From: Bacteroidota bacterium | GTDB taxonomy: Bacteria; Bacteroidota; Ignavibacteria; Ignavibacteriales; Melioribacteraceae | Direction of reading: 5' to 3' | NCBI GenBank assembly: GCA_018818165.1 | Contig: JAHISP010000084.1 | Location: 1 to 64,000 of the forward strand | Length of the DNA: 64,000 nt | Shown here: one piece after another, positions 1 to 64,000 of the stretch | Layout: each line of letters opens with the position of its first letter | Position numbering within the stretch: the first letter of the stretch is position 1 | The notes under the pieces: model-generated | What the model was told of the DNA's origin: nothing | What the model saw: only the letters and a program-made list of their open reading frames with translations | Database searches by the model: none | Position numbers and translations under genes: made by a program

Positions 1-40
1 AATTATTGTTTAGTATTTGGGTTAATATATAGAAACGTAT

Positions 41-131
41 TAGTCGATAGTCGATAGTCGATAGTCGATAGTCGATAGTCGATAGTCGATAGTCGATAGT
101 CGATAGTCGATAGTCGATAGTCGATAGTCGA
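41..131. repeat. Exact heptanucleotide tandem array, 13 copies
   Basis: The unit TAGTCGA is repeated 13 times without any mismatch (91 bp = 13 x 7). Neither edge carries partial or degenerate copies, so the array is young or kept homogeneous by slippage or recombination. Seven is not a multiple of three and no gene crosses it, so it is not coding. Other loci in this window (12884-13051, 49652-49686, 49773-49807) have different units but the same 7-nt period. Confidence 0.97.
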
Positions 132-363
132 AAAATACACTGTTCGTTTTTCTTGTAAAGTAGAATTTTGTTTTTGGGAAATTATTTATATTTGAATTGC
201 CTACTTTCAAATTGCCTCAATAAATTTAAGTTACCGTTTTTTTGTGTATGGCAAAATAGGGATAACTATTGTTTGTGTCAAGCAGATTTTTTTTGAATTG
301 GTTTTTACTTATTTAATGCCCAAAAAGCTAAAAAAAATGCAAACTGTAAATTTTGAATAAACA

Positions 364-396
364 AAAACCCCGAAAACGTTAATTTTTCGAGGTTTT
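364..396 (-). terminator. Rho-independent-type terminator of clpB
   Basis: The inverted repeat AAAACCCCGAAAA / TTTTCGAGGTTTT has one mismatch and a 6-7 nt loop, and lies about 70 bp past the clpB stop codon. Read on the minus strand, a T-rich tract follows the G-rich arm, as expected for an intrinsic terminator. Confidence 0.65.
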
Positions 397-463
397 ATCT
401 AAATATTACCTAAACACAATTTCCTTGAATTAGTAAAAACCAGATATTCAACTTTATGTGAAT

Positions 464-3082
464 TTATAATTTAGTAAACTCCAACTTGTGATTTCCTTTA
501 TAGTCGACAAGAATGGTATCGCCACTTTCAAAATTATTTAGAAGCAATTCTGTTGATAATCTATTTAGCACACATTTTTGGATTGCTCGTTTCATTGGTC
601 GGGCGCCATAAGTTGCGTCAAATCCTTTTTCGAGTAAAAATTCCTTTGCGTTTGCAGTAAACTCAATTTTCATATTCTTTTCATGCAACAACTGATAAAG
701 TCCATTTAATTGAATATCAATAATTTTGTTTATCTCATTTTTAAGCAAAGGTTTGAATAAAACTATTTCATCAATTCTGTTCAAAAACTCTGGACGGATT
801 GTATTGTGTAAAATATTTGTTAATCCAACACGCAAATCACCCATAATTTCATCCAAATTGTCCTCGTTTAATCCACTAATTTTTTCTTGAATTAAATGTG
901 AGCCAATATTTGAAGTCATAATTATTATTGTATTTTTGAAATTGACCGTTCTTCCTTGATTATCGGTCAATCTTCCATCATCCAAAACTTGGAGCAAAAC
1001 GTTAAAAACATCGGGATGAGCTTTTTCAATTTCATCCAAAAGCAGCACCGAGTATGGTCTTCTGCGAACGGCTTCGGTTAATTGTCCACCTTCTTCGTAA
1101 CCAACATATCCAGGAGGAGCGCCAATTAAACGCGAAACGGAAAATTTTTCCATGTATTCGCTCATATCAATGCGAATCATAGCATGTTCGTCATCAAAAA
1201 GAATTTCAGCCAAAGAACGTGCTAATTCTGTTTTTCCCACGCCAGTTGTGCCAATAAAAATAAACGAACCAATTGGACGGCTTACATCTTGCAAACCGGC
1301 ACGCGAACGGCGAATTGCATTTGCAACCGCTTCAACCGCATCATCTTGTCCAATAACGCGTTTGTGAAGTTCATCCTCAAGTCTAACAAGTTTACTTCTT
1401 TCGCTTTCCAGCATTTTCTTTACTGGAATTCCAGTCCATTTTGCAACCACTTCGGCAACATCTTCGGCGTCAACTTCTTCTTTAAGTAGTTTTTTGTCCT
1501 TTTGAATTTCGGTTAAACGTGCGCTTTCCTTTCTTAATTCGCTTTCTAAGTCAACAATTTTTCCGTAACGGATTTCAGCTACTTTGCCAAGATCACCTTC
1601 TCGCTCATATTTATCGGCTAAAACTTTTGTTTCTTCAATATCGCTTTTTAGCTTTCTAATCCTCTGTATTTTTTCACGTTCCAACAGCCAATGGCTTTTT
1701 AAAACATTTCGCGTATCATTTAGCTCAGCAAACTCAATATTTATTTCCTCTATTCGTTTTTTTGAAACTTCATCTTTTTCGCGTTTAAGAGCTTCTCTTT
1801 CTATTTCGATATGTTTAATTTTTCTTTCAAGTTGGTCAATCTCTTCTGGCATTGAATTAATTTCAATTCGTAATTTAGAAGCAGACTCGTCAATTAAGTC
1901 AATTGCTTTGTCTGGTAAAAATCTATCCGTAATGTATCTATTGGAAAGTTGAACAGCCGCCACGAGAGCAGCATCAGTAATTCTAACTCCGTGATGAACT
2001 TCATAGCGTTCACTTAATCCACGCAAAATTGAAATTGCATCTTCTTCATTTGGTTCTTGAATTAAAATTGGCTGAAATCGGCGTTCAAGAGCAGCATCTT
2101 TTTCGATATATTTTTTATATTCTTTTAAAGTTGTTGCTCCAACAGCGTGTAATTCGCCACGTGCTAAAGCTGGTTTTAGAATATTTGCAGCATCCATTGC
2201 ACCTTCTGTTTTCCCAGCACCAACAAGTTGATGAATTTCATCAATAAAAAGAATTATTTCTCCATTTGATTTTTGAACCTCTTTAATTACAGCTTTTAAT
2301 CGCTCTTCAAACTGTCCGCGAAATTGTGCCCCAGCAACCAAAGCACTTAAATCAAGTGAAATTACTTTCTTATCTCTCAAATTTTCTGGAATATCGCCCG
2401 AAACAATTCTGTGAGCTAAACCTTCGGCAATTGCTGTTTTTCCAACACCAGGCTCGCCAATTAGAATTGGATTGTTTTTTGTACGTCTTGAAAGCACTTG
2501 CAACACACGACGAATTTCCTCATCGCGTCCAATAACGGGATCGAGCTTTCCAGATTTTGCAAGCTCGGTTAAATTTCTTCCATATTTATTTAATGCTTGG
2601 TAAGTGTCTTCTGGATTTTGCGACGTAACACTCTGATTGCCACGAATATCTTTTAATGCATCAAGAATTGCTTTTTTCGTAATTCCACTTGTACTAAGCA
2701 ACTTTTTTAATTCATTATTACCTTCGGAAAGAGCAATTAAAATATGCTCGGTAGAAATATATTCGTCTTTTAAGTTATCCGCCTCTTTTGATGACTCATC
2801 CAAAAGCTGCCCAGTTGCTTGCGATAATTGTTGATTACCAACTCCAGCGCCTGATATTTTGGGTTTTCGCTCAAGAGATTCTCCCACTTTTATACGCAAA
2901 GTATCCAAATTTGAGGCAACTTTTTTAATTACAGAAACAGCCACACTTTCATTATCCTGCAAAAGTGCCGCTAATATATGCTCGGGGTCAACAATTTGAT
3001 TATTATAATTCTGTGCAATTTCAATGGAATTATGAATTGTTTCCTGAGCTTTTACAGTGAACTTATTTAAATCAATTGACAT
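464..3082 (-). CDS. clpB: ATP-dependent disaggregase ClpB
   Basis: Hexameric AAA+ disaggregase that works with DnaK to resolubilise aggregated protein in the cytoplasm. The 872 residues match the family length (about 860). In order: an N-terminal Clp repeat domain (residues 1-150), a first AAA+ module with Walker [10 protein letters not shown] and Walker [10 protein letters not shown], a long middle coiled coil (about 410-530) that separates ClpB from ClpA/ClpC, a second AAA+ module with GTTGVGKTE and [13 protein letters not shown], and the C-terminal ClpB D2-small domain. A purine-rich ribosome site (AGAGGAAAAT) precedes the ATG. The gene is divergent from the hydrolase gene at 3273, and its terminator is at 364-396. 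I could not pick out a CIRCE or other heat-shock operator in the 190 bp upstream. Confidence 0.97.
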
Positions 3083-3272
3083 ATTATTTTCCTCTTCTTT
3101 TATATCTAAATATACATATAACTTTAAATTGTGTTTGTATTTATTTGATAAGATGAAAATATATCTAAATTTGATTCATAAATTATGGGTTATTAGATTT
3201 AAAATAATAACTTTATTCATAGATTATTCTTATTTTAAAATTGCAAATCAATCATTACTTGGTATTATAATT

Positions 3273-4754
3273 ATGAAAAAAACAGCCCTATTTTTATTGC
3301 TTTTTTTAGTTGGCACTTCGTTTACTCAAAATCAAAATTCTAAATACGAACTTAGAGGCGCATGGATTGCAACCGTTGCAAATATTGATTGGCCTCTTAA
3401 CAAAGACACAACCAGTGAAGTTCAAATAAAGAATTTAGTAAATCAATTAGATTCACTTAAATCTGCTGGAATTAATGCTGTGTTTTTTCAAGTTAGAACC
3501 GAGTGTGACGCGCTTTACAAATCCAATTTTGAGCCTTGGTCTTATTATGTATCTGGAAAACAAGGCGTAGCACCAGAACCATTTTACGATCCTTTGCAAA
3601 TAGCAATTGATGAATCGCACAAACGCGGAATGGAATTGCACGCTTGGTTTAATCCTTACAGAGCTGTTCGCGATACAACTTTATACACGCTTGATGAAAA
3701 TCACGTTGCAGTTCAACATCCAGAATGGATAATCACTTCCCAAAAATTTAAAATGCTCGATCCTGGTTTGCCAGAAGTAAGGCAGCACATATTAAATGTA
3801 ATGAATGATGTTCTTGAAAATTATGATATTGATGGAATTCATTTTGACGATTATTTCTATCCTTACGGACCAAAAATTTCAAACGAAGATTCGCTTACTT
3901 TCCTAAATTACAGCAGAGGCATTACAAACGTTGACGATTGGCGCCGCGATAATATTAACATTCTTATGAAAGAGATTCATGAAATTGTAAAATCAAAAAA
4001 GCCTTTTGTAAAATTTGGAATTTCGCCTTTTGGAATTGTCCGCAATGAATATGCAGGCACAAATGGATTTAATTCTTTTGACATAATTTACTGCGATCCA
4101 TTAAATTGGTTGGATAATAAAATTGTTGATTACATTACTCCACAAGTCTATTGGGAAATTGGACACGAAAAAGCTGATTATGCAAAACTAGTTCCTTGGT
4201 GGTCAACCCTTACAACAGAAAGACATTTATACATAGGACTATTCTCAAGCAGAATGGCGGCAAAGGATTATACTGGCAAGAAATCTGAACTTGGAGACCA
4301 AATTCGTTTAAACAGAATTACTCCAAACGTTCTTGGTGCTGTTTATTTTTCAGCTAAATCTATTTATGGAAACTGGAATGGACTTGCTGATTCAATGAAA
4401 AGCAATTGGTATAAAAACATTGCTATTCCCCCAACAATGGAATGGATTGATTCAACTCCTCCATTAGCTCCAGAAAATGTGCATATTGTTAAAACAAAAT
4501 CGGGATTATTAATCGATTGGAATTTGCCAAATGCTGCAACTGATAGCGAATTTCCAAACTATTATTTGGTTTATAAATTTAATTCCAAAAGCGAAATTGA
4601 CTTGAACAAATCTGAAAACATTATCACTAAAGTGTTAAATAAAAAAACCAGTTTTTTTAATCTAAATGAAAATGACAAAACTTCGGTTTATGTTATAACT
4701 TCGTTGGATAGATTGCACAACGAAAGCGATGGAGTAGTAATTGAAATTGAGTAG
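3273..4754 (+). CDS. Secreted GHL10-type glycoside hydrolase (DUF187-like)
   Basis: A 493-residue protein starting with a Sec signal peptide (MKKTALFLLLFLVGTSFTQ). The frame stays open back to 3057, but that stretch overlaps the clpB 5' end and is rich in stray hydrophobic residues; the ATG at 3273 directly before the signal peptide is the credible start. Residues about 28-370 form a TIM-barrel-like region with ELRGAWIATVANIDWP, NAVFFQVRTECDALY, ELHAWFNPYRA, DGIHFDDYFYPY and DYITPQVYWE, the signature series of the glycosyl-hydrolase-like 10 (GHL10) family. A C-terminal fibronectin-type domain (about residues 395-490) follows. The family is thought to act on cell-wall or surface glycans; the substrate cannot be told from sequence. 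It is probably periplasmic or surface-exposed and appears to be transcribed alone. Confidence 0.88.
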   Translation: MKKTALFLLLFLVGTSFTQNQNSKYELRGAWIATVANIDWPLNKDTTSEVQIKNLVNQLDSLKSAGINAVFFQVRTECDALYKSNFEPWSYYVSGKQGVAPEPFYDPLQIAIDESHKRGMELHAWFNPYRAVRDTTLYTLDENHVAVQHPEWIITSQKFKMLDPGLPEVRQHILNVMNDVLENYDIDGIHFDDYFYPYGPKISNEDSLTFLNYSRGITNVDDWRRDNINILMKEIHEIVKSKKPFVKFGISPFGIVRNEYAGTNGFNSFDIIYCDPLNWLDNKIVDYITPQVYWEIGHEKADYAKLVPWWSTLTTERHLYIGLFSSRMAAKDYTGKKSELGDQIRLNRITPNVLGAVYFSAKSIYGNWNGLADSMKSNWYKNIAIPPTMEWIDSTPPLAPENVHIVKTKSGLLIDWNLPNAATDSEFPNYYLVYKFNSKSEIDLNKSENIITKVLNKKTSFFNLNENDKTSVYVITSLDRLHNESDGVVIEIE

Positions 4755-4770
4755 TGTTGTTTTACATTTG

Positions 4771-4905
4771 TAATGTCATTTCTTCGAAGAATCCCTTTGG
4801 GGGAATCCTGTCCCGACGTGTCGGGATTGTCGGGGTGAGAAATCTTGCCCCGTAAATATTGAGATTTCTCAGTCACACAAAACGCTCCTTCGAAATGACA
4901 ATCTT
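4771..4905. repeat. REP/MITE-like palindromic element
   Basis: A nested inverted repeat follows the hydrolase stop. Outer arms are TGTCATTTC (4774-4782) and GAAATGACA (4892-4900); inner arms are TGAGAAATCT (4837-4846) and AGATTTCTCA (4862-4871); between them is the near-palindrome CCCGACGTGTCGGG (4812-4825). It is clearly GC-richer than its surroundings and has no coding potential. Layout and composition suit a dispersed, non-autonomous repeat that folds into a long hairpin. Only one copy is in the window, so dispersal is inferred. Confidence 0.75.
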
Positions 4906-4986
4906 AGCATTTATAACATTACTTAGTTAATATAGCAGTAGTTAAATTTTCATGAAAACGGTTTTATTTAAGAAGTGAGAAAAGAG

Positions 4987-5886
4987 ATGAAAACTAAATA
5001 CACACATATAATTTCTATTTTTCAAGCTCTTTTGGTTACCTTTTTATGGTCAACATCTTTTATAATTATTAAGTGGGGACTTATTGAAATTCCTCCAATA
5101 ACTTATGCTGGCTTGCGCTACTTTATCGCGTTTTTGTGCTTTATTCCATTCATTTTTCGCAAAAAATATATTGCCGAAATTAAACAATTAAAACCGTTTC
5201 AGTGGAAAAAGTTAATCCTTTTGGGATTTGTATTTTATACTTTTACTCAAGGGGCGCAGTTTTTGGGTTTATCTTTGCTTCCATCGGTTACGGTTAGTTT
5301 AATGCTAAATTTTACTCCAATAATTGTTGCAATAATGGCCATATTTCTGCTAAGCGAAAAACCCACTACCATTCAGTGGATTGGTTCATCTTTGTTTATT
5401 GTTGGAATTATTACTTATTTCCTACCAATTTCATTAATTGCAAATCAAGCAATAGGACTTTTGGTTATGCTAATAGGAGTTTTGGCAAACGCAATTTCCG
5501 CAATTATTGGTCGCGATATTAACCGAAACAAAGATATTAGTCCATTGGTTATTACATTTATCAGCATGGGTGTTGGTGCAATTATTTTAATTATAATAGG
5601 ATTTTCAATGAACGGAATTCCAGAAATTAGTTTTAAAACTTGGGGATTTTTACTCTGGCTTGCTGTTATTAATACTGCATTTGCTTTTACCTTGTGGAAT
5701 TTAACGCTTCGCACGCTTACCGCAATGGAATCGAGCATAATTAATGGAACAATGCTAATTCAAATTGCCATTTTAGCTTGGTATTTTCTTGACGAAACAA
5801 TCACTTTTAAGGAAGGAATTGGAATGTCAATTGCCGCTTTTGGTGCTGTGCTTGTGCAAATTAAAAAACGTGGTAATTTTAAATAG
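4987..5886 (+). CDS. EamA/DMT-family membrane transporter
   Basis: An integral membrane protein of 299 residues with about ten hydrophobic segments, arranged as two EamA repeats (about residues 8-145 and 157-290), as in the drug/metabolite transporter superfamily (RhaT/YdcZ/PecM type). The N-terminal repeat carries the usual TFLWSTSFIIIKWGL pattern and the C-terminal one FTLWNLTLRTLTAMESS. The frame also allows a GTG four codons upstream (4975), but the purine-rich GTGAGAAAAGAG then sits just before the ATG at 4987, so I prefer the ATG. The substrate is unknown; members export amino acids, nucleosides or drugs. The gene stands alone between the palindromic element and the minus-strand island. 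Confidence 0.88.
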   Translation: MKTKYTHIISIFQALLVTFLWSTSFIIIKWGLIEIPPITYAGLRYFIAFLCFIPFIFRKKYIAEIKQLKPFQWKKLILLGFVFYTFTQGAQFLGLSLLPSVTVSLMLNFTPIIVAIMAIFLLSEKPTTIQWIGSSLFIVGIITYFLPISLIANQAIGLLVMLIGVLANAISAIIGRDINRNKDISPLVITFISMGVGAIILIIIGFSMNGIPEISFKTWGFLLWLAVINTAFAFTLWNLTLRTLTAMESSIINGTMLIQIAILAWYFLDETITFKEGIGMSIAAFGAVLVQIKKRGNFK

Positions 5887-5933
5887 CGGTTTGGGTCATA
5901 TTTACTTTTACAACTTGTTGCCGCAAGTTATTT

Positions 5934-6245
5934 TTACAACTTAATTGATAGCTCTAATTGACCTCCTAATCCTAATTGAACTATTTTCTGTAAAGTAGAA
6001 AGTCTAACTTCTTTGATATTATTTTCAATTTTTGAAATGTATGATTTTGTGGTTCCAACCTTTTCCGCCAATTCAGCTTGAGTCATTCCTTTTTCAAGTC
6101 GAGCTTCATGTAATAAACTTCCAAGTTTAAAGTTCTCATAATCATTATCAAGTTCGTCTCTTGATTTAGTTCCTTTTACTCCATAATGTTTATCCTTGAA
6201 TTCATTAAGAGTCATGTTATTTTTTGTATTCATTTTTGTATTCAT
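5934..6245 (-). CDS. HTH (XRE-type) antitoxin of a HigBA-like module
   Basis: A 103-residue protein with a central helix-turn-helix (GMTQAELAEKVGTTKSYISKIEN, about residues 53-76, followed by RLSTLQKIVQLG). Antitoxins of HigB/RelE-type modules bind their operator through this fold and neutralise the toxin. Its 5' end overlaps the 3' end of a broken toxin gene (stop at 6217-6219), the normal toxin-first order of HigBA systems, so its partner appears to be dead. The first 12 bases (ATGAATACAAAA) are directly repeated, giving two possible start codons four codons apart; ATG at 6233 is the alternative. It may now be an orphan regulator or may protect against related toxins. Confidence 0.85.
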   Translation of the reverse strand: MNTKMNTKNNMTLNEFKDKHYGVKGTKSRDELDNDYENFKLGSLLHEARLEKGMTQAELAEKVGTTKSYISKIENNIKEVRLSTLQKIVQLGLGGQLELSIKL

Positions 6246-6479
6246 TTTTGTATTCCTCCATAATTTTTAGTGCTTGTTCAATTTCTTTCTTTGGAGTCTT
6301 TTGAGTTTTCTTGTTAAATCCATTTGCAATAATTATCAATTTTCCTTGACCTAAAAAAAACTAAAAATATCGTTACCAAATTTTACTCTAAACCTTTCCA
6401 GATTGTTTGATAAAGAATCTTTCAAAGTAATCTTTGTAAAAAATAGCTGTTCTATATTTGGGTTTTGAAGCGTAAGCAT
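6217..6479 (-). pseudogene. Decayed HigB/Gp49-like toxin fragment (frameshifted)
   Basis: Read on the minus strand, the second part encodes LGQGKLIIIANGFNKKTQKT followed by PKKEIEQALKIMEEY, the characteristic C-terminal half of phage-derived Gp49/HigB-type RelE-superfamily toxins. The first part, in another frame, encodes LERFRVKFGNDIFSFF, which normally leads directly into it. The break is at an A8 run (6353-6360 on the plus strand); one more base would restore the frame. The N-terminal half of the toxin is missing. The remnant's possible ATG (6479) lies one base past the RhuM stop (TAAAATG), and its end overlaps the antitoxin start. The homopolymer break could also be a sequencing error, but the missing N-terminus argues for real decay. 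Confidence 0.7.
6361..6452. repeat. Direct repeat copy 1 (toxin-gene fragment)
   Basis: About 92 bp that match 7537-7628 at roughly 80 percent identity by eye (shared cores CTAAAAATATCG, TTGATAAAGAATCTTTCA). Both copies encode the same middle part of a HigB-like toxin, and the RhuM gene lies exactly between them. Confidence 0.75.
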
Positions 6480-6480
6480 T

Positions 6481-7482
6481 TTATTTCTTCTTTTTATTTT
6501 CTAATTTTTTTATTGCTTTTTCAAAATCACTTTCTGTTATCATTTTTTGTTCAGAATCTTTAAATTTTTCATATTCTTGCTCCGCATTTTCTTTTGCTAA
6601 TAAGTGCGATATTGAGCCTGCATTGTTTAAAATCTCCCTATCATTCAAAGTTAAAAATCCGTTTAATTTTTCAATCCAATCATTCATATACATTGGAATC
6701 CTACGTTGTGCTTGTCCTTGAGCGAAAATTAAGTATTGTTCAACTAAATTGTTTAGTGCGGATAACTCATTCTCGTTTAAATAATTTTTGGCAATGGCAA
6801 CATCTGTTTTTCTTATTTTATCACCTCTCCAATTGGTTAAGCCCATATTCTCTTTTGTACTATCGGCTCTCAGGCTAATTATTTCGGCTGCAGTTTGTCC
6901 TGTAATTGCCCAATGCAATTTATTTTGTACAGTTTTGAAAAAATCAATACTAATATTCAATGTTGGGTCATAATCTACGCTTGTTGCATAAATATCGGTT
7001 ATTTTACGGTAAAATCGTTTTTCCGATGTACGAATATCTTGTATTCGTCTTTCGAGTTCTTCAAAATAATCGAAAGGTAAATCCGGATTTTTCAATCGTT
7101 CATCATCTAGCACAAAGCCTTTTACAATATATTCTTTTATATGTTGGGTTGCCCATTGTCTGAATTTCGTGGCTACGTGTGATTTTATTCGGTAACCAAC
7201 TGAAATTATGGCATCAAGATTATAAAATTTTTGCTTGCGTTTAACTTCCCTGTTTCCTTCTTTTTGAACTTGTAAGAAATCCTTACAAGTTGCCTCTTCG
7301 TCCAATTCTTCTTCTTCAAATATGTTTTTAAGATGGATGGTTATATTTTGAGAAGTTGTCTGAAACAATTCAGCCATAAGCTTTTGTGTAAGCCAAACTG
7401 TTTCGTCCTGAAAACGAACATCTAATTTTGTTTCTCCGTTTTCAGTTTGGTATATAATTATTTGGGATTTATTCTCTTCCAT
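6481..7482 (-). CDS. RhuM-family protein (virulence RhuM)
   Basis: A 333-residue cytoplasmic protein with the RhuM signatures: a wHTH-like N-terminus (TVWLTQKLMAELFQTTSQNI), NIFEEEELDEEATCKDF, REVKRKQKFYNLDAIISVGY and FRQWATQHIKEYIVKGFVL, then a C-terminal helical region. RhuM is named from a Salmonella pathogenicity-island gene. Homologues are common in accessory islands, often beside restriction-modification or toxin-antitoxin genes, but their biochemical role is not established. Here the gene is framed by two fragments of a HigB-like toxin gene in direct orientation, suggesting insertion or replacement inside a toxin locus. Length is normal and no lesion is visible, so it is probably functional. 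Confidence 0.9.
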   Translation of the reverse strand: MEENKSQIIIYQTENGETKLDVRFQDETVWLTQKLMAELFQTTSQNITIHLKNIFEEEELDEEATCKDFLQVQKEGNREVKRKQKFYNLDAIISVGYRIKSHVATKFRQWATQHIKEYIVKGFVLDDERLKNPDLPFDYFEELERRIQDIRTSEKRFYRKITDIYATSVDYDPTLNISIDFFKTVQNKLHWAITGQTAAEIISLRADSTKENMGLTNWRGDKIRKTDVAIAKNYLNENELSALNNLVEQYLIFAQGQAQRRIPMYMNDWIEKLNGFLTLNDREILNNAGSISHLLAKENAEQEYEKFKDSEQKMITESDFEKAIKKLENKKKK

Positions 7483-7536
7483 ATTACTTAATCTCTATTT
7501 TATCAATTTCTTTCTTTTTTATAAAAACATAATATT

Positions 7537-7628
7537 CTAAAAATATCGCTACCAAGTTTTACTTTTAACCTTTACAAATTGCTTGATAAAGAATCTTTCA
7601 CGGTAATTTTAGCAAAAATGGCTATTTT
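7537..7628 (-). pseudogene. Second HigB-like toxin fragment (direct repeat copy 2)
   Basis: On the minus strand this encodes AKITVKDSLSSNL, a stop, then RLKVKLGSDIFRILCFYKK, the same toxin segment as in the remnant at 6217-6479 with different substitutions plus an internal stop. It ends about 50 bp upstream of the RhuM start codon. No other part of the toxin is present. It is about 80 percent identical to 6361-6452, so the two copies separated well before the present day. Confidence 0.6.
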
Positions 7629-7663
7629 GAATAAATTAGTTTAAATAAACATGCGATAATATT

Positions 7664-7697
7664 AAAAAAGCAGTGTACTATCAAACAATACACTGCT
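7664..7697 (-). terminator. Intrinsic terminator of the 89-aa gene
   Basis: A perfect 9-bp stem AGCAGTGTA / TACACTGCT (7669-7677 and 7689-7697) with an 11-nt loop is followed, on the minus strand, by six T residues. It lies 46 bp beyond the stop of the small gene at 7743. Confidence 0.85.
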
Positions 7698-7742
7698 ATA
7701 TTCATCAATAGCTTGCACCAATTTTACACTTTAATATTTATA

Positions 7743-8012
7743 TTATTTTTTTATTGTAATATCAGCATTTTTTAATAAATCTTGCACACAAGTCTGCATA
7801 CTTTCAATCAACTTCTTTGTTTTATTTTCATGCTCTTTTTGAAATCTTTCTATATCATCTATGCTTCGGCTTAACTTATTCTGATAGGTGGACTTAAATT
7901 TGTACTCGCCTTTTTGGGTTTTAATGTTGCTTTTTGTACAAAGTTCCCTATAAGTAATATTTTCGGGTCGACCACCACCAGGGCATGGTATTTGAATCTT
8001 TTCATTTTTCAT
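7743..8012 (-). CDS. Small hypothetical protein with CPGGG motif
   Basis: I do not recognise this 89-residue protein. The frame starts nine codons earlier (ATG at 8039), but AAGGAGA lies seven to eight bases before the ATG at 8012, an unusually strong ribosome site for this genome, so the shorter form MKNEKIQIPCPGGG is preferred. The N-terminus has a cysteine-glycine cluster (CPGGGRPENITYRELC). The rest is a charged, probably coiled-coil helix (about residues 40-80: SIDDIERFQKEHENKTKKLIES) with another cysteine. Two or three cysteines could bind metal, but that is conjecture. It has its own intrinsic terminator and lies between RhuM and the DUF262-HNH gene in the same orientation, so it is a real transcription unit of the island. 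Confidence 0.7.
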   Translation of the reverse strand: MKNEKIQIPCPGGGRPENITYRELCTKSNIKTQKGEYKFKSTYQNKLSRSIDDIERFQKEHENKTKKLIESMQTCVQDLLKNADITIKK

Positions 8013-8251
8013 AATCTTCTCCTTATTTTTTTTATTCATAAAGCTTATCCGCTTTATGCTGTTTTTTTCTATTTTATTTTTTATTGTCTAGAGGTTACAA
8101 GTTTAATTTGTGGTATTCTTGTCTGCACACTATGTCATTTACTTTTTTAACTATTCCACAGTATTCTATTTGAGTGGCACAGAATGCTTGAATTATAACT
8201 GAATCCTTGTTGCCTATAGCTTTTGCTAGCGTTTCGTTAAATATTAAATCT

Positions 8252-9499
8252 TTATTCTTCTTCAGATTCAATTACTTCGTCTTCGCTTGGTATTTCAATT
8301 ATTGCTTTCCCGTGTATTCTGTCATGACACTTAGTGCATAGTATCATAATGTTTTCAATTGTACTTTTACCCCCATCAGTATACCTGTCTTTGTGGTGAT
8401 ATTCCGCTTCTTTATAGTCTTTAAACTCACAATTGCAAAGTTCACATGTTTTTTTTGCTGCAAAAATTGCTATTTTATCTTTATCTGCAATTTGTCTTTT
8501 ATTAGCCAGTATATGAATCGGATAAATTGCAATAAATTCTTTGATTAAAATGTCTCTACGTAAAGCTATTATTTTTTCTGACCAGCCACCTCTGACGTTG
8601 TCGTAAAATTCTTGATATGTGGAATTTGAACCCCGGAAGAGTGGGGAGTATACTTTGCTATGAAAATCTATAATGAATTTTTTAATATTTTCTTCTTGAC
8701 CCGTCAATGAATAACTAAGTTTTAGGTCTCTAACCATCGTATAAACAGCCAAAACCCATGCATGCTTTTCTAAATGTTTGTAATCACCAGGACTTGATGG
8801 AAAACACTTTTCCAAATAATTTAAGATGGTTAAAGCATTTTTAAACTCTTTTGAATTTTTGTTTATATCTGAAAAATTATTAAAAAAATCATAAATCTCC
8901 GCAGAACCGCACTGTTTTGCTCCAAATTTTTCATAGAACAGAATTCGTGCGGCATCTGGATAAACCCCGTAACGATTTTTAGCTACACCTATAGATCTAG
9001 ACAAAAAAGGATGATTTGCCAATTCTCTCATACATTCTACAATTGTACCTGGCTCAGCATTTAATCGCTCACCTAAAGCTAAGGGTTTACCTCTTTGTAA
9101 TCTCGAAAATATTAATCTTACTCTCGCATCATCATAGTTTTCCATTACGTGGAACTTTAAATTGTAGTTTAAAAACTTTTTTTTGTCAGTATCATTTAAT
9201 GGGTTTTCACCATTAAATGTTTTTCCATCATTTTGTTTTCCTGAAAATTTTTCATTTAACTTAAGTTTATTATCATAAAAGAGAGAAATACAACTTAACC
9301 GCTGTTGACCATCAACTATATAAAAAATATTTTCTACTGATTTGTAATTTAAAAAAAATATCGGAAGTGGCTCACCTTTTAATATTGTATCAATTAAACA
9401 TTGTTTATCTTCCTTTGACCATGCATTATCAGGTCTTTGATATGTATAATCTACGTTATATTTGTTTCTATCATTTATGTATTCTTGAATTTTCATCAT
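8252..9499 (-). CDS. DUF262-HNH nuclease-type protein (GmrSD-like)
   Basis: A 415-residue protein. The N-terminal DUF262 domain (ParB/sulfiredoxin-like) carries YTYQRPDNAWSKEDKQCLID and the hallmark DGQQRL motif near residue 65. The C-terminus is an HNH nuclease: CELCNCEF, YHHKDRYTDGGKSTIENIMI, LCTKCHDRIHGK, with two CxxC pairs that probably hold structural zinc. The family includes the type IV restriction enzyme GmrSD and other phage-defence nucleases that hydrolyse NTP and cut modified DNA; the target here is unknown. The frame could start at a TTG (9523), but that lies inside the direct repeat 9517-9768. ATG at 9499 or 9496 is more likely. Confidence 0.88.
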   Translation of the reverse strand: MMKIQEYINDRNKYNVDYTYQRPDNAWSKEDKQCLIDTILKGEPLPIFFLNYKSVENIFYIVDGQQRLSCISLFYDNKLKLNEKFSGKQNDGKTFNGENPLNDTDKKKFLNYNLKFHVMENYDDARVRLIFSRLQRGKPLALGERLNAEPGTIVECMRELANHPFLSRSIGVAKNRYGVYPDAARILFYEKFGAKQCGSAEIYDFFNNFSDINKNSKEFKNALTILNYLEKCFPSSPGDYKHLEKHAWVLAVYTMVRDLKLSYSLTGQEENIKKFIIDFHSKVYSPLFRGSNSTYQEFYDNVRGGWSEKIIALRRDILIKEFIAIYPIHILANKRQIADKDKIAIFAAKKTCELCNCEFKDYKEAEYHHKDRYTDGGKSTIENIMILCTKCHDRIHGKAIIEIPSEDEVIESEEE

Positions 9500-9516
9500 G
9501 CTATTGTCGTTTTTTT

Positions 9517-9768
9517 GTGGCAAGGTAAGAGGAATCTTTCAAAATGCCACTCTATTATCAAAATTATTAAAAGAACTTTTAGAAGTTAAATAAATTTATA
9601 TTAAATCAAAAGAGTATTTTGAAATCCGCTGCTTTTTATTGGATGGTTGTTTTGGTAAAAGTGTGGACATAAAAAAACCAATTAAAAATATAATTGGGTT
9701 TTAATATTAAATATAAAATCAAATTTAAATTTCAGCGCCAATGCCTTGTATTTGATAAACTGTTTTAA
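9517..9768. repeat. Long direct repeat, left copy (carries 3' end of DUF4920 gene)
   Basis: This matches 11012-11296. The first 68 bp (9517-9584) are identical to 11012-11079, the middle is diverged, and 9668-9768 again matches closely, including the terminator hairpin (9676-9700) and the last 12 codons plus stop of the DUF4920 gene. The copy therefore carries a displaced, truncated 3' end of a gene whose intact form lies 1.5 kb away. The identical block starts with GTGGCA and has TGCCAC 22 bases further on, and contains the palindrome TAAAAGAACTTTTA. Confidence 0.93.
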
Positions 9769-9880
9769 ACTTTTTTTCGCAAACTTTGGTTATAATGGTT
9801 TTGGCTGCGTACAGTTTCATACTAAAACGCTTTTAATTCTTTTTCAATGTGTTGTTGCAAGATTTTGGTATCGGGCAGTT

Positions 9881-10945
9881 TCAACATGTATTGCTGCACA
9901 AAAAGATTTTTGTCCATGCCGGCAGTTGATATTTAACCAAAGCATGATCTTTTTCTGCTACCAGCAAAATACCTACAGGGTGGTTATCACCCTGTTCATG
10001 TACTTCTTCATTAAAGTAATTTAGGTAAGTGTTTAGTTGTCCTATATCGCCATGCACGAACTCGCCTATTTTTAAGTCAATTAAAACATGGCATTTTAAA
10101 ATACGGTGATAAAATACCAAGTCTATAAAGTAATATTTTTCGCCAATCAGAATGCGTTTTTGCCGAGCCTCAAAACAGAAACCATATCCCATTTCAATAA
10201 TGAAATGGTGCAAGTTGTCGAGCAAAGCTTTTTCTAAATCCGATTCTTCAACAATTTCTTTTATGGGCAAATCAAGAAATTCAAAAGCATAAATATTTTT
10301 TATGATGTCGGTAGATTGTCGCGGTTTTGTTTTTTGCTGAACCAGTTTAGCCAGTTTCTCCGGATTTTTGGATAATCCGCTTCGTTCATAGTACAAGCTG
10401 TTGATTTGCCTTTTTAATTCACGCACACTCCAGGCGCCTTTGATACATTCTATTTCGTAGAAGCAACGTTTGAGGGGTTCCTCTATTCCAAGTAAAAGTT
10501 CTAAATGTGAATACGAAAGTTTTGAAAGTATTTTTTCACCTGGCACATACAACTCTGATTCCAATTGTGGGGTCACTGTCCCCACAATTTTTGAACCAGG
10601 TAATAGTGGGGTCACTGTCCCCACTTTTTCCATGTTTGCTAAAATGGGGGGCAGTGACCCCCGAATTGCTTCTGCAATTTGAGGATAATAAAGGTAAAAC
10701 TGCCGAAACCTGAAAAGCGAACGTTTATCAATGCCTTTAATTTGCTTCAACTCAACAGCAATACTTTCAATTAACCGGTCGCCATATTCCGCCCTGTCTT
10801 TTCCATTTTGCTCAAACTCAACAATGTAGTAGCCAATCAGCCAATTTCGGATAGTAAGCGTTTGATTAACCGCATTTACAGCCGATTGCTGTAATTGCTT
10901 ATGCAGTTGTTGAATAGATGAAATCAACTTGTTAAAATTATTCAT
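9881..10945 (-). CDS. DUF1016/PDDEXK nuclease (YhcG-like), frameshifted at the 3' end
   Basis: The open frame encodes 354 residues. The N-terminal DUF1016 helical domain (residues about 1-110: LTIRNWLIGYYIVEFEQ, YGDRLIESIAVEL, SLFRFRQFYLYYP) is followed by a linker and a PDDEXK nuclease domain (about 230-345: LGFCFEARQKR-like region, YFIDLVFYHR, VLIDLKIGEF, DNHPVGILLVAEKD). The DUF1016 family is found in defence islands and near restriction genes. The frame ends in a non-family tail (WTKIFLCSNTC). A one-base change near 9917-9923 would continue it as MDKNLFVQQYMLKLPDT... to a stop at 9822-9824, the usual C-terminus, so about 33 residues are lost or the base call is wrong. The gene looks GC-richer than its neighbours and is flanked by long direct repeats, both signs of acquisition. 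Confidence 0.85.
   Translation of the reverse strand: MNNFNKLISSIQQLHKQLQQSAVNAVNQTLTIRNWLIGYYIVEFEQNGKDRAEYGDRLIESIAVELKQIKGIDKRSLFRFRQFYLYYPQIAEAIRGSLPPILANMEKVGTVTPLLPGSKIVGTVTPQLESELYVPGEKILSKLSYSHLELLLGIEEPLKRCFYEIECIKGAWSVRELKRQINSLYYERSGLSKNPEKLAKLVQQKTKPRQSTDIIKNIYAFEFLDLPIKEIVEESDLEKALLDNLHHFIIEMGYGFCFEARQKRILIGEKYYFIDLVFYHRILKCHVLIDLKIGEFVHGDIGQLNTYLNYFNEEVHEQGDNHPVGILLVAEKDHALVKYQLPAWTKIFLCSNTC
10567..10662. repeat. Three palindromic repeat units inside the DUF1016 gene
   Basis: GTGGGGTCACTGTCCCCAC occurs exactly at 10567-10585 and 10606-10624, and an inverted near-copy (GGGGGCAGTGACCCCC) lies at 10646-10661. Each unit is itself a near-palindrome. They keep the reading frame open and add the repeated peptide VGTVTP to the linker between the two domains of the nuclease. 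Their GC content is far above the background. Confidence 0.93.
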
Positions 10946-11011
10946 GGCTTTTTATTTTATTAGGTATTCTAGTAACATTCCATGTTTTCTTCATAATTGT
11001 TATTTTCTGTA

Positions 11012-11296
11012 GTGGCAAGGTAAGAGGAATCTTTCAAAATGCCACTCTATTATCAAAATTATTAAAAGAACTTTTAGAAATTAGTTAAAGATTTATATTT
11101 AATCAAATAAGGATTCCAAAATCTTGTTCTAATTGGTGAATGGTTGGTTTGACCCAAACTTAAGTTGACAGCATTGAGTTTGGTATTGTGCGAGCATAAA
11201 AAAACCCAATTAAAAATATAATTGGGTTTAAATTTTAAATATAAAATCTAATTTAAATTTCAGCGCCAATGCCTTGTATTTGATAAACTGTTTTAA
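11012..11296. repeat. Long direct repeat, right copy
   Basis: Partner of 9517-9768. This copy is in the native context: 11253-11296 is the true 3' end of the DUF4920 gene, 11202-11229 is its terminator, and the 68-bp identical block (11012-11079) lies between that terminator and the start of the DUF1016 gene. The middle part (about 11100-11190) hardly matches the left copy, so the two diverged unevenly or one was patched. Confidence 0.93.
11197..11229 (-). terminator. Intrinsic terminator of the DUF4920 gene
   Basis: A perfect 10-bp stem AAACCCAATT / AATTGGGTTT with an 8-nt loop is followed on the minus strand by a run of T. It starts about 24 bp after the stop codon. A copy with one lost base pair is present in the left direct repeat at 9676-9700. 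Confidence 0.88.
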
Positions 11297-11720
11297 CATG
11301 TTTTTTCTCAGACTTGCAATCTTCCTTTTTTTCTTTTTCTTCATCTTTGCAATCTGTTCCAGAACATTCTGCTCCATCAGCTTCAACTGTAAAAGAAACA
11401 ACTTCGCCTTCAACTAATGCTTTTTGTCCTTTTGCTTCCATAGGAAAAACAATTACGCCATCTTCAACTTTTACACGAATTGATTCAAATTCTTTATCGC
11501 TTGCAAGTTCAATCCAACAACCTCTTTTTTCGCAAACATTTAATATTGTACCTTCAACTAACACTTTCTTTCCAACAAAACTATCAGGTTTTTCTAATAT
11601 TTCTGAGACCTTTACTTTTTCTTTTGCTGTAATTTCTTTTCCGTATTTTGTTACATCTTTTGCTATTAAATTTGCACTTAGTAAAATTGTAAAAGCAAAC
11701 ATTACAAGATATTTCTGCAT
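11253..11720 (-). CDS. DUF4920 domain-containing secreted protein
   Basis: A 155-residue exported protein. The frame is open from 11795, but ATG at 11720 directly precedes a signal peptide (MQKYLVMFAFTILLSANLIA) and has GGGAG upstream, so I use it. The body has the DUF4920 pattern: YGKEITAKEKVKVSEILEKP, KVLVEGTILNVCEKRGCWIE, SIRVKVEDGVIVFPMEAKGQ, and a closing YQIQGIGAEI. The family is an OB-fold-like periplasmic protein of unknown function, often with paired cysteines (here CEKRGC). An extra acidic/lysine-rich, cysteine-containing stretch (CSGTDCKDEEKEKKEDC) interrupts the C-terminal third and could bind metal. The start is 86 bp from the divergent carboxypeptidase start. Confidence 0.82.
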   Translation of the reverse strand: MQKYLVMFAFTILLSANLIAKDVTKYGKEITAKEKVKVSEILEKPDSFVGKKVLVEGTILNVCEKRGCWIELASDKEFESIRVKVEDGVIVFPMEAKGQKALVEGEVVSFTVEADGAECSGTDCKDEEKEKKEDCKSEKKHVKTVYQIQGIGAEI

Positions 11721-11806
11721 TCTAGTTCTCCCTTTAGTATTTTTATTTTTTAATTTAATGAAGTTAAAAATAAGAGCATTTATATTATTTAGCAAATGTA
11801 AAATAT

Positions 11807-12865
11807 ATGAACAGAAGAAAATTTATTAAAAACAGCACGTTACTTACCGGCTCAATTTCGTTGGTTGGAATTAACCAAATTGCCGCAAAAGAAAGTAAAG
11901 TTGAAACACAAATTGCCAAAATTAAACCAAATCGTTTGAAAATTGGCGATACTGTTGGGCTTATCGCTCCCGCTGGTTATGTTTCCGAAAAGGCTTTGCA
12001 AGAATCAATTGAAAATATTGAGAAGCTTGGATTTAAGCCATATTACACAGAAAATGTGAAATCAAAATATGGCTATCTTGCTGGTGAGGACGAAGTTCGC
12101 GCAAAAGATTTAAATCACATGTTTGAAAATGACAAAGTTGATGGAATTTTTTGCATCCGCGGTGGTTATGGCGTTGCAAGAATTTTACGCCAAATAAATT
12201 ACGACGCAATAAAAGCAAATCCAAAAGTGCTTGTTGGATATAGCGATATTACAGCTTTGCATTACGCAATTTATTCGCAAACGGGATTAGTTACTTTCCA
12301 CGGACCAGTTGCAACTTCTACTTTTAATGAATTTTCGGTTAACAATTTTGTAAAAACTGTAATGAATCCAGAAGCTAAAACTGTTTTTACTCCCGCAGAT
12401 GATAGCGAAAAAGGAAGCGATTACAAAACTTATGTAATTAGAGAAGGCAAAGCTAAAGGCGAGTTGATTGGCGGAAATCTTAGCATTGCGGTAACTTTTC
12501 TTGGAACAAAATATGACGTTGATTACAAAGATAAAATTCTTTATCTCGAAGAAGTTGACGAAAAGCCTTACAGAGTTGATAGAATGCTAACGCACCTTTA
12601 TCAAGCTGGCAAATTGGAAGAAGTTTCGGGAATTGCTTTGGGTGTTTTTAGCGATTGCGATTCAAAAGTAGGTTCAGCAAAAGGAGAACGAACACTTTCG
12701 CTTCAAGAAGTGCTTTACGATAAACTTTACGATTTGGGAATTCCTGTAATTTATGGATTGTCGTTTGGTCATGTAGAAAATAAATACACAATTCCTTTTG
12801 GAATTAACGCGGAACTCGATGTCCAAAATCAGACACTAATTCTAACCGAACCGGCGGTTTTGTGA
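11807..12865 (+). CDS. LD-carboxypeptidase (peptidase family S66)
   Basis: A 352-residue serine peptidase of the LdcA/MccF type that removes the terminal D-amino acid from murein tetrapeptides during recycling, or detoxifies microcin-like peptides. The N-terminus (NRRKFIKNSTLLTGSISLVG) is a Tat-like signal with adjacent arginines, suggesting export of the folded enzyme. The catalytic set is visible: Ser146 in GYSDITALH, a glutamate near residue 248 in YLEEVDEKPYR, and His322 in SFGHVENKYTIPFG. The conserved RGGYGVARIL is also present. A heptamer array begins 18 bp after its stop and continues to priA. Confidence 0.93.
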   Translation: MNRRKFIKNSTLLTGSISLVGINQIAAKESKVETQIAKIKPNRLKIGDTVGLIAPAGYVSEKALQESIENIEKLGFKPYYTENVKSKYGYLAGEDEVRAKDLNHMFENDKVDGIFCIRGGYGVARILRQINYDAIKANPKVLVGYSDITALHYAIYSQTGLVTFHGPVATSTFNEFSVNNFVKTVMNPEAKTVFTPADDSEKGSDYKTYVIREGKAKGELIGGNLSIAVTFLGTKYDVDYKDKILYLEEVDEKPYRVDRMLTHLYQAGKLEEVSGIALGVFSDCDSKVGSAKGERTLSLQEVLYDKLYDLGIPVIYGLSFGHVENKYTIPFGINAELDVQNQTLILTEPAVL

Positions 12866-12883
12866 AAAATTTATCCATCAAAG

Positions 12884-13051
12884 ATTCTCAATTCTGGATT
12901 CTGGATTCTGGATTCTATACTTACGACTCACGATTCTCGTTTTTCGTCTTACGCCTAACATCTTGTGTCTCTAATCTTGTGTCTTATGTCTCACATTTCA
13001 CGTCTGGCTTTTCACGTCTGACTTTTCACTTTTCACTTTTCACTTCTTGCC
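12884..13051. repeat. Degenerate heptamer array (24 units) abutting priA
   Basis: The whole 168-bp gap can be written as 24 consecutive 7-mers with no slip, in blocks: ATTCTCA, ATTCTGG x3, ATTCTAT, ACTTACG, ACTCACG, ATTCTCG, then TCTTACG/TCTTGTG/TCTCACA/TTTCACG types, ending TTTCACT x3 and TCTTGCC. Part of it also has a 14-nt period (TTTCACG alternating with TCTGRCT). The last heptamer ends on the base before the priA ATG, so this pyrimidine-rich tract is the priA leader and contains no Shine-Dalgarno site. Confidence 0.9.
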
Positions 13052-15526
13052 ATGTTCGCTAAAGTAGTTTTTCCACTTCCGTTCAGAAATTCATTTACTT
13101 ATTCAATTCCGGATGAATTTGAAGAGTTAATTGTAATTGGCGTTCGCGTTGTTGTTCCATTTGGCAAACGTACTCTTACTGGTTTCGTTGTTGATTTAAT
13201 AGATGAAACTGATGAAGCGGATTCAAAATACGAAGTAAAACCAATTCGCGATGTACTTGATTTAGTTCCAACATTTGGAAAAAATGAATTGAAATTTTAC
13301 GAATGGGTAAGCGAATATTACATAAGCTCACTCGGCGAAGCACTGCGCAATTCTATGCCTTATGGTTTAGATATTGAATCGAAAAAAAGAATTGTTGCCG
13401 ATATGGATTTTTGCTTTTCTCTTTTCAAAGAAGAAGCTAATAAAACCTCAACTCGTGCAAAAATTTTGGATTTGCTTAGCCAAAAGGAAGTTTATACAAT
13501 TACTCTTTTGCAAAAATTAGTAAAGAAAAAATCGATTTATTCAATTCTAAATACTCTTGAAAAAAAAGGTGCTTTAACACTTTTAACCGAAATTGATGAT
13601 GCTAAAGTTAAAATTAAAAAAGTAAAACACGTAAGATTAAACAAAAGCGTTGATGACGTTTATGCAGAATTGCCAGAAATTGAAAAAAAATCAACAAAAC
13701 AAGTGATGGTTTTGCTTGAACTTTTATCTTCACCAAAAGAAGAATTTCCATTAGCTCAACTAATGAAAAAGACAAACTCAAATTTATCGTCTGTTAATTC
13801 GTTATTTAAAAAGGATTTGATTGATATTTATTATAAAGAAGTTGAACGAAGATTTGTTGAAACTTACGCAGAAGAAATGAAAAAAATTAAGCTAACTTCT
13901 GACCAAAGTTCAATTATTGAGATGGTTTCTAAAAATATTGAATCAAAAACCTTTAAACCATATTTACTTCACGGTGTAACTGGCAGCGGAAAAACGCAAG
14001 TATATATTGAGTTGGTTAGAAACGCATTGAAGAGTGGACGGAATGCGATTGTGCTTGTTCCCGAAATTTCGCTTACTCCACAAATTACGACTCGTTTTTA
14101 TAACGAACTTGGTGATTCAATAACTGTTATGCACAGCCGAATGTCGCTTGGCGAACGCTACGATGCTTGGCGCGGAATTGTGAAAGGAAAATACCGTGTT
14201 GTAATTGGTCCTCGTTCCGCACTTTTTGCTCCATTAAATAATATTGGGGTTATAATTATTGACGAAGAACACGATTCCAGTTACAAGCAACATGATATTA
14301 TTCCAAAATATAATGCCCGTGATGCCGCTGTTGTAAAAGCTCAAATGAATAATGCCCCAATAATTTTAGGCTCAGCAACGCCTTCAATTGAAAGCATGTA
14401 CAATGCATTAAATCAAAAATATGTTCTGTTGGAATTAAAAGAGAGGATTGACAACGCAAAACTTCCAAAAGTTCAACTTGTGGATGTTACTTACGAAAAC
14501 AAGCAAAAAAAGATGAATGGAGCATTTTCAAAAGTATTAATTGATAAAATAAACGACCGACTGCAAAAAAAGGAATCCATAATTATTCTCCAAAATAGAC
14601 GTGGATTTGCAACACAAATTTATTGCGAGGATTGTGGTGAAATTGAAATGTGCGATAATTGTTCCGTTTCAATGGTGCATCATATTAATAAAAATTTACT
14701 GCAATGCCATTATTGTGGGAATACAAAACCGGCTCCAAAGGCTTGTGTTAAGTGTGGCTCGTTGTCGTTAAAATTTTTTGGAACAGGAACTCAGCGTGTT
14801 GAAGATGAATTAATTTATAATTTTCCAGATGTAAAAATTGAACGGATTGATTCCGATACTCTTAATAGAAAAGGAAAACTTGGCGAGATTCTTAATCGTT
14901 TCAAAAGTGGCGAAACTCAAATTCTTGTTGGAACCCAAATTGTTTCCAAAGGATTGGATTTTTCGAATGTTACTTTGGTTGGCGTAATTTCTGCCGAAAC
15001 TACTTTGTGGATTCCCGATTTTAGAGCCGATGAACGCACTTTTCAGCTACTTACTCAAGTTTCGGGCAGAGCTGGAAGAAGCACAACTGAAGGTGAAGTT
15101 TTAATCCAAACTCAAAATAAGTCGCATTTTGTTTTGCAAAGAGTTAAAGCAAATGATTACAAAGGATTTTACGAAAGCGAGATTAAACTCCGCGAAGAAA
15201 ATGGCTATCCACCTTTTACACGAATTTGTACGGTTGAAACAAAAGACGAAACTGAGCAAAAAGCTCGCGGTGCTTTGAACGATTTTTATAACATTTTAAT
15301 TAAAAAAGAAGCGTCGCTTTCAATTTCTGTTCCACAACCCGCAATGATTGCCCGATTAAAAGGCAAATATAGATTCAAAATTGTGATAAAAAGTAAAAAA
15401 TCGATTGATAATAGCGGAAAATTTCTAAGGAATGCTGTTCTTGAAACACTTATTGAGTTTAATCAAAAATCAAAATTTAGCGATATAAAACCAATAATTG
15501 ATATGGACCCGCAAAGTATTAGCTAA
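13052..15526 (+). CDS. priA: Primosomal protein N' (replication restart helicase PriA)
   Basis: An 824-residue superfamily 2 helicase that reloads the replisome at stalled or repaired forks. In order: the 3'-end binding N-terminal domain (VVFPLPFRNSFTYSIP, GFVVDL), a winged-helix-like segment, helicase motifs (Walker A GVTGSGKTQVYIE near residue 310, Walker B IIDEEHDSSYKQ, LGSATPS), a zinc-binding insert with four CxxC pairs (CEDC, CDNC, CHYC, CVKC; about 530-570), and motifs V and VI (GTQIVSKGLDF, QVSGRAGR). Length is close to the family's (about 730-820). The start codon immediately follows the heptamer array, and no better internal start precedes the conserved N-terminus. Confidence 0.96.
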   Translation: MFAKVVFPLPFRNSFTYSIPDEFEELIVIGVRVVVPFGKRTLTGFVVDLIDETDEADSKYEVKPIRDVLDLVPTFGKNELKFYEWVSEYYISSLGEALRNSMPYGLDIESKKRIVADMDFCFSLFKEEANKTSTRAKILDLLSQKEVYTITLLQKLVKKKSIYSILNTLEKKGALTLLTEIDDAKVKIKKVKHVRLNKSVDDVYAELPEIEKKSTKQVMVLLELLSSPKEEFPLAQLMKKTNSNLSSVNSLFKKDLIDIYYKEVERRFVETYAEEMKKIKLTSDQSSIIEMVSKNIESKTFKPYLLHGVTGSGKTQVYIELVRNALKSGRNAIVLVPEISLTPQITTRFYNELGDSITVMHSRMSLGERYDAWRGIVKGKYRVVIGPRSALFAPLNNIGVIIIDEEHDSSYKQHDIIPKYNARDAAVVKAQMNNAPIILGSATPSIESMYNALNQKYVLLELKERIDNAKLPKVQLVDVTYENKQKKMNGAFSKVLIDKINDRLQKKESIIILQNRRGFATQIYCEDCGEIEMCDNCSVSMVHHINKNLLQCHYCGNTKPAPKACVKCGSLSLKFFGTGTQRVEDELIYNFPDVKIERIDSDTLNRKGKLGEILNRFKSGETQILVGTQIVSKGLDFSNVTLVGVISAETTLWIPDFRADERTFQLLTQVSGRAGRSTTEGEVLIQTQNKSHFVLQRVKANDYKGFYESEIKLREENGYPPFTRICTVETKDETEQKARGALNDFYNILIKKEASLSISVPQPAMIARLKGKYRFKIVIKSKKSIDNSGKFLRNAVLETLIEFNQKSKFSDIKPIIDMDPQSIS

Positions 15527-15620
15527 ATATAAGCCTTTGCTATCTTGCTTAACCTTTCCTATTTGGCTATTTTTACAAGTTGCTTTAAATAATTAACATT
15601 GCAAAAAGGATTTACAAATT

Positions 15621-18452
15621 ATGAAATACCCTTTCACGGAAGTTGAAAAAAAATGGAAAAAACGGTGGGAAGATAACAAAACCTACAAAACTGATTTAAC
15701 CAATTTGGAAAAAGCGTTATATACTCTTGTTATGTTCATTTATCCATCTGGTTCAAAATTGCATATTGGTCATTGGTACAATTATGCACCAACCGATAGC
15801 TGGGCACGTTATAAAAAACTACGTGGTTACAATGTTTTTGAACCAATGGGTTACGATGCTTTTGGACTTCCTGCAGAAAATTATGCTATAAAAACTGGAA
15901 TTCATCCACAAGATAGCACTTTTCAAAATATTGATGACATACGCGAACAATTAAAAACTATGGGCTGTATGTACGATTGGGATGCAGAATTAATGACATG
16001 CGTTCCTGAATATTACAAATGGAATCAATGGCTTTTTATTGAACTTTATAAAAAAGGATTGGCTTACAGAAAAAACGCTCCCGTAAATTGGTGTCCTTCG
16101 TGTCAAACAGTGCTTGCAAACGAGCAAGTTCAATCATCTGGAACATGCGAAAGATGCGACACAATGGTTGAACGAAAAAATCTTACTCAATGGTTTTTCA
16201 AAATTACAGATTATGCCGATGAGCTTTTGGATGGATTAAAAACTATAGATTGGCCCGAAAAAACTAAAACAATGCAAGAAAATTGGATTGGAAAAAGTTT
16301 TGGAACCGAAGTAAAATTTGGCGTTGTTGGTCACCAAGATAAAGAAATACGCGTTTTTACAACTCGTCCAGATACACTTTTTGGAGTTACTTATGTAGTT
16401 CTTGCCCCCGAACTTGATTTGGTTCAAGAATTAAAACAAAGCAATAAAATATTTAGTAAAGATCAACTTAGTAAAGACAAGCAAACTCTTATTAGTAAAT
16501 TGCAAACAAATAATGTTTTAATGGAGGAAACGACAAGAGACCTTAGGCAGTTTCATTCAAATAATTCAATAAAAACTGAACAAACCAATTTTATCGATGA
16601 TTCAAATAACATATACTACTTATATGAGAATTTTCCGTTAACACAAGATCTTTTGAGTGAAGTATTTGAATATCCTTTAACTACTATAAGAAGCATTTTA
16701 AAAATAGTTGCAAACAATAATTATGAAGATATAAAAAATAAGTTCAAAAAAAGGACTAATAGAATAAATACTGATTTAGCTGTGCTTGAAAAATGTGAAA
16801 ATAAAAAACAATCTCGAAGAATATCCAATTATATTAAGAAATCAAGTCATTTAAGCGAAATTGAACGAACTTCAACCGTGAAAGAAAAAACTGGAGTTTT
16901 TACAGGAGCTTTTGCAATAAATCCGGTTAACGGCGAAAAAGTGCCAATTTGGATTGCTGATTATGCACTTGCAACTTATGGAACTGGTTCTGTTATGGCA
17001 GTTCCTGCTCACGATGAACGCGATTTTGAATTTGCAATTAAATTTAATTTGCCAATTAGAAAAGTTATTCTTGAACAAGGAACTGATGAAAATGCAGAAT
17101 TAACAGAAGCATTCACCAATTCTGGAATTATGATAAATTCTGCTCAATTTAATGGAACCGATTCAGTTGAAGGAAAATCAACAATTACTGATTGGCTTTC
17201 TGAAAATAACAATGGTGAGAAGAAAATTAATTACCGCTTACGCGATTGGTTAATTTCTCGCCAACGATATTGGGGAACTCCAATACCAATTATCTATTGC
17301 GATAAATGTGGCGAAGTAACAGTTCCAGAAGAACAACTTCCAGTAAAATTACCTTATGACGTTAACTTTAAACACGATGGTGCTTCGCCTCTTGCTGGAA
17401 ATGTTGAATTTGTAAATACAACTTGTCCAAAATGTGGCGGACATGCAACTCGCGATGTTGACACAATGGATACTTTTATGGATTCATCGTGGTACTACTT
17501 GCGTTATTTAAATCCAAAATTTTCTGATGGAATGTTTGATACAAAACTTGGCGATGATTGGACTCCTGTTGATATGTATGTTGGCGGTGCAGAACATGCT
17601 ACAATGCACTTACTTTACGCTAGATTTATTCATAAATTTTTGCGCGATATTGGATTAGTTAATTCTGACGAACCATTCAAACGCTTGATACATCAAGGAA
17701 CTATTACAAACAACGGTGCCAAGATGAGTAAATCAAAAGGCAATGTTGTTAATCCCGGCAGCTTTATTGAAGAATATGGCTCTGATGTTTTTAGAATGTA
17801 CTTAATGTTTATGGGTCCTTACGAGCTTGGTGGCGATTGGAGTGATAAAGGAATTGTTGGCGTTGATAGATTTGTTCAACGTGCTTACACGTTATTTGAA
17901 AACAATGAAAATTTAGGCAAAACTGTATCTGCTACAATTAAATTTGAAATGGATAAATTATCACCAATTGAAAAAAGCATTTATCAATTGGTAAATAAAA
18001 CACTAGCCAAGTTTGAAAATGAAATTGATAATTTCCGCTTTAATACTGCGGTTGCTTCGTTGATGGAATTAAACAACGGATTGAAAGAGCTTTCGGAATG
18101 TTCAAACGAAATGAAGCTTTTTGCTTTGGAAAGATTTGCTGTTATGCTTGGACCTTTGGCTCCACATATGGCAGAAGAATGTTGGTCAATGCTTGGAAAT
18201 GAAAAGGGTTTATATGACAATCCCATTTGGTATGATATTGATGAAAATGCTTTGGTTCAGGAATCTGTTACAATTGTTGTTCAAGTTAATGGAAAAGTGA
18301 GAGCTAAAATGGATTTACAACTTGATACTGATGAAGCAAAAGTAAAAGAATTAGCTTGGAGTGATGATAAAGTAAAAAATCACACAGATGGGAAAATAAT
18401 AGTAAAAGAGATATACATAAAAAACAAAATTTATAATATAGTTGTGAGATAA
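15621..18452 (+). CDS. leuS: Leucyl-tRNA synthetase with an extra segment in the editing domain
   Basis: A class I synthetase that charges tRNA-Leu. HIGH is present as KLHIGH, KMSKS as AKMSKSKGN, and the zinc site as WCPSC/CERC; the CP1 editing domain has TRPDTLFG and GTGSVMAVPAHDERD. The 943 residues exceed the bacterial norm (about 800-870). The excess lies in one place, about residues 275-407 (16443-16845), between LAPELDLVQEL and SHLSEIERTSTVKEKTGVF, where usual enzymes have only about 20 residues. This segment is lysine/asparagine-rich, hydrophilic and helical, and resembles nothing I know. All catalytic and editing motifs around it are intact, so the enzyme is very likely active. It precedes serS by 45 bp and is probably co-transcribed with it. 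Confidence 0.96.
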   Translation: MKYPFTEVEKKWKKRWEDNKTYKTDLTNLEKALYTLVMFIYPSGSKLHIGHWYNYAPTDSWARYKKLRGYNVFEPMGYDAFGLPAENYAIKTGIHPQDSTFQNIDDIREQLKTMGCMYDWDAELMTCVPEYYKWNQWLFIELYKKGLAYRKNAPVNWCPSCQTVLANEQVQSSGTCERCDTMVERKNLTQWFFKITDYADELLDGLKTIDWPEKTKTMQENWIGKSFGTEVKFGVVGHQDKEIRVFTTRPDTLFGVTYVVLAPELDLVQELKQSNKIFSKDQLSKDKQTLISKLQTNNVLMEETTRDLRQFHSNNSIKTEQTNFIDDSNNIYYLYENFPLTQDLLSEVFEYPLTTIRSILKIVANNNYEDIKNKFKKRTNRINTDLAVLEKCENKKQSRRISNYIKKSSHLSEIERTSTVKEKTGVFTGAFAINPVNGEKVPIWIADYALATYGTGSVMAVPAHDERDFEFAIKFNLPIRKVILEQGTDENAELTEAFTNSGIMINSAQFNGTDSVEGKSTITDWLSENNNGEKKINYRLRDWLISRQRYWGTPIPIIYCDKCGEVTVPEEQLPVKLPYDVNFKHDGASPLAGNVEFVNTTCPKCGGHATRDVDTMDTFMDSSWYYLRYLNPKFSDGMFDTKLGDDWTPVDMYVGGAEHATMHLLYARFIHKFLRDIGLVNSDEPFKRLIHQGTITNNGAKMSKSKGNVVNPGSFIEEYGSDVFRMYLMFMGPYELGGDWSDKGIVGVDRFVQRAYTLFENNENLGKTVSATIKFEMDKLSPIEKSIYQLVNKTLAKFENEIDNFRFNTAVASLMELNNGLKELSECSNEMKLFALERFAVMLGPLAPHMAEECWSMLGNEKGLYDNPIWYDIDENALVQESVTIVVQVNGKVRAKMDLQLDTDEAKVKELAWSDDKVKNHTDGKIIVKEIYIKNKIYNIVVR

Positions 18453-18497
18453 CAAACTGATTTGTTGATAATCAGTAACTTATTATTGGAGTAGAAA

Positions 18498-19775
18498 ATG
18501 TTAGACATTAAATTTATTAGAGAATATCCAGAAATTGTAAAACTTGGGATAGAAAACAAAAACGACAAAACAAACGTTGATGAAATTCTTGAACTAGATG
18601 TTAAAAAACGAACTCTTCTTACAAAAGTTGAGGAACAAAAAGCTCAAAAGAATAAAGTTTCTGCTGAAGTTGGCAGACTTAAAAAAGCTGGTGAAAATGC
18701 CGATGAAATTATTGCCGAAATGAAGCAAGTTGCTGACAGCATTAAAGATCTTGATGATGAAGTTAGAATAGTAGAAGATAAATTAAACACTTTGATGATG
18801 TGGGTACCCAATCTTCCTCATTCTTCTGTTCCTGTTGGAAAAAGCGCAGCGGATAATGTTGAAACAAAACAGTGGCTTCCAGAAGGATTTACATTTGAAA
18901 ATAACGAACCAATTCTTGACCACATTGAACTTGGGAGAAAATTAAATATTCTTGATTTTGAGCGTGGCGCAAAAATTACAGGTTCTGGATTTCCTGTGTA
19001 TGTTGGAAAAGGTGCCCGTTTAGAAAGAGCATTAATTAGTTTTATGATTGACTATCACATAGATAAGCATGGCTATACCGAAATTATGCCTCCACTTTTT
19101 GTAAATCGCGAATCAATGGAAGGAACTGGACAGTTACCTAAAATGCAAGAAGATATGTACTATGCTGAAAAAGATGATTTGTATGCAATTCCAACAGCAG
19201 AAGTTCCTATTACAAATATGCACCGCGATGAAATTTTAAGCGAAGATCAACTTCCAATTAATTACACTGGCTACACTCCTTGTTTTAGAAGAGAAGCTGG
19301 TTCTTACGGAAAAGATTCAAAAGGCTTTTTGCGTGTACATCAATTCAACAAAGTTGAAATGGTAAAATTTGTTAAACCAGAAACTTCTTACAATGAATTG
19401 AATAATTTAGTTAGCGACGTTGAAGATATTTTACACGAATTGCAAGTTCCATATAGAATTTTAGAACTTTGCACAGGTGATTTAAGTTTTGGGGCAGCAA
19501 AATGTTTCGATATTGAAACTTGGTCTCCTGCGGAAAAAAAATGGCTCGAAGCTTCATCATGCAGTAACTTTGAAAGCTTCCAAGCAAGACGTGCCAAAAT
19601 TAGATTTAAAAGCAAAGATAGCAAAGGAACTGAATTCGTTCACACACTTAATGGCTCTGGGCTTGCTACAAGTCGCTTAATGGTTTCAATAATGGAAAAT
19701 TACCAAACTCCAGAAGGCAAAATTATTGTTCCAAAAGCGTTACAAAAATACACTGGCTTTACAATAATAGATTAA
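18498..19775 (+). CDS. serS: Seryl-tRNA synthetase
   Basis: A class II synthetase of 425 residues. It has the long N-terminal tRNA-binding coiled coil (about residues 25-100), then motif 2 (CFRREAGSYGKDSKGFLRVH) and motif 3 (NGSGLATSRLMVSIMENYQT), with the serine-binding TAEVPITNMHRDE loop. Length and order are standard. It follows leuS closely and ends at a hairpin terminator (19784-19820). Confidence 0.97.
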   Translation: MLDIKFIREYPEIVKLGIENKNDKTNVDEILELDVKKRTLLTKVEEQKAQKNKVSAEVGRLKKAGENADEIIAEMKQVADSIKDLDDEVRIVEDKLNTLMMWVPNLPHSSVPVGKSAADNVETKQWLPEGFTFENNEPILDHIELGRKLNILDFERGAKITGSGFPVYVGKGARLERALISFMIDYHIDKHGYTEIMPPLFVNRESMEGTGQLPKMQEDMYYAEKDDLYAIPTAEVPITNMHRDEILSEDQLPINYTGYTPCFRREAGSYGKDSKGFLRVHQFNKVEMVKFVKPETSYNELNNLVSDVEDILHELQVPYRILELCTGDLSFGAAKCFDIETWSPAEKKWLEASSCSNFESFQARRAKIRFKSKDSKGTEFVHTLNGSGLATSRLMVSIMENYQTPEGKIIVPKALQKYTGFTIID

Positions 19776-19783
19776 TATTTAAT

Positions 19784-19820
19784 GCGGCTTCAAAGTTCAA
19801 TTCTTGAAGTCGCTTATTTT
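19784..19820 (+). terminator. Intrinsic terminator after leuS-serS
   Basis: The stem GCGGCTTCAA / TTGAAGTCGC has one mismatch and a 10-nt loop, followed by the T-rich TTATTTTT. It starts 9 bp beyond the serS stop. Confidence 0.85.
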
Positions 19821-19836
19821 TCCCCAACCAAAATGA

Positions 19837-19938
19837 TCTCAAAATAATATTAGCACTGCTTCTACTACGGTTTTGAAAAGTTTAACTACTGGAAACTACT
19901 ATACAAGCGGATATAGCGATTGGGCCGGAATAGATTAA
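19837..19938 (+). pseudogene. Possible 33-residue gene relic
   Basis: A short open stretch without a start codon encodes a peptide ending LTTGNYYTSGYSDWAGID. Its composition (Thr, Ser, Tyr, Gly, Trp) is that of a surface-protein C-terminus and unlike random AT-rich sequence. It lies between the serS terminator and the converging flhG gene. This is weak evidence and could be chance. Confidence 0.2.
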
Positions 19939-19946
19939 ATAATTTT

Positions 19947-20762
19947 CTAAAGTACTTTGCTTTTATTTAGTAATGAATTGCGAGCAATATTTTTTATTTG
20001 GGTTACTAATTCACTTCCCGGATATTCTTCAGAAAATATTACTTGCTCCTTTATTGATCGGTAAACGTCATTATCATAATTAATTGTACCCAAGTATTTA
20101 AGGCTCGTTTTAAGAAAATGAGTTGTGGCAGTATTTATATTTTTAAATGACGTTTCCCCTTCCTCCTTGTTATCGCATTTATTAACAACAACGCCTATTT
20201 CTCTTTTGCCATACTCATTTAAAAATAATTTGGTTAGGGCATATCCATCCATTACGGAGGTTGGGTCTGGATTTATTAATAGAGTTATAATATCTACTTT
20301 GGATAGTATGTATAATCCATCTGCTTGTACGCCAGCCCCAGTATCAATTAATATTTTGTCATAGTTGTTTTCCAGTCTCTGTAAACTCAAAAAAAGATAG
20401 TCAATTATTTCTCTTCGTTTTTCTGGAAGTTTTAGCCTGCCAGAATCGCCAAATATTACATCCATATTTGGTCTTACATTTGTTGGAAGTTCTTTTAATA
20501 GAACTCTGTTTTGAAGAAAATCACTTATGGTTATTTCTGATGTAATGTTTAACATAACATCAATATTTGCAAGGTTAGAATCCATATCTATCAACAAAAC
20601 CCTTTTGCCCATTAAAGAAAGCTGATATGCTAAATTCAATATAAAAAAAGATTTTCCTGTGCCACCTTTTCCTGAAGTTACTGCAATAGTTTTATTTTTG
20701 GCATCAAAATATTGAGTTTCATTTTTTACCAACTCAGCTAATCTTTTTGCCTGCCCAATCAC
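19947..20762 (-). CDS. flhG: FlhG/FleN-type MinD-like ATPase
   Basis: A 271-residue P-loop ATPase of the MinD/ParA class with the deviant Walker A KGGTGKSFFILNLA, the switch DMDSNLANIDVMLN, and IDTGAGVQ. Next to flhF, such proteins control flagellar number and placement by acting on FlhF and on assembly of the switch ring. It begins with GTG, whose G is the last base of the flhF stop (TAGTG), so translation is coupled. It is the last gene of the flagellar operon and converges on serS. Confidence 0.93.
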   Translation of the reverse strand: MIGQAKRLAELVKNETQYFDAKNKTIAVTSGKGGTGKSFFILNLAYQLSLMGKRVLLIDMDSNLANIDVMLNITSEITISDFLQNRVLLKELPTNVRPNMDVIFGDSGRLKLPEKRREIIDYLFLSLQRLENNYDKILIDTGAGVQADGLYILSKVDIITLLINPDPTSVMDGYALTKLFLNEYGKREIGVVVNKCDNKEEGETSFKNINTATTHFLKTSLKYLGTINYDNDVYRSIKEQVIFSEEYPGSELVTQIKNIARNSLLNKSKVL

Positions 20763-21880
20763 TACGAAATATTCCCTGTTATCACCATTTTTGCTACAAA
20801 ATCAGAATCGGCTGCGATTATATCATCTGGTATAACTTGTCCATTAGTTAAATAAATGAGTGGTTTTTGCGAATTTACAATTACATTTAAGATATTTCCA
20901 AAAACAACTCCCTCATCAATTTTTGTTACAACAATTGCGCTATAATTAAATAGTTCAAATTTTTTAGCCACGTCATTTAAGTTTTTTGTTGAACTTGTAG
21001 CACTAAGAGCAAGGTAAGTTTCATCCACTTTAACTATGTTAAGGAATTCGCGTGTTTTTTCGAGCTCTTTAATATTTCTTTGTGCTCGCCCAGCAGTATC
21101 AATAAATATTAAATCTTTGTCACTAAATTTTTTAATTAAAGCTGGCATTTCACTTGGCTCATAAGCAACAAGCATATCAATATTACTTACTTCCGAAAAT
21201 ATTCTTAGTTGGTCAATAGCGCCCAATCTATATGTATCAATTGATATAATTCCAATTTTTAGATTATTTAATATTTTAGAAATTGCTGCTAATTTTGCGA
21301 TGCAGGTAGTTTTTCCTACACCAGTAGGACCAACAACTGCCACAATTTTTTGTTTGCCCCGTTTTTTAATCTCAAAACTAGTTGTAGTAATTAAGGAAGA
21401 AAGTGCAGTAATAACATAATCTTCAATGTTTGATGGATTAATAAATTCACTAGATTTCTTTATTTGATTTACAATTAATTTGATAATTGGTTTAGATACT
21501 TCTTGATAAATTAATTTATCCACATATTCTTTTAATTTTTCAGAACTTATTTGCGTTCTATTGTTTGGCTTTGGTGTAATTACAATGCTATCATTATGAT
21601 TTCTGTTTTTACTTGGGGTTCCAATTACTCGTTTTTGCAAATCTCTTAATTCATCGCTGAAAGATGAACCATGCTTTGGAATTTGATTCTCAACTTCTGC
21701 TAAAACTAAATCTAGTTCTTCCTCAACACCTGATGTAATTTCAAAATGTTTTTGAATTCCAAAATCTGTTCTTTTATTTATAACTCGAGTACTTAAAATG
21801 AACGCATCATTTCCAAGTTCTTTTTTCATTAAAGCAGTAGCTTCTTTTAAAGTTGGTGCCACAAATTTTTTAACTTTCAC
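20762..21880 (-). CDS. flhF: Flagellar GTPase FlhF
   Basis: An SRP-type GTPase that helps place and build flagella at the membrane. The N-terminal region (VKKFVAPTLKEATALMKKELG) is the basic FlhF B domain; the NG domain has GPTGVGKTTCIAKLA, IDTYRLGAIDQL, FIDTAGRAQRN and TKIDEGVVFG. An upstream ATG at 21910 gives a longer form overlapping flhA by 41 bp, but GTG at 21880 starts exactly at the conserved N-terminus and has GGAG 7 bases before it, so I choose it (372 residues). It overlaps the 3' end of flhA. Confidence 0.93.
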   Translation of the reverse strand: MKVKKFVAPTLKEATALMKKELGNDAFILSTRVINKRTDFGIQKHFEITSGVEEELDLVLAEVENQIPKHGSSFSDELRDLQKRVIGTPSKNRNHNDSIVITPKPNNRTQISSEKLKEYVDKLIYQEVSKPIIKLIVNQIKKSSEFINPSNIEDYVITALSSLITTTSFEIKKRGKQKIVAVVGPTGVGKTTCIAKLAAISKILNNLKIGIISIDTYRLGAIDQLRIFSEVSNIDMLVAYEPSEMPALIKKFSDKDLIFIDTAGRAQRNIKELEKTREFLNIVKVDETYLALSATSSTKNLNDVAKKFELFNYSAIVVTKIDEGVVFGNILNVIVNSQKPLIYLTNGQVIPDDIIAADSDFVAKMVITGNIS

Positions 21881-23924
21881 GTCCAATCTCCAATTTGCTA
21901 ATAAATTCAATTTCTACATTTGGTGGTAGTTCTGAGTATGACAGTACAATAACATCTGGGAAAGATGATGCAATTAATCTATAAAAATAAGGTCTAATTG
22001 TTGCGGATGTAATTATCACAGGATTATATCCAAATGAATAAAATTTGTCAATACCCGCTTGCAGACTAGTGTTAACCTTATTTAAAGTTATTGGATCTAA
22101 TCCAAGTGTTAGTGTTGCTTCTTTCTGATTTTGCAATGTAGATGTAAATAGTGTTTCTAAGTTTTCTCCTATTACCATTGCATGAATAATTCCGTTTGCA
22201 TCCTTTACTATACTTGCAATTGTATCTCCAATTGAATGCCGAGCGTACTCTGTAAGCACGTCAATATTCTTTGTCACTTTTGAATAGTCAATTAAGGCTT
22301 CAAGAATTTGAACCAAATCTTTAATTGGAATAAACTCTCTAAGTAAATTTTGAAGTACTTTTTCAATTGTGCCAAGAGGAAGTGCATCTGCATCAATATC
22401 ATTAATAACAGCTGGATAATTCTTTTTAAGATTTTCCAACAATGCTTTAACTGACTGTCGTGAAAGTATTTTATCAAAATTGTTTTTTAATGTTTCTTGC
22501 AAATGTGTAGACAATACGGATATTCCATCAACAATTGTGTAACCAATTAAATCTGCTTTATCTTTTTCTTCTTTAGTAATCCAGTAACTTTTCATTCCAA
22601 ATGCTGGGTCAATTGTTTCAATTCCGGTAAGAGTTTCTTCAACTTCTCCAGGATTCATAGCTAATAATCTATCAGTATGAATTATTCCATTTGAAACGAG
22701 ATTTCCTTTAATTTTAATTATGTAACTATTCGGATCAAGCTGAAGATTATCCCTAACACGAACAGGAGGAATTAGCACTCCATATTCAAGTGCAATAAAT
22801 TTGCGGGTTGCAGCTATTTTTTGGAATAAATCACCACCCTGGTCCTCATCAACTAGTGATATTAATCCATATCCAATTTCAACTTCTATTGGGTCTACTT
22901 GTAAATATTTTTCAAAATTCTCTTCAGTTTCTTCTTCAGCATTTTCTTCAACTGTTTCAACAACTACTTCATTTCCCTTTTTATTTTTGAAATATGTACT
23001 TACTCCAAGAACTACACCTATTATTAAAAAAGGAATTGTTGGCATTCCTGGAATAAATGCAAAAAGAAGTACTACTCCAGAAACCGTACCCAACACACGT
23101 GGATTATTAAGTAATTGACTTTTAATCTGAACGTCCAAAGGAGTTCCCGCCGCACTTCGAGTTACAACCAAACCAGCGGCAATTGAAATTATTAGCGCTG
23201 GTATTTGTGAAACTAAACCGTCTCCAATTGTTAACATTGTATAGTTTGAAAGTGCATCTGAAAATGACATTCCACGCATTGCAATTCCGATTATAAATCC
23301 CGCAATAATGTTAATGCCATTTATCATTAATCCAGCAATTGCATCACCTTTAACAAACTTACTTGCACCATCCATTGCGCCATAAAATTCCGCTTCGCGT
23401 GATATTTGGTCACGTCTTTTACGTGCATCTGGTTCAGAGATTAATCCCGTGTTTAAGTCGGCATCAATTGCCATCTGCTTTCCAGGCATAGCATCAAGAG
23501 TAAAACGAGCAGCTACTTCAGAAATTCTTCCAGAGCCTTTTACAATAACGATAAACTGAATTATAACTAGAATGATAAAAATGATAAATCCAACAACGTA
23601 ATTTCCACTAACCACAAATGAACCAAATGATTCAATTACTTGTCCAGCATAACCATCAATTAAAATTAGACGAGTTGAACTTATGTTTAAGCCCAATCTG
23701 AATAATGTTAAAACAAGTAATAATCCTGGAAAGACTGAAATATCAAGAGGTGATTGGATATAGAGGGAAACGATTAAAACAAGAATTGCTAATGTAATAT
23801 TAATAGCCAAGAAAAAATCCAAGAAATATGCTGGCAGTGGAATTAGCATTAAGCCCAACATAAATATTAGTCCAAACGCTAATACTATATCACTATTTTT
23901 CCCAAGGTTCATCATATTAAACAA
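21870..23924 (-). CDS. flhA: Flagellar export gate protein FlhA
   Basis: Membrane component of the type III export gate, 684 residues. The N-terminal half has about eight transmembrane helices and the FHIPEP-family signatures (LTLFRLGLNISSTRLIL; RDQISREAEFYGAMDGASKFVKGDA; MTIGDGLVSQIPALIIS). The C-terminal cytosolic domain (from about residue 330) binds chaperone-substrate complexes and ends in SYSELPPNVEIEFI. Its start overlaps the flhB stop by a few bases. All conserved charged residues of the gate loop appear present. Confidence 0.96.
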   Translation of the reverse strand: MFNMMNLGKNSDIVLAFGLIFMLGLMLIPLPAYFLDFFLAINITLAILVLIVSLYIQSPLDISVFPGLLLVLTLFRLGLNISSTRLILIDGYAGQVIESFGSFVVSGNYVVGFIIFIILVIIQFIVIVKGSGRISEVAARFTLDAMPGKQMAIDADLNTGLISEPDARKRRDQISREAEFYGAMDGASKFVKGDAIAGLMINGINIIAGFIIGIAMRGMSFSDALSNYTMLTIGDGLVSQIPALIISIAAGLVVTRSAAGTPLDVQIKSQLLNNPRVLGTVSGVVLLFAFIPGMPTIPFLIIGVVLGVSTYFKNKKGNEVVVETVEENAEEETEENFEKYLQVDPIEVEIGYGLISLVDEDQGGDLFQKIAATRKFIALEYGVLIPPVRVRDNLQLDPNSYIIKIKGNLVSNGIIHTDRLLAMNPGEVEETLTGIETIDPAFGMKSYWITKEEKDKADLIGYTIVDGISVLSTHLQETLKNNFDKILSRQSVKALLENLKKNYPAVINDIDADALPLGTIEKVLQNLLREFIPIKDLVQILEALIDYSKVTKNIDVLTEYARHSIGDTIASIVKDANGIIHAMVIGENLETLFTSTLQNQKEATLTLGLDPITLNKVNTSLQAGIDKFYSFGYNPVIITSATIRPYFYRLIASSFPDVIVLSYSELPPNVEIEFISKLEIGRES

Positions 23925-24996
23925 TGCTCCTTGTTGAATTTCTTTCTCTAAATATTTGTGCCAAAATCTGAGCTACTACTTGGAATAACTCTGCGGGAAT
24001 TTCATCGCCAACATCAGCAACTTTATATAAAGCTCTTGCTAATTCAACATTTTCATGTAGTGGAACTCCATTTTCTGTAGCAATTTGTTTAATACGTTGG
24101 GCTAAAGTATCCATTCCTTTTGCAACAACTTTAGGCGCTGCATTTTTTTCTGGATTATACATTAAGGCAACAGCAAAGTGAGTTGGGTTTGTAATAACCA
24201 CATCTGCATTAGGCACATCTTGCATCATGCGTTTACGTGCCGTTTCAAATTGAATTGATTTAATTCTTGCTTTAACTTCAGGATCGCCATCTTGCTGCTT
24301 GTTTTCATCTTTTACTTCTTGCTTGCTCATCTTCAAATCTTTTTTGTGTTTAAACTTTTGAAAGATAAAATCGGCTATTGCAATTACTGCAAACACCAAA
24401 GTTAATTTCCAAATTAGTGTTATTGATGAGTCAATCATAAATGTTGTTATTTCAGATATTGAACGATCTACAAGGTCAACAGATTCTTTTACCATATCAT
24501 CTAATACGCGGTATGTAAAAAACCCAATTACAAAAAGTTTAGCAAGTGATTTTGCAACTTCCACAAACGAACGTGACGAAAAGAATAATCTTTTTATTCC
24601 AGCAATTGGATTAAATTTGCTTGCCTTTGGTTTCATAGCTTTCATTGAAAACTTTAGACCTATTTGTCCAACATTTACTCCGAAACCAATAACCATTAAA
24701 CCCAATAAAATTGGAGCCATAGTTAGTGCAAAAAAGCCAAATGCTTTTAAAAAATATAGTTGTATAATATTAATATTTATGGTTAACACATCAAGAGATC
24801 GAAAAATATAAGTAGTCATTCCACCAATTTGATCAGATATAAACCCTTTAAAAATGTACAGAATGAACAATCCTCCACTGAAAACAGCAAAGGAACTCAT
24901 TTCCTGACTTTTTGCAACCTGTCCTTCCTCTCTACTATCCGAGAGTTTCTTCGAGGTGGCGTCTTCGGTTTTTTCTTGACCTTCGTTAGCAGCCAT
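23917..24996 (-). CDS. flhB: Flagellar export switch protein FlhB
   Basis: A 359-residue export component that switches substrate class from rod/hook to filament. It has four membrane segments (about residues 35-210) and a cytosolic domain with the self-cleavage site Asn270-Pro-Thr-His in VVITNPTHFAVALMY. The acidic/lysine N-terminus (NEGQEKTEDATSKKLSDSRE) is typical. Its ATG shares one base with the stop of a 52-codon frame upstream (TAATG), so the two are translationally coupled. fliR lies 178 bp upstream. Confidence 0.96.
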   Translation of the reverse strand: MAANEGQEKTEDATSKKLSDSREEGQVAKSQEMSSFAVFSGGLFILYIFKGFISDQIGGMTTYIFRSLDVLTININIIQLYFLKAFGFFALTMAPILLGLMVIGFGVNVGQIGLKFSMKAMKPKASKFNPIAGIKRLFFSSRSFVEVAKSLAKLFVIGFFTYRVLDDMVKESVDLVDRSISEITTFMIDSSITLIWKLTLVFAVIAIADFIFQKFKHKKDLKMSKQEVKDENKQQDGDPEVKARIKSIQFETARKRMMQDVPNADVVITNPTHFAVALMYNPEKNAAPKVVAKGMDTLAQRIKQIATENGVPLHENVELARALYKVADVGDEIPAELFQVVAQILAQIFRERNSTRSIV

Positions 24997-25154
24997 TATT
25001 TAATCCAAATTATTGAATTGGAGCTTGAATTGTTATTTGCACAAATTAGGAATTTAGCCCGCCTGAGTAACATCAATAAATCAAGAAATAATTTTACTTT
25101 TTCTTTTGCAGTTTTTATGGCTTCATGCCTAATATCTTTATTCATTTTGTTCAT
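24996..25154 (-). CDS. Small basic ORF between fliR and flhB (52 aa)
   Basis: An open frame of 52 codons fills the only sizeable gap in this tightly packed operon. It starts 20 bp after the fliR stop and its TAA overlaps the flhB ATG by one base. The peptide begins MNKMNKDIRHEAIKTAKEK, continues with a leucine-rich basic helix (VKLFLDLLMLLRRAKFLI) and ends in a Ser/Asn-rich tail with IIWIK. A second ATG lies three codons in. I know no family with this sequence. Position and coupling support a real gene, but an untranslated spacer that happens to be open cannot be excluded. Confidence 0.5.
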   Translation of the reverse strand: MNKMNKDIRHEAIKTAKEKVKLFLDLLMLLRRAKFLICANNNSSSNSIIWIK

Positions 25155-25174
25155 TTTAATTTTAATTTTTGCAA

Positions 25175-25945
25175 TTATCCCATTGCTCTTACTAATGTAT
25201 ATAGCTTGTTTTCAAAATCTTGCAGCAAATTTTTAATTACATAAAAATAAACTGGAAGTATTGTTACAAGAAGAAGAAATCCAATGCCAATTTTTAAAGG
25301 TTGTGTAACAAAAAAGACCTGCATTTGCGGAATCATTCTTGCCAAAATTCCTTCTGCTATATGTATAAGAAAAAAGGACACTAATATTGGCGCGGCAATC
25401 TTTACAGAAATAACAAATACTAACGAGGAATATTTAATAATTAAATTAAATAATGCTTCATTAGATTTAAATTCCCCAAGTGGAATTACTTGAAAGGAAA
25501 ATGCCAGTGCTCTTATTACATATTGATGTCCATCGATTATGAAAAAAATCATTAGTGCTAAAAAATAAATCACTTCACCAATTACGTTTCCATTAGTTTC
25601 TTCAATTGGATTCATTACTTGCGCCATAGCTAATCCCATATCAAATCCAATAAATGTTCCAGCAAAGTTAAATCCATAAAAAACAAGGTTAATCGAAAAT
25701 CCAATTATTAATCCAACAATAATTTCTTTAATTGCCATTGCAAACAGCCACCAAATGTTAAAATCAACAGCAATATTTGTTGGATTTGAAACACTAAATA
25801 TTATGTATGCAATAACTATTGATAAAAACACTTTTACTTGCGATGGAATGCTAGCATGTCCATAAACTGGAGTGGCAATAAATGCCGTAAGAATTCTTAT
25901 AAATATTAGTAAAACTAGGACAAAATCAGTTACTAAAATATTCAT
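25175..25945 (-). CDS. fliR: Flagellar export gate protein FliR
   Basis: A 256-residue membrane protein with about six hydrophobic helices. The family pattern is clear: LIFIRILTAFIATPVYGH at the start, GLIIGFSINLVFYGFNFAGTFIGFDMGLAMA in the middle, and a C-terminal LARMIPQMQVFFVTQPLKIG. It forms the core export channel with FliP and FliQ. It follows fliQ by three bases. Confidence 0.95.
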   Translation of the reverse strand: MNILVTDFVLVLLIFIRILTAFIATPVYGHASIPSQVKVFLSIVIAYIIFSVSNPTNIAVDFNIWWLFAMAIKEIIVGLIIGFSINLVFYGFNFAGTFIGFDMGLAMAQVMNPIEETNGNVIGEVIYFLALMIFFIIDGHQYVIRALAFSFQVIPLGEFKSNEALFNLIIKYSSLVFVISVKIAAPILVSFFLIHIAEGILARMIPQMQVFFVTQPLKIGIGFLLLVTILPVYFYVIKNLLQDFENKLYTLVRAMG

Positions 25946-25948
25946 AGT

Positions 25949-26215
25949 TTAAACTACTGTACTTAAAATGGAAAATAATTTTAGTGTTATGCTAACCATT
26001 TTATCAATCATCCAAGGCATTAAAAATATTATAGCAACAGCTGTAAAAATAATTTTAGGAACAAAGGTCAAAGTCATTTCTTGAATTGAAGTAGCTGCTT
26101 GAAAAACTGAGATAATAATACCAACAACAAGCGATACTCCAAGTATTGGCGTTAAAATTACAAATACTGTAAAAAAGACTTCAGTTAAAACTTCTATTAC
26201 TAATTCTTCTGTCAT
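25949..26215 (-). CDS. fliQ: Flagellar export gate protein FliQ
   Basis: An 88-residue protein with two transmembrane helices in hairpin form, and the conserved ATSIQEMTLTFVPKI loop between them. The length is standard for FliQ. It starts directly after the fliP stop. Confidence 0.95.
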   Translation of the reverse strand: MTEELVIEVLTEVFFTVFVILTPILGVSLVVGIIISVFQAATSIQEMTLTFVPKIIFTAVAIIFLMPWMIDKMVSITLKLFSILSTVV

Positions 26216-26977
26216 TTAGCCAAAACTCCTAATAACTGATCCAATAATTAAACTCCAGCCATCAATTAAAATAAATAGTAAAATTTTAAATGGAAGCGAA
26301 ATCATCATAGGTGGAATCATCATCATACCCATTGATAGTAGAATACTTGCAATAATCATATCTACCATAATAAATGGAATAAAAATAAAAAATCCGATTA
26401 TAAATCCAGCTCGTAATTCACTAATTGCAAATGCAGGAAGTAGAATATAAGTTGGTACTTCTGTTCTTGTTTCTGGAAGTTCTATTTTTGCCATATCAAG
26501 AAAAAGAGCTATATCTTCATCTCTAACATTTTTTAGCATAAAAAGACGGAGTGGTTCAACTCCTTTTTCCATAGCAGTTTCAATTTTCATTTCACCCTTC
26601 ATAAGTGGTTGAAGTGCATCATCATTTATTTTAGAAAAGGTTGGTGCCATAACAAAAAACGTTATAAAAAGGGCAATTCCAGCAAGCAATTGACTTGGTG
26701 GCATTGATTGAGTTCCTAATGCTGTTTTCAAAAAGTGAAATACTATTATTAACCTTAAATATGAAGTAGTCATTATTAAAATTGATGGAGCAAGTGAAAG
26801 AATAGTCATCAAAAGTAATATTTGCAGTGTGGTAGATACATCTTCTGGAGTGCTTGCAGAACCAATATCTATTCCAATTTTGGGAAATGGAATAGTTTGT
26901 TTACTTTGCGCAAAAGAATTTGTAGCAGAAAATAAAACCAAAGAAACTATTATTAATATAAAAAAATGTTGTTTCAC
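26216..26977 (-). CDS. fliP: Flagellar export gate protein FliP
   Basis: A 253-residue export channel protein made with a cleaved signal peptide (LVLFSATNSFAQS). Diagnostic segments: SLAPSILIMTTSYLRLIIV, the ALGTQSMPPSQLL stretch, AFAISELRAGFIIGF and DMIIASILLSMGMMMIPP. Its ATG overlaps the end of fliO by four bases. Confidence 0.96.
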   Translation of the reverse strand: MKQHFFILIIVSLVLFSATNSFAQSKQTIPFPKIGIDIGSASTPEDVSTTLQILLLMTILSLAPSILIMTTSYLRLIIVFHFLKTALGTQSMPPSQLLAGIALFITFFVMAPTFSKINDDALQPLMKGEMKIETAMEKGVEPLRLFMLKNVRDEDIALFLDMAKIELPETRTEVPTYILLPAFAISELRAGFIIGFFIFIPFIMVDMIIASILLSMGMMMIPPMMISLPFKILLFILIDGWSLIIGSVIRSFG

Positions 26978-27312
26978 TTCATTCCTAAATTTTGTTTAAG
27001 CACTTCTGAAAATTTTAATTTTTCTTTAACTTCGTTTTCATCAATATCCTCATCAATTGAATCAAGTTCTTTTAGCAGAGTTATTGAATTTTCAGCTATA
27101 CCAAGCACTAAGTAAGAGTTTTGCACTTTCACAATTGAAATAAATTTTTTGTTCATTATTGCCTGAGAAGAGATAACTTTTATCTTTGACATTTTATTTT
27201 GGCTCTTTCCAACTGTAAAACCACTTTTTCTAACAAATATTAAAGTTGCATAAAGTAAACCAACTATTAAAATAAGTGGTAAAATTGCGGTTAAAACATC
27301 CCAGATACCCAC
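26974..27312 (-). CDS. fliO: FliO-like flagellar assembly protein
   Basis: A 112-residue protein with one N-terminal membrane helix (ILPLILIVGLLYATLIFV) and a small cytosolic domain (KVISSQAIMNKKFISIVKVQNSYLVLG) typical of FliO, which stabilises FliP during export-gate assembly. Identification rests on topology and position between fliN and fliP, as the family is poorly conserved. It shares one base with the fliN stop and four with the fliP start. Confidence 0.85.
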   Translation of the reverse strand: MGIWDVLTAILPLILIVGLLYATLIFVRKSGFTVGKSQNKMSKIKVISSQAIMNKKFISIVKVQNSYLVLGIAENSITLLKELDSIDEDIDENEVKEKLKFSEVLKQNLGMK

Positions 27313-27731
27313 TAGTTTAACTCTTTAATATTATTCATTTTATTAAGTGTGGTAATTCTTATTCCAAAATGTTTATCAACAACCACAACCTCACCTTCTG
27401 CAATTTTTTTGTTATTAACAAAAATATCTACAGGCTCACTTGCTAATTTGTTTAGCTCTATTACATATCCTCTCTCTAATTCGAGAATGTCTTTTATAGG
27501 CATTTTTGTGCGACCTAATTCAATGTAAACATTCATTTCAAGATCTTGAAGAAACTCAAATGAATCATTTACACCTTCTGCACCAAATTGGGTTTCGTCC
27601 AAATCATCAAAATCAGCTAAGTTTGTTAAAACTTTTGCTTTATTTTTTGCTTCATCTGGATTTGAGAATGCAGCTGGTCCTCTTTGTAAATCATTATCAT
27701 CGGATAAATCAAAATCATTATCATTGTTCAT
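27312..27731 (-). CDS. fliN: Flagellar motor switch protein FliN
   Basis: A 139-residue protein. The N-terminal half (residues 1-60) is acidic and disordered. The C-terminal SpoA domain (MNVYIELGRTKMPIKDILEL, then GYVIELNKLASEPVDIFVNN and GEVVVVDKHFGIRIT) forms the C-ring with FliM. It lies 23 bp after fliM. Confidence 0.94.
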   Translation of the reverse strand: MNNDNDFDLSDDNDLQRGPAAFSNPDEAKNKAKVLTNLADFDDLDETQFGAEGVNDSFEFLQDLEMNVYIELGRTKMPIKDILELERGYVIELNKLASEPVDIFVNNKKIAEGEVVVVDKHFGIRITTLNKMNNIKELN

Positions 27732-27754
27732 TGTTTCCTCGTACTCTATAAATT

Positions 27755-28729
27755 TTAATTTAATTTTCTAGTAATTTTAACTGCTTTTTTGTTGTTAATT
27801 ACGCCAGGTCTTCCAGCATATAGTGGTTTTCCAGCAAAACTTATTATATTTTCTGTTTCAATTCTTGTATCAAGTTTTATGATATCGCCAACATTAAGAT
27901 TGGATAATTCATTAAATGTAATTTTTGACCGCCCAAATTCAACTTTAACTTGTATTTCTGATAATTTCAAATTTTGTGAAATTATCTCTTGAGCTGTTGT
28001 ACCTTTGTATTTATATGGTCTAATTGATGAAAGCGATTGAGATGTTAGCTTTGCCATAACTGAATCGAAGGCATAAGTAGCAAAGCAAAAGTTCATCATA
28101 AATCTTTTTTCTTCTAAAACTATTTCAAAAGAAATAATTAGTACAGACTCGTTTGGGCTTGTTATTTGTGCAAAATCTATGTTTGGCTCAAATTTATCTA
28201 CCTTAAATTCGTAGCTTGTAAAGGCTGCCCAAGATTTTTTTAGATCTAACATTATTCTATCTACAACAACATCCATTACTTTTTCTTCTATTGCTGTAAT
28301 AGTTTCATTATTCTTTTTTCCACTTCCAGAACCACCCAATAAACGTTCAACTAAAGTGCTTCCAAATTCTGGACTTATTTCCAATATTGCCTTAATATCT
28401 GTATCTACAATATCAAATGTGTAAACAAATGAAGGATTTGAAACAGACAAGACATATTCCGAATAGTAAATTTGATCAACACTAATAATATTAATGTTTA
28501 CAATTGTCTGTAATTTTGAAACTAAAAAGGAGCTAAAGCTTTCAGCGAAGTTTTCATGAATATTTCGCATTGTACGAAGCTGATTTTTAGAAATCCTATT
28601 TGGTAATCTAAAATCGAATGGAATAACTTCTCTTGAGGTTATTTTAGCTTCTATTTGCTCATCTGTGTCACCGTCTTTAACATTATTCAGTAACGCATCA
28701 ATTTCGGATTGTGATAATAATTCTGCCAT
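27755..28729 (-). CDS. fliM: Flagellar motor switch protein FliM
   Basis: A 324-residue C-ring protein. The N-terminal LLSQSEIDALLN is the CheY-P binding peptide of chemotactic bacteria. The CheC-like middle domain includes RTMRNIHENFAESFSSFLV, and the C-terminal SpoA domain VKVEFGRSKITFNELSNLNVGD. The intact EIDALL motif implies that CheY signalling exists elsewhere in the genome. Confidence 0.95.
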   Translation of the reverse strand: MAELLSQSEIDALLNNVKDGDTDEQIEAKITSREVIPFDFRLPNRISKNQLRTMRNIHENFAESFSSFLVSKLQTIVNINIISVDQIYYSEYVLSVSNPSFVYTFDIVDTDIKAILEISPEFGSTLVERLLGGSGSGKKNNETITAIEEKVMDVVVDRIMLDLKKSWAAFTSYEFKVDKFEPNIDFAQITSPNESVLIISFEIVLEEKRFMMNFCFATYAFDSVMAKLTSQSLSSIRPYKYKGTTAQEIISQNLKLSEIQVKVEFGRSKITFNELSNLNVGDIIKLDTRIETENIISFAGKPLYAGRPGVINNKKAVKITRKLN

Positions 28730-28730
28730 T

Positions 28731-29264
28731 TTATTGTAATATAAATTTACTGAAATAGACTTTATTTATTTTAATATCAGGAAGAAATCCTTCAATTTTT
28801 GTTGCAATTTCATTTCTTAATGAATCTCTTTGCTCAATGTCACTTAAATCTTTTGTTGTTTTGCCAGATAAAACTGAAATTATCATGTCTTTAACTAAAA
28901 AATCTTTCCCTTCTAATTCAGCTTTTGATGCTTCGCTTGGCATATCAAATGCTAAAGAAGTTAGTAGTAACTGTCTTCCATTTGTTTTTGCTGGATTTAC
29001 AATAATTTCATCAATTGCATAAATAAATTGTCCGCTTTTACCAGCTTCGCCTTCACCACCTTCTGCTTTTGATGTCTCTTCCGTTGCTACTTCTTCACCA
29101 TGTACTGCTGGTGTAGTACCTCCAGCTTTGTTCATCAAAATATTTGCGGTTATAAAGTAAACCAGAATTAACTGGACAATAAATGCAGGAACACCAAATA
29201 GAATTATCTTCGTAATTGGTGAGGAGCTTTTTTCAACTTTAACTTCATTATTTTCTTCAGCCAT
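28731..29264 (-). CDS. fliL: Flagellar basal-body protein FliL
   Basis: A 177-residue protein with one N-terminal membrane helix (ITKIILFGVPAFIVQLILVYFI-type segment, about residues 17-40), a low-complexity Glu/Gly linker, and a periplasmic FliL domain (YAIDEIIVNPAKTNGRQLLL; IEGFLPDIKINKVYFSKFILQ at the end). It is the first gene of the operon, one base from fliM. FliL sits around the stator and affects torque. Confidence 0.9.
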   Translation of the reverse strand: MAEENNEVKVEKSSSPITKIILFGVPAFIVQLILVYFITANILMNKAGGTTPAVHGEEVATEETSKAEGGEGEAGKSGQFIYAIDEIIVNPAKTNGRQLLLTSLAFDMPSEASKAELEGKDFLVKDMIISVLSGKTTKDLSDIEQRDSLRNEIATKIEGFLPDIKINKVYFSKFILQ

Positions 29265-29608
29265 ATTTCTCTCTTAAGATTTTTCAATGACATATTCAAT
29301 TGATATGCCATTAATAAAGCTGGCTTTTTCTTCATTTTAAGCTATAAAACTAAAAATGACTGGCTAATATTGTGCAGTTGGTTTTTGGTGGATAGTTTAA
29401 TTAACGCAAATTTACTTGCGTTAATTTTGTGTTACTTACATTTTATAGAGGATTAAATATTCTAAATTTTAACGTAGGATTAATACGTTTATATAAACCG
29501 AACAGATTATTCAATGATTTCAGTTAAATAATCGCATGAGAACAGCTATGTTTAGATTTTAATAATATTTATACTTTCAACAAGGGAATTTGCTCAATAT
29601 TCCACTAA
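29265..29608. other. Intergenic region before the flagellar operon
   Basis: No gene is visible in these 344 bp. A perfect 11-bp inverted repeat AATTAACGCAA / TTGCGTTAATT (29399-29409 and 29416-29426) stands about 135 bp upstream of fliL and 180 bp past the preceding stop. It lacks a clean T-tract, so it could be a weak terminator or an operator for the flagellar operon. I could not identify a sigma-28 or sigma-54 promoter with certainty. Confidence 0.5.
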
Positions 29609-31252
29609 TTATAAATTATAACCCAAAGAAAATTTGAGAGCTAAACTTGGCATTCCAAAAACAAGAACACCAACGTCAATTTTATCAAAAATTGTATATT
29701 TTCTTGAAAGAGCAATTCCATTTGGCAATGGTAGATTAAATATATCTTTAAACACATCGCTGTAACTGTCAGTTAATCCTTCTGTGCTTTCTGCACCAAA
29801 CATCAGGCCAGCACCAACTCTATAATAAGGATTTTTATAATGTGTAGTATTTGCAAATGCTTGAAATAGAAGACCATCAATATCTAAAAACAGAAGTCGA
29901 ACAGGAATTAAGGCATAATCCCAGCCTTCCATTTTGTCATTCATTTTAAAGTTGCCAGCAATTTTTATTCCTATGGTTGCTTCTTTTCCAAATTTATAAA
30001 AGGCATAGTCGTAAGACAATTTCCCAAAATATTTTATTAGATTTAGTGAAAGTGAATGTTCACCAACGGCGGCATCAAATCCTAAAGTTAAAGATGAAGG
30101 AATTGAGAGGGAAATCTCTTTTGTTGAAATATTATCTTTTTCAACAGTTAAATGTGGCTTTGCCAAATTCATTGAATCAAGGTTCAAATCAAGCGCATCC
30201 TCATCCTCGCCAAGCAATCTTCCCATCATAAATTTTGGTCTAAATGAAATATTGGTTGCATCTTCATCACTCATTACAAATGTTGGTTTCAAATCATAAA
30301 CCAATGAAAAATTTGCCCATGAGCTTCTGTTTTTGGAAGGATTATAATAAAAAGCTATTTTACCGCCATATTTTGTATCTCGGTAAACTCCATTAACTTT
30401 CCAATAGAAATCATTTCTTTCGCCTAAATTTTTATCTAACAAAATATCGTCTGGTTGATTAAAATAATATTCATTGCTTCCATTTAATACAACTAATCCA
30501 TCAATCATTAAATTGAGATTCATTTTATTAACAACTTCAAAACGGCTAAGGGACAATCCTGTTGATAAGTATCCAAACTCATTGTTAAAAATTGATGTTC
30601 CAAAACCAAAAACAACTTCACTCATATTCAATTTTGTAATATTGCTCACAGTTGTATTTAACACCATATCAAATGTTGTTTCGTTACCGCCTAAATCTTG
30701 CGTTGTTGCTAATTTTGTTTCTATTCCGTTTGTAGTCATTGCAATATTAAAAGCTAAAGGAATATTATATCCAAAACTAACTACATAATCCTTCCAGATT
30801 GGAAATGCAAAGCTCAATGATGAAAATCCACCAATCTGAGAAACATCGGAGTTGTTAATATGTGTATATTCAGGCATTACTGATTGGTCGTAAATGAACA
30901 TTGTAGTATCCTTCAAATATTCATCGGTTGATGAATTGATGGAAGCTTGGTCGACTATACTACTGCTTCCAATTCCAAGACGATAATTAAAATTGAAGTA
31001 CGGAGCATCCACAAAAGCTAATTCCGAAGGATTGATAAAAATTGAGGATGACTCGTTTTGCATCAATGGAGCAACAATGCCGCCAGAGAGTCCAGAACCG
31101 TTTCCACCACCAAAAAAATTTGTAACAAAACCAGCACTAAAATTTAAATTGCCACCTCTAAAATATGGCATTTTAGGTGTGTCTGTTTGTCCAAAAACTA
31201 GTGACGAAAATAGTATAATAATTAGCAGATAATATTTTGTTGTTTTTGTCAT
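29609..31252 (-). CDS. Predicted outer-membrane beta-barrel protein
   Basis: A 547-residue protein with a signal peptide (YLLIIILFSSLVFGQ) and alternating hydrophobic/polar strands throughout. The N-terminal part resembles the PorV/PorQ class (SGGIVAPLMQNESSSIFINPSELAFVD; an FxxNP motif after the mature start). The last residues (LALKFSLGYNL) form a closing strand but end in Leu rather than Phe. Its ATG overlaps the stop of the preceding PorV-like gene by one base (TAATG), so the two are coupled. The function is unknown; it is probably a transport or assembly partner of the large secreted protein in the same operon. Confidence 0.75.
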   Translation of the reverse strand: MTKTTKYYLLIIILFSSLVFGQTDTPKMPYFRGGNLNFSAGFVTNFFGGGNGSGLSGGIVAPLMQNESSSIFINPSELAFVDAPYFNFNYRLGIGSSSIVDQASINSSTDEYLKDTTMFIYDQSVMPEYTHINNSDVSQIGGFSSLSFAFPIWKDYVVSFGYNIPLAFNIAMTTNGIETKLATTQDLGGNETTFDMVLNTTVSNITKLNMSEVVFGFGTSIFNNEFGYLSTGLSLSRFEVVNKMNLNLMIDGLVVLNGSNEYYFNQPDDILLDKNLGERNDFYWKVNGVYRDTKYGGKIAFYYNPSKNRSSWANFSLVYDLKPTFVMSDEDATNISFRPKFMMGRLLGEDEDALDLNLDSMNLAKPHLTVEKDNISTKEISLSIPSSLTLGFDAAVGEHSLSLNLIKYFGKLSYDYAFYKFGKEATIGIKIAGNFKMNDKMEGWDYALIPVRLLFLDIDGLLFQAFANTTHYKNPYYRVGAGLMFGAESTEGLTDSYSDVFKDIFNLPLPNGIALSRKYTIFDKIDVGVLVFGMPSLALKFSLGYNL

Positions 31253-32223
31253 TAGAAATCTATCCCTACAGAAAATCGATAAGTATTTGATAAGTCTTCA
31301 ATTAAATATGTAAAATTCACTTTAGTTAAAACTGTTGTAATTTTATATTGAATTCCAAGTCCGACAGTATATTTTTCATCTGGTTCGCTATTTAAGAATT
31401 GTTGAGTTCCAGCTCTAAATGCAACAATATCAAACAAAAGATATTCAGCACCAAAGTTAAATTTTTGAGAGGTTCCAGGTAAAATGCTTGGCTTGTAATC
31501 AGTATTAATAATTACCCCTGTTGTTGGATTTAAGGAAACACCAAAAACCAATTCCATAGGAATTGACTCATTGTAACTTCCTTTTGGTTTGTTTTCTGTG
31601 CTTTTATTGTCCGAGCTCCAGTTTACTGGTGCAAAAACATCTTTTACAACTAAACCCAAAGTTATATAATCGTGAAGATGATATTGCAAACCAAGGTCTA
31701 AACCAAAACCATTTCCGTTGCCAAAAACTTGATTTAGTCTTCCCTCTTCAATTTCATCAGGATCAAAAATTATATAGTCGTCCTCATTAAAGCCATTGTT
31801 TCCAAAGGATGCGTATCTATATTTAAATGATAATCCAGCAGAAAGGTCACCAAACTGATGTCCATATGCTAACATAAATGTATTCTCTTTCAAAGCATCA
31901 TCGCCCGAGTAAATTATTCCCAAACCAATTCCGTTATTGTTTCCAAGAGGAATTGATGCAGAGGCTGTTCCATATGGAATAATTTGTAATTGTTTTGAAT
32001 AATTAAATTCAATTCCAATATTTTTTGCATTTGAAAGACCCGCTGGATTCCAAAATATTGAACTCGCATCATTTGCAAGAGCAACGTAAGCTTTTCCCAT
32101 TCCAACGGCTCTTGTGCCAAAACCAATATCAACAAAACTTCCAGCTTTGCCCGATAATTCTTGACCAAAACTCTGTGTTATAATCAACAAAGATATGGCG
32201 ATAAAATACTTAGTCTTTTTCAT
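31252..32223 (-). CDS. PorV/PorQ-family outer-membrane protein
   Basis: A 323-residue protein with a signal peptide (YFIAISLLIITQSFGQ). The characteristic start of the family follows at once: GSFVDIGFGTRAVGMGKAYV, then ANDASSIFWNPAGLS. It ends in a beta strand closing with phenylalanine (RFSVGIDF). PorV shuttles substrates of the type IX secretion system to the attachment complex; PorV/PorQ-like paralogues are numerous in Ignavibacteriota, and their individual roles are not known. It lies 87 bp downstream of the giant repeat protein and is probably co-transcribed with it. Confidence 0.88.
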   Translation of the reverse strand: MKKTKYFIAISLLIITQSFGQELSGKAGSFVDIGFGTRAVGMGKAYVALANDASSIFWNPAGLSNAKNIGIEFNYSKQLQIIPYGTASASIPLGNNNGIGLGIIYSGDDALKENTFMLAYGHQFGDLSAGLSFKYRYASFGNNGFNEDDYIIFDPDEIEEGRLNQVFGNGNGFGLDLGLQYHLHDYITLGLVVKDVFAPVNWSSDNKSTENKPKGSYNESIPMELVFGVSLNPTTGVIINTDYKPSILPGTSQKFNFGAEYLLFDIVAFRAGTQQFLNSEPDEKYTVGLGIQYKITTVLTKVNFTYLIEDLSNTYRFSVGIDF

Positions 32224-32310
32224 TTTTGCTTACTCTGTTTATAGCATTTTAATTGATATACAATTTATACACACCAACTAGTTTCCATTTTTAAAATGGA
32301 ATATGGTATG

Positions 32311-35300
32311 TTATTTTATTAATACTACCTGAATTAATTCTTCAATTTCGTTTTTACCATCTTTTACTTTAAGTCTAATAATATAGCGTCCATTTCTTGC
32401 TATATTTTTCCTATCAGTCATTCCATCCCAAGTAATTTCCTTAAGAGAGGAACTGCTTCCATATCTACCAGGAAACTGGATGTCATTCTCAAGAACAGTT
32501 TTAATTAGTTCGCCATTCATATTATAGATTTTAATATCCATCGTAGCTGGTGGTGCATCGGAAGTAAGAAAATATCCAATCTTTACTGGCGCAACCAATG
32601 GTGAAAATGGAGTTGGAAGTACGCTTAGATAACGCAATCCTAATGGTTCATTTTTACTTACAATAGCATATTCACCAAATTGTGTTAATTTATTATAAGC
32701 AAGATTAGTATTTGTTATTTTATTCAATGCCGTATTTTTTTCTAAATTCTCAGTAACAATAATCCACTCGGTTTCTTTTGAATCATAAAGAGCAATTCCT
32801 TTTTTGCCTTCATCAAACCGAAGTGAAGCATCTATTGGCAATTGAATAATTCCACCCTTTTGCAAACTATCGCCAGGCAAAGCCGTTGAAGCATCATACG
32901 AAAGAGAATATGCTCTATCGGAAACAACATATTTATTTTTTTCTCCTTTTGGAGTAACAAATTTTTTGACGGATTTTATTTTTGTGTTGTTAAGTTTAAG
33001 TTGAATTGGAATGTTTACAGAATTTGTTGATATAGTTATAAAGGCTCCAGCTTTATCCGATAACTCAATTGCAGTGTTTGGATAAATATCAGCATACAGC
33101 GAAACAGAAGTCTCAGAGCTTAAATCACTAATTAAATCAACTGCTTTTATTATTATATTTCCAATAAATGTTGAATCAATAGGTCTATAAAATCCTGTTT
33201 TTGTAAATATCTCATAATCCTCATTAGAGATTGACGCTCTCGGTTCAACATCCCAAGCTAAACTATTACCAAGAGTTATACTTCTGCCAGAGGTATCAGA
33301 ACCAGAGATTGAAAACTGAATACCGCTAGCTCTATTTGATAGCTGATTTATTGGTGAACTTAGCGAAAGGCTGGTGATATCTATATCACTTATAGATAGA
33401 CTTATATTAGAAATAACTGAAACTCCGTTTAACTTTGCAGTAACAGTAACTACGTAATCTCCAGCTTTTGTTGGAATAATTGAAACTTCAGTAGGATTAT
33501 TTGAGTCTGGAATATTAATTTCAACTTCGTTTGGCGAATTCCAAATAATTTTTCCTTCAGCACTTGCACCTGTAAATTTATCAGACAACGATTCTTGCAA
33601 ACCGTCTCTAATTATAAGTTTTATTGAGTAGTTGTCTCCAACACGCAGAACAGTACTATTTAATTCTGGAGTTAAAGTTATTGATTTAAGTATTCCTGCT
33701 GCTAACGGAGTAATTTTGTATTCCGCTGAACTATATTTTATTCCAAGAAATTCTACTTGTGAATAGTAACTAATTTCTTCAAGAACATTTAATGCTGGAA
33801 TTTCTGCAACTAGACTTGTATCGCCCTTAACCATATCAACTTTGGTAAATGACGATTGAGAAGCAGTTTTATAGAACAAAGTTCCCTTAACATTTTCCTT
33901 ATTAACATTTGATTTATAGAGAACACTTACAACGGTGTTTGCATTTGCTAGCACTTCGCTAATTGGAGTAAATCTAAAAGGCATATTTACTGTTGCTGAA
34001 ATACTTGATGTATCGCTGTCTAAAATAAAATTCAAATTTGCGTTATCTGGAGTAAGGTATTCATTCTTTGTTAGATTCAAATTATATGTTCCAGCAAAGA
34101 GATTTGTGTCTGTAGAAAACAAGCCTGATTCTTCAGTTATTTTAGTTAACCTTGTACCATTTGGGTTTAATAGTGTAGCCGTAACTCCACTTAGGGGTTC
34201 TGCATAATCAGTAATTGTAAATTGCAATAAACCGCTTGGTAATAGAAAATCTGGGACAGAAATTGTGCTGTTTATTTTCTGGCTTGGTATTTTCAATAAC
34301 TTGGTTAAGCTCGTACTATTTTCACCAACTAAAGAGATTTGATAAAATGTTGTGTCATTTTCAGTAGAACTTATTGGAAGCTCTGAAAAAGAATAATTTC
34401 CAGTTGAATTTGTTGAAGAGTAAAACTCCCCATAAGTAGAAACTGCTTTTAATGTAAGCTTATTTACGTCTTTAATGTTTTTTGAAACCACATTTCCTTT
34501 TAGACTTACAATAGATGGCGTTAAAATAAAATCTTGTATAACGCTTTCATTAATTTTTAAATTTTGATAAACACTTTTGGATTCAAACCCTGTACGTGAT
34601 GCAGTTATGGTAAATTCATCTTTAGGAAGATTTTCAATTAGATATTTTCCAGTTATCGAATCACTTAATGCTCTGTAAACTTCACCCGTTATTACATCTC
34701 CTAAAGCTTTACTCTTTGCACTTATTGTTACTTTTCCAAGTGGAGTATTATTTCCACTACTAACCAATTTGTAAATTGTTCCACTAATTTGGGCTGTATT
34801 TTTTGTTAGTGTAAAACTCACATTTATTGAATCAGAGTTATTTAAAGTTTTGGTTTGGTTTAATGGTGTAGAAGTGTAATCAACCAAAGAAGGTGTAATA
34901 ATGTAGGTATCCGAAGGAATATCTAAGAATTTTGAAATTCCCAAAGAATTGGTTGTTCCAATTTTAACATAATTTGTATCAGCATTTACAATTGAAATAT
35001 CAACTTGAGTAAGAGGTTGACCGTTTTCATCCTTAATAGAAACAACAATATCTCCAATTCTGGTTACCGCATTAAAATTAATTATCTTTTCTTCATTTAT
35101 ACCAATAGTTACCGAGGTTGATGCTGGTGTAAATCCATAACCATCCTTTGCAGGCTTAACAACATAGCTTCCATTTGCTAAGTAGTTAAAACTATAATCG
35201 CCAGTAGATGAAGATTGTTTTACTTTAAGAACATTTCCATTGTTATCCAACAGGGTAATTGTGACATCACTTGCTCCCACATTACCAAGAATTTTTGATT

Positions 35301-38300
35301 TATTTACTTTTACAGTGATATTTCCAACATTTTTTTGTGTATTTGGAGTAACAATAACATTGGCTACTTCACCATTTATATAACCTTCAGAATAAATATC
35401 AGTTTTAACACTATAAGTATCAGGAGGAACCTCAGTGAAATTAAAGACTCCTTCATTTTCAGTCTGTACAATATATGAATTTGATTTTGAGCTAGCCTCA
35501 ACACTTGCTGAAATTTTTAGAACTTCGCCTAATTGATTAACAACTTTTCCTACAATGCTGCCAGATATTTTGGACAACAATAAATTTTCTGAAATAGTTG
35601 TTGTATTATCCAAAACAGTAACATCTCTACTAATAGTTGAATAATTATCAAGAGTTGCAGATAGTACAAAGTTACCTGGAGCAATATTTGAAAATTTGTA
35701 CTCGCCCAAATTATTTGAAATAGTTGAATATGAATCTTCCTTACTAATAAGTTGAACTGTGGCACCAGTTAATGGAGCTGAGTTTGAATTATCTTTTACA
35801 GTTCCAGAAACTTCTGCAATATTTTCTCGTAAATCTGTAATATCAGCCAAAGCATCCAAATTGGAAGGTGAGATAGTTACATCAACTACCAAAGAAGTTC
35901 TAAAATTAGTTTTTAATGCCGAAACTTTATAATTACCAGATTTTAATGATGGAATTATATATTCCCCGTTTTCATTTGAAGAACTAATATATTCATTTCC
36001 TAAATCCGATATTGCTTTTATGCTTACACCCTCAACAGGTGCACCGGCAACAGTTAAAACCTTTCCCGAAATTTTTCCATTTAATAAATCAAGTGAAAGA
36101 TTAATTGTTTTTGACTCACCATCTTTTATAACAAAATTTGTAATTGTTGTATCAGAGTAACCTGTTTTTGAAAATGATATCTGATAGGTAGAACCAATAA
36201 TTTTATTAATTAAAAATGTACCATCGTTTAAAGTATATATAGTTTTACCTCCGATAGGAGAAATTGAATTAACTAATACATTCGATAATCCACTTCCACC
36301 TGAGGATATACTCCCTGCAATTGTTGCAAAATTTTCTTTAAGTGTTAAATCAATGTTTTGCAAATTCTGTCCAACTGTTAAAGAAACATCAGAACTATCA
36401 GAAAGGTAGCCAACTTTTTTAGCAACTACTTTATAATTTCCCGATGATAAACCTGATGTATAAATTCCATTTTCATTTGATAAAAGTGTTGCTACTATAT
36501 TTCCATCCAAATAAATTGTTATGGTAGCATCCTTTATTAAAGTATTATTATTTGAAAGTATTGTTCCACTAATTGAGGATGGATTTGGAGAAATAGTAAA
36601 ACTTAAAGCTGTATTGCTTGCCGGAACTAACGCTGTTGTAGTTTTAGTGCTCGAAGAATAACCACTCTTTGATATTTCAATTTTATATTCAATGTTTGCT
36701 TCTAAAGCCGCTGAAAATTGACCATTTACATCTGTAACTGTATTTAGTACTAACACATTTGTAGCTTTATTATAAATAGTTACATTTATACTTCTACCTG
36801 GACTTTCGCCAACTTTTATATTTCCAGTTATAGTTGCAGTATTTTGAACAAGACTGAAATCATTATTCAAACTCTGCTGCCCTGCACCAATTGTAATGGG
36901 TTTTGGTGTTGCATCAATAAAACCACTTTTGGATGCTGAAATACTCCAAGTATTTGGCTTCACACTAAAAGAATAACTTCCATTAGCATCAGAAGTTGTT
37001 GTTAACTGAGTTACACCAGAAATAGCTTTTACCAAAGCTCCCGAAAGTGCTAACCCAGAACTTTTAATTTTTCCAGAAATACCACCAGCATTTAGTGATA
37101 ATACGAAATTAATTCCAGAAAGCTTTCCACCTGGCTCTATTGATAAAGTTTGTGGCAGCGGCGCAATGTAACCAGTTTTTGAAACTGATATTTGATGTGT
37201 TCCACTTGGAATACTTAGTGTATAGAGTCCATTTAAATCACTTGTGGTTGATGCAACTCCAAGTATTTCTATTTTAACACCATCCACAGCCACTCCAGTT
37301 GATGTGGTTATTTTACCAGAAATAGAAGATGGATTAGGAGTTAAATCAAATTTTAGATTATCAAGCGTTTGACCAAAACCTAAAGTTAATTGCATTGGGC
37401 TAGAAGCAGTATAACCACTCTTGGAACATGAAAATTTATAAGTTCCTTGTGGCAAACTAAATGAAAATGCTCCAGTTGAATTTGAAGTTTTAGTAACCGA
37501 AGCTCCAATAGTTGGTTCGGCAACAACAGAAATATCTCCAAAAGGAATTTTGGAAGTTGTTCCATCACTATTTTTAATAGCTTTACTAACAATTCCAGAT
37601 ACTTGATTAGCTCTTGGAATTAAAACAAAATTTTTATTTTGCAAATTGTCGTTTGTTACTAATTTTAAACTTAATGGAGAGGGGCTAATAAATGCCGTTT
37701 TGCTAGCTTCAATTACCCAATCACCAGATGAAAGAACAAAACTATAACTACCATCTCCAGAAGAATTACTCTGCTGAGTAGTATTTCCTTTTGTTGCAAG
37801 AATTGTAGCAAGTTGAATTGGTTGTCCCAAATTGTTACTAATTTTTCCAGAAACCGAAACTTCATCCTTAACAATAGAAATTGTTGGAATGTTTATTTGT
37901 CCACTGGTTGCATTTATTATTTGCTCATTTGCTGAAAGATAACCAGCTTTACTAACTCTTAAAGTATATTGCCCAACAGTTGTGCTCAAACTAAAAGTGC
38001 CACTTGATGATGTTAAGACAGATTTTTTTTCATTTGTTACACGATTAATAATCTCAACAAGTGAGTTTGCAAGAGGCAAATTAGTGCTTTTTGCTAGAAC
38101 TTTTCCAGAAATGGTGGAAGGAAATGGGACAAATGGAAACCTAATCACCTTTGGATTCTTTAACGTTGAATTCTTAGTAATTACAATTGTAAGAGTTGTA
38201 TCCTTAAAACCAACCTTATTTCCAATAAATTGGTAGGTTCCTATCGCAATACTATCTACAAATGTCTGTGCATTAGAAACCAAATAAGGATTTGTGGGTG

Positions 38301-39531
38301 TAACACCATCCGCAATAGCAATTGCTCTGCCTTGATAATTTAATAATCCTGTATTATTTAAAGTTGAAAATGCTTCTAATCTAAACACAGCAAGTCTTTT
38401 GTTATAGAAAAAATTAAAAGTTTTGCTTACAGAACCTGCACCCTGCACACCCATTGGAATTATGAACCAAACATAAGTCCCTTTATTCAACTTTAATTTA
38501 GCATCAAAATCAATCAAATTATTTGATGTAATTGTAGAAAATATTGGAATATCAATAGTTTGCTCATTTCCACCAAACGAAGTTACTCTTTCAAAAAGAT
38601 TAAACGAATAATTAACCGCCCAATCAACTTCTGTCCAAGTAAATGTAATTGTCCCTTCGTTATCAAAAGTAGAGTTATTAGCCGGCGAAATTAAACTTGG
38701 TACAGGTAATTTTGATTGATCATTTTCATAAATAAATGCATTAATTCCAGAAATTACTGAGCTGGCAAAAATTGGATTATTAGCTTCGTATAAATTTAGT
38801 ATTACATAATTATAAGTTTCGCCTGGAAGTAAAGGAGCTGGAATACCATTGTCATATGGGTTAAGTAAATTTATGTCACCATACTGTGCTGAAGTTTTAT
38901 TAGTTGTATAATTCCAGATTAAATTTGCACCTTCAATTTTTAAATTTCCATTTGCATCTGTCTTTACTTGGAATGGTGTACTAGAAAGCAATAACCAATA
39001 TGACACTACTCCAGGAACACTGCTCCATTGAAATGTTGGTGTTGAAGTAACAATAGTACCAATTGGATTATTTGCAACCGCACCAGAAGTTGCTGTTATC
39101 ACAAATTGGAACTCATTTGAAAACACTTTACCAGCATCCTTTTTTATATCACTAAGATTGTTTGAGGAAGAATTGGTTAAAATTCCATAATACATACCGG
39201 TTGAAAGTCCAGAACTTCTTCCTTTAAATCTCTGTTGGAAAACGTTATTTCCTAAATTTACCCCTTTTACATTCATCGGGAAGTAGGAATTAGTTAGATT
39301 GTAGCTGCCAGAAGTTGTACCAATTTTTATTTTCACATTTGCTGAATTAATATTTCCATTCCAAGAAAGAACAACTAAACTATCTGGATGGAAAAGAATT
39401 TTTGAACTTAAACTGGTTCCTGAAGTATTAAAACCTTGTGGAATTACAAGAATTGTTTGTGAAAATGATGCCGTAGAAACAAAGATAAAAATCAGTGATA
39501 AGCTAAGAATTTTAATTTTTTGTTTTAACAA
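32311..39531 (-). CDS. Giant secreted protein with about 16 carboxypeptidase-regulatory-like repeats
   Basis: 2406 residues. A signal peptide (LSLIFIFVSTASFSQ) is followed by an N-terminal region with Ig-like pieces (ISPANNSTFDNEGTITFTW) to about residue 470. By my count 16 tandem domains of about 80-90 residues follow, each opening with a variant of ISGKI and containing a GxYxF strand and a SKxGY turn. These are carboxypeptidase-regulatory-like (transthyretin-like) domains. Further Ig-like domains and a C-terminal FlgD-like domain (IKYNMNGELIK-type, IARNGRYIIRLKVKDG) complete it. Repeats have drifted well apart, so the gene is old. It is probably a surface adhesin or stalk-like scaffold, exported with the help of the PorV-like protein encoded next. 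Confidence 0.9.
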   Translation of the reverse strand: MLKQKIKILSLSLIFIFVSTASFSQTILVIPQGFNTSGTSLSSKILFHPDSLVVLSWNGNINSANVKIKIGTTSGSYNLTNSYFPMNVKGVNLGNNVFQQRFKGRSSGLSTGMYYGILTNSSSNNLSDIKKDAGKVFSNEFQFVITATSGAVANNPIGTIVTSTPTFQWSSVPGVVSYWLLLSSTPFQVKTDANGNLKIEGANLIWNYTTNKTSAQYGDINLLNPYDNGIPAPLLPGETYNYVILNLYEANNPIFASSVISGINAFIYENDQSKLPVPSLISPANNSTFDNEGTITFTWTEVDWAVNYSFNLFERVTSFGGNEQTIDIPIFSTITSNNLIDFDAKLKLNKGTYVWFIIPMGVQGAGSVSKTFNFFYNKRLAVFRLEAFSTLNNTGLLNYQGRAIAIADGVTPTNPYLVSNAQTFVDSIAIGTYQFIGNKVGFKDTTLTIVITKNSTLKNPKVIRFPFVPFPSTISGKVLAKSTNLPLANSLVEIINRVTNEKKSVLTSSSGTFSLSTTVGQYTLRVSKAGYLSANEQIINATSGQINIPTISIVKDEVSVSGKISNNLGQPIQLATILATKGNTTQQSNSSGDGSYSFVLSSGDWVIEASKTAFISPSPLSLKLVTNDNLQNKNFVLIPRANQVSGIVSKAIKNSDGTTSKIPFGDISVVAEPTIGASVTKTSNSTGAFSFSLPQGTYKFSCSKSGYTASSPMQLTLGFGQTLDNLKFDLTPNPSSISGKITTSTGVAVDGVKIEILGVASTTSDLNGLYTLSIPSGTHQISVSKTGYIAPLPQTLSIEPGGKLSGINFVLSLNAGGISGKIKSSGLALSGALVKAISGVTQLTTTSDANGSYSFSVKPNTWSISASKSGFIDATPKPITIGAGQQSLNNDFSLVQNTATITGNIKVGESPGRSINVTIYNKATNVLVLNTVTDVNGQFSAALEANIEYKIEISKSGYSSSTKTTTALVPASNTALSFTISPNPSSISGTILSNNNTLIKDATITIYLDGNIVATLLSNENGIYTSGLSSGNYKVVAKKVGYLSDSSDVSLTVGQNLQNIDLTLKENFATIAGSISSGGSGLSNVLVNSISPIGGKTIYTLNDGTFLINKIIGSTYQISFSKTGYSDTTITNFVIKDGESKTINLSLDLLNGKISGKVLTVAGAPVEGVSIKAISDLGNEYISSSNENGEYIIPSLKSGNYKVSALKTNFRTSLVVDVTISPSNLDALADITDLRENIAEVSGTVKDNSNSAPLTGATVQLISKEDSYSTISNNLGEYKFSNIAPGNFVLSATLDNYSTISRDVTVLDNTTTISENLLLSKISGSIVGKVVNQLGEVLKISASVEASSKSNSYIVQTENEGVFNFTEVPPDTYSVKTDIYSEGYINGEVANVIVTPNTQKNVGNITVKVNKSKILGNVGASDVTITLLDNNGNVLKVKQSSSTGDYSFNYLANGSYVVKPAKDGYGFTPASTSVTIGINEEKIINFNAVTRIGDIVVSIKDENGQPLTQVDISIVNADTNYVKIGTTNSLGISKFLDIPSDTYIITPSLVDYTSTPLNQTKTLNNSDSINVSFTLTKNTAQISGTIYKLVSSGNNTPLGKVTISAKSKALGDVITGEVYRALSDSITGKYLIENLPKDEFTITASRTGFESKSVYQNLKINESVIQDFILTPSIVSLKGNVVSKNIKDVNKLTLKAVSTYGEFYSSTNSTGNYSFSELPISSTENDTTFYQISLVGENSTSLTKLLKIPSQKINSTISVPDFLLPSGLLQFTITDYAEPLSGVTATLLNPNGTRLTKITEESGLFSTDTNLFAGTYNLNLTKNEYLTPDNANLNFILDSDTSSISATVNMPFRFTPISEVLANANTVVSVLYKSNVNKENVKGTLFYKTASQSSFTKVDMVKGDTSLVAEIPALNVLEEISYYSQVEFLGIKYSSAEYKITPLAAGILKSITLTPELNSTVLRVGDNYSIKLIIRDGLQESLSDKFTGASAEGKIIWNSPNEVEINIPDSNNPTEVSIIPTKAGDYVVTVTAKLNGVSVISNISLSISDIDITSLSLSSPINQLSNRASGIQFSISGSDTSGRSITLGNSLAWDVEPRASISNEDYEIFTKTGFYRPIDSTFIGNIIIKAVDLISDLSSETSVSLYADIYPNTAIELSDKAGAFITISTNSVNIPIQLKLNNTKIKSVKKFVTPKGEKNKYVVSDRAYSLSYDASTALPGDSLQKGGIIQLPIDASLRFDEGKKGIALYDSKETEWIIVTENLEKNTALNKITNTNLAYNKLTQFGEYAIVSKNEPLGLRYLSVLPTPFSPLVAPVKIGYFLTSDAPPATMDIKIYNMNGELIKTVLENDIQFPGRYGSSSSLKEITWDGMTDRKNIARNGRYIIRLKVKDGKNEIEELIQVVLIK

Positions 39532-39676
39532 GTTAATAATCCTCTTTTTAAAAGTTTGGAAAATTATTTAAGTGTACTATGGTATATAATAAATTTTTAT
39601 TTAATTTGAAACATTTTTAATTTAAGTAAACTATTAATTTGCTCCCAAAATGTTGCTTTTATCATTGCTGGCAGTT

Positions 39677-39823
39677 TTAGCGAATCTGTGTAGAATCCAT
39701 TTGTGGCAATCTTTCGCTTATAAGCCAATTTCTAAATATTTCTTCGCTGAGAATACTCTGAACAAAGTGAATATGCTCGCAAACACAGTCATAAAAATAT
39801 TGTTTTGGAGTGAACTCAACATA
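39677..39823 (-). pseudogene. Possible gene relic after the nitronate monooxygenase gene
   Basis: Directly behind the TAA of the flavoprotein gene, in the same frame, 48 sense codons follow before the next stop. They encode FTPKQYFYDCVCEHIHFVQS and a continuing helix (ILSEEIFRNWLISERLPQMD). The composition is that of a real protein, but there is no start codon. The flavoprotein already ends where its family ends, so this is more likely a fragment of another gene than a lost extension. I do not recognise the family. Confidence 0.3.
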
Positions 39824-40753
39824 TTATTTAGTCAATTCTAAAAATATTTCTTCAACAGATTTAATACTTGTTATTCTTCCAACTCCTGTTCCTGCTTCTA
39901 AAATTCCATCGTCGCAATTTCCGTTAAAGATTCCTAACATTTCTCTTTTTGAGCCTAATAATTCTAATAGCTCTTCATTTGAAGCATTTCGTTTTTCGAG
40001 AGCAATTGCTTTTTTAATAAATGGATTTACAATTCCCCTTGTTAAACCAATGGATTTGAAAAACAGAGCAGTGTCATTATCATCAGCTTTTACAATTGCT
40101 TCTTTATAATTTATATGCGCGGAAGATTCCACAGAAGCGGCAAATAACGTTCCTATTTGAACTCCAGAAGCACCAAGTGCAAATGCTTTTTCAATTCCAA
40201 ATTTATCTACAATTCCTCCAGCGGCAATTATTGGAATTTTTATCTCGTTTACTAATTGAGTTATTAAACTGTCTAATGGAATTTCATCGGCGCCATTATG
40301 CCCGCCGGCTTCAACACCTTCGGCTACAATTGCATCGCAGCCAACTAATTCAGCTTTTAATGCTTGTTTAAGATTTGAAACTACGTGAACAACTTTAATA
40401 TTGTTGTCTTTTAGCAAGCTAATATATTTTGCGGGATTTCCAGCCGAAGTAAATACAATTTTAACACCTTCATCAATTGTAGTTTTAACTAAATCTTCGG
40501 AATCTTTTCGCAATAAAGGGATATTTACTCCAAAAGGATTTTTTGTGGCAGCCTTACATTTTTGAATATGTTCTCTTAGTAAATCTGGTTTCATTGAACC
40601 AGCACCAATAAGCCCGAGTCCGCCATTATTAGAAACCGCCGAAGCAAGTTTCCAACCAGATACCCAAACCATTCCACCCTGAATTATTGGATATTTTATT
40701 CCAAACAACTTTGTTGTTTTTATATTAATTTCATTGTTATTATAATTTTTCAT
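39824..40753 (-). CDS. Nitronate monooxygenase / FabK-like flavoprotein
   Basis: A 309-residue FMN-binding TIM barrel of the 2-nitropropane dioxygenase family. Signatures: GIKYPIIQGGMVWVSGWKLA at the start, IVAEGVEAGGHNG (phosphate-binding loop and the catalytic-region His), IIAAGGIVD and GASGVQIGTLF. Members oxidise nitronates (detoxification of propionate-3-nitronate) or act as enoyl-ACP reductases (FabK); sequence alone does not decide. The frame starts with TTG at 40765, but ATG at 40753 leads directly into the conserved part and is preferred. Confidence 0.88.
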   Translation of the reverse strand: MKNYNNNEINIKTTKLFGIKYPIIQGGMVWVSGWKLASAVSNNGGLGLIGAGSMKPDLLREHIQKCKAATKNPFGVNIPLLRKDSEDLVKTTIDEGVKIVFTSAGNPAKYISLLKDNNIKVVHVVSNLKQALKAELVGCDAIVAEGVEAGGHNGADEIPLDSLITQLVNEIKIPIIAAGGIVDKFGIEKAFALGASGVQIGTLFAASVESSAHINYKEAIVKADDNDTALFFKSIGLTRGIVNPFIKKAIALEKRNASNEELLELLGSKREMLGIFNGNCDDGILEAGTGVGRITSIKSVEEIFLELTK

Positions 40754-40889
40754 TTTACAAACCAATATTTAATATTAATTTTAACCTAACAAAGAAACAA
40801 TTAAATTACAGCAATAAATTTTAAATTATTATTGTCTATTTTTATATCTTTCAAAAAGAAAAGACAATTTGTAATATTTTGGATAAATT

Positions 40890-43800
40890 TTGATTCACAC
40901 AGATTTTAATAAATTACTTGAAGAAACTTACAACCATCTTTGGAATGGACGAAGCAGACTTGCTTTATCTAACGCTAAAAAATTATTTAAGTTACAACCA
41001 AGTAATAGTGAATCCGCAATAATATTTGCTTGGGCATTGCTTGAAAACGGCTATCCAATAAAAGCTCTTGAATATGCCGATTTATCGCTTCAATTAAACG
41101 GAAGCAGTACAAAATCTAAAATGGTGCGGGCACAAATTTTATTACGCTTAAATATTTTAGATGGAGCTACAGAGGATTTTAAGATTTCAATTAAAAATCA
41201 AAAAAATTTTTTAGGAAATTCTTACCTTCAATATGCACGATTAGAAGCTAGCAAAGGGGAACTTTTAAAAGCATTAAACCTAGTGGAAAAAGCTGCTTTA
41301 ATTAATCCTAATTTGAAAGAAGAAATAAGCCATACAAAGGGATTAATTATTTTGGCTTTAGAATTAATGAACAGTAAAAAAGAGCCAGGACCCAAAGAAC
41401 TTCAAAATTATTTTAACAAAACAGCGTCAGCATTAAAAAGCAAAGATATTTGGTTTGTTAGCTTAGTTGCCGATTTTATTTTGAAAAACAAAGCATTAAG
41501 TGAATTCCATACCGATGCTGAGCTAATTAAGCTTGAAGGACTACTCCATTCCTTCCAGTTTAAGCCTGCTCTTGAAAAAGCGAAAAAACTTGAAAAAAAA
41601 TTAAGCGATAATGAGCAGTTCAAAATTATTTATGATAAAATAATTAAAAAGCAAATGAATCAAGAACAAATTGCTTTGGAATTAGAATCTGAATTTAAGG
41701 AAACTCTTTTAGCGCCTAGTGCTATTGATGGTAACGAAAGCAAAATTGTTGAAAAGAAACAAAATAATAAAAAGCAGCGAGTGGATTCTGAATTTTTTGG
41801 TAACAATAAAGCAGATGTTTTTTCATTAAAAATATTTAACCAAACTGAGGAAGAAGCAAAAGGCAAAAGAACATATTACGAACAACTAGAAATAACAAAT
41901 TTGTCGAAAGTTGGTTTAGAAATAATCTTTGAAAATCTTCAATTTGAAAAAAGCGAAAATGAATATAATGCGCAAACTATTTGGTATATAAACGATTTTG
42001 AGGTTCACAAAAACAATTTCAAACTTCAAGTTCCAATGGATTGGGACACTGTAATATTTACACAAATTGCCGAAACCAATTGGAACCTTGGGCAAGGCAA
42101 AGTTGATTTATACATAGAGAATTTTAAAATCTGCGAAAAATGGTTTGTTATTAGTGAAACATCTATTAAGCTTCAAAGTCCTCAAAAGAAAGAAGAGCCA
42201 ATTGAACCACAAAGACCAACAAAAGAGATTGTTGAGCCTGTTGAAACAAATGTACTAGAGTTACCTCCAGCAAGACCGCTTGAAGAATTACTTGAAGAGT
42301 TAAATGGTTTTGTTGGATTAAAAAGTATAAAGCATGCAATTAAAGAATTTATAGACTATTTAAAATTCCAGCAAGAGCGCGAGAAGAAAGGGCTTAATAA
42401 AGGAAAAAGTTTTTCTATTAATGCAATTTTTCAAGGAAACCCTGGCACTGGAAAAACTACAATAGCTCGTTTGCTTGGAGAAATTTTTAGAGCAATGGGA
42501 ATTGTTGAAAAGGGTCATGTTGTTGAAGTTGACCGCTCAAGTCTTGTTGGACAGTACGTTGGCGAAACTGCGCAAAAAACAGAGAAACTAATTCAAGATG
42601 CAATGGGTGGAATTCTTTTTATTGATGAAGCTTACACACTTGTAAAAAAAGGTGGAAGCGGACAGGATTTTGGACAAGAAGCAATTGATATTCTATTAAA
42701 AAGAATGGAAGATAAAAAAGGCGAATTTGTTGTTATTGTTGCAGGTTATCCAAAGGAAATGGATGATTTTGTTCAATCTAATCCTGGATTAAAATCACGT
42801 TTTAATCATTCTTTTACTTTTGAAGATTATACTCCAGATGAGCTTTCTGAAATTTTCGTAAAAGCAATTGCTAAAGAAGAATATCAGATAGATGAAAAAT
42901 CTGCTGCTGAATTAAAGAAAGAATTTACACGTCTTTATCGTAAAAGAGACGCATCTTTTGGAAACGCACGGTTGATTTTGCAAATTTTTGAAAAATTGAA
43001 AATCCAAATTAGTAAACGTCTTGTAAATGTTGATGAAAAAGAAAAATCAAAAGAACTTCTCTCAACATTTATAATGGAAGATATTACAAACACATTGCAA
43101 ACCAAGGACGATTTTAATGTTCAACTTCCTATTGATCAAGAAGCATTAAACTCTGCATTAAGTGAATTAAATAATCTGTTCGGATTGCAATCAATTAAAA
43201 ATGAAGTTGCTGATTTAGTAAAACTTGTAAAATACTTTATTAAGCAGGGTGTAAATGTAAAAGATAAATTTAGTGACCACATTCTCTTTCTTGGTAATCC
43301 TGGAACTGGAAAGACTACTGTTGCACGTATTTTAAGTAATATATATTCCGCTCTTGGAATACTTCCTAACGGACAGTTAATTGAAGTTGATCGTTCGGGT
43401 TTGGTTGGTTCGCATGTTGGCGAAACAGCTCAAAAAACTACAATAATTATCGGTTCGGCAATGGGTGGAACTCTTTTTATTGATGAAGCTTATTCACTAA
43501 CTTCAGGCCAAAGTAGTAGTGATTTTGGAAAAGAAGCGGTTGATACTCTTCTAAAAAGAATGGAAGACGATAGAGGTAAATTTCTTGTTATAGCTGCTGG
43601 ATACACAAATGAAATGAAGGATTTTATAGCCAGTAATCCTGGAATGAAATCGCGATTTACAAAAACTTTTTACTTTGAAGATTACACTCCAGATGAATTA
43701 TTAAAAATTGCGCAATTCAGCGTAAAAAAACTAAAACTAGAATTTACAAATGAAGCAGAAAGTGCACTTAAAACACATTTTAATATTATATACGCAAAGC

Positions 43801-44801
43801 GCGATAAACATTTTGGAAATGCTCGTATTGTCAGAACTCTTATTGAGAAAATTAGAAAAAAACAACTTCTAAGAATTGCTGATGAATCTACAGAAGAAAA
43901 TAAAGATAAAATTGTTCTTACTGATATTATAGAATTTTTAGAAAAAGAAAAAATTGCACAAAAATTTGAACCTCAAAAGAAGGATTCACTTAAAATTATT
44001 GTTAATGAATTAAATCAATTAATTGGACATAGTTCAGTTAAGGAACAAATTATTAAGCAAATAAAAAGTCTTCAAGTTGGAAATTTAAGAGCTGAACGTG
44101 GACTTAAATCTTTAGGCAAAAATTTGAATTCACTTTTTATTGGAAACCCTGGTTCAGGAACTTCAACAATTGCCAAATATCTTGGAACAATTTACAAAGA
44201 ACTGCACTACCTTAAAGGCGGTCATGTTATTGAAGTAAATGGAAATGAGCTTATTGTTGCCGATAGAGAACAAGCTAGAAATAAAATTGAAAGCTATGTT
44301 AATACCGCTCTTGATGGAGTTTTATTTGTTGAAAATCCTTCCCCTCTTTTTGACCAAAAAAATATTGCTGAAATGGTTTTTGATAGTATTGCTTATTTTG
44401 CTGATAAATATTTGGGAAGACTAGTAATTATTATTTCTGGAACAGATGAAGCAATGGAAATTCTTTCCCGTACAAATCAGAATATTAAAATTAAATTTAA
44501 CACTAAATTGCAATTTGAGGATTATTCACCTCGTGAATTGCTTTCCATAACTGCTGATTTAGCTAAAATCAACAATTACAATTTAGATGAAGGCGCCCTT
44601 CAAGTTCTTTTAGATCTTTTTATAAAAGCTAAAGTGCGTTATTATAGAAAATATCAAAACATACGTTTGGCAGAACAAATATTATTTAAAGCTATAAGTA
44701 ATCAAGAAGAAAGAATTTCAATGCTTTATAATTTGAAAGATGAATTACTAACTACAATTATTTTGGATGACGTAACCACTATTGAAATTGAAGATCTTTA
44801 A
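40890..44801 (+). CDS. TPR protein with three tandem CbbX-type AAA+ modules
   Basis: 1303 residues. The N-terminus (1-230) is TPR-like; a beta-rich domain of unknown type covers about 300-430. Three CbbX/SpoVK/EccA-type AAA+ modules follow. Module 1: Walker A GNPGTGKTT (516-524), Walker B FIDEAYTL (D579/E580). Module 2: GNPGTGKTT from 802, FIDEAYSL (D865/E866). Both share VGxxVGETAQKT pore-loop and GLKSRF/GMKSRF arginine motifs. Module 3 is degenerate: GNPGSGTST from 1085 (Thr1091 for Lys), FVENPSPL for Walker B (E1148/N1149), and IKIKF in place of SRF, so it probably neither binds nor splits ATP normally. The start is TTG with no good ATG before the TPRs. Cytoplasmic; substrate unknown. Relatives remodel Rubisco or serve type VII secretion. 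Confidence 0.9.
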   Translation: MIHTDFNKLLEETYNHLWNGRSRLALSNAKKLFKLQPSNSESAIIFAWALLENGYPIKALEYADLSLQLNGSSTKSKMVRAQILLRLNILDGATEDFKISIKNQKNFLGNSYLQYARLEASKGELLKALNLVEKAALINPNLKEEISHTKGLIILALELMNSKKEPGPKELQNYFNKTASALKSKDIWFVSLVADFILKNKALSEFHTDAELIKLEGLLHSFQFKPALEKAKKLEKKLSDNEQFKIIYDKIIKKQMNQEQIALELESEFKETLLAPSAIDGNESKIVEKKQNNKKQRVDSEFFGNNKADVFSLKIFNQTEEEAKGKRTYYEQLEITNLSKVGLEIIFENLQFEKSENEYNAQTIWYINDFEVHKNNFKLQVPMDWDTVIFTQIAETNWNLGQGKVDLYIENFKICEKWFVISETSIKLQSPQKKEEPIEPQRPTKEIVEPVETNVLELPPARPLEELLEELNGFVGLKSIKHAIKEFIDYLKFQQEREKKGLNKGKSFSINAIFQGNPGTGKTTIARLLGEIFRAMGIVEKGHVVEVDRSSLVGQYVGETAQKTEKLIQDAMGGILFIDEAYTLVKKGGSGQDFGQEAIDILLKRMEDKKGEFVVIVAGYPKEMDDFVQSNPGLKSRFNHSFTFEDYTPDELSEIFVKAIAKEEYQIDEKSAAELKKEFTRLYRKRDASFGNARLILQIFEKLKIQISKRLVNVDEKEKSKELLSTFIMEDITNTLQTKDDFNVQLPIDQEALNSALSELNNLFGLQSIKNEVADLVKLVKYFIKQGVNVKDKFSDHILFLGNPGTGKTTVARILSNIYSALGILPNGQLIEVDRSGLVGSHVGETAQKTTIIIGSAMGGTLFIDEAYSLTSGQSSSDFGKEAVDTLLKRMEDDRGKFLVIAAGYTNEMKDFIASNPGMKSRFTKTFYFEDYTPDELLKIAQFSVKKLKLEFTNEAESALKTHFNIIYAKRDKHFGNARIVRTLIEKIRKKQLLRIADESTEENKDKIVLTDIIEFLEKEKIAQKFEPQKKDSLKIIVNELNQLIGHSSVKEQIIKQIKSLQVGNLRAERGLKSLGKNLNSLFIGNPGSGTSTIAKYLGTIYKELHYLKGGHVIEVNGNELIVADREQARNKIESYVNTALDGVLFVENPSPLFDQKNIAEMVFDSIAYFADKYLGRLVIIISGTDEAMEILSRTNQNIKIKFNTKLQFEDYSPRELLSITADLAKINNYNLDEGALQVLLDLFIKAKVRYYRKYQNIRLAEQILFKAISNQEERISMLYNLKDELLTTIILDDVTTIEIEDL

Positions 44802-45393
44802 TTTTTACAACAACCCACAAATGTAAAAACTTATGCCATTTGGCAAATTTCTTATCTTAAATTGGACTAAATATTTACCATTTGTTATTCTAAAATAAAC
44901 CACTATGGACTGCAATTCCATAGTTTTGGTTACGAATACTTCGCCCAGTTCAGTAGCCGAAAAATTTGTTTTGAAAGACCAAATGACAAACCACAAAAAC
45001 CAAATAATATCCAAATTTCAATTTCTAATATCCAAACTTTGCGGTTTAAAAAGCCCAATTTTTTTGAAAAGTTGGGCTTTTTCAGTTTTCATTTGGTAAA
45101 AGTTGGGCTTTTTTTAAAAATTCGTTTTTGCTATTTGTTTGAAATTTATCTTTTGTCTTTTGCTATTTATTAGGACATTTTAGAAGATAAAGCGAGATGC
45201 ACTTAAGTACATTGTTTTAACTCCAACTTAGATCAATAAAAAAAATACTAGTTAATTAAGCATTTTGCTATGAATTCCTATCAAAATATACCGCTTATTT
45301 AATAAAAGAATAATTTTATACCAATTGGTAAATTGATTTTCGCATTATATTAAAGTAATTTTGCCTATTACAATAATAATTAAAGAAATATAA
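44802..45393. other. Intergenic region with hairpins and heptad-period DNA
   Basis: No credible gene in 592 bp; short open frames here have no protein-like composition. It holds a perfect 8-bp hairpin ACTATGGA / TCCATAGT (44902-44924), a stretch of 7-nt periodicity (44979-45041, with ATATCCA twice and AATTTCA, ATTTCTA between), a terminator hairpin (45048-45082) with a repeated right arm at 45100-45112, and a second 7-nt-period tract (45125-45173). The last 200 bp are plain AT-rich sequence, presumably the promoter region of the glycosyltransferase gene. Confidence 0.6.
45048..45082 (+). terminator. Bidirectional-type terminator hairpin
   Basis: The stem AAAAAGCCCAA / TTGGGCTTTTT is perfect over 11 bp. 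The right arm with its T-tract is repeated 20 bp downstream (AAAAGTTGGGCTTTTTTT), giving the left arm two possible partners. It probably closes the triple-AAA gene transcript. Confidence 0.8.
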
Positions 45394-46500
45394 GTGGCAA
45401 ACGAAAACGAAAACAAACCCAAAAGTGCAAGAACAAATATTGTTACTTCTGCTCCATCATTAAATTCTGAAGTGAAAGCAGAATCATCAATAAGTAACAA
45501 TCAAAAGCCATATAATAAACGTCCAAGACGCAGTTATTATAATAAAAATAAAGTTAGCAGTAAGAGATTTTCTTTTAAGAAAGTTTCAATTGTTGTTCCC
45601 CTTTATAATGAAGAAGAATCTCTTAAACCATTAGTATCGGAAATAAAAAACACTCTTAGAAAAATTTTAATAGATTATGAAATTTTATTTATTGATGATG
45701 GAAGCACAGATGAATCTCTCAACATTATAAAAGAACTTGCAAAAACTGACCCAAAAATTAAATTTATTAGTTTCAGAAGAAATTATGGAAAATCAGCAGC
45801 GTTGCAAGTCGCATTTAAAGAAGTAACTGGAGATGCAGTTATTACAATGGATGCCGATTTACAAGATGATCCAGCCGAAATTGAAAATTTACTTGCAAAA
45901 TTGGATGAAGGATTCGATTTAGTTTCTGGATGGAAAAAAGTTCGCCACGATCCATTTGTAAAAAAGCACTCTTCAAAATTCTTTAATTATATGACTCGCT
46001 TGTTTAGTGGAATAAAAATTCACGACTTCAATTGTGGATTAAAAGGATATAGAAAAGAGACAGTAAAAAATGTAGAACTTTATGGTGAATTACATAGATA
46101 TATTCCAGTTCTTGCTGGTTGGAAAGGTTTTAAAATTGCTGAGATTGTTGTTCGCCATCATCCACGAAAATATGGAGTTACAAAATTTGGGATTTCCAGA
46201 TTTTTCAAAGGATTTATTGATTTAATTTCCGTTACTTTTACACTAAGATATATCAGCCGTCCAATGCATCTTTTTGGATTTATGGGTGCAATTGCATTTT
46301 TTATCGGTTTTTTAATTAGTGCATTTTTATCATATGACTGGATTTTTAACAATGCTCCTTTAAGTAACAGACCACTACTTGCGCTTGGTATGTTGTTAAT
46401 TGTAGTTGGTGTTCAGTTTTTCTCTGTTGGACTTTTAGGCGAGTTTATGGCTCATAATTCGCACGATGATAATGATTATAGCATTAAAGAGAAAAAGTGA
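45394..46500 (+). CDS. Polyprenyl-phosphate-type family 2 glycosyltransferase
   Basis: 368 residues. A lysine/asparagine-rich, disordered N-terminus (1-65) precedes a GT-A domain of the DPM1/GtrB/ArnC type: VSIVVPLYNEEESLKPLV, EILFIDDGSTDES, FRRNYGKSAALQVAF, TMDADLQDDPAEI (the DxD-like metal site) and DFNCGLKGYRK. Two membrane helices follow (about 285-350), as in enzymes that load a sugar on undecaprenyl phosphate. It starts with GTG, no ATG is near, and the long N-terminal tail could be shorter in reality. First gene of the surface-polysaccharide cluster. Confidence 0.9.
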   Translation: MANENENKPKSARTNIVTSAPSLNSEVKAESSISNNQKPYNKRPRRSYYNKNKVSSKRFSFKKVSIVVPLYNEEESLKPLVSEIKNTLRKILIDYEILFIDDGSTDESLNIIKELAKTDPKIKFISFRRNYGKSAALQVAFKEVTGDAVITMDADLQDDPAEIENLLAKLDEGFDLVSGWKKVRHDPFVKKHSSKFFNYMTRLFSGIKIHDFNCGLKGYRKETVKNVELYGELHRYIPVLAGWKGFKIAEIVVRHHPRKYGVTKFGISRFFKGFIDLISVTFTLRYISRPMHLFGFMGAIAFFIGFLISAFLSYDWIFNNAPLSNRPLLALGMLLIVVGVQFFSVGLLGEFMAHNSHDDNDYSIKEKK

Positions 46501-46593
46501 ATTTTACCGGTACTTTAATTAAAAGTTGGAAAATATCTGTTACTATGATTATTAAACGAGTTTCATTTGACATAAACAAAAAATTGTAATTAA

Positions 46594-47724
46594 ATGAAAA
46601 TTACTATTCTTTCCGCTGCTTATCCATTACGTGGAGGCATTGCTCACTTCGCTAGTCTATTATATAAAGAATTAGTAAAAACGAACTCAGTGGATGTTGT
46701 AACCTTTAAAAGGCAATATCCTTCATTTCTTTTCCCTGGCAAAACCCAACTGGAAACTGGCGATAATCTTGAAATAATTCCCACAAAAATTGAAATGGAT
46801 TCCATTAATCCTTTTAATTGGATTAAAGTTGGTAGAAGAATAAAAAGTAATGCTCCAGATTTATTGATAATAAAACACTGGATGCCTTTCTTTGCTCCAA
46901 TTTATGGTACCATTTCAAGAATAGTTAGAAAAAACAAAAAAACTAAAATTGGTGTTATTTGCCATAATATTATTCCACACGAGAAAAAACCAGGCGACAA
47001 AGTTTTTACAAAATATTTTTTCAACTCAGTTGAATATTTTATAACCCTATCTAAAAGTGTTCAAGACGATTTAATTTCGCTTTATCCAAATGCAAAACAA
47101 AAACTGCTGTTTCATCCAGTTTATTCCAATTTTGGTGAATCTGTTTCCAAACAAATTTCCAGAGACAAGCTCAATTTAAAAAGTGATAAAATAATGCTTT
47201 TTTTTGGATTTATTAGGGATTACAAAGGTTTGGATATTTTGCTTGAAGCAATTGCTTTAATTAAAAATAAAATGGATTTTACACTTGTCGTTGCTGGCGA
47301 ATTTTATTCTAATCAAGAACAATATATTTCTTTAATCCAAAAATTGGAAATAGAAAACAGAGTAAAATTATTTAGTGATTTTATTCCAACTAATGAAGTA
47401 AAGTACTACTTTTCTGCGTGCGATGTTGTTGTGCTTCCTTATAAATCAGCAACCCAAAGTGGAATAGTACAAATTGCAAACAATTTTGATAAACCAATGA
47501 TTTCAACAAATGTTGGCGGATTAAGTGAAGTAATTGAAAATGGAAAAACTGGCTATTTAGTTGAAAAGGAAAATCCAAAACAATTAGCTGACGCAATATT
47601 AAAATATTTCAACGAAAACAAAGAAGCCGAATTTGTGGAAAACATCAAAAAAGAAGCTGCAAAATATTCGTGGAGTGAGTTTGTAAATGGAATGATGGAA
47701 CTTATTGAAACAAAGCAAAAGTAG
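46594..47724 (+). CDS. Family 4 glycosyltransferase (group 1)
   Basis: A 376-residue GT-B enzyme. The N-terminal Rossmann half opens with SAAYPLRGGIAHFASLLYKE; the C-terminal half has LFFGFIRDYKGLDILLEAI, DVVVLPYKSATQSGIVQIA and ISTNVGGLSEVI, the nucleotide-sugar site of GT4. No membrane anchor is visible, so it is a cytosolic or peripheral enzyme of the polysaccharide pathway. Its stop is two bases before the left inverted repeat of the GxxExxY cassette. Confidence 0.92.
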   Translation: MKITILSAAYPLRGGIAHFASLLYKELVKTNSVDVVTFKRQYPSFLFPGKTQLETGDNLEIIPTKIEMDSINPFNWIKVGRRIKSNAPDLLIIKHWMPFFAPIYGTISRIVRKNKKTKIGVICHNIIPHEKKPGDKVFTKYFFNSVEYFITLSKSVQDDLISLYPNAKQKLLFHPVYSNFGESVSKQISRDKLNLKSDKIMLFFGFIRDYKGLDILLEAIALIKNKMDFTLVVAGEFYSNQEQYISLIQKLEIENRVKLFSDFIPTNEVKYYFSACDVVVLPYKSATQSGIVQIANNFDKPMISTNVGGLSEVIENGKTGYLVEKENPKQLADAILKYFNENKEAEFVENIKKEAAKYSWSEFVNGMMELIETKQK

Positions 47725-47725
47725 A

Positions 47726-47755
47726 TAACCGCAAAGACGGAAAGACGCAAAGGAA
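47726..47755. repeat. Left inverted repeat of the GxxExxY cassette
   Basis: AACCGCAAAGACGGAAAGAC followed by GCAAAGGAA. It has an internal 8-nt period (CGCAAAGA, CGGAAAGA, CGCAAAGG). It is the imperfect inverse of 48271-48300. Confidence 0.88.
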
Positions 47756-47837
47756 TGAGAATCAAAACATTGTTTTGATTTTAAAAACATCTATTTTGCA
47801 ATTTAATTAAAGAATAATAAGTAGATGAGGCATGAAA

Positions 47838-48224
47838 ATGGAAAATGAGAAATTAAATAGGTTATCAAAAGAACTATTAGATGCTGCAATTGAAGTTCAC
47901 AGAGAAATGGGACCAGGATTATTGGAATCAGTTTATGAAGCATGTTTAATTGAAGAACTTAAACTACGAAACATAGCCACAACCAGTCAAGTTGAATTGC
48001 CTCTTGTTTATAAAGGAAAGAAATTGAGCAAGGAGTTTAGGCTTGATTTACTAGTTGAACAAGAAATAGTTGTAGAGCTTAAGACTGCAAATCAGATTCT
48101 TCCATTACACGAAGCACAAATAATTTCTTATTTAAAGTTGGCTGATAAAAGATTAGGTTTCCTTATTAATTTCAATGTACCATTGTTAAAACAAGGATTT
48201 AAAAGATTTGTTAACAATTTTTAA
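47838..48224 (+). CDS. GxxExxY protein (PDDEXK_3-like nuclease fold)
   Basis: 128 residues. The naming motif is present as GPGLLESVYE near residue 25, followed by the helix ACLIEELKLRNI and the PDDEXK-like core: FRLDLLVEQEIVVELKTAN (Asp then Glu-x-Lys), and LPLHEAQIISYLKLADKRLG. The family (about 120-130 residues) has a restriction-endonuclease-like fold, but its activity is not established. An ATG six bases upstream (47832) is possible; GAGG lies 7 bases before ATG 47838, so I prefer that. The gene sits in the middle of a glycosyltransferase operon to which it has no obvious link, and is bracketed by inverted repeats. Confidence 0.93.
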   Translation: MENEKLNRLSKELLDAAIEVHREMGPGLLESVYEACLIEELKLRNIATTSQVELPLVYKGKKLSKEFRLDLLVEQEIVVELKTANQILPLHEAQIISYLKLADKRLGFLINFNVPLLKQGFKRFVNNF

Positions 48225-48270
48225 TTGGGATAAATAGACATGAAATTTGCAAAAGTGGAATCGTTAACAT

Positions 48271-48300
48271 TTCTTTGCGCCTCTCCGCCTTTGCGGTTTA
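48271..48300. repeat. Right inverted repeat of the GxxExxY cassette
   Basis: TTCTTTGCGCCTCTCCGCCT followed by TTGCGGTTTA. Reverse-complemented it matches the left arm at about 24 of 28 positions and keeps the same 8-nt period. It lies 46 bp after the GxxExxY stop and 23 bp before the next glycosyltransferase start. Confidence 0.88.
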
Positions 48301-48322
48301 TTAGTTTAGCGATTTTCTTATT

Positions 48323-49633
48323 ATGAAAAAAGTATTAATCATTACATATTATTGGCCTCCTGCTGGTGGACCTGGTGTTCAGCGAGCTTTAAAGTTTGTG
48401 AAATATCTTCCGCAATTTGGATGGGAACCAGTTGTACTTACTGTGCAAAATCCCGATTCACCTAATGAGGATGTTTCGCTTTTAAATGATATTCCAGAAG
48501 GGATAAAAGTTTATAAAACAAAATCGCTTGAACCTTTTGAGCTATACAAAAAATTTACTGGAAAAAAGTCTGATTCCAAAATTCCTAATGATATTTTACT
48601 TAATAAAAAGAACGTTTCATTAAAAGATAAAATTGCACAGTGGGTTAGACTTAATATCTTTATTCCAGATGCAAAAATTGGATGGAAACGCTTTGCTGTA
48701 AAAAAAGGATTAGAAATAATTGAAAAAGAAAATATTGATATAATATTTACTACTTCACCACCGCAAACTGTTTCACTTATTGGAAAAAAACTATCAAAAC
48801 AAACTGGAGTTAAGTGGGTTGCTGATTTTCGTGACCCTTGGATGGAAATAGTTTATTACCAAAATGTAAAACGAAGCTGGCTCACAACTAAAATCGATTA
48901 TATGCTTGAAAAGAAAGTATTTACAAGTGCTAATGCTATTGTAACAATTAGTAACGATATGATTCGTATGTTTAAGGAGAAAGCAAGTAATCAAAAGTTC
49001 TATTTAATTCCTAATGGCTTCGACAACTCAGATTTTACTAAAGATTTAGAAAATAAAAATGAAAATTTCACCATAGCATATACTGGCTCTATTTCGAAAG
49101 ACAGAGTGCCACACGTGTTATTTTCAGCATTAAGTAGATTAATTAAAGTTGATGGAATTAAAAATCTACGTTTCAATTTTGCTGGTAAGTACTGTCCAGA
49201 ATTTGAGGATGAAATCAAGAAATATAATCTTCAAGGTATTTCGGATTTAAGAGGATTTGTTCCTCACAAAGAATCCACTCAAATTTTACAAAATGCGGAT
49301 GTTCTTTTGCTTGTAGTTGATAATGTAAAAAACAACAAGGGATTTTTAACTGGAAAATTATTTGAATATATGGGAACTAAAAAGCCAACGTTTGCAATTG
49401 GTCCCGTTGATGGTGATGCGCATAGCTTTCTTAAAGAATCAAATTCTGGCGCTATGGTTGGTTATACTGATGATGATGGCGCTTATAATTTATTAAAAGC
49501 AATGTACAATAACTGGAAAGCAGGAAACAACATTTACACTTTTGATGTTCAACAATTTTCCAGACAAAATTTAACAGAGAAACTTGCAGAAGTTTTTGCG
49601 GAAACATTAAAATATAATAGGAGTAGGATTTAG
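48323..49633 (+). CDS. Family 4 glycosyltransferase
   Basis: A 436-residue GT-B enzyme. The N-terminus LIITYYWPPAGGPGVQRALK is typical of WbuB-like transferases. It also has FTTSPPQTVSLIG, VADFRDPWMEIVYYQ and, in the C-terminal half, FTIAYTGSISKDRVPHVLFS and GKLFEYMGTKKPTFAIGP. Probably adds one sugar of the repeat unit on the cytoplasmic face. It ends in a diverged heptamer array. Confidence 0.92.
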   Translation: MKKVLIITYYWPPAGGPGVQRALKFVKYLPQFGWEPVVLTVQNPDSPNEDVSLLNDIPEGIKVYKTKSLEPFELYKKFTGKKSDSKIPNDILLNKKNVSLKDKIAQWVRLNIFIPDAKIGWKRFAVKKGLEIIEKENIDIIFTTSPPQTVSLIGKKLSKQTGVKWVADFRDPWMEIVYYQNVKRSWLTTKIDYMLEKKVFTSANAIVTISNDMIRMFKEKASNQKFYLIPNGFDNSDFTKDLENKNENFTIAYTGSISKDRVPHVLFSALSRLIKVDGIKNLRFNFAGKYCPEFEDEIKKYNLQGISDLRGFVPHKESTQILQNADVLLLVVDNVKNNKGFLTGKLFEYMGTKKPTFAIGPVDGDAHSFLKESNSGAMVGYTDDDGAYNLLKAMYNNWKAGNNIYTFDVQQFSRQNLTEKLAEVFAETLKYNRSRI

Positions 49634-49827
49634 AGTAAGATTAAGAAAAGAAGCATTCTTTCGTCTTGCATCTCAAATCTTGCGTCTAAAAATCTAAATT
49701 GAAAATTAAATAGGAGTAGGATTAAGAATTTCCCGTAGGGATGCCGCTGGCAAAGAGTTTGATTAAAAAGCAATACTTCTTTAGTCTCACATCTCAATTC
49801 TTGTATCTAAAAAACAAAATGAAAATA
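49615..49827. repeat. Two imperfect direct repeats with heptamer arrays
   Basis: A block starting AATAGGAGTAGGATT occurs at about 49615 and again at about 49709. Each ends in five heptamers in the same order: AGCATTC, TTTCGTC, TTGCATC, TCAAATC, TTGCGTC (49652-49686) and ATACTTC, TTTAGTC, TCACATC, TCAATTC, TTGTATC (49773-49807). Copy 2 also carries an insertion with the palindromic core TCCCGTAGGGA (49731-49741). The unit has been duplicated and then diverged. Confidence 0.8.
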
Positions 49828-50868
49828 GTATCAATAATTGGAGCTAGACCGCAATTTATTAAAGCCGCTGTATTTGACAAAGCCATTAAAAAAAGAGGTG
49901 GATTTCAAAACATTATAGTTCATACTGGTCAGCATTATGACGAAAACATGTCTAAAATATTTTTTGATGAACTTGAAATTCCACGTCCAGACTATAATTT
50001 AGAGGTTGGTTCCGGAATGCACGGAGCTCAAACAGCAGCCATGCTTGAAAAAATAGAGCAAATTTTGGTTAAAGAAAAACCCGATTGGGTTCTTGTTTAT
50101 GGTGATACAAATTCTACTATTGCTGGTTCATTAGCAGCAACCAAAATGCATATAAAAATTGCTCACGTTGAAGCTGGATTAAGAAGCTTCAATAAGCTGA
50201 TGCCAGAAGAAATTAATAGAATTGTTACAGATAGAATTTCTGATTTGTTGCTTGTTCCATCCCAAAATGCTATGGAATTGCTGGCGAAAGAAAATCTTTC
50301 CGATAATGCAATTTTTACTGGCGATGTAATGTTCGATTCAATTCTATTTTATCAAAAAATGGCGGAAGAAAAATTTTCATTGAAAAATATCACAAATGAA
50401 AAAGAGTATTATCTCGCAACTGTTCATCGTGCCGAAAACACTGACGATAGATTACGACTCCAAAATATATTTACAGCTTTTTCGGAAATGGATAAACCAG
50501 TTATTTTGCCACTTCATCCTCGCACAAAATCAAAATTGGCTGGAATTAAATTTAATGATAACATTAAAATTATAAATCCAGTAAGTTATCTTGAAATGAT
50601 ACTTCTATTAAAATATTGTTCCAAAGTTCTTACCGATAGCGGTGGTTTGCAGAAAGAAGCCTACTTTATGAAAAAACCTTGCATCACATTGCGCGATGAA
50701 ACAGAGTGGATAGAAACCTTAAACGGGAATTGGAATTTTATTGTTGGAACAGATCCAGAGCTGATTATAGAAAAAGTTAAAGTAAATAATTTTGATGAAC
50801 AAAAAGAATATTATGGAAACGGCAACGCTGGCAATAATATTGTTGATGCATTGCTTAACTACAAGTAA
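49819..50868 (+). CDS. wecB: UDP-N-acetylglucosamine 2-epimerase (non-hydrolysing)
   Basis: A 349-residue GT-B-fold epimerase that makes UDP-ManNAc (or a related 2-epimer) for surface glycans. Signatures: SIIGARPQFIKAA, HTGQHYDENMS, VYGDTNSTIAGSLAA, HVEAGLRSFNKLMPEEINR and LTDSGGLQKEAYF. The frame is open from an ATG at 49741, but that codon lies inside the repeat insert and yields 26 repeat-encoded residues; ATG at 49819 starts exactly at the family's N-terminus. The precise substrate (GlcNAc or a diacetamido sugar) is not certain. Confidence 0.92.
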   Translation: MKIVSIIGARPQFIKAAVFDKAIKKRGGFQNIIVHTGQHYDENMSKIFFDELEIPRPDYNLEVGSGMHGAQTAAMLEKIEQILVKEKPDWVLVYGDTNSTIAGSLAATKMHIKIAHVEAGLRSFNKLMPEEINRIVTDRISDLLLVPSQNAMELLAKENLSDNAIFTGDVMFDSILFYQKMAEEKFSLKNITNEKEYYLATVHRAENTDDRLRLQNIFTAFSEMDKPVILPLHPRTKSKLAGIKFNDNIKIINPVSYLEMILLLKYCSKVLTDSGGLQKEAYFMKKPCITLRDETEWIETLNGNWNFIVGTDPELIIEKVKVNNFDEQKEYYGNGNAGNNIVDALLNYK

Positions 50869-50918
50869 CTAATTTGATATATTCACATATTAATAATTTT
50901 AATTAAATGATGTAAACT

Positions 50919-53393
50919 ATGAACAAAGTAAAAAAGCAAAAAGAAGTAACTGGAAAAACAAAAATAAATATTTTGGATTCACTTCCAAGCAAATACAAAA
51001 ACCTAATTGGCACATTGATAATATTACTTCCACTTCTATACTATTTTGGTGGTTGGATTGTAAATGGATTGCAACCAATTGGAAACGATTCGCTTGGCTC
51101 AATTGGACAAACGCATCGTTGGGTTGAGTGGAGCAAAGAAAATGGCGAACAGGTGTTGTGGAATCCGTCTATTTTTGGCGGTGAGCCAATCTACTCTAGA
51201 ATTACACCAGAAATAATTCATGTAGATTCTGCTTTAAATTATGTTTCTAAAATTTCTTATTGGGCATTCCTTTATCTTTTTCTTGGAGGATTAGGTTTGT
51301 TCTTTCTACTTCGTTATAAAAATATTCCTTGGTATTCTGCTGTAATTGTTGCAGTGGTTTTTACACTTTTACCTGACTGGCAAGCGCAGATTGGAGAAGG
51401 GCACAATTCCAAACTTCGTGCAATAATGACTCTTCCATGGTTAATATTAAGTTTTAGTTATTTGTTTGAAAAAAAGAGTTGGCTCAGTGCTGGACTTTTT
51501 GCACTCGCTTTTTCATGGTTGGTTAGAACACATCACTTCCAAATTGTTTTTTATGGTGTGTTAATACTATTTGTAATATTTATTTATCCAACCATTAAAT
51601 TAATTATTGATAAAAAGTTTAGCGATATCTTATCACTTTTCACAAAATTTGCTGTCGCATTATTATTAACATTTATGATTGCTGCACAACCTCTATTTAC
51701 AACCAATGAATACGCAGCACATTCAACACGTGGTGGAAATCCAGTAAAACTGGGAGCCGAAGCAGCATCAGCAACACAAGGTGGTGGAGTTAGTTTTGAG
51801 TATGCGACTCAATGGTCGTTTGCTCCAAAAGAAATAATGAGCTTTTTTATTCCACGTTTTAATGGCGGATTGCAAGGCGAAATATATGATGGGGATAAAT
51901 TCAATCAAGTAAAAGGCCAACGTGTACCTGGTTATTGGGGAGAAAAACCATTTAACGGAAATTATGCATCAATGGGAATGATTTTGTTTTTGTTTGCTCT
52001 CCTTGGCGTTTATTATTATAGGAAAGATAAATTTGTAATCGGCGTTGCATCATTTGTGTTGCTCTCACTTTTGCTCAGTTTTGGAAGGCATTTGCCAGAG
52101 CTGTATAAATTATTCTTTTACTATGTGCCATACTTTTCAAAATTCCGCGCACCTTCAATGATTTTAAATATTACATTTATTGCAACTTTAATTCTTGCTG
52201 GATATGGTTTAAAAGGAATTGTTGAACTTTATAAGCCAAAAGATTTGAAATTTATTGCAGGCATTTTTGGTGGTGGAATTGTTTTGACTTTGGGCATTTT
52301 GTTAATGAGCAGCTCATTTGCTTATACAATGCCTTCTGAAATTGGAAGATATGACGCAAACACATTCAACATAATTAAAGAAATTCGTCAAGAGTTTTTA
52401 GTTGCAGATACACAAAAGCTGCTTATATTTTTAGTAATTGCATCCGCAGTTTTATTCGCATTTCTTTTCAAAAAAATTAAATTGGAAATGTTTATAGCAT
52501 TATTACTAATTGTTGCTACTGCAGAAATTTTTTCCATTTCTAATCGTGCCCATAAAATAATTAATTTGGATAATATTGAGCAACTTGAAAAGACAGTATT
52601 CAAAGAAACTCCAATTACCAAAATACTAGCAAGTGCGGACGATAATTATAGAGCAATAGTTTTGGGCAATAATTTTACAAGTAATGACTATGCGTATTTT
52701 TATCCTTTAATAAGTGGTTATAGTGCAATAAAGCTGCAAGTTATCCAGGATATAATTGCAAACAATCTTTATAACGCAAATACTCCTGATAGAATTAACT
52801 GGAATGTTATAAATATGTTAGGTGGAAAGTATATTATTTCGTCATCACAAATTACTGGTGATTCCCTCAAAACAATTGCTGTAGATAATGAGAAAAAAGA
52901 AATACTTTATTATAATCCAAATGCTTTTGAGAAAGCTTGGTTCGTTAAAGAACTTAAAGCCTTGCCAACAAAGGAAGATGTAGTTCTCGAAATGAATAAA
53001 TTAGAATTTAATCCTGCAAATGAAGCATTATTGGTTGGAATTGGAGAAACTAAAGTGTTTACTGGTGAAGGGAGAATTGAAATTGACTTTAAATCTCCAA
53101 ACAAAATTGAGTTTAATTTAAATTCAGATTCAACTCAGTTTTTAGTTTTATCAGAAGTCTATTATTCCGATGGATGGAAAGCAACATTGGATGAAAAGGA
53201 AATACCAATTCAAAAAATAAACCACATCCTTCGGGGAGTTGAAGTGGAAGCTGGAAATCATAAATTAGTTTTTGAATTTAGTCCAGCAACTTACAACGCA
53301 AGTGTAACAGCCGTTTGGATTGGCGATATTTTAACATGGCTTTTAATTATTGGTGGCGGTTACATGATTTACAGAAAAAGGGAACTTGCATAA
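50919..53393 (+). CDS. YfhO-like polytopic membrane protein
   Basis: 824 residues with about a dozen membrane helices between residues 30 and 560, then a large soluble C-terminal domain and a final helix (WIGDILTWLLIIGGGYMIYR). The soluble part contains LSEVYYSDGWKATLDEKEIP and VEVEAGNHKLVFEFSPATY, the conserved end of bacterial YfhO-family proteins, thought to be GT-C-type transferases for glycosylating cell-wall or lipid-linked polymers. It is adjacent (zero spacing) to the next glycosyltransferase gene, and its place in the cluster supports a transferase or polymer-modifying role. Confidence 0.85.
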   Translation: MNKVKKQKEVTGKTKINILDSLPSKYKNLIGTLIILLPLLYYFGGWIVNGLQPIGNDSLGSIGQTHRWVEWSKENGEQVLWNPSIFGGEPIYSRITPEIIHVDSALNYVSKISYWAFLYLFLGGLGLFFLLRYKNIPWYSAVIVAVVFTLLPDWQAQIGEGHNSKLRAIMTLPWLILSFSYLFEKKSWLSAGLFALAFSWLVRTHHFQIVFYGVLILFVIFIYPTIKLIIDKKFSDILSLFTKFAVALLLTFMIAAQPLFTTNEYAAHSTRGGNPVKLGAEAASATQGGGVSFEYATQWSFAPKEIMSFFIPRFNGGLQGEIYDGDKFNQVKGQRVPGYWGEKPFNGNYASMGMILFLFALLGVYYYRKDKFVIGVASFVLLSLLLSFGRHLPELYKLFFYYVPYFSKFRAPSMILNITFIATLILAGYGLKGIVELYKPKDLKFIAGIFGGGIVLTLGILLMSSSFAYTMPSEIGRYDANTFNIIKEIRQEFLVADTQKLLIFLVIASAVLFAFLFKKIKLEMFIALLLIVATAEIFSISNRAHKIINLDNIEQLEKTVFKETPITKILASADDNYRAIVLGNNFTSNDYAYFYPLISGYSAIKLQVIQDIIANNLYNANTPDRINWNVINMLGGKYIISSSQITGDSLKTIAVDNEKKEILYYNPNAFEKAWFVKELKALPTKEDVVLEMNKLEFNPANEALLVGIGETKVFTGEGRIEIDFKSPNKIEFNLNSDSTQFLVLSEVYYSDGWKATLDEKEIPIQKINHILRGVEVEAGNHKLVFEFSPATYNASVTAVWIGDILTWLLIIGGGYMIYRKRELA

Positions 53394-54596
53394 ATGCGCA
53401 TAGGAATGATTTTAGATAATGAGTTTACTGGCGATCTTCGTGTGGAAAATGAAGTCTTATCTCTAACACAAAAAGGTTATAAAGTATTTGTGCTGTGTTT
53501 TAATTATGGTGAAAAAGCAAACATTGAAAACTTCTATGGTGCTAAAATTGTTCGTTTTCATCTATCCAAAAATATAAAGAATAAACTTAGGTTTTTTAAT
53601 AACACTATTTTTGATATCTATTCACATATTTGGAGCTATCAAATTAGGAAATTTATCAAAAATTATAACATAACTGTTTTGCATGCGCATGATCTTTATA
53701 TGGCAAAATCTGTGATTCTGGCAAACAGAAAATATTATTTAGAAACCGTTCTTGATTTACATGAAAACTATCCAGCAACTTTAGCTACATATTCATGGAC
53801 AAAAACTTTTTTGGGAAGAATTCTTGTGAATCCTCAACGATGGGTTGACAAAGAAAAAAGATATTTCCCCAAATTTTCAAAAATTATTTTACTAAGCGAG
53901 GATTTCAAGAAAATTCTAACGAACAAATATCCTATGTTAGAAAGTAAATTTTACGTTTATCCAAACTATCCTAACACTGAAAATTTACTTAGCTATGAAA
54001 TTAATCATAGAATATTGGATAAAGGGAATGACTTCATAATTTTTTACTTTGGTGGCATAGCAGAGCGAAGAGGAATATTTACACTGCTTGAGAGCTTAAG
54101 GCTTCTTTTAGCAAAATCTTCAGTTTATAAAGTTCTTTTGATAGGACCTGTTGATAAAGCTGATGAAGTAAAGTTAAAGGCATATCTGGAAGATCCAGGT
54201 TTAAGGGATAACATTATTTACTATCCTTGGAAAGATATTTCTTTGTTGCCATCTTTTATTGCTATAAGTGATGTTTGTATTTCTCCTATTTTCAAAAATG
54301 ACCAACATGAATCTGGAATTGCAAATAAAGTTTTCCAATATATGCTTTTCGAAAAAGCAATTATTGTCAGTAATTGCAAACCACAACAACAAATTATTGA
54401 AGATGAAAAATGTGGTTTTGTTTTTGAATCTGAAAATCATGCTGATTTGGCGGATAAAATTGAAACTCTTTATAAAGATAGTGATTTATCACACGAAATG
54501 GGGATAAGAGGTAAAATTGCTGTTTTAAATAAATATAATCTTAATTGTTCAAACAAAGAATTAACAAATTTGTATAATTCACTAAAGCACTACTAA
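53394..54596 (+). CDS. Family 4 glycosyltransferase
   Basis: A 400-residue GT-B enzyme; ATG follows the YfhO stop without a gap. N-terminal half: MILDNEFTGDLRVENEVLSL, VLHAHDLYMAKSVILA, LDLHENYP. C-terminal half: FIIFYFGGIAERRGIFTLLE, DVCISPIFKNDQHESGIANK and the donor-site glutamate region. Cytosolic member of the same pathway. Confidence 0.9.
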   Translation: MRIGMILDNEFTGDLRVENEVLSLTQKGYKVFVLCFNYGEKANIENFYGAKIVRFHLSKNIKNKLRFFNNTIFDIYSHIWSYQIRKFIKNYNITVLHAHDLYMAKSVILANRKYYLETVLDLHENYPATLATYSWTKTFLGRILVNPQRWVDKEKRYFPKFSKIILLSEDFKKILTNKYPMLESKFYVYPNYPNTENLLSYEINHRILDKGNDFIIFYFGGIAERRGIFTLLESLRLLLAKSSVYKVLLIGPVDKADEVKLKAYLEDPGLRDNIIYYPWKDISLLPSFIAISDVCISPIFKNDQHESGIANKVFQYMLFEKAIIVSNCKPQQQIIEDEKCGFVFESENHADLADKIETLYKDSDLSHEMGIRGKIAVLNKYNLNCSNKELTNLYNSLKHY

Positions 54597-54610
54597 CTTA
54601 AAAGAGACAA

Positions 54611-55384
54611 ATGGATAATAAAAAATATTACGATAATTATAATTGGGAAAAAGCAGCGTTATCGGAAAAAATTGGTGATAAAATCGATTTAATAATTAAT
54701 TCAATTCCAAAAGAGGTTAAAAGCATTTTAGATGTGGGATGTGGTGATGGTACAATTTCAAATGGATTAGTTAGTAATTTTAATATTTTGGCAGCTGATA
54801 GAAGTTTAAATGCATTAAAGTATGTAAAAACTAAAAAAATAAATATATCCGCTGACTTTTTGCCAATTAAAGATAATTCATTTGATTTAGTATTTAGTAG
54901 TGAAATGATTGAGCATTTACCTGATGATATTTTTACTAAATCAATTAGCGAGATGAAAAGAGTTAGCAAAAAATATATTTACCTGACCTTTCCAAATGAT
55001 GAAAACATAAAAAAACAAGTTACCGAATGTACAAAATGCTCATATGTATTCAATAAATCCTATCATTTAAGAAGTATAAACCTAGAGTTGATTAAAAAAC
55101 TTTTTCCAGAGTATAAGGTTAATTTAGCATTCGAGTATGGAGCTAAAATCCGCGATTATAATAAGGTACTCAATTTATTAAAACACAAATTTGTTCCATC
55201 ATCAGCTTGGATACCAATGTTTTGGACTCCAAATCAAAAGAGAACTACTTCATGTCCAAATTGTAATCATCAATATGAAATTCCTTATAAGTTTAATTTT
55301 ATTGCATTTGTTCTAGATAGACTTAACGTAATTATTTCTAAAAAGCGTCCATATCAACTCTGTGTTTTGTTGGAGAAACAATAG
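54611..55384 (+). CDS. SAM-dependent methyltransferase with cysteine pairs
   Basis: A 257-residue class I methyltransferase: motif I ILDVGCGDGTIS (about 40-51), ADRSLNALKY, DNSFDLVFSSEMIEHLPDD. Two CxxC pairs, CTKC (about 139-142) and CPNC (about 215-218), lie in the C-terminal part and could together hold a zinc ion; this is unusual for polysaccharide O-methyltransferases and hints at a metal-stabilised substrate domain. Its stop (TAG) shares the G with the GTG start of the flippase gene. Confidence 0.85.
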   Translation: MDNKKYYDNYNWEKAALSEKIGDKIDLIINSIPKEVKSILDVGCGDGTISNGLVSNFNILAADRSLNALKYVKTKKINISADFLPIKDNSFDLVFSSEMIEHLPDDIFTKSISEMKRVSKKYIYLTFPNDENIKKQVTECTKCSYVFNKSYHLRSINLELIKKLFPEYKVNLAFEYGAKIRDYNKVLNLLKHKFVPSSAWIPMFWTPNQKRTTSCPNCNHQYEIPYKFNFIAFVLDRLNVIISKKRPYQLCVLLEKQ

Positions 55385-56859
55385 TGTTTTCAGAAATAAA
55401 AAAGACTATTAAGCATACTGCTATTTATAGTTTTGGAAATATATCTACAAAAATAGTTGGATTTATTCTTCTACCCCTATATACCAATTATCTATTACCA
55501 GAGGACTATGGAATACTAATTATATTGCAAACAATACTTCAAATTCTAATAGGGGTTTTCGGGTTTAATTTACCAACAGCAATGATGAGGTGGTACGCAA
55601 GTGAAAAAAATGTTAAAACTAGAAACTCAATTGTTTTTAGTACACTTTTCTCAAGTACTATAATATCTGTAATTTTAAGTCTTATTTTGATTCCATTCAG
55701 TAAAGAATTTTCGCTTTATTGGTTTTCAACAGATCAATTTTCAAACTATTTTATATTTTTATTTTTAGCATCATCTGCTGGAATTATTAGTAATGTTCCA
55801 TTAAATGTAATTAGACTGAAAGAATTACCTAAATTTTATGTAATTCTTTCAGTGCTAAGGTTTACAACCATTATTTTGTTAAATATTTACTTTGTAGCTT
55901 ATGCAAAGATGGGTGTTGAAGGTATTATGATTAGTGAATTTTTAGGTTCATTAATTGTTATTGTATTATCGTTGCCTATTTTAATTAAGGATTCGAATTT
56001 TATTTTAAATATGAAAATTCTGAAGGAAATGTTCATATTTGGATATCCACTTGTATTTTCAACTGTTTTTTCTTTTGTACTTACTTTAGGAGATAGATTT
56101 ATAATTGAATCTATTGATGGTGTTGCTAGTGTGGGTGTTTATTCTTTGGGACATAAAATAGCTAGCGTTATAAATATGTTAATACTTCAATCGTTTCAGT
56201 TAGGATTTTTGCCACTTGCATATAAAAAACTTGGTACTCCTAATGATAAAAGATATTTTTCAAAAATTTTGACTTATTATACTACTCTTTTAGCTTTTTC
56301 GGTACTTGGCATTTCAATGTTTGGGAAGGAGATTCTTGAAATACTCGTAAAAAATCATGAATATTGGCTTGCATCAACAGTAATTCCAATCATCGCTTTT
56401 TCATTTTTGATAAGAGGTCTTCAATATAATTTTTCACTTAGTTTTCATTTTGAAAAAAAGACAGGGTATGTTACAACTATTATTGTTATCACATCAATTA
56501 TTAATATTCTACTCAATTTTATTTTAATAAAAGAAATTGGCTTTCTTGGAGCAGCATACTCTTTGTTGATTTCTTCAATAATAATGATGTTTTTGTCATA
56601 CCATTATGGTCAAAAAGTTTATAGAATACCTTATGAATTAATGAAAATTTCAAAGATTGTTGCAATTTCTTTGCTATTATATTTACTTTCATTTTTACTA
56701 TCAGATAAAGGTTTGTTGGTAAATCTTATTTTTAAAACTTTATTGATTATTTCTTTTCCAATTATTGTATATAAAGCTTCAATCTTTGAGGAAATTGAGA
56801 TAAGTAGTTTGAAAAGGGGTGTTCATGATTTAACTAATAGGTTTAAAAGAAAAAGGTAA
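55384..56859 (+). CDS. Wzx-type polysaccharide flippase
   Basis: A 491-residue membrane protein with about 12-14 helices, of the MOP/PST flippase family (TAIYSFGNISTKIVGFILLPLYTNYL at the start; GDRFIIESIDGVASVGVYSLGHKIA in the middle). It moves undecaprenyl-linked oligosaccharides across the inner membrane. GTG start coupled to the methyltransferase. Last gene of the cluster; no Wzy-like polymerase is visible in the window. Confidence 0.9.
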   Translation: MFSEIKKTIKHTAIYSFGNISTKIVGFILLPLYTNYLLPEDYGILIILQTILQILIGVFGFNLPTAMMRWYASEKNVKTRNSIVFSTLFSSTIISVILSLILIPFSKEFSLYWFSTDQFSNYFIFLFLASSAGIISNVPLNVIRLKELPKFYVILSVLRFTTIILLNIYFVAYAKMGVEGIMISEFLGSLIVIVLSLPILIKDSNFILNMKILKEMFIFGYPLVFSTVFSFVLTLGDRFIIESIDGVASVGVYSLGHKIASVINMLILQSFQLGFLPLAYKKLGTPNDKRYFSKILTYYTTLLAFSVLGISMFGKEILEILVKNHEYWLASTVIPIIAFSFLIRGLQYNFSLSFHFEKKTGYVTTIIVITSIINILLNFILIKEIGFLGAAYSLLISSIIMMFLSYHYGQKVYRIPYELMKISKIVAISLLLYLLSFLLSDKGLLVNLIFKTLLIISFPIIVYKASIFEEIEISSLKRGVHDLTNRFKRKR

Positions 56860-57324
56860 ATATCCAACCATTTGTTTTTTATAAATACGCTATTTGGCCA
56901 ATCCAAGTTACACTAATAAACATAAAGTAAAATTGGCTTAATAATCTTTGATTAACCCAATTTGTTTTTCAAAATAAAGATAGACGAAAATTAAATGACA
57001 GTTTCTATCCTAAAATTATGGATATTAGATATTGCCAAACGGTTATTAAGAATATACTCAAATACATGTAAACATATTGCAACAGTAATTTTTCTTTCCG
57101 TTTAAGGTTTGTCATATCATCATCTTCAATTTTATAATGTCTATTAACATAAATTTTCCTGATCATAACTGGATTAAGTATATAACGATAAAAATTATTA
57201 CAATTTCATTTGTTTAATTATTCAATTTTTTGGGTAACCCCTTCGGTTAAGAAAATATTAGAACAATTTTGCATTATTATAGTTAATTTTGTTAAAACAT
57301 AATTGATAATATTTAAGAGACACT
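56860..57324. other. Intergenic region after the polysaccharide cluster
   Basis: 465 bp of AT-rich sequence. The only structured feature I can support is a minus-strand small ORF (57005-57166). No clear terminator hairpin for the flippase gene and no repeat family member is visible. Confidence 0.5.
57005..57166 (-). CDS. Possible small membrane protein (53 aa)
   Basis: The frame encodes a charged N-terminus (MIRKIYVNRHYKIEDDD, then LKRKEK) and one hydrophobic segment of about 23 residues (LLLQYVYMYLSIFLITVWQY and on), ending ILG. The layout is that of a single-span membrane protein with positive-inside charges. It is antisense to the surrounding genes and has no obvious ribosome site, so it may be chance or a decayed gene. 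Confidence 0.25.
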   Translation of the reverse strand: MIRKIYVNRHYKIEDDDMTNLKRKEKLLLQYVYMYLSIFLITVWQYLISIILG

Positions 57325-57540
57325 ATGAAAAAGGTTCAAAATTACTTTCTGGTTTTTCTATTTCTTTCATTATACTCATGTAGTGATATTGAAGATAATA
57401 GCATTAAAATTGGTAAAGCGTTTTTGGCAATTGACATGTCAAATGCTCCTTCAGATGTTGCGGATATAAAAGGAGTTCTATCTCGAGATGGGTATACTTC
57501 AATTCTTTTTAACTTTTTTTATCATTGGAGCATAATATGA
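57325..57540 (+). pseudogene. Truncated lipoprotein gene (paralogue of the next gene)
   Basis: 71 codons with a lipoprotein signal (NYFLVFLFLSLYSC, lipobox Cys) and the segment KAFLAIDMSNAPSDVADIKG, which parallels GGILLNLDKENTPEEVVLIK of the following lipoprotein. The frame then breaks into an unrelated tail and overlaps the next gene's ribosome site. It is the N-terminus of a tandem duplicate whose remainder was deleted. Confidence 0.65.
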
Positions 57541-58844
57541 AAATAATAATTTTACTTATCATCATTAGTTTATTAACAATCTCATGTTCTCAAGAAATTA
57601 CAACACAAAATGAAAATGCTAGAGGTGGTATTTTACTAAATCTTGATAAAGAAAATACACCTGAAGAAGTAGTTTTAATAAAAGTTGAATTATTTAGTGA
57701 TGAGTTTGAAAATAAAGTTATTGAAGTTGAACCACAAAATAGTAATAATGGGGAAATCTTCTTCGAAAAAGTTGAGGTTGGAAATTGGAAAATGGAAGTA
57801 AGTGCATTTAACAATGAAAGTGTCTTAATATATTTTGGCACTTCAAATATTTCAGTGAAGGTTGACGAAATAACAACTATATCTATTGAACTTAAACGAG
57901 TAAATGGTAGTTCAACAGGATCTGTTTATATATCTGTTACTTGGAATGATGATATTTTTAACTGGTTTGATTACCCTGCTAATCCAATTTTGAAGAAGCA
58001 AAACACCAATTTTGACTATAAAGGAATATCTCAGTCTTTTGTAGTCAAAAAGGATAATAAACATTATATGTGGTATACTGGCTTAGCAGGTAATTCCCTA
58101 CATATATATGCTGCTACTTCAGATGATGGATTAAATTGGGTGCCATATTCTACTGACCCCGTTTTAAGTCCTAATACGGCAAATTCATGGGAAAGCTATG
58201 GCGTATCCGCTGGAGCAGTAATTTTGGAGAATGGTTTATTTAAAATGTACTACACTGCACGAAGCACTGAAGAAAGTGATTATTCTCCTTGGTATATTGG
58301 TTTAGCTGTTTCAGAGGATGGTTTTCATTGGAGTAAAAGACAGAATCCTGTATTTACCGGAGCAACTGGGCAGTGGGATTTAAAAGTTGGTGTAAGTGCT
58401 ATTCAAATTATCAATGGTCTTTATTATATGTATTACACTGGAAAAACTTATTTAAGTGATCACCAAATTGGGATTGCTAACTCTGTGGATGGAATTAATT
58501 GGGAACGCTCTGGTGCAAATCCAATACTATCTAATAAACAATCATGGGAAGGAGAAGGCTATTATTATCCCACAGTTATTAAAAATAATGATAAGTATTA
58601 CATGATTTATAATAATAGTGTTTCCAACGTAAGTGGTTTTGGTTATGCTGAATCGAATGATGGAATGGAATGGCGTAAATTTGACGCAAATCCATTTATT
58701 ACTTCTGATGAAACTACTAAAAAATGGGAAAGAATGCTTTATCCTTGCATTATAGAATTAGATAATGAATTTAGATTATACTATACTGGGTATAATGTTT
58801 CAAGCGATGAAAGAGCTATTTGTGTTCTCCGTTCATTTAAATAA
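57537..58844 (+). CDS. Lipoprotein with five-bladed beta-propeller (glycosidase-like)
   Basis: 435 residues. ATG at 57537 has GGAG six bases upstream and leads into the lipoprotein signal MKIIILLIIISLLTISC (Cys17), so it is preferred over ATG 57525. After an N-terminal beta domain (20-140) comes a beta-propeller with repeated blades: HYMWYTGLAGN, FKMYYTARS, YYMYYTGKTY, YYMIYNNSVS, FRLYYTGYN, each joined to a GLNW/GFHW/GINW motif. This is the fold of GH32/43/62/68/117/130-like enzymes. Whether the catalytic carboxylates are all present cannot be decided by eye. It probably faces the periplasm or cell surface and binds or cleaves a glycan. Confidence 0.8.
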   Translation: MKIIILLIIISLLTISCSQEITTQNENARGGILLNLDKENTPEEVVLIKVELFSDEFENKVIEVEPQNSNNGEIFFEKVEVGNWKMEVSAFNNESVLIYFGTSNISVKVDEITTISIELKRVNGSSTGSVYISVTWNDDIFNWFDYPANPILKKQNTNFDYKGISQSFVVKKDNKHYMWYTGLAGNSLHIYAATSDDGLNWVPYSTDPVLSPNTANSWESYGVSAGAVILENGLFKMYYTARSTEESDYSPWYIGLAVSEDGFHWSKRQNPVFTGATGQWDLKVGVSAIQIINGLYYMYYTGKTYLSDHQIGIANSVDGINWERSGANPILSNKQSWEGEGYYYPTVIKNNDKYYMIYNNSVSNVSGFGYAESNDGMEWRKFDANPFITSDETTKKWERMLYPCIIELDNEFRLYYTGYNVSSDERAICVLRSFK

Positions 58845-58859
58845 TTTAATGATAAAACC

Positions 58860-58890
58860 ATCTAGTCCGATTGGCTTTATCGGACTAGAT
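58860..58890 (+). terminator. Strong hairpin between the propeller and GH13 genes
   Basis: A perfect 12-bp stem ATCTAGTCCGAT / ATCGGACTAGAT with a 7-nt loop (TGGCTTT), 15 bp after the propeller stop. The T-tract is short, so it may terminate incompletely and set relative expression of the two genes. Confidence 0.65.
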
Positions 58891-59004
58891 TTGAATTCCA
58901 CCCATATTCAGCAAACTGCACGTATAAATTCAAATCATATTTTCTTTAATTCATTAAAACCGTATTTTAGAATTTTTAAATAACGAAATTATAAAAGGAT
59001 TCAA

Positions 59005-61410
59005 ATGAAAAAGCTATTTGTTTTCACTATTTTTTTTACTTTAGTGGTACTCATTATTTCTTGTAGTGAATCTAAAGAGAATAAAATAACCGACATAATC
59101 CCCAACATAAATCTTCAATTTAATACTGAGAAAACCATAGTTTTAAGTGATTTATTTTATAGCGAAAATTATGAACTAACTTTTTCTGATAATCCCGTTG
59201 TGGAAATTAATTATAATGAAGACTCCAATTCTGTCTTACTAAAATCTAAAAATAATTTTGTTGGAATGACACTTATTGACTTTACTCTTGATGATAACGT
59301 TTACAGTATTCCAGTAACAATTCATAAAAATGCTGCGTATAAATTCCAATTCACCCCAGATAAAAAGTATAATGAATTATATTTATTTGGTAGTTTCAAC
59401 GGTTGGAATAGAAAAGATATTGCAATGACTGATGAAGACGGCGATGGTACTTTTGAAGCAGAAACCACTTTAGAACCTGGCGTTTATCCATACAAATTCT
59501 TTGGCGATGGCGAAGAAATTGTTGATCCAGCAAATCCAAATAAAACTCCAAATGGTTTTGGCAGCTTCAATTCGCTAAGAACTATTGATGAAATCACTAC
59601 TGAAAAAATATTTTTGCACACTGATGATATTCAACTATTGAAAGATGATATAAAATTGTTTTCTTTTAAAATTGAAGGCATACAATCATTCCAGAGTGTA
59701 AATGATACAAATATTATTGCCTTACTAAATAACAGAAAAATTGATGGAAAATTTGTTGATGTGAAAGCAAATATTCTGGATATATACTTAATTCCTCAAA
59801 TCTTAGGAAAAAAAGATTTACTCCGTGTTGCAATATCAAAAAATGGAATAACGACAAACTTCCAAAATGTTCTTTTAGAAAATGGGTTGCCAGTAAGCAA
59901 CAATTCAGAATTTGATTGGCACGATGGAATTATTTATTCGCTAATGATTGATAGATTTAGCGATGGGGATACTTCGTTAAATAATCCAGTAATACACGAT
60001 TCCCTTTCTAGTAAAGCAAATTATATGGGCGGTGATTTACAAGGAGTAATCAATAAGCTAAACAATAGCTATTTTGATAGTCTCGGAATTAATACAATCT
60101 GGATTTCACCTGTTTATGATAATCCAAATATTGCTTTCCGCGAATACCCTGCACCACACAGATGGTACTCAGGCTATCATGGATATTGGCCAATAAGCAA
60201 TACAAAAATTGAAGAAAAATTTGGAGATATGAATAAACTAAAGGAGCTAGTTAATATTGCGCACAAACATAATATTAAAATTCTTTTGGATTTTGTATCT
60301 AACCATGTTCATCAAGATCATCCATATTATCAAAAAAACAAGGATTGGTTTGGTAAATTTGATTTACCAGATGGAAGAAAAAATATTCGCTTTTGGGACG
60401 AGTTTCGTTTAACTACTTGGTTTGAACCTTATCTTCCTTCATTTGATTATGTTGGTTCTAAAAATGCATTAGATGCAGTTACTGCTAATGCGGTTTGGTG
60501 GCTTAAAGAAACTGGTGCTGATGGATTTAGACACGATGCTGTTAAACATGTTCCAAATGAATTTTGGCGCGAGCTTACAAATAAATTAAAACGTGAAATT
60601 GAAATTCCTCGCAACACTCCTATTTATCAAGTGGGTGAAACTTTTGGAAGTTATGATTTAATAAGTTCGTATGTAAATAACGGACAACTTTCAGCGCAGT
60701 TTAATTTTAACCTTTACGATGTTGCACTTCCAACATTTATTAATAGCGATATGTCATTTAGCGGTTTGGATAAAGAAATGCAGAAAACATTTTCTGTTTA
60801 TGGAGCTTTGCATTTAATGAGTAACATTATGGATAGTCATGATAAAAATAGATTTATGTCTTTTGCCGATGGTGATTTGAACGTAAGTCAATGGTCTGCG
60901 ACAGAAGAAGGTTGGAACAATCCACCCAAAGTTGACAATCCAGATAATTACAAAAAGTTAACTTTATATATGGCTTATATGAATACAATTCCAGGATTAC
61001 CAGTAATTTATTATGGAAGTGAATTTGGTATGACTGGAGCCTCAGATCCTGATAACAGAAGAATGATGCGTTTCAACAACGACCTTTCAGAATTTGAAAA
61101 AAGCACAATGCGTGATGTTTCCAAAATTATAAAAATTAGAAGTAGTCACACAGCACTTCGTTATGGTGACTATTACAAACTAATTGCTGATAATAATGTT
61201 TATTCTTACATCCGTTCTGATTTTAACGAAAGAATTTTGGTGGTTCTAAATAAAAGCAATAATATTGAATTTAGAACTATTGAGCTTCCTCAATTTTATA
61301 AAGCAAATAAACTGGTTAGTTTAATTAATGGAAATGAATTTGATATTGATGGAAACTCATTGAATCTATCAATTGCTCGGGAAAGTTATAATATTTATAT
61401 TATTGAATAA
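59005..61410 (+). CDS. GH13 alpha-amylase-family lipoprotein
   Basis: 801 residues. The lipoprotein signal ends at Cys20 (VLIISC). Residues about 110-180 form a CBM48/E-set-type domain (YLFGSFNGWNRKDIAMTDED). A GH13 barrel follows with all conserved regions: DFVSNHVHQDH (region I), GFRHDAVKH with nucleophile Asp511 (region II), YQVGETFG with acid/base Glu545 (region III), MDSHDKNRF with Asp613 (region IV). A C-terminal beta domain closes it. It hydrolyses or transfers alpha-glucans such as maltodextrin or cyclodextrin at the outside of the cell. A stem-loop at 61429-61479 ends the unit. Confidence 0.93.
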   Translation: MKKLFVFTIFFTLVVLIISCSESKENKITDIIPNINLQFNTEKTIVLSDLFYSENYELTFSDNPVVEINYNEDSNSVLLKSKNNFVGMTLIDFTLDDNVYSIPVTIHKNAAYKFQFTPDKKYNELYLFGSFNGWNRKDIAMTDEDGDGTFEAETTLEPGVYPYKFFGDGEEIVDPANPNKTPNGFGSFNSLRTIDEITTEKIFLHTDDIQLLKDDIKLFSFKIEGIQSFQSVNDTNIIALLNNRKIDGKFVDVKANILDIYLIPQILGKKDLLRVAISKNGITTNFQNVLLENGLPVSNNSEFDWHDGIIYSLMIDRFSDGDTSLNNPVIHDSLSSKANYMGGDLQGVINKLNNSYFDSLGINTIWISPVYDNPNIAFREYPAPHRWYSGYHGYWPISNTKIEEKFGDMNKLKELVNIAHKHNIKILLDFVSNHVHQDHPYYQKNKDWFGKFDLPDGRKNIRFWDEFRLTTWFEPYLPSFDYVGSKNALDAVTANAVWWLKETGADGFRHDAVKHVPNEFWRELTNKLKREIEIPRNTPIYQVGETFGSYDLISSYVNNGQLSAQFNFNLYDVALPTFINSDMSFSGLDKEMQKTFSVYGALHLMSNIMDSHDKNRFMSFADGDLNVSQWSATEEGWNNPPKVDNPDNYKKLTLYMAYMNTIPGLPVIYYGSEFGMTGASDPDNRRMMRFNNDLSEFEKSTMRDVSKIIKIRSSHTALRYGDYYKLIADNNVYSYIRSDFNERILVVLNKSNNIEFRTIELPQFYKANKLVSLINGNEFDIDGNSLNLSIARESYNIYIIE

Positions 61411-61428
61411 TTTATATTTATAGAAAAT

Positions 61429-61479
61429 TTGAAGGTTAAAATATTCCAAATTAAAAGAATATATTATTTTAACCTTCAA
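61429..61479 (+). terminator. Long hairpin after the GH13 gene
   Basis: A perfect 15-bp stem TTGAAGGTTAAAATA / TATTTTAACCTTCAA (61429-61443 and 61465-61479) starts 18 bp after the stop. The loop is 21 nt and AT-rich. No T-tract follows, so it may work as an RNA-stabilising or weak terminator structure. Confidence 0.6.
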
Positions 61480-61656
61480 GATACTTCAGCAGTAAATTAA
61501 TAATAAATTTTAGATCGAATTGAACTTATAAACCAAAACAGATTACATTTTTTTATAACAATAAATTAAAAGACATTTCATCGAGATTATTTTCCATTTA
61601 TTAAAAGATTAAATTACTCCAGAAATAACTCAGACAAAATATTATTTCTTGACAAT

Positions 61657-61672
61657 AAGTGAATGTTCGTTT
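61657..61672. promoter_or_regulatory. Predicted TetR operator and promoter of the tetR gene
   Basis: AAGTGAATGTTCGTTT is an imperfect palindrome that recurs, inverted, at 62275-62290 before the next gene. It lies exactly in the 17-bp spacer between TTGACA (61649-61654) and TATCTT (61672-61677), where a bound repressor would block polymerase. Confidence 0.65.
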
Positions 61673-61682
61673 ATCTTAGCAC

Positions 61683-62255
61683 ATGAGAATAAAAGATATA
61701 AATAAACAAGAAGCAATAATTGAAGCCACCGTTTTACTTGTAAATGAAATAGGATTTGTATCGTGTTCTGTTTCAAAAATTGCTAAGAAAGCAAATGTTT
61801 CTCCAGCAACTTTATATATTTATTATAAGAATAAGGAAGACTTACTCGTTTCAACCTACATTGAAGTTAAGAAGAAAATGAGTAAAGCTTTGCTAAATGG
61901 TTTTGATGATTCAATGCCATTTAGAGATATTCTGGAAAAATTCTGGAAAAATGGATTCAGATTTGTAAAAAATAATAAGGCGTTATTTCAATATGCGGAG
62001 CAATTTGCTAGTTCTCCATTTTCTGAATTGGTTAATCCAGCGGAATTGGAAAAACATTTTGAGCCAATGATAAAGGTTTTACAAAAAGGAATTGAGCAAA
62101 AAGTTATCAAAGATGTTCCATTTGATATTCTTGCTGCCTTTATTTTTTATCCAATGATGAATTTAGCTAATTCAAAAACGTGCAAAAGCCTGGAATTAAA
62201 TGACAATACAATTGAAGTAGCATTTAAATTAGCTTGGGACGCAATTAAACTCTAA
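61683..62255 (+). CDS. TetR/AcrR-family transcriptional regulator
   Basis: 190 residues. The N-terminal helix-turn-helix is canonical (VNEIGFVSCSVSKIAKKANV, then SPATLYIYYKNKEDLL), and the ligand-binding helical domain follows. The ATG lies only a few bases after the proposed -10 box, so the transcript may be leaderless. Together with the two matching operator sites it probably represses itself and the downstream metallo-hydrolase/SDR genes, with an unknown ligand as inducer. Confidence 0.92.
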   Translation: MRIKDINKQEAIIEATVLLVNEIGFVSCSVSKIAKKANVSPATLYIYYKNKEDLLVSTYIEVKKKMSKALLNGFDDSMPFRDILEKFWKNGFRFVKNNKALFQYAEQFASSPFSELVNPAELEKHFEPMIKVLQKGIEQKVIKDVPFDILAAFIFYPMMNLANSKTCKSLELNDNTIEVAFKLAWDAIKL

Positions 62256-62274
62256 AAATTTTTAACTATAAATT

Positions 62275-62290
62275 AAACGAACATTCATTT
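62275..62290. promoter_or_regulatory. Predicted TetR operator before the MBL-fold gene
   Basis: AAACGAACATTCATTT is a near-palindrome (AAACGAA-CA-TTCATTT, one mismatch between arms) and the inverse of the site at 61657-61672. It overlaps the start of a TATAAA box at 62290-62295, 14 bp before the ATG. Confidence 0.65.
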
Positions 62291-62303
62291 ATAAAATTTA
62301 ACA

Positions 62304-63452
62304 ATGAAGAATAGAATAAAGAAGATTATGAAAATTAGCACAATAGCTCTTGGCGTTTTAATACTTGTTGGGATGTTATTTGCGCAATCTTGTTCATCTG
62401 CAACATATAGTGAAAAGGATATAATGATGAAAAAAATAAATAAATCGGATAGATACGATGGAAGTAAATTCCTAAACTACACTCCAAGTCCAGAAATGAA
62501 TTTCATAAAAATGCTCCCAACAATGTGGAATTTTCTTGTAACAGATAACGAGAGAATGCCAAAGTTTGATTTACCGACACAAAAAGTAGATTTTAGCAAA
62601 ATTACAAACGCCAAACCTGACGAACTAAAAGTAACTTGGGTTGGACATTCATCTCAAATAATTAATATTGATGGAAAAATAATTTTAACTGATCCTGTTT
62701 ATGTTAATAAAACCGTATTTATGGGACCTTCCAGGTATAACGGAGATGTTCCGTTAAATATTGATGAATTACCAGAAATTGATTTAGTTTTAATATCGCA
62801 TAATCATTACGATCACCTAAATATTGAAACTATTAATAAGATACATCCAAAAGTAAAACGGTTTTTAGTGCCTATGTTGGTTGGAGCAGAGCTGGAAAAA
62901 GCTGGTGTTCCACAAGAAAAAATAACTGAATTAAATTGGTGGGATGAATTAAAAATTGACGAAGGGTTCACAATTGCTTTCACTCCAACTCAACATTTTT
63001 CTGGTCGTGGAATATTTGATAGAGATGAAACTCTTTGGGGATCGTATGTTATTCATGGTCCACATCACAAAATTTTCTTTAGTGGTGATTCGGGATATTT
63101 TGATGGCTTCAAAGAAATTGGCAATAAATACGGACCTTTTGACTATACTTTTATGGAATGTGGCGCATATAACGAAAAATGGCATTATGTGCATATGTAT
63201 CCCGAAGAAACGGTTCAAGCACATTTGGACTTAAAAGGAAAAGTACTTCAACCAATGCATTGGGGAACTTTCAATTTAGCCCTTCACGCTTGGTATGATC
63301 CAATGATAAGAGTTACAAAGGCTGCTGATAGCTCAGGAATAAAGTTATCAACCCCTGTAGTTGGGGAAACAATAACTATTAATGAGAACGTAAATACAGA
63401 ACTTTGGTGGGAAGAACTTTTAATGAACGCTGAAATAGCGTATTCAAAATAA
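62304..63452 (+). CDS. Membrane-anchored MBL-fold metallo-hydrolase
   Basis: 382 residues. The N-terminus has a basic stretch and a hydrophobic segment ending in GMLFAQSC, a lipoprotein-like or uncleaved anchor. The metallo-beta-lactamase domain carries HNHYDH (His166, His168, Asp170, His171), LTDPVY, PTQHFSGRG, FFSGDSGYF and the late MHWGTF histidine, as in UlaG/NAPE-PLD-like enzymes that cut phosphodiester or lactone bonds. The substrate is unknown. It is followed 64 bp later by an SDR gene in the same orientation. Confidence 0.9.
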   Translation: MKNRIKKIMKISTIALGVLILVGMLFAQSCSSATYSEKDIMMKKINKSDRYDGSKFLNYTPSPEMNFIKMLPTMWNFLVTDNERMPKFDLPTQKVDFSKITNAKPDELKVTWVGHSSQIINIDGKIILTDPVYVNKTVFMGPSRYNGDVPLNIDELPEIDLVLISHNHYDHLNIETINKIHPKVKRFLVPMLVGAELEKAGVPQEKITELNWWDELKIDEGFTIAFTPTQHFSGRGIFDRDETLWGSYVIHGPHHKIFFSGDSGYFDGFKEIGNKYGPFDYTFMECGAYNEKWHYVHMYPEETVQAHLDLKGKVLQPMHWGTFNLALHAWYDPMIRVTKAADSSGIKLSTPVVGETITINENVNTELWWEELLMNAEIAYSK

Positions 63453-63516
63453 AAACGCAAATGAAATTCTGATAAAAGCATTTGCAAAAAAACATAATAT
63501 AATTTGAGGTAAAATT

Positions 63517-64000
63517 ATGCAAAAAAATAACTGGACAGCTGAAAACATTCCAGATCAAAGTGGAAAAATAGTAGTAGTAACTGGCTCAAGCAGTGGAATT
63601 GGATATGAAGCTACAAGAGTGCTTGCAAATAAAAATGCAAAAATAATTATTGCCGTACGAAATCTAAATAAAGGTGAAAATGCAAAAGCAAAAATTCTAG
63701 CTCAGAATAAAAATGCTAAAGTAGAAGTTATGAAAATTGATTTGTCAGATTTATCATCAGTAAAACTATTTGCGGATGAATTTAAGAATAAATTTGATAA
63801 ACTAGATTTACTAATTAATAATGCTGGAGTAATGATTCCTCCGTACTCCAAAACAAAAGATGGATTTGAATTACAGTTTGGAACTAATCATTTAGGTCAT
63901 TTTGCATTAACTCTGCAATTATTGGATTTAATTATTAAAACTCCTAAATCCAGAATTGTAAATGTAGCAAGTTCTGCACATAAGTATGGAAATATTGATT
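63517..64000 (+). CDS. Short-chain dehydrogenase/reductase (partial, runs off window)
   Basis: The first 161 codons of an SDR oxidoreductase. The dinucleotide site is TGSSSGIG (about 22-29), then INNAG and the catalytic serine region VNVASSAHKYG; the tyrosine of the YxxxK motif lies outside the window. It resembles retinol dehydrogenase/WW-domain oxidoreductase-like bacterial SDRs. TGAGGT before the ATG supports the start. Probably co-regulated with the MBL-fold gene by the TetR protein. Confidence 0.92.
   Translation, partial: MQKNNWTAENIPDQSGKIVVVTGSSSGIGYEATRVLANKNAKIIIAVRNLNKGENAKAKILAQNKNAKVEVMKIDLSDLSSVKLFADEFKNKFDKLDLLINNAGVMIPPYSKTKDGFELQFGTNHLGHFALTLQLLDLIIKTPKSRIVNVASSAHKYGNID

Follow-up and report, generated by a model that had tools for sequence, protein, structure and literature searches.

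A GxxExxY gene of the PDDEXK_3 type and the two inverted arms that bracket it, located between two glycosyltransferase genes in a 64,000-nucleotide stretch of Bacteroidota DNA (the whole of which is called the window here), are in our judgement moderately likely to form a single mobile cassette, which would resemble a REPtron while carrying an unrelated PD-(D/E)XK enzyme that acts on its own arms, with gene-less doublets of arms as its non-autonomous forms. The observation made in the window was confirmed and its scope proved far wider than first described. Recurrence across phyla, presence or absence at matching sites and gene-less hairpins indicate, from sequence comparison, that the cassette is probably a poorly known type of mobile element.

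The first-pass annotation of the window had placed a PDDEXK_3-type gene within a glycosyltransferase operon, and this description holds, as the protein matches PF13366 and a co-directional glycosyltransferase gene lies on either side (GT1 upstream, GT2 downstream; Table 1). The tight fit between the neighbours was also described correctly, the left arm starting two bases beyond the TAG stop codon of GT1 (47722-47724) and the right arm ending 23 nt before the ATG of GT2. The arms themselves had been presented as 30-bp imperfect inverted repeats with an internal 8-nt period. Their inverted relation is upheld: the intergenic flanks of the gene match each other in inverted orientation with a score of 23, compared with a maximum of 17 among 2000 dinucleotide shuffles, none of which (0/2000) equalled it. 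The description is refined in one respect, in that the arms share an array of three spaced units each and not a featureless 30-bp repeat. An inverted-repeat search extended the pair into both flanks, giving an inverted repeat of 43 nt with 79% complementarity.

Table 1. Coordinates of the cassette and its host genes in the window.
Feature	Position	Strand	Remarks
GT1, upstream host gene, glycosyltransferase group 1	46594..47724	+	
Whole interval from GT1 stop to GT2 start	47725..48322	+	Corresponding space in the closest congener (G001) merely 21 nt
Left arm	47727..47753	+	Units CGCAAAGA/CGGAAAGA/CGCAAAGG, directed inwards, at 47730-47753, each 8 nt
GxxExxY / PDDEXK_3 gene	47832..48224	+	130 aa; predicted Cas4/RecB-like core, E32, D72, E82, K84, Q96
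Right arm, inverted	48272..48299	-	Units, read inverted, CGCAAAGG/CGGAGAGG/CGCAAAGA at 48272-48295
GT2, downstream host gene, glycosyltransferase family 4-like	48323..49633	+	

The window protein belongs to the GxxExxY family (PF13366 / TIGR04256) by profile score, by the GxxExxY motif and by its PD-(D/E)XK catalytic residues. PDDEXK_3 was its sole family match exceeding the cut-off, and both profiles aligned over the full length (PF13366, E 4e-41, 140.4 bits against a cut-off of 22; TIGR04256, E 2e-42, 144.1 bits against a cut-off of 35). The sequence contains the G29-E32-Y35 motif followed by D72, E82-x-K84 and Q96, and an alignment of 42 diverse members showed all of these residues to be invariant or nearly so. 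An AlphaFold2 model from 42 aligned members reached a pLDDT of 96. Its best match in the PDB was SSO0001, which we take to be a Cas4 protein (Foldseek E 0.0018; Z 9.4 with a second fold program); Foldseek returned no PDB match with E < 0.001, and Cas4 ranked first by both programs. Profile comparison also gave weak matches to Cas4 (best E 0.0009) and to phage endonuclease I, as expected of a nuclease. Since there is one cysteine in the 130 residues, the protein does not have the iron-sulphur site of Cas4. The model thus predicts a Cas4/RecB-like PD-(D/E)XK nuclease with an intact active site. A sequence search found no solved structure of any GxxExxY member. We know of no role assigned to GxxExxY proteins, and no description of an association between them and repeats was found in the literature searched by family, accessions and unit sequences.

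Orthologues of GT2 were identified in four congeners (94, 78, 76 and 75% identity), and the GxxExxY gene is absent from between GT1 and GT2 in all four. The interval of G003 contains a pair of arrays without a gene (CGCCAAGTCGCAAAGACGCAAAG ... CTTCGTGTTCTTAGTGACCTAAGTGG), that of G004 (L054) a second, dissimilar pair of short periodic arms, again without a gene (GAACTCCGAACACGGAATATCGAA ... CAATATTCGAAATTCATTATT), and that of G002 (L055), before GT2, an unrelated reading frame resembling a winged-helix regulator, with the short in-frame repeat KSSQKSSQ; since each of the three holds something different there, the spot is a repeated target. Another cassette (L010 in G001) has no counterpart at the orthologous site in G000, G003 and G004. 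The nearest relatives of the window protein, with 64-71% identity, come from other Bacteroidota groups, and identity to GxxExxY proteins of its own genus is about 50% at most, which suggests that the window cassette arrived horizontally. No target-site duplication was seen at the GT1-GT2 site, at L010 or at the doublet L369, where intergenic DNA is too diverged for exact boundaries to be set.

The same layout was examined in three sets of loci: 80 retained out of 585 confirmed ones in a collection of 84,980 species, those of the genus, and those of 296 phylum genomes, among which 151 carry a GxxExxY gene, in up to 12 copies. Taxa with such loci include Bacteroidota, Pseudomonadota, Planctomycetota, Verrucomicrobiota, Acidobacteriota, Chloroflexota, Cyanobacteriota and methanogenic archaea. 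Among 227 loci with both flanks, 74% reached an inverted match score of at least 16 between their own left and right flanks, compared with 6% when flanks were paired across loci and 4% when the right flank was shifted 500 nt outward. Each arm consists of three or four seven-nucleotide units repeated directly in tandem, and inversion of the left arm gives the right one. The commonest unit is CRCNRAG, runs of which are preceded by AACC; in a second clade the units have a GAT end (e.g. ACACGGAT), and CACGAAA or CACGAATT occurs in smaller groups. Inward-directed CRCNNAG units reach 9/kb beside the gene and 1.1-1.6/kb further away. Coincidental low-complexity repeats, produced by chance or by base composition, could appeal to the simplicity of the unit and to the single CGCAAAGA words of the window, whose frequency is not above chance. 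The window shuffles, the recurrence across phyla and a count of six arrays against none in the reversed control over 400 kb of G240 reduce the probability of this explanation to almost nothing, and the shuffle and cross-locus controls rule it out.

Most other GxxExxY genes thus carry arms of a similar kind. The first-pass annotation had proposed a mobile element whose candidate enzyme is the GxxExxY protein itself, and had named two conditions that would refute it; both were checked and neither did so. With the gene absent from this place in the congeners and arms common elsewhere, mobility of the unit is well supported, while the role of the protein as its mover is our inference.

Various other arrangements were observed. 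At L325:17990-18444 (G240), a frame-shifted GxxExxY pseudogene is still flanked by intact arms of CACTTAG units. Cassettes stand in tandem at some loci (L180, L200), and at L466 (G277:C12:53800-57000), close to a GxxExxY gene, CRCNRAG triplets follow one another head to tail in long arrays at distances of about 51 or 95 nt. A KilA-N-like reading frame, possibly another cargo, lies between two CRCNNAG array clusters at L462:522-1948 (G277), and an intergenic mosaic of several adjoining, dissimilar periodic arm remnants (ATTCCAT, CGCAAAG, TCTCACT and AATCCG units) at about 1400-1640 of L008 (G000) looks as if elements were nested.

The two arms of a locus agree in detail. The unit type, CGC or CAC, is the same in both arms at 114 of 126 loci (r = 0.87), and unit spacings, which fall into classes such as 8,8, 9,9, 10,11,10 and others, are equal between arms in 99 of 111 comparisons (89%, from 54 loci having three or more units per arm; shuffled-locus null 32%, maximum 48%). 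These features also follow the protein: on a 218-protein tree the number of changes was 7 for the unit class (null mean 31, minimum 26), 13 for the spacing class (null 38.6, minimum 31) and 24 for CGC/CAC (null 42.4, minimum 35). When the tree was thinned to less than 60% identity the signal was weaker and in the same direction (unit 4 vs 6.7, spacing 7 vs 10.8, CGC/CAC 8 vs 12.7), and it derives in part from vertical descent of orthologous sites. Arms nevertheless vary between elements of one genome, as at L171, L143 and L172 of G240. Tracking of the protein clade by unit type and spacing is what any protein-DNA recognition would produce, so the arms could instead be operator-like binding sites of the GxxExxY protein, serving autoregulation or a restriction- or addiction-like module, in a unit passively transferred with flanking DNA. 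The compactness of the gene, whose right arm starts at a median of 4 nt past the stop codon, is compatible with such a role. Autoregulation, however, has no need of a mirrored and equally conserved downstream operator, gene-less arrays are scattered in tens of copies, and the cassette is present or absent within an otherwise syntenic operon; we consider the operator explanation quite unlikely.

A strict array pattern, defined as three CRCNRAG units with 8-nt spacing, was searched in the 296 genomes and found in 82 of them, with up to 99 copies in G029, which has 4 GxxExxY genes. Most genomes had no control match; the few with control matches as numerous, G131 and G195 among them, probably contain tandem or coding repeats. 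An AT-class pattern gave 34 matches against 2 controls in G240, few of which adjoin a gene. Arms without the gene do occur, but often as inverted doublets, and their presence tracks the gene across genomes, a GxxExxY gene being found in 78 of the 82 array-positive genomes and in 73 of the 214 others (OR 38, p 8e-24, phylogeny uncorrected).

The doublets, which belong to related genomes and not to the window, measure about 55-90 nt and contain no GxxExxY reading frame. An inverted partner lies at most 160 nt away for 18 of 40 sampled arrays, with loops mostly of 9-16 nt, and folding of two doublets as single-stranded DNA gave z about -10; hairpins recovered by a scan of random 20-kb stretches were mostly ordinary palindromes. 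One doublet could be traced within a genus, where six species have it and five others lack it at the corresponding intergenic position. Its stem, compared among only six related sequences, kept 91.8% of its pairs, with both-side changes in four pairs and a covariation score reached by none of 500 shuffles. In genus g71, the one with most arrays, two (G174, G178) of six array-rich genomes now have a gene whose arms are 8-nt-spaced and four have none; because no such gene is there now, the doublets of those four are not assignable to a resident matching enzyme, and they may be relics or answer to other clades. A plain transposon reading is complicated by such genomes.

The excess of arrays over genes (99 vs 4 in G029), the existence of some array-rich genomes without a matching gene and the KilA-N-like frame of L462 between such arrays could also mean that the CRCNRAG arrays form a REP-like family of their own with another mover, for example a Y1/RAYT transposase, the GxxExxY gene being a mere rider. 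Of the 296 genomes, 210 contain genes for Y1/RAYT transposases (PF01797), but the unit reaches only 0.74/kb in the flanks of these genes. Moreover, arrays are not associated with Y1 among GxxExxY-positive genomes (p 0.13), they track GxxExxY where Y1 is present (p 8e-17) as well as where it is absent (p 1e-4), and the arm units of other GxxExxY clades are in step with the tree, which would be unexpected for a rider. This explanation appears very improbable, and RAYT/Y1 as the array mover is unsupported. Five Y1_Tnp loci (L407, L412, L413, L415 and L416) have REP-like inverted flanks of their own (such as GTCCCGAAGGGACG, AGCTCCATCGGAGCGAC), unrelated to CRCNNAG arms.

Cassettes are placed with a strong sense bias, 118 being co-directional with their neighbours, 2 antisense, 6 divergent and 9 convergent; in the same order, ordinary small genes gave 70/10/10/14 (p 2e-4) and Y1 genes 6/2/2/5. 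Such a bias is unusual for a DNA transposon and likewise complicates a plain transposon reading. It would suit a selfish insert acting at the RNA level in the style of 23S rRNA intervening sequences, whose arms would be a transcript processing signal, with a stem that RNase III or some comparable enzyme cuts; the cassette would spread as a tolerated insert, with RNA or a cDNA/single-stranded DNA form as the nuclease substrate. The PF05635 23S-IVS family, with similar arms and sense contexts in 17 of 17 cases, and the hairpin pairing maintained in doublets are in line with this possibility. In the cassettes, however, the fourth, free base of the unit is identical in 62% of comparisons between units of equal ordinal and in 59% between units of different ordinals; because it does not co-vary between arms, these appear to be kept as arrays of recognition units and not as one long stem, and a maintained long-range cassette stem is unsupported. 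The fixed unit spacing likewise favours an array read by protein or as DNA, and neither rRNA nor any other Rfam family was matched at the window locus (46594-49633). We therefore regard an RNA-level insert as unlikely.

Close copies of the cassette are mostly orthologous and syntenic, so its movement is rare, slow or old. Within a single genome, the near-identical copies found were all in tandem and none was dispersed. In two congeneric genomes (L155 and L170, about 1450-1930), one shared intergenic site is occupied by related GxxExxY cassettes that face opposite ways, through either inversion in place or independent insertion. To see whether reading frames are interrupted by cassettes, flanks were joined; 54 of 132 were open against 119 control points, a comparison that shows genes to be avoided and is too loose to give a rate. 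Carriage as phage or plasmid cargo was rejected (no phage match, one match in 2.9 million viral contigs and seven plasmid records).

Under the mobile-cassette explanation that we favour, the GxxExxY protein would recognise its own arms through unit and spacing, and a multimer would hold both ends. The nuclease would then cut or process the element, probably as a hairpin or single-stranded form, which would be copied or moved to another intergenic site. Gene-less doublets would be non-autonomous derivatives, as REPINs are of RAYTs, moved in trans now or formerly. The gene is probably expressed by read-through from the host operon, which would explain sense placement between co-directional genes, where insertion would also be best tolerated. 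If the nuclease acts on the arms, they would constitute a transposition-like system with an enzyme class new to that use; to our knowledge, no transposition system has such an enzyme alone. Many unexplained repeats of environmental bacteria would then be accounted for, and a natural series of protein clades with matching arm codes would become available. The arms offer a concrete candidate substrate for the GxxExxY family. A more general proposition, that GxxExxY cassettes are widespread mobile elements of bacteria and archaea, built on a stand-alone minimal Cas4/RecB-like nuclease with unit and spacing recognition, tied to transcription and parasitised by gene-less hairpins, is put forward tentatively, as we think it rather less likely than not to hold in full.

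Several known systems share part of this organisation. Terminal inverted repeats round one gene and derivatives without the gene recall insertion sequences and MITEs, but the cassette has no DDE transposase, its arms are made of spaced short units and no target-site duplication has been demonstrated. Cas4 (SSO0001 and relatives) is the best structural match and has the same nuclease core and motif order (E, D, ExK, QxxxY), whereas the 130-residue window protein does not have the four-cysteine iron-sulphur site and its neighbourhood contains glycosyltransferases instead of CRISPR. Intervening sequences of 23S rRNA with their S23/IVP protein, PF05635 (PMC4990558), are likewise small selfish inserts with one small gene, and free-standing IVP genes of the genus have similar periodic inverted arms; the protein family is unrelated, however, the window protein being PDDEXK_3, and the window cassette lies in a protein operon without any Rfam match and not in rRNA. 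These free-standing PF05635 genes (L031-L050, in G000-G004), 17 of 17 in sense between co-directional genes, have units (such as GTGAGAA, TGGAATGA, TTCATTGT, CGGGTTG) quite unlike those of GxxExxY, and their flanks score at least 16 in 84% of cases against 11% across loci.

TIRtrons (PMC3733652), in which a RAYT-like gene has long inverted repeats at its ends, resemble the cassette in that such repeats bound the gene and also stand alone in the genome, but their enzyme is a tyrosine transposase, and the Y1 genes of the sampled phylum have other flanking repeats. The closest parallel is with REPtrons, that is, RAYT genes with their REPs and REPINs (PMC3116915, PMC3733652). In both, a single gene stands between inverted repeat copies, hairpin-forming gene-less doublets (found here in related genomes) are scattered in extragenic DNA, the repeats vary by enzyme clade, and inheritance is slow and largely vertical with some transfer. 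The cassette differs in having a PD-(D/E)XK nuclease where REPtrons have an HUH/Y1 tyrosine transposase, arms of three or four seven-nucleotide units at a set spacing without the GTAG (or CGTC) tag, and a location within operons in sense orientation.
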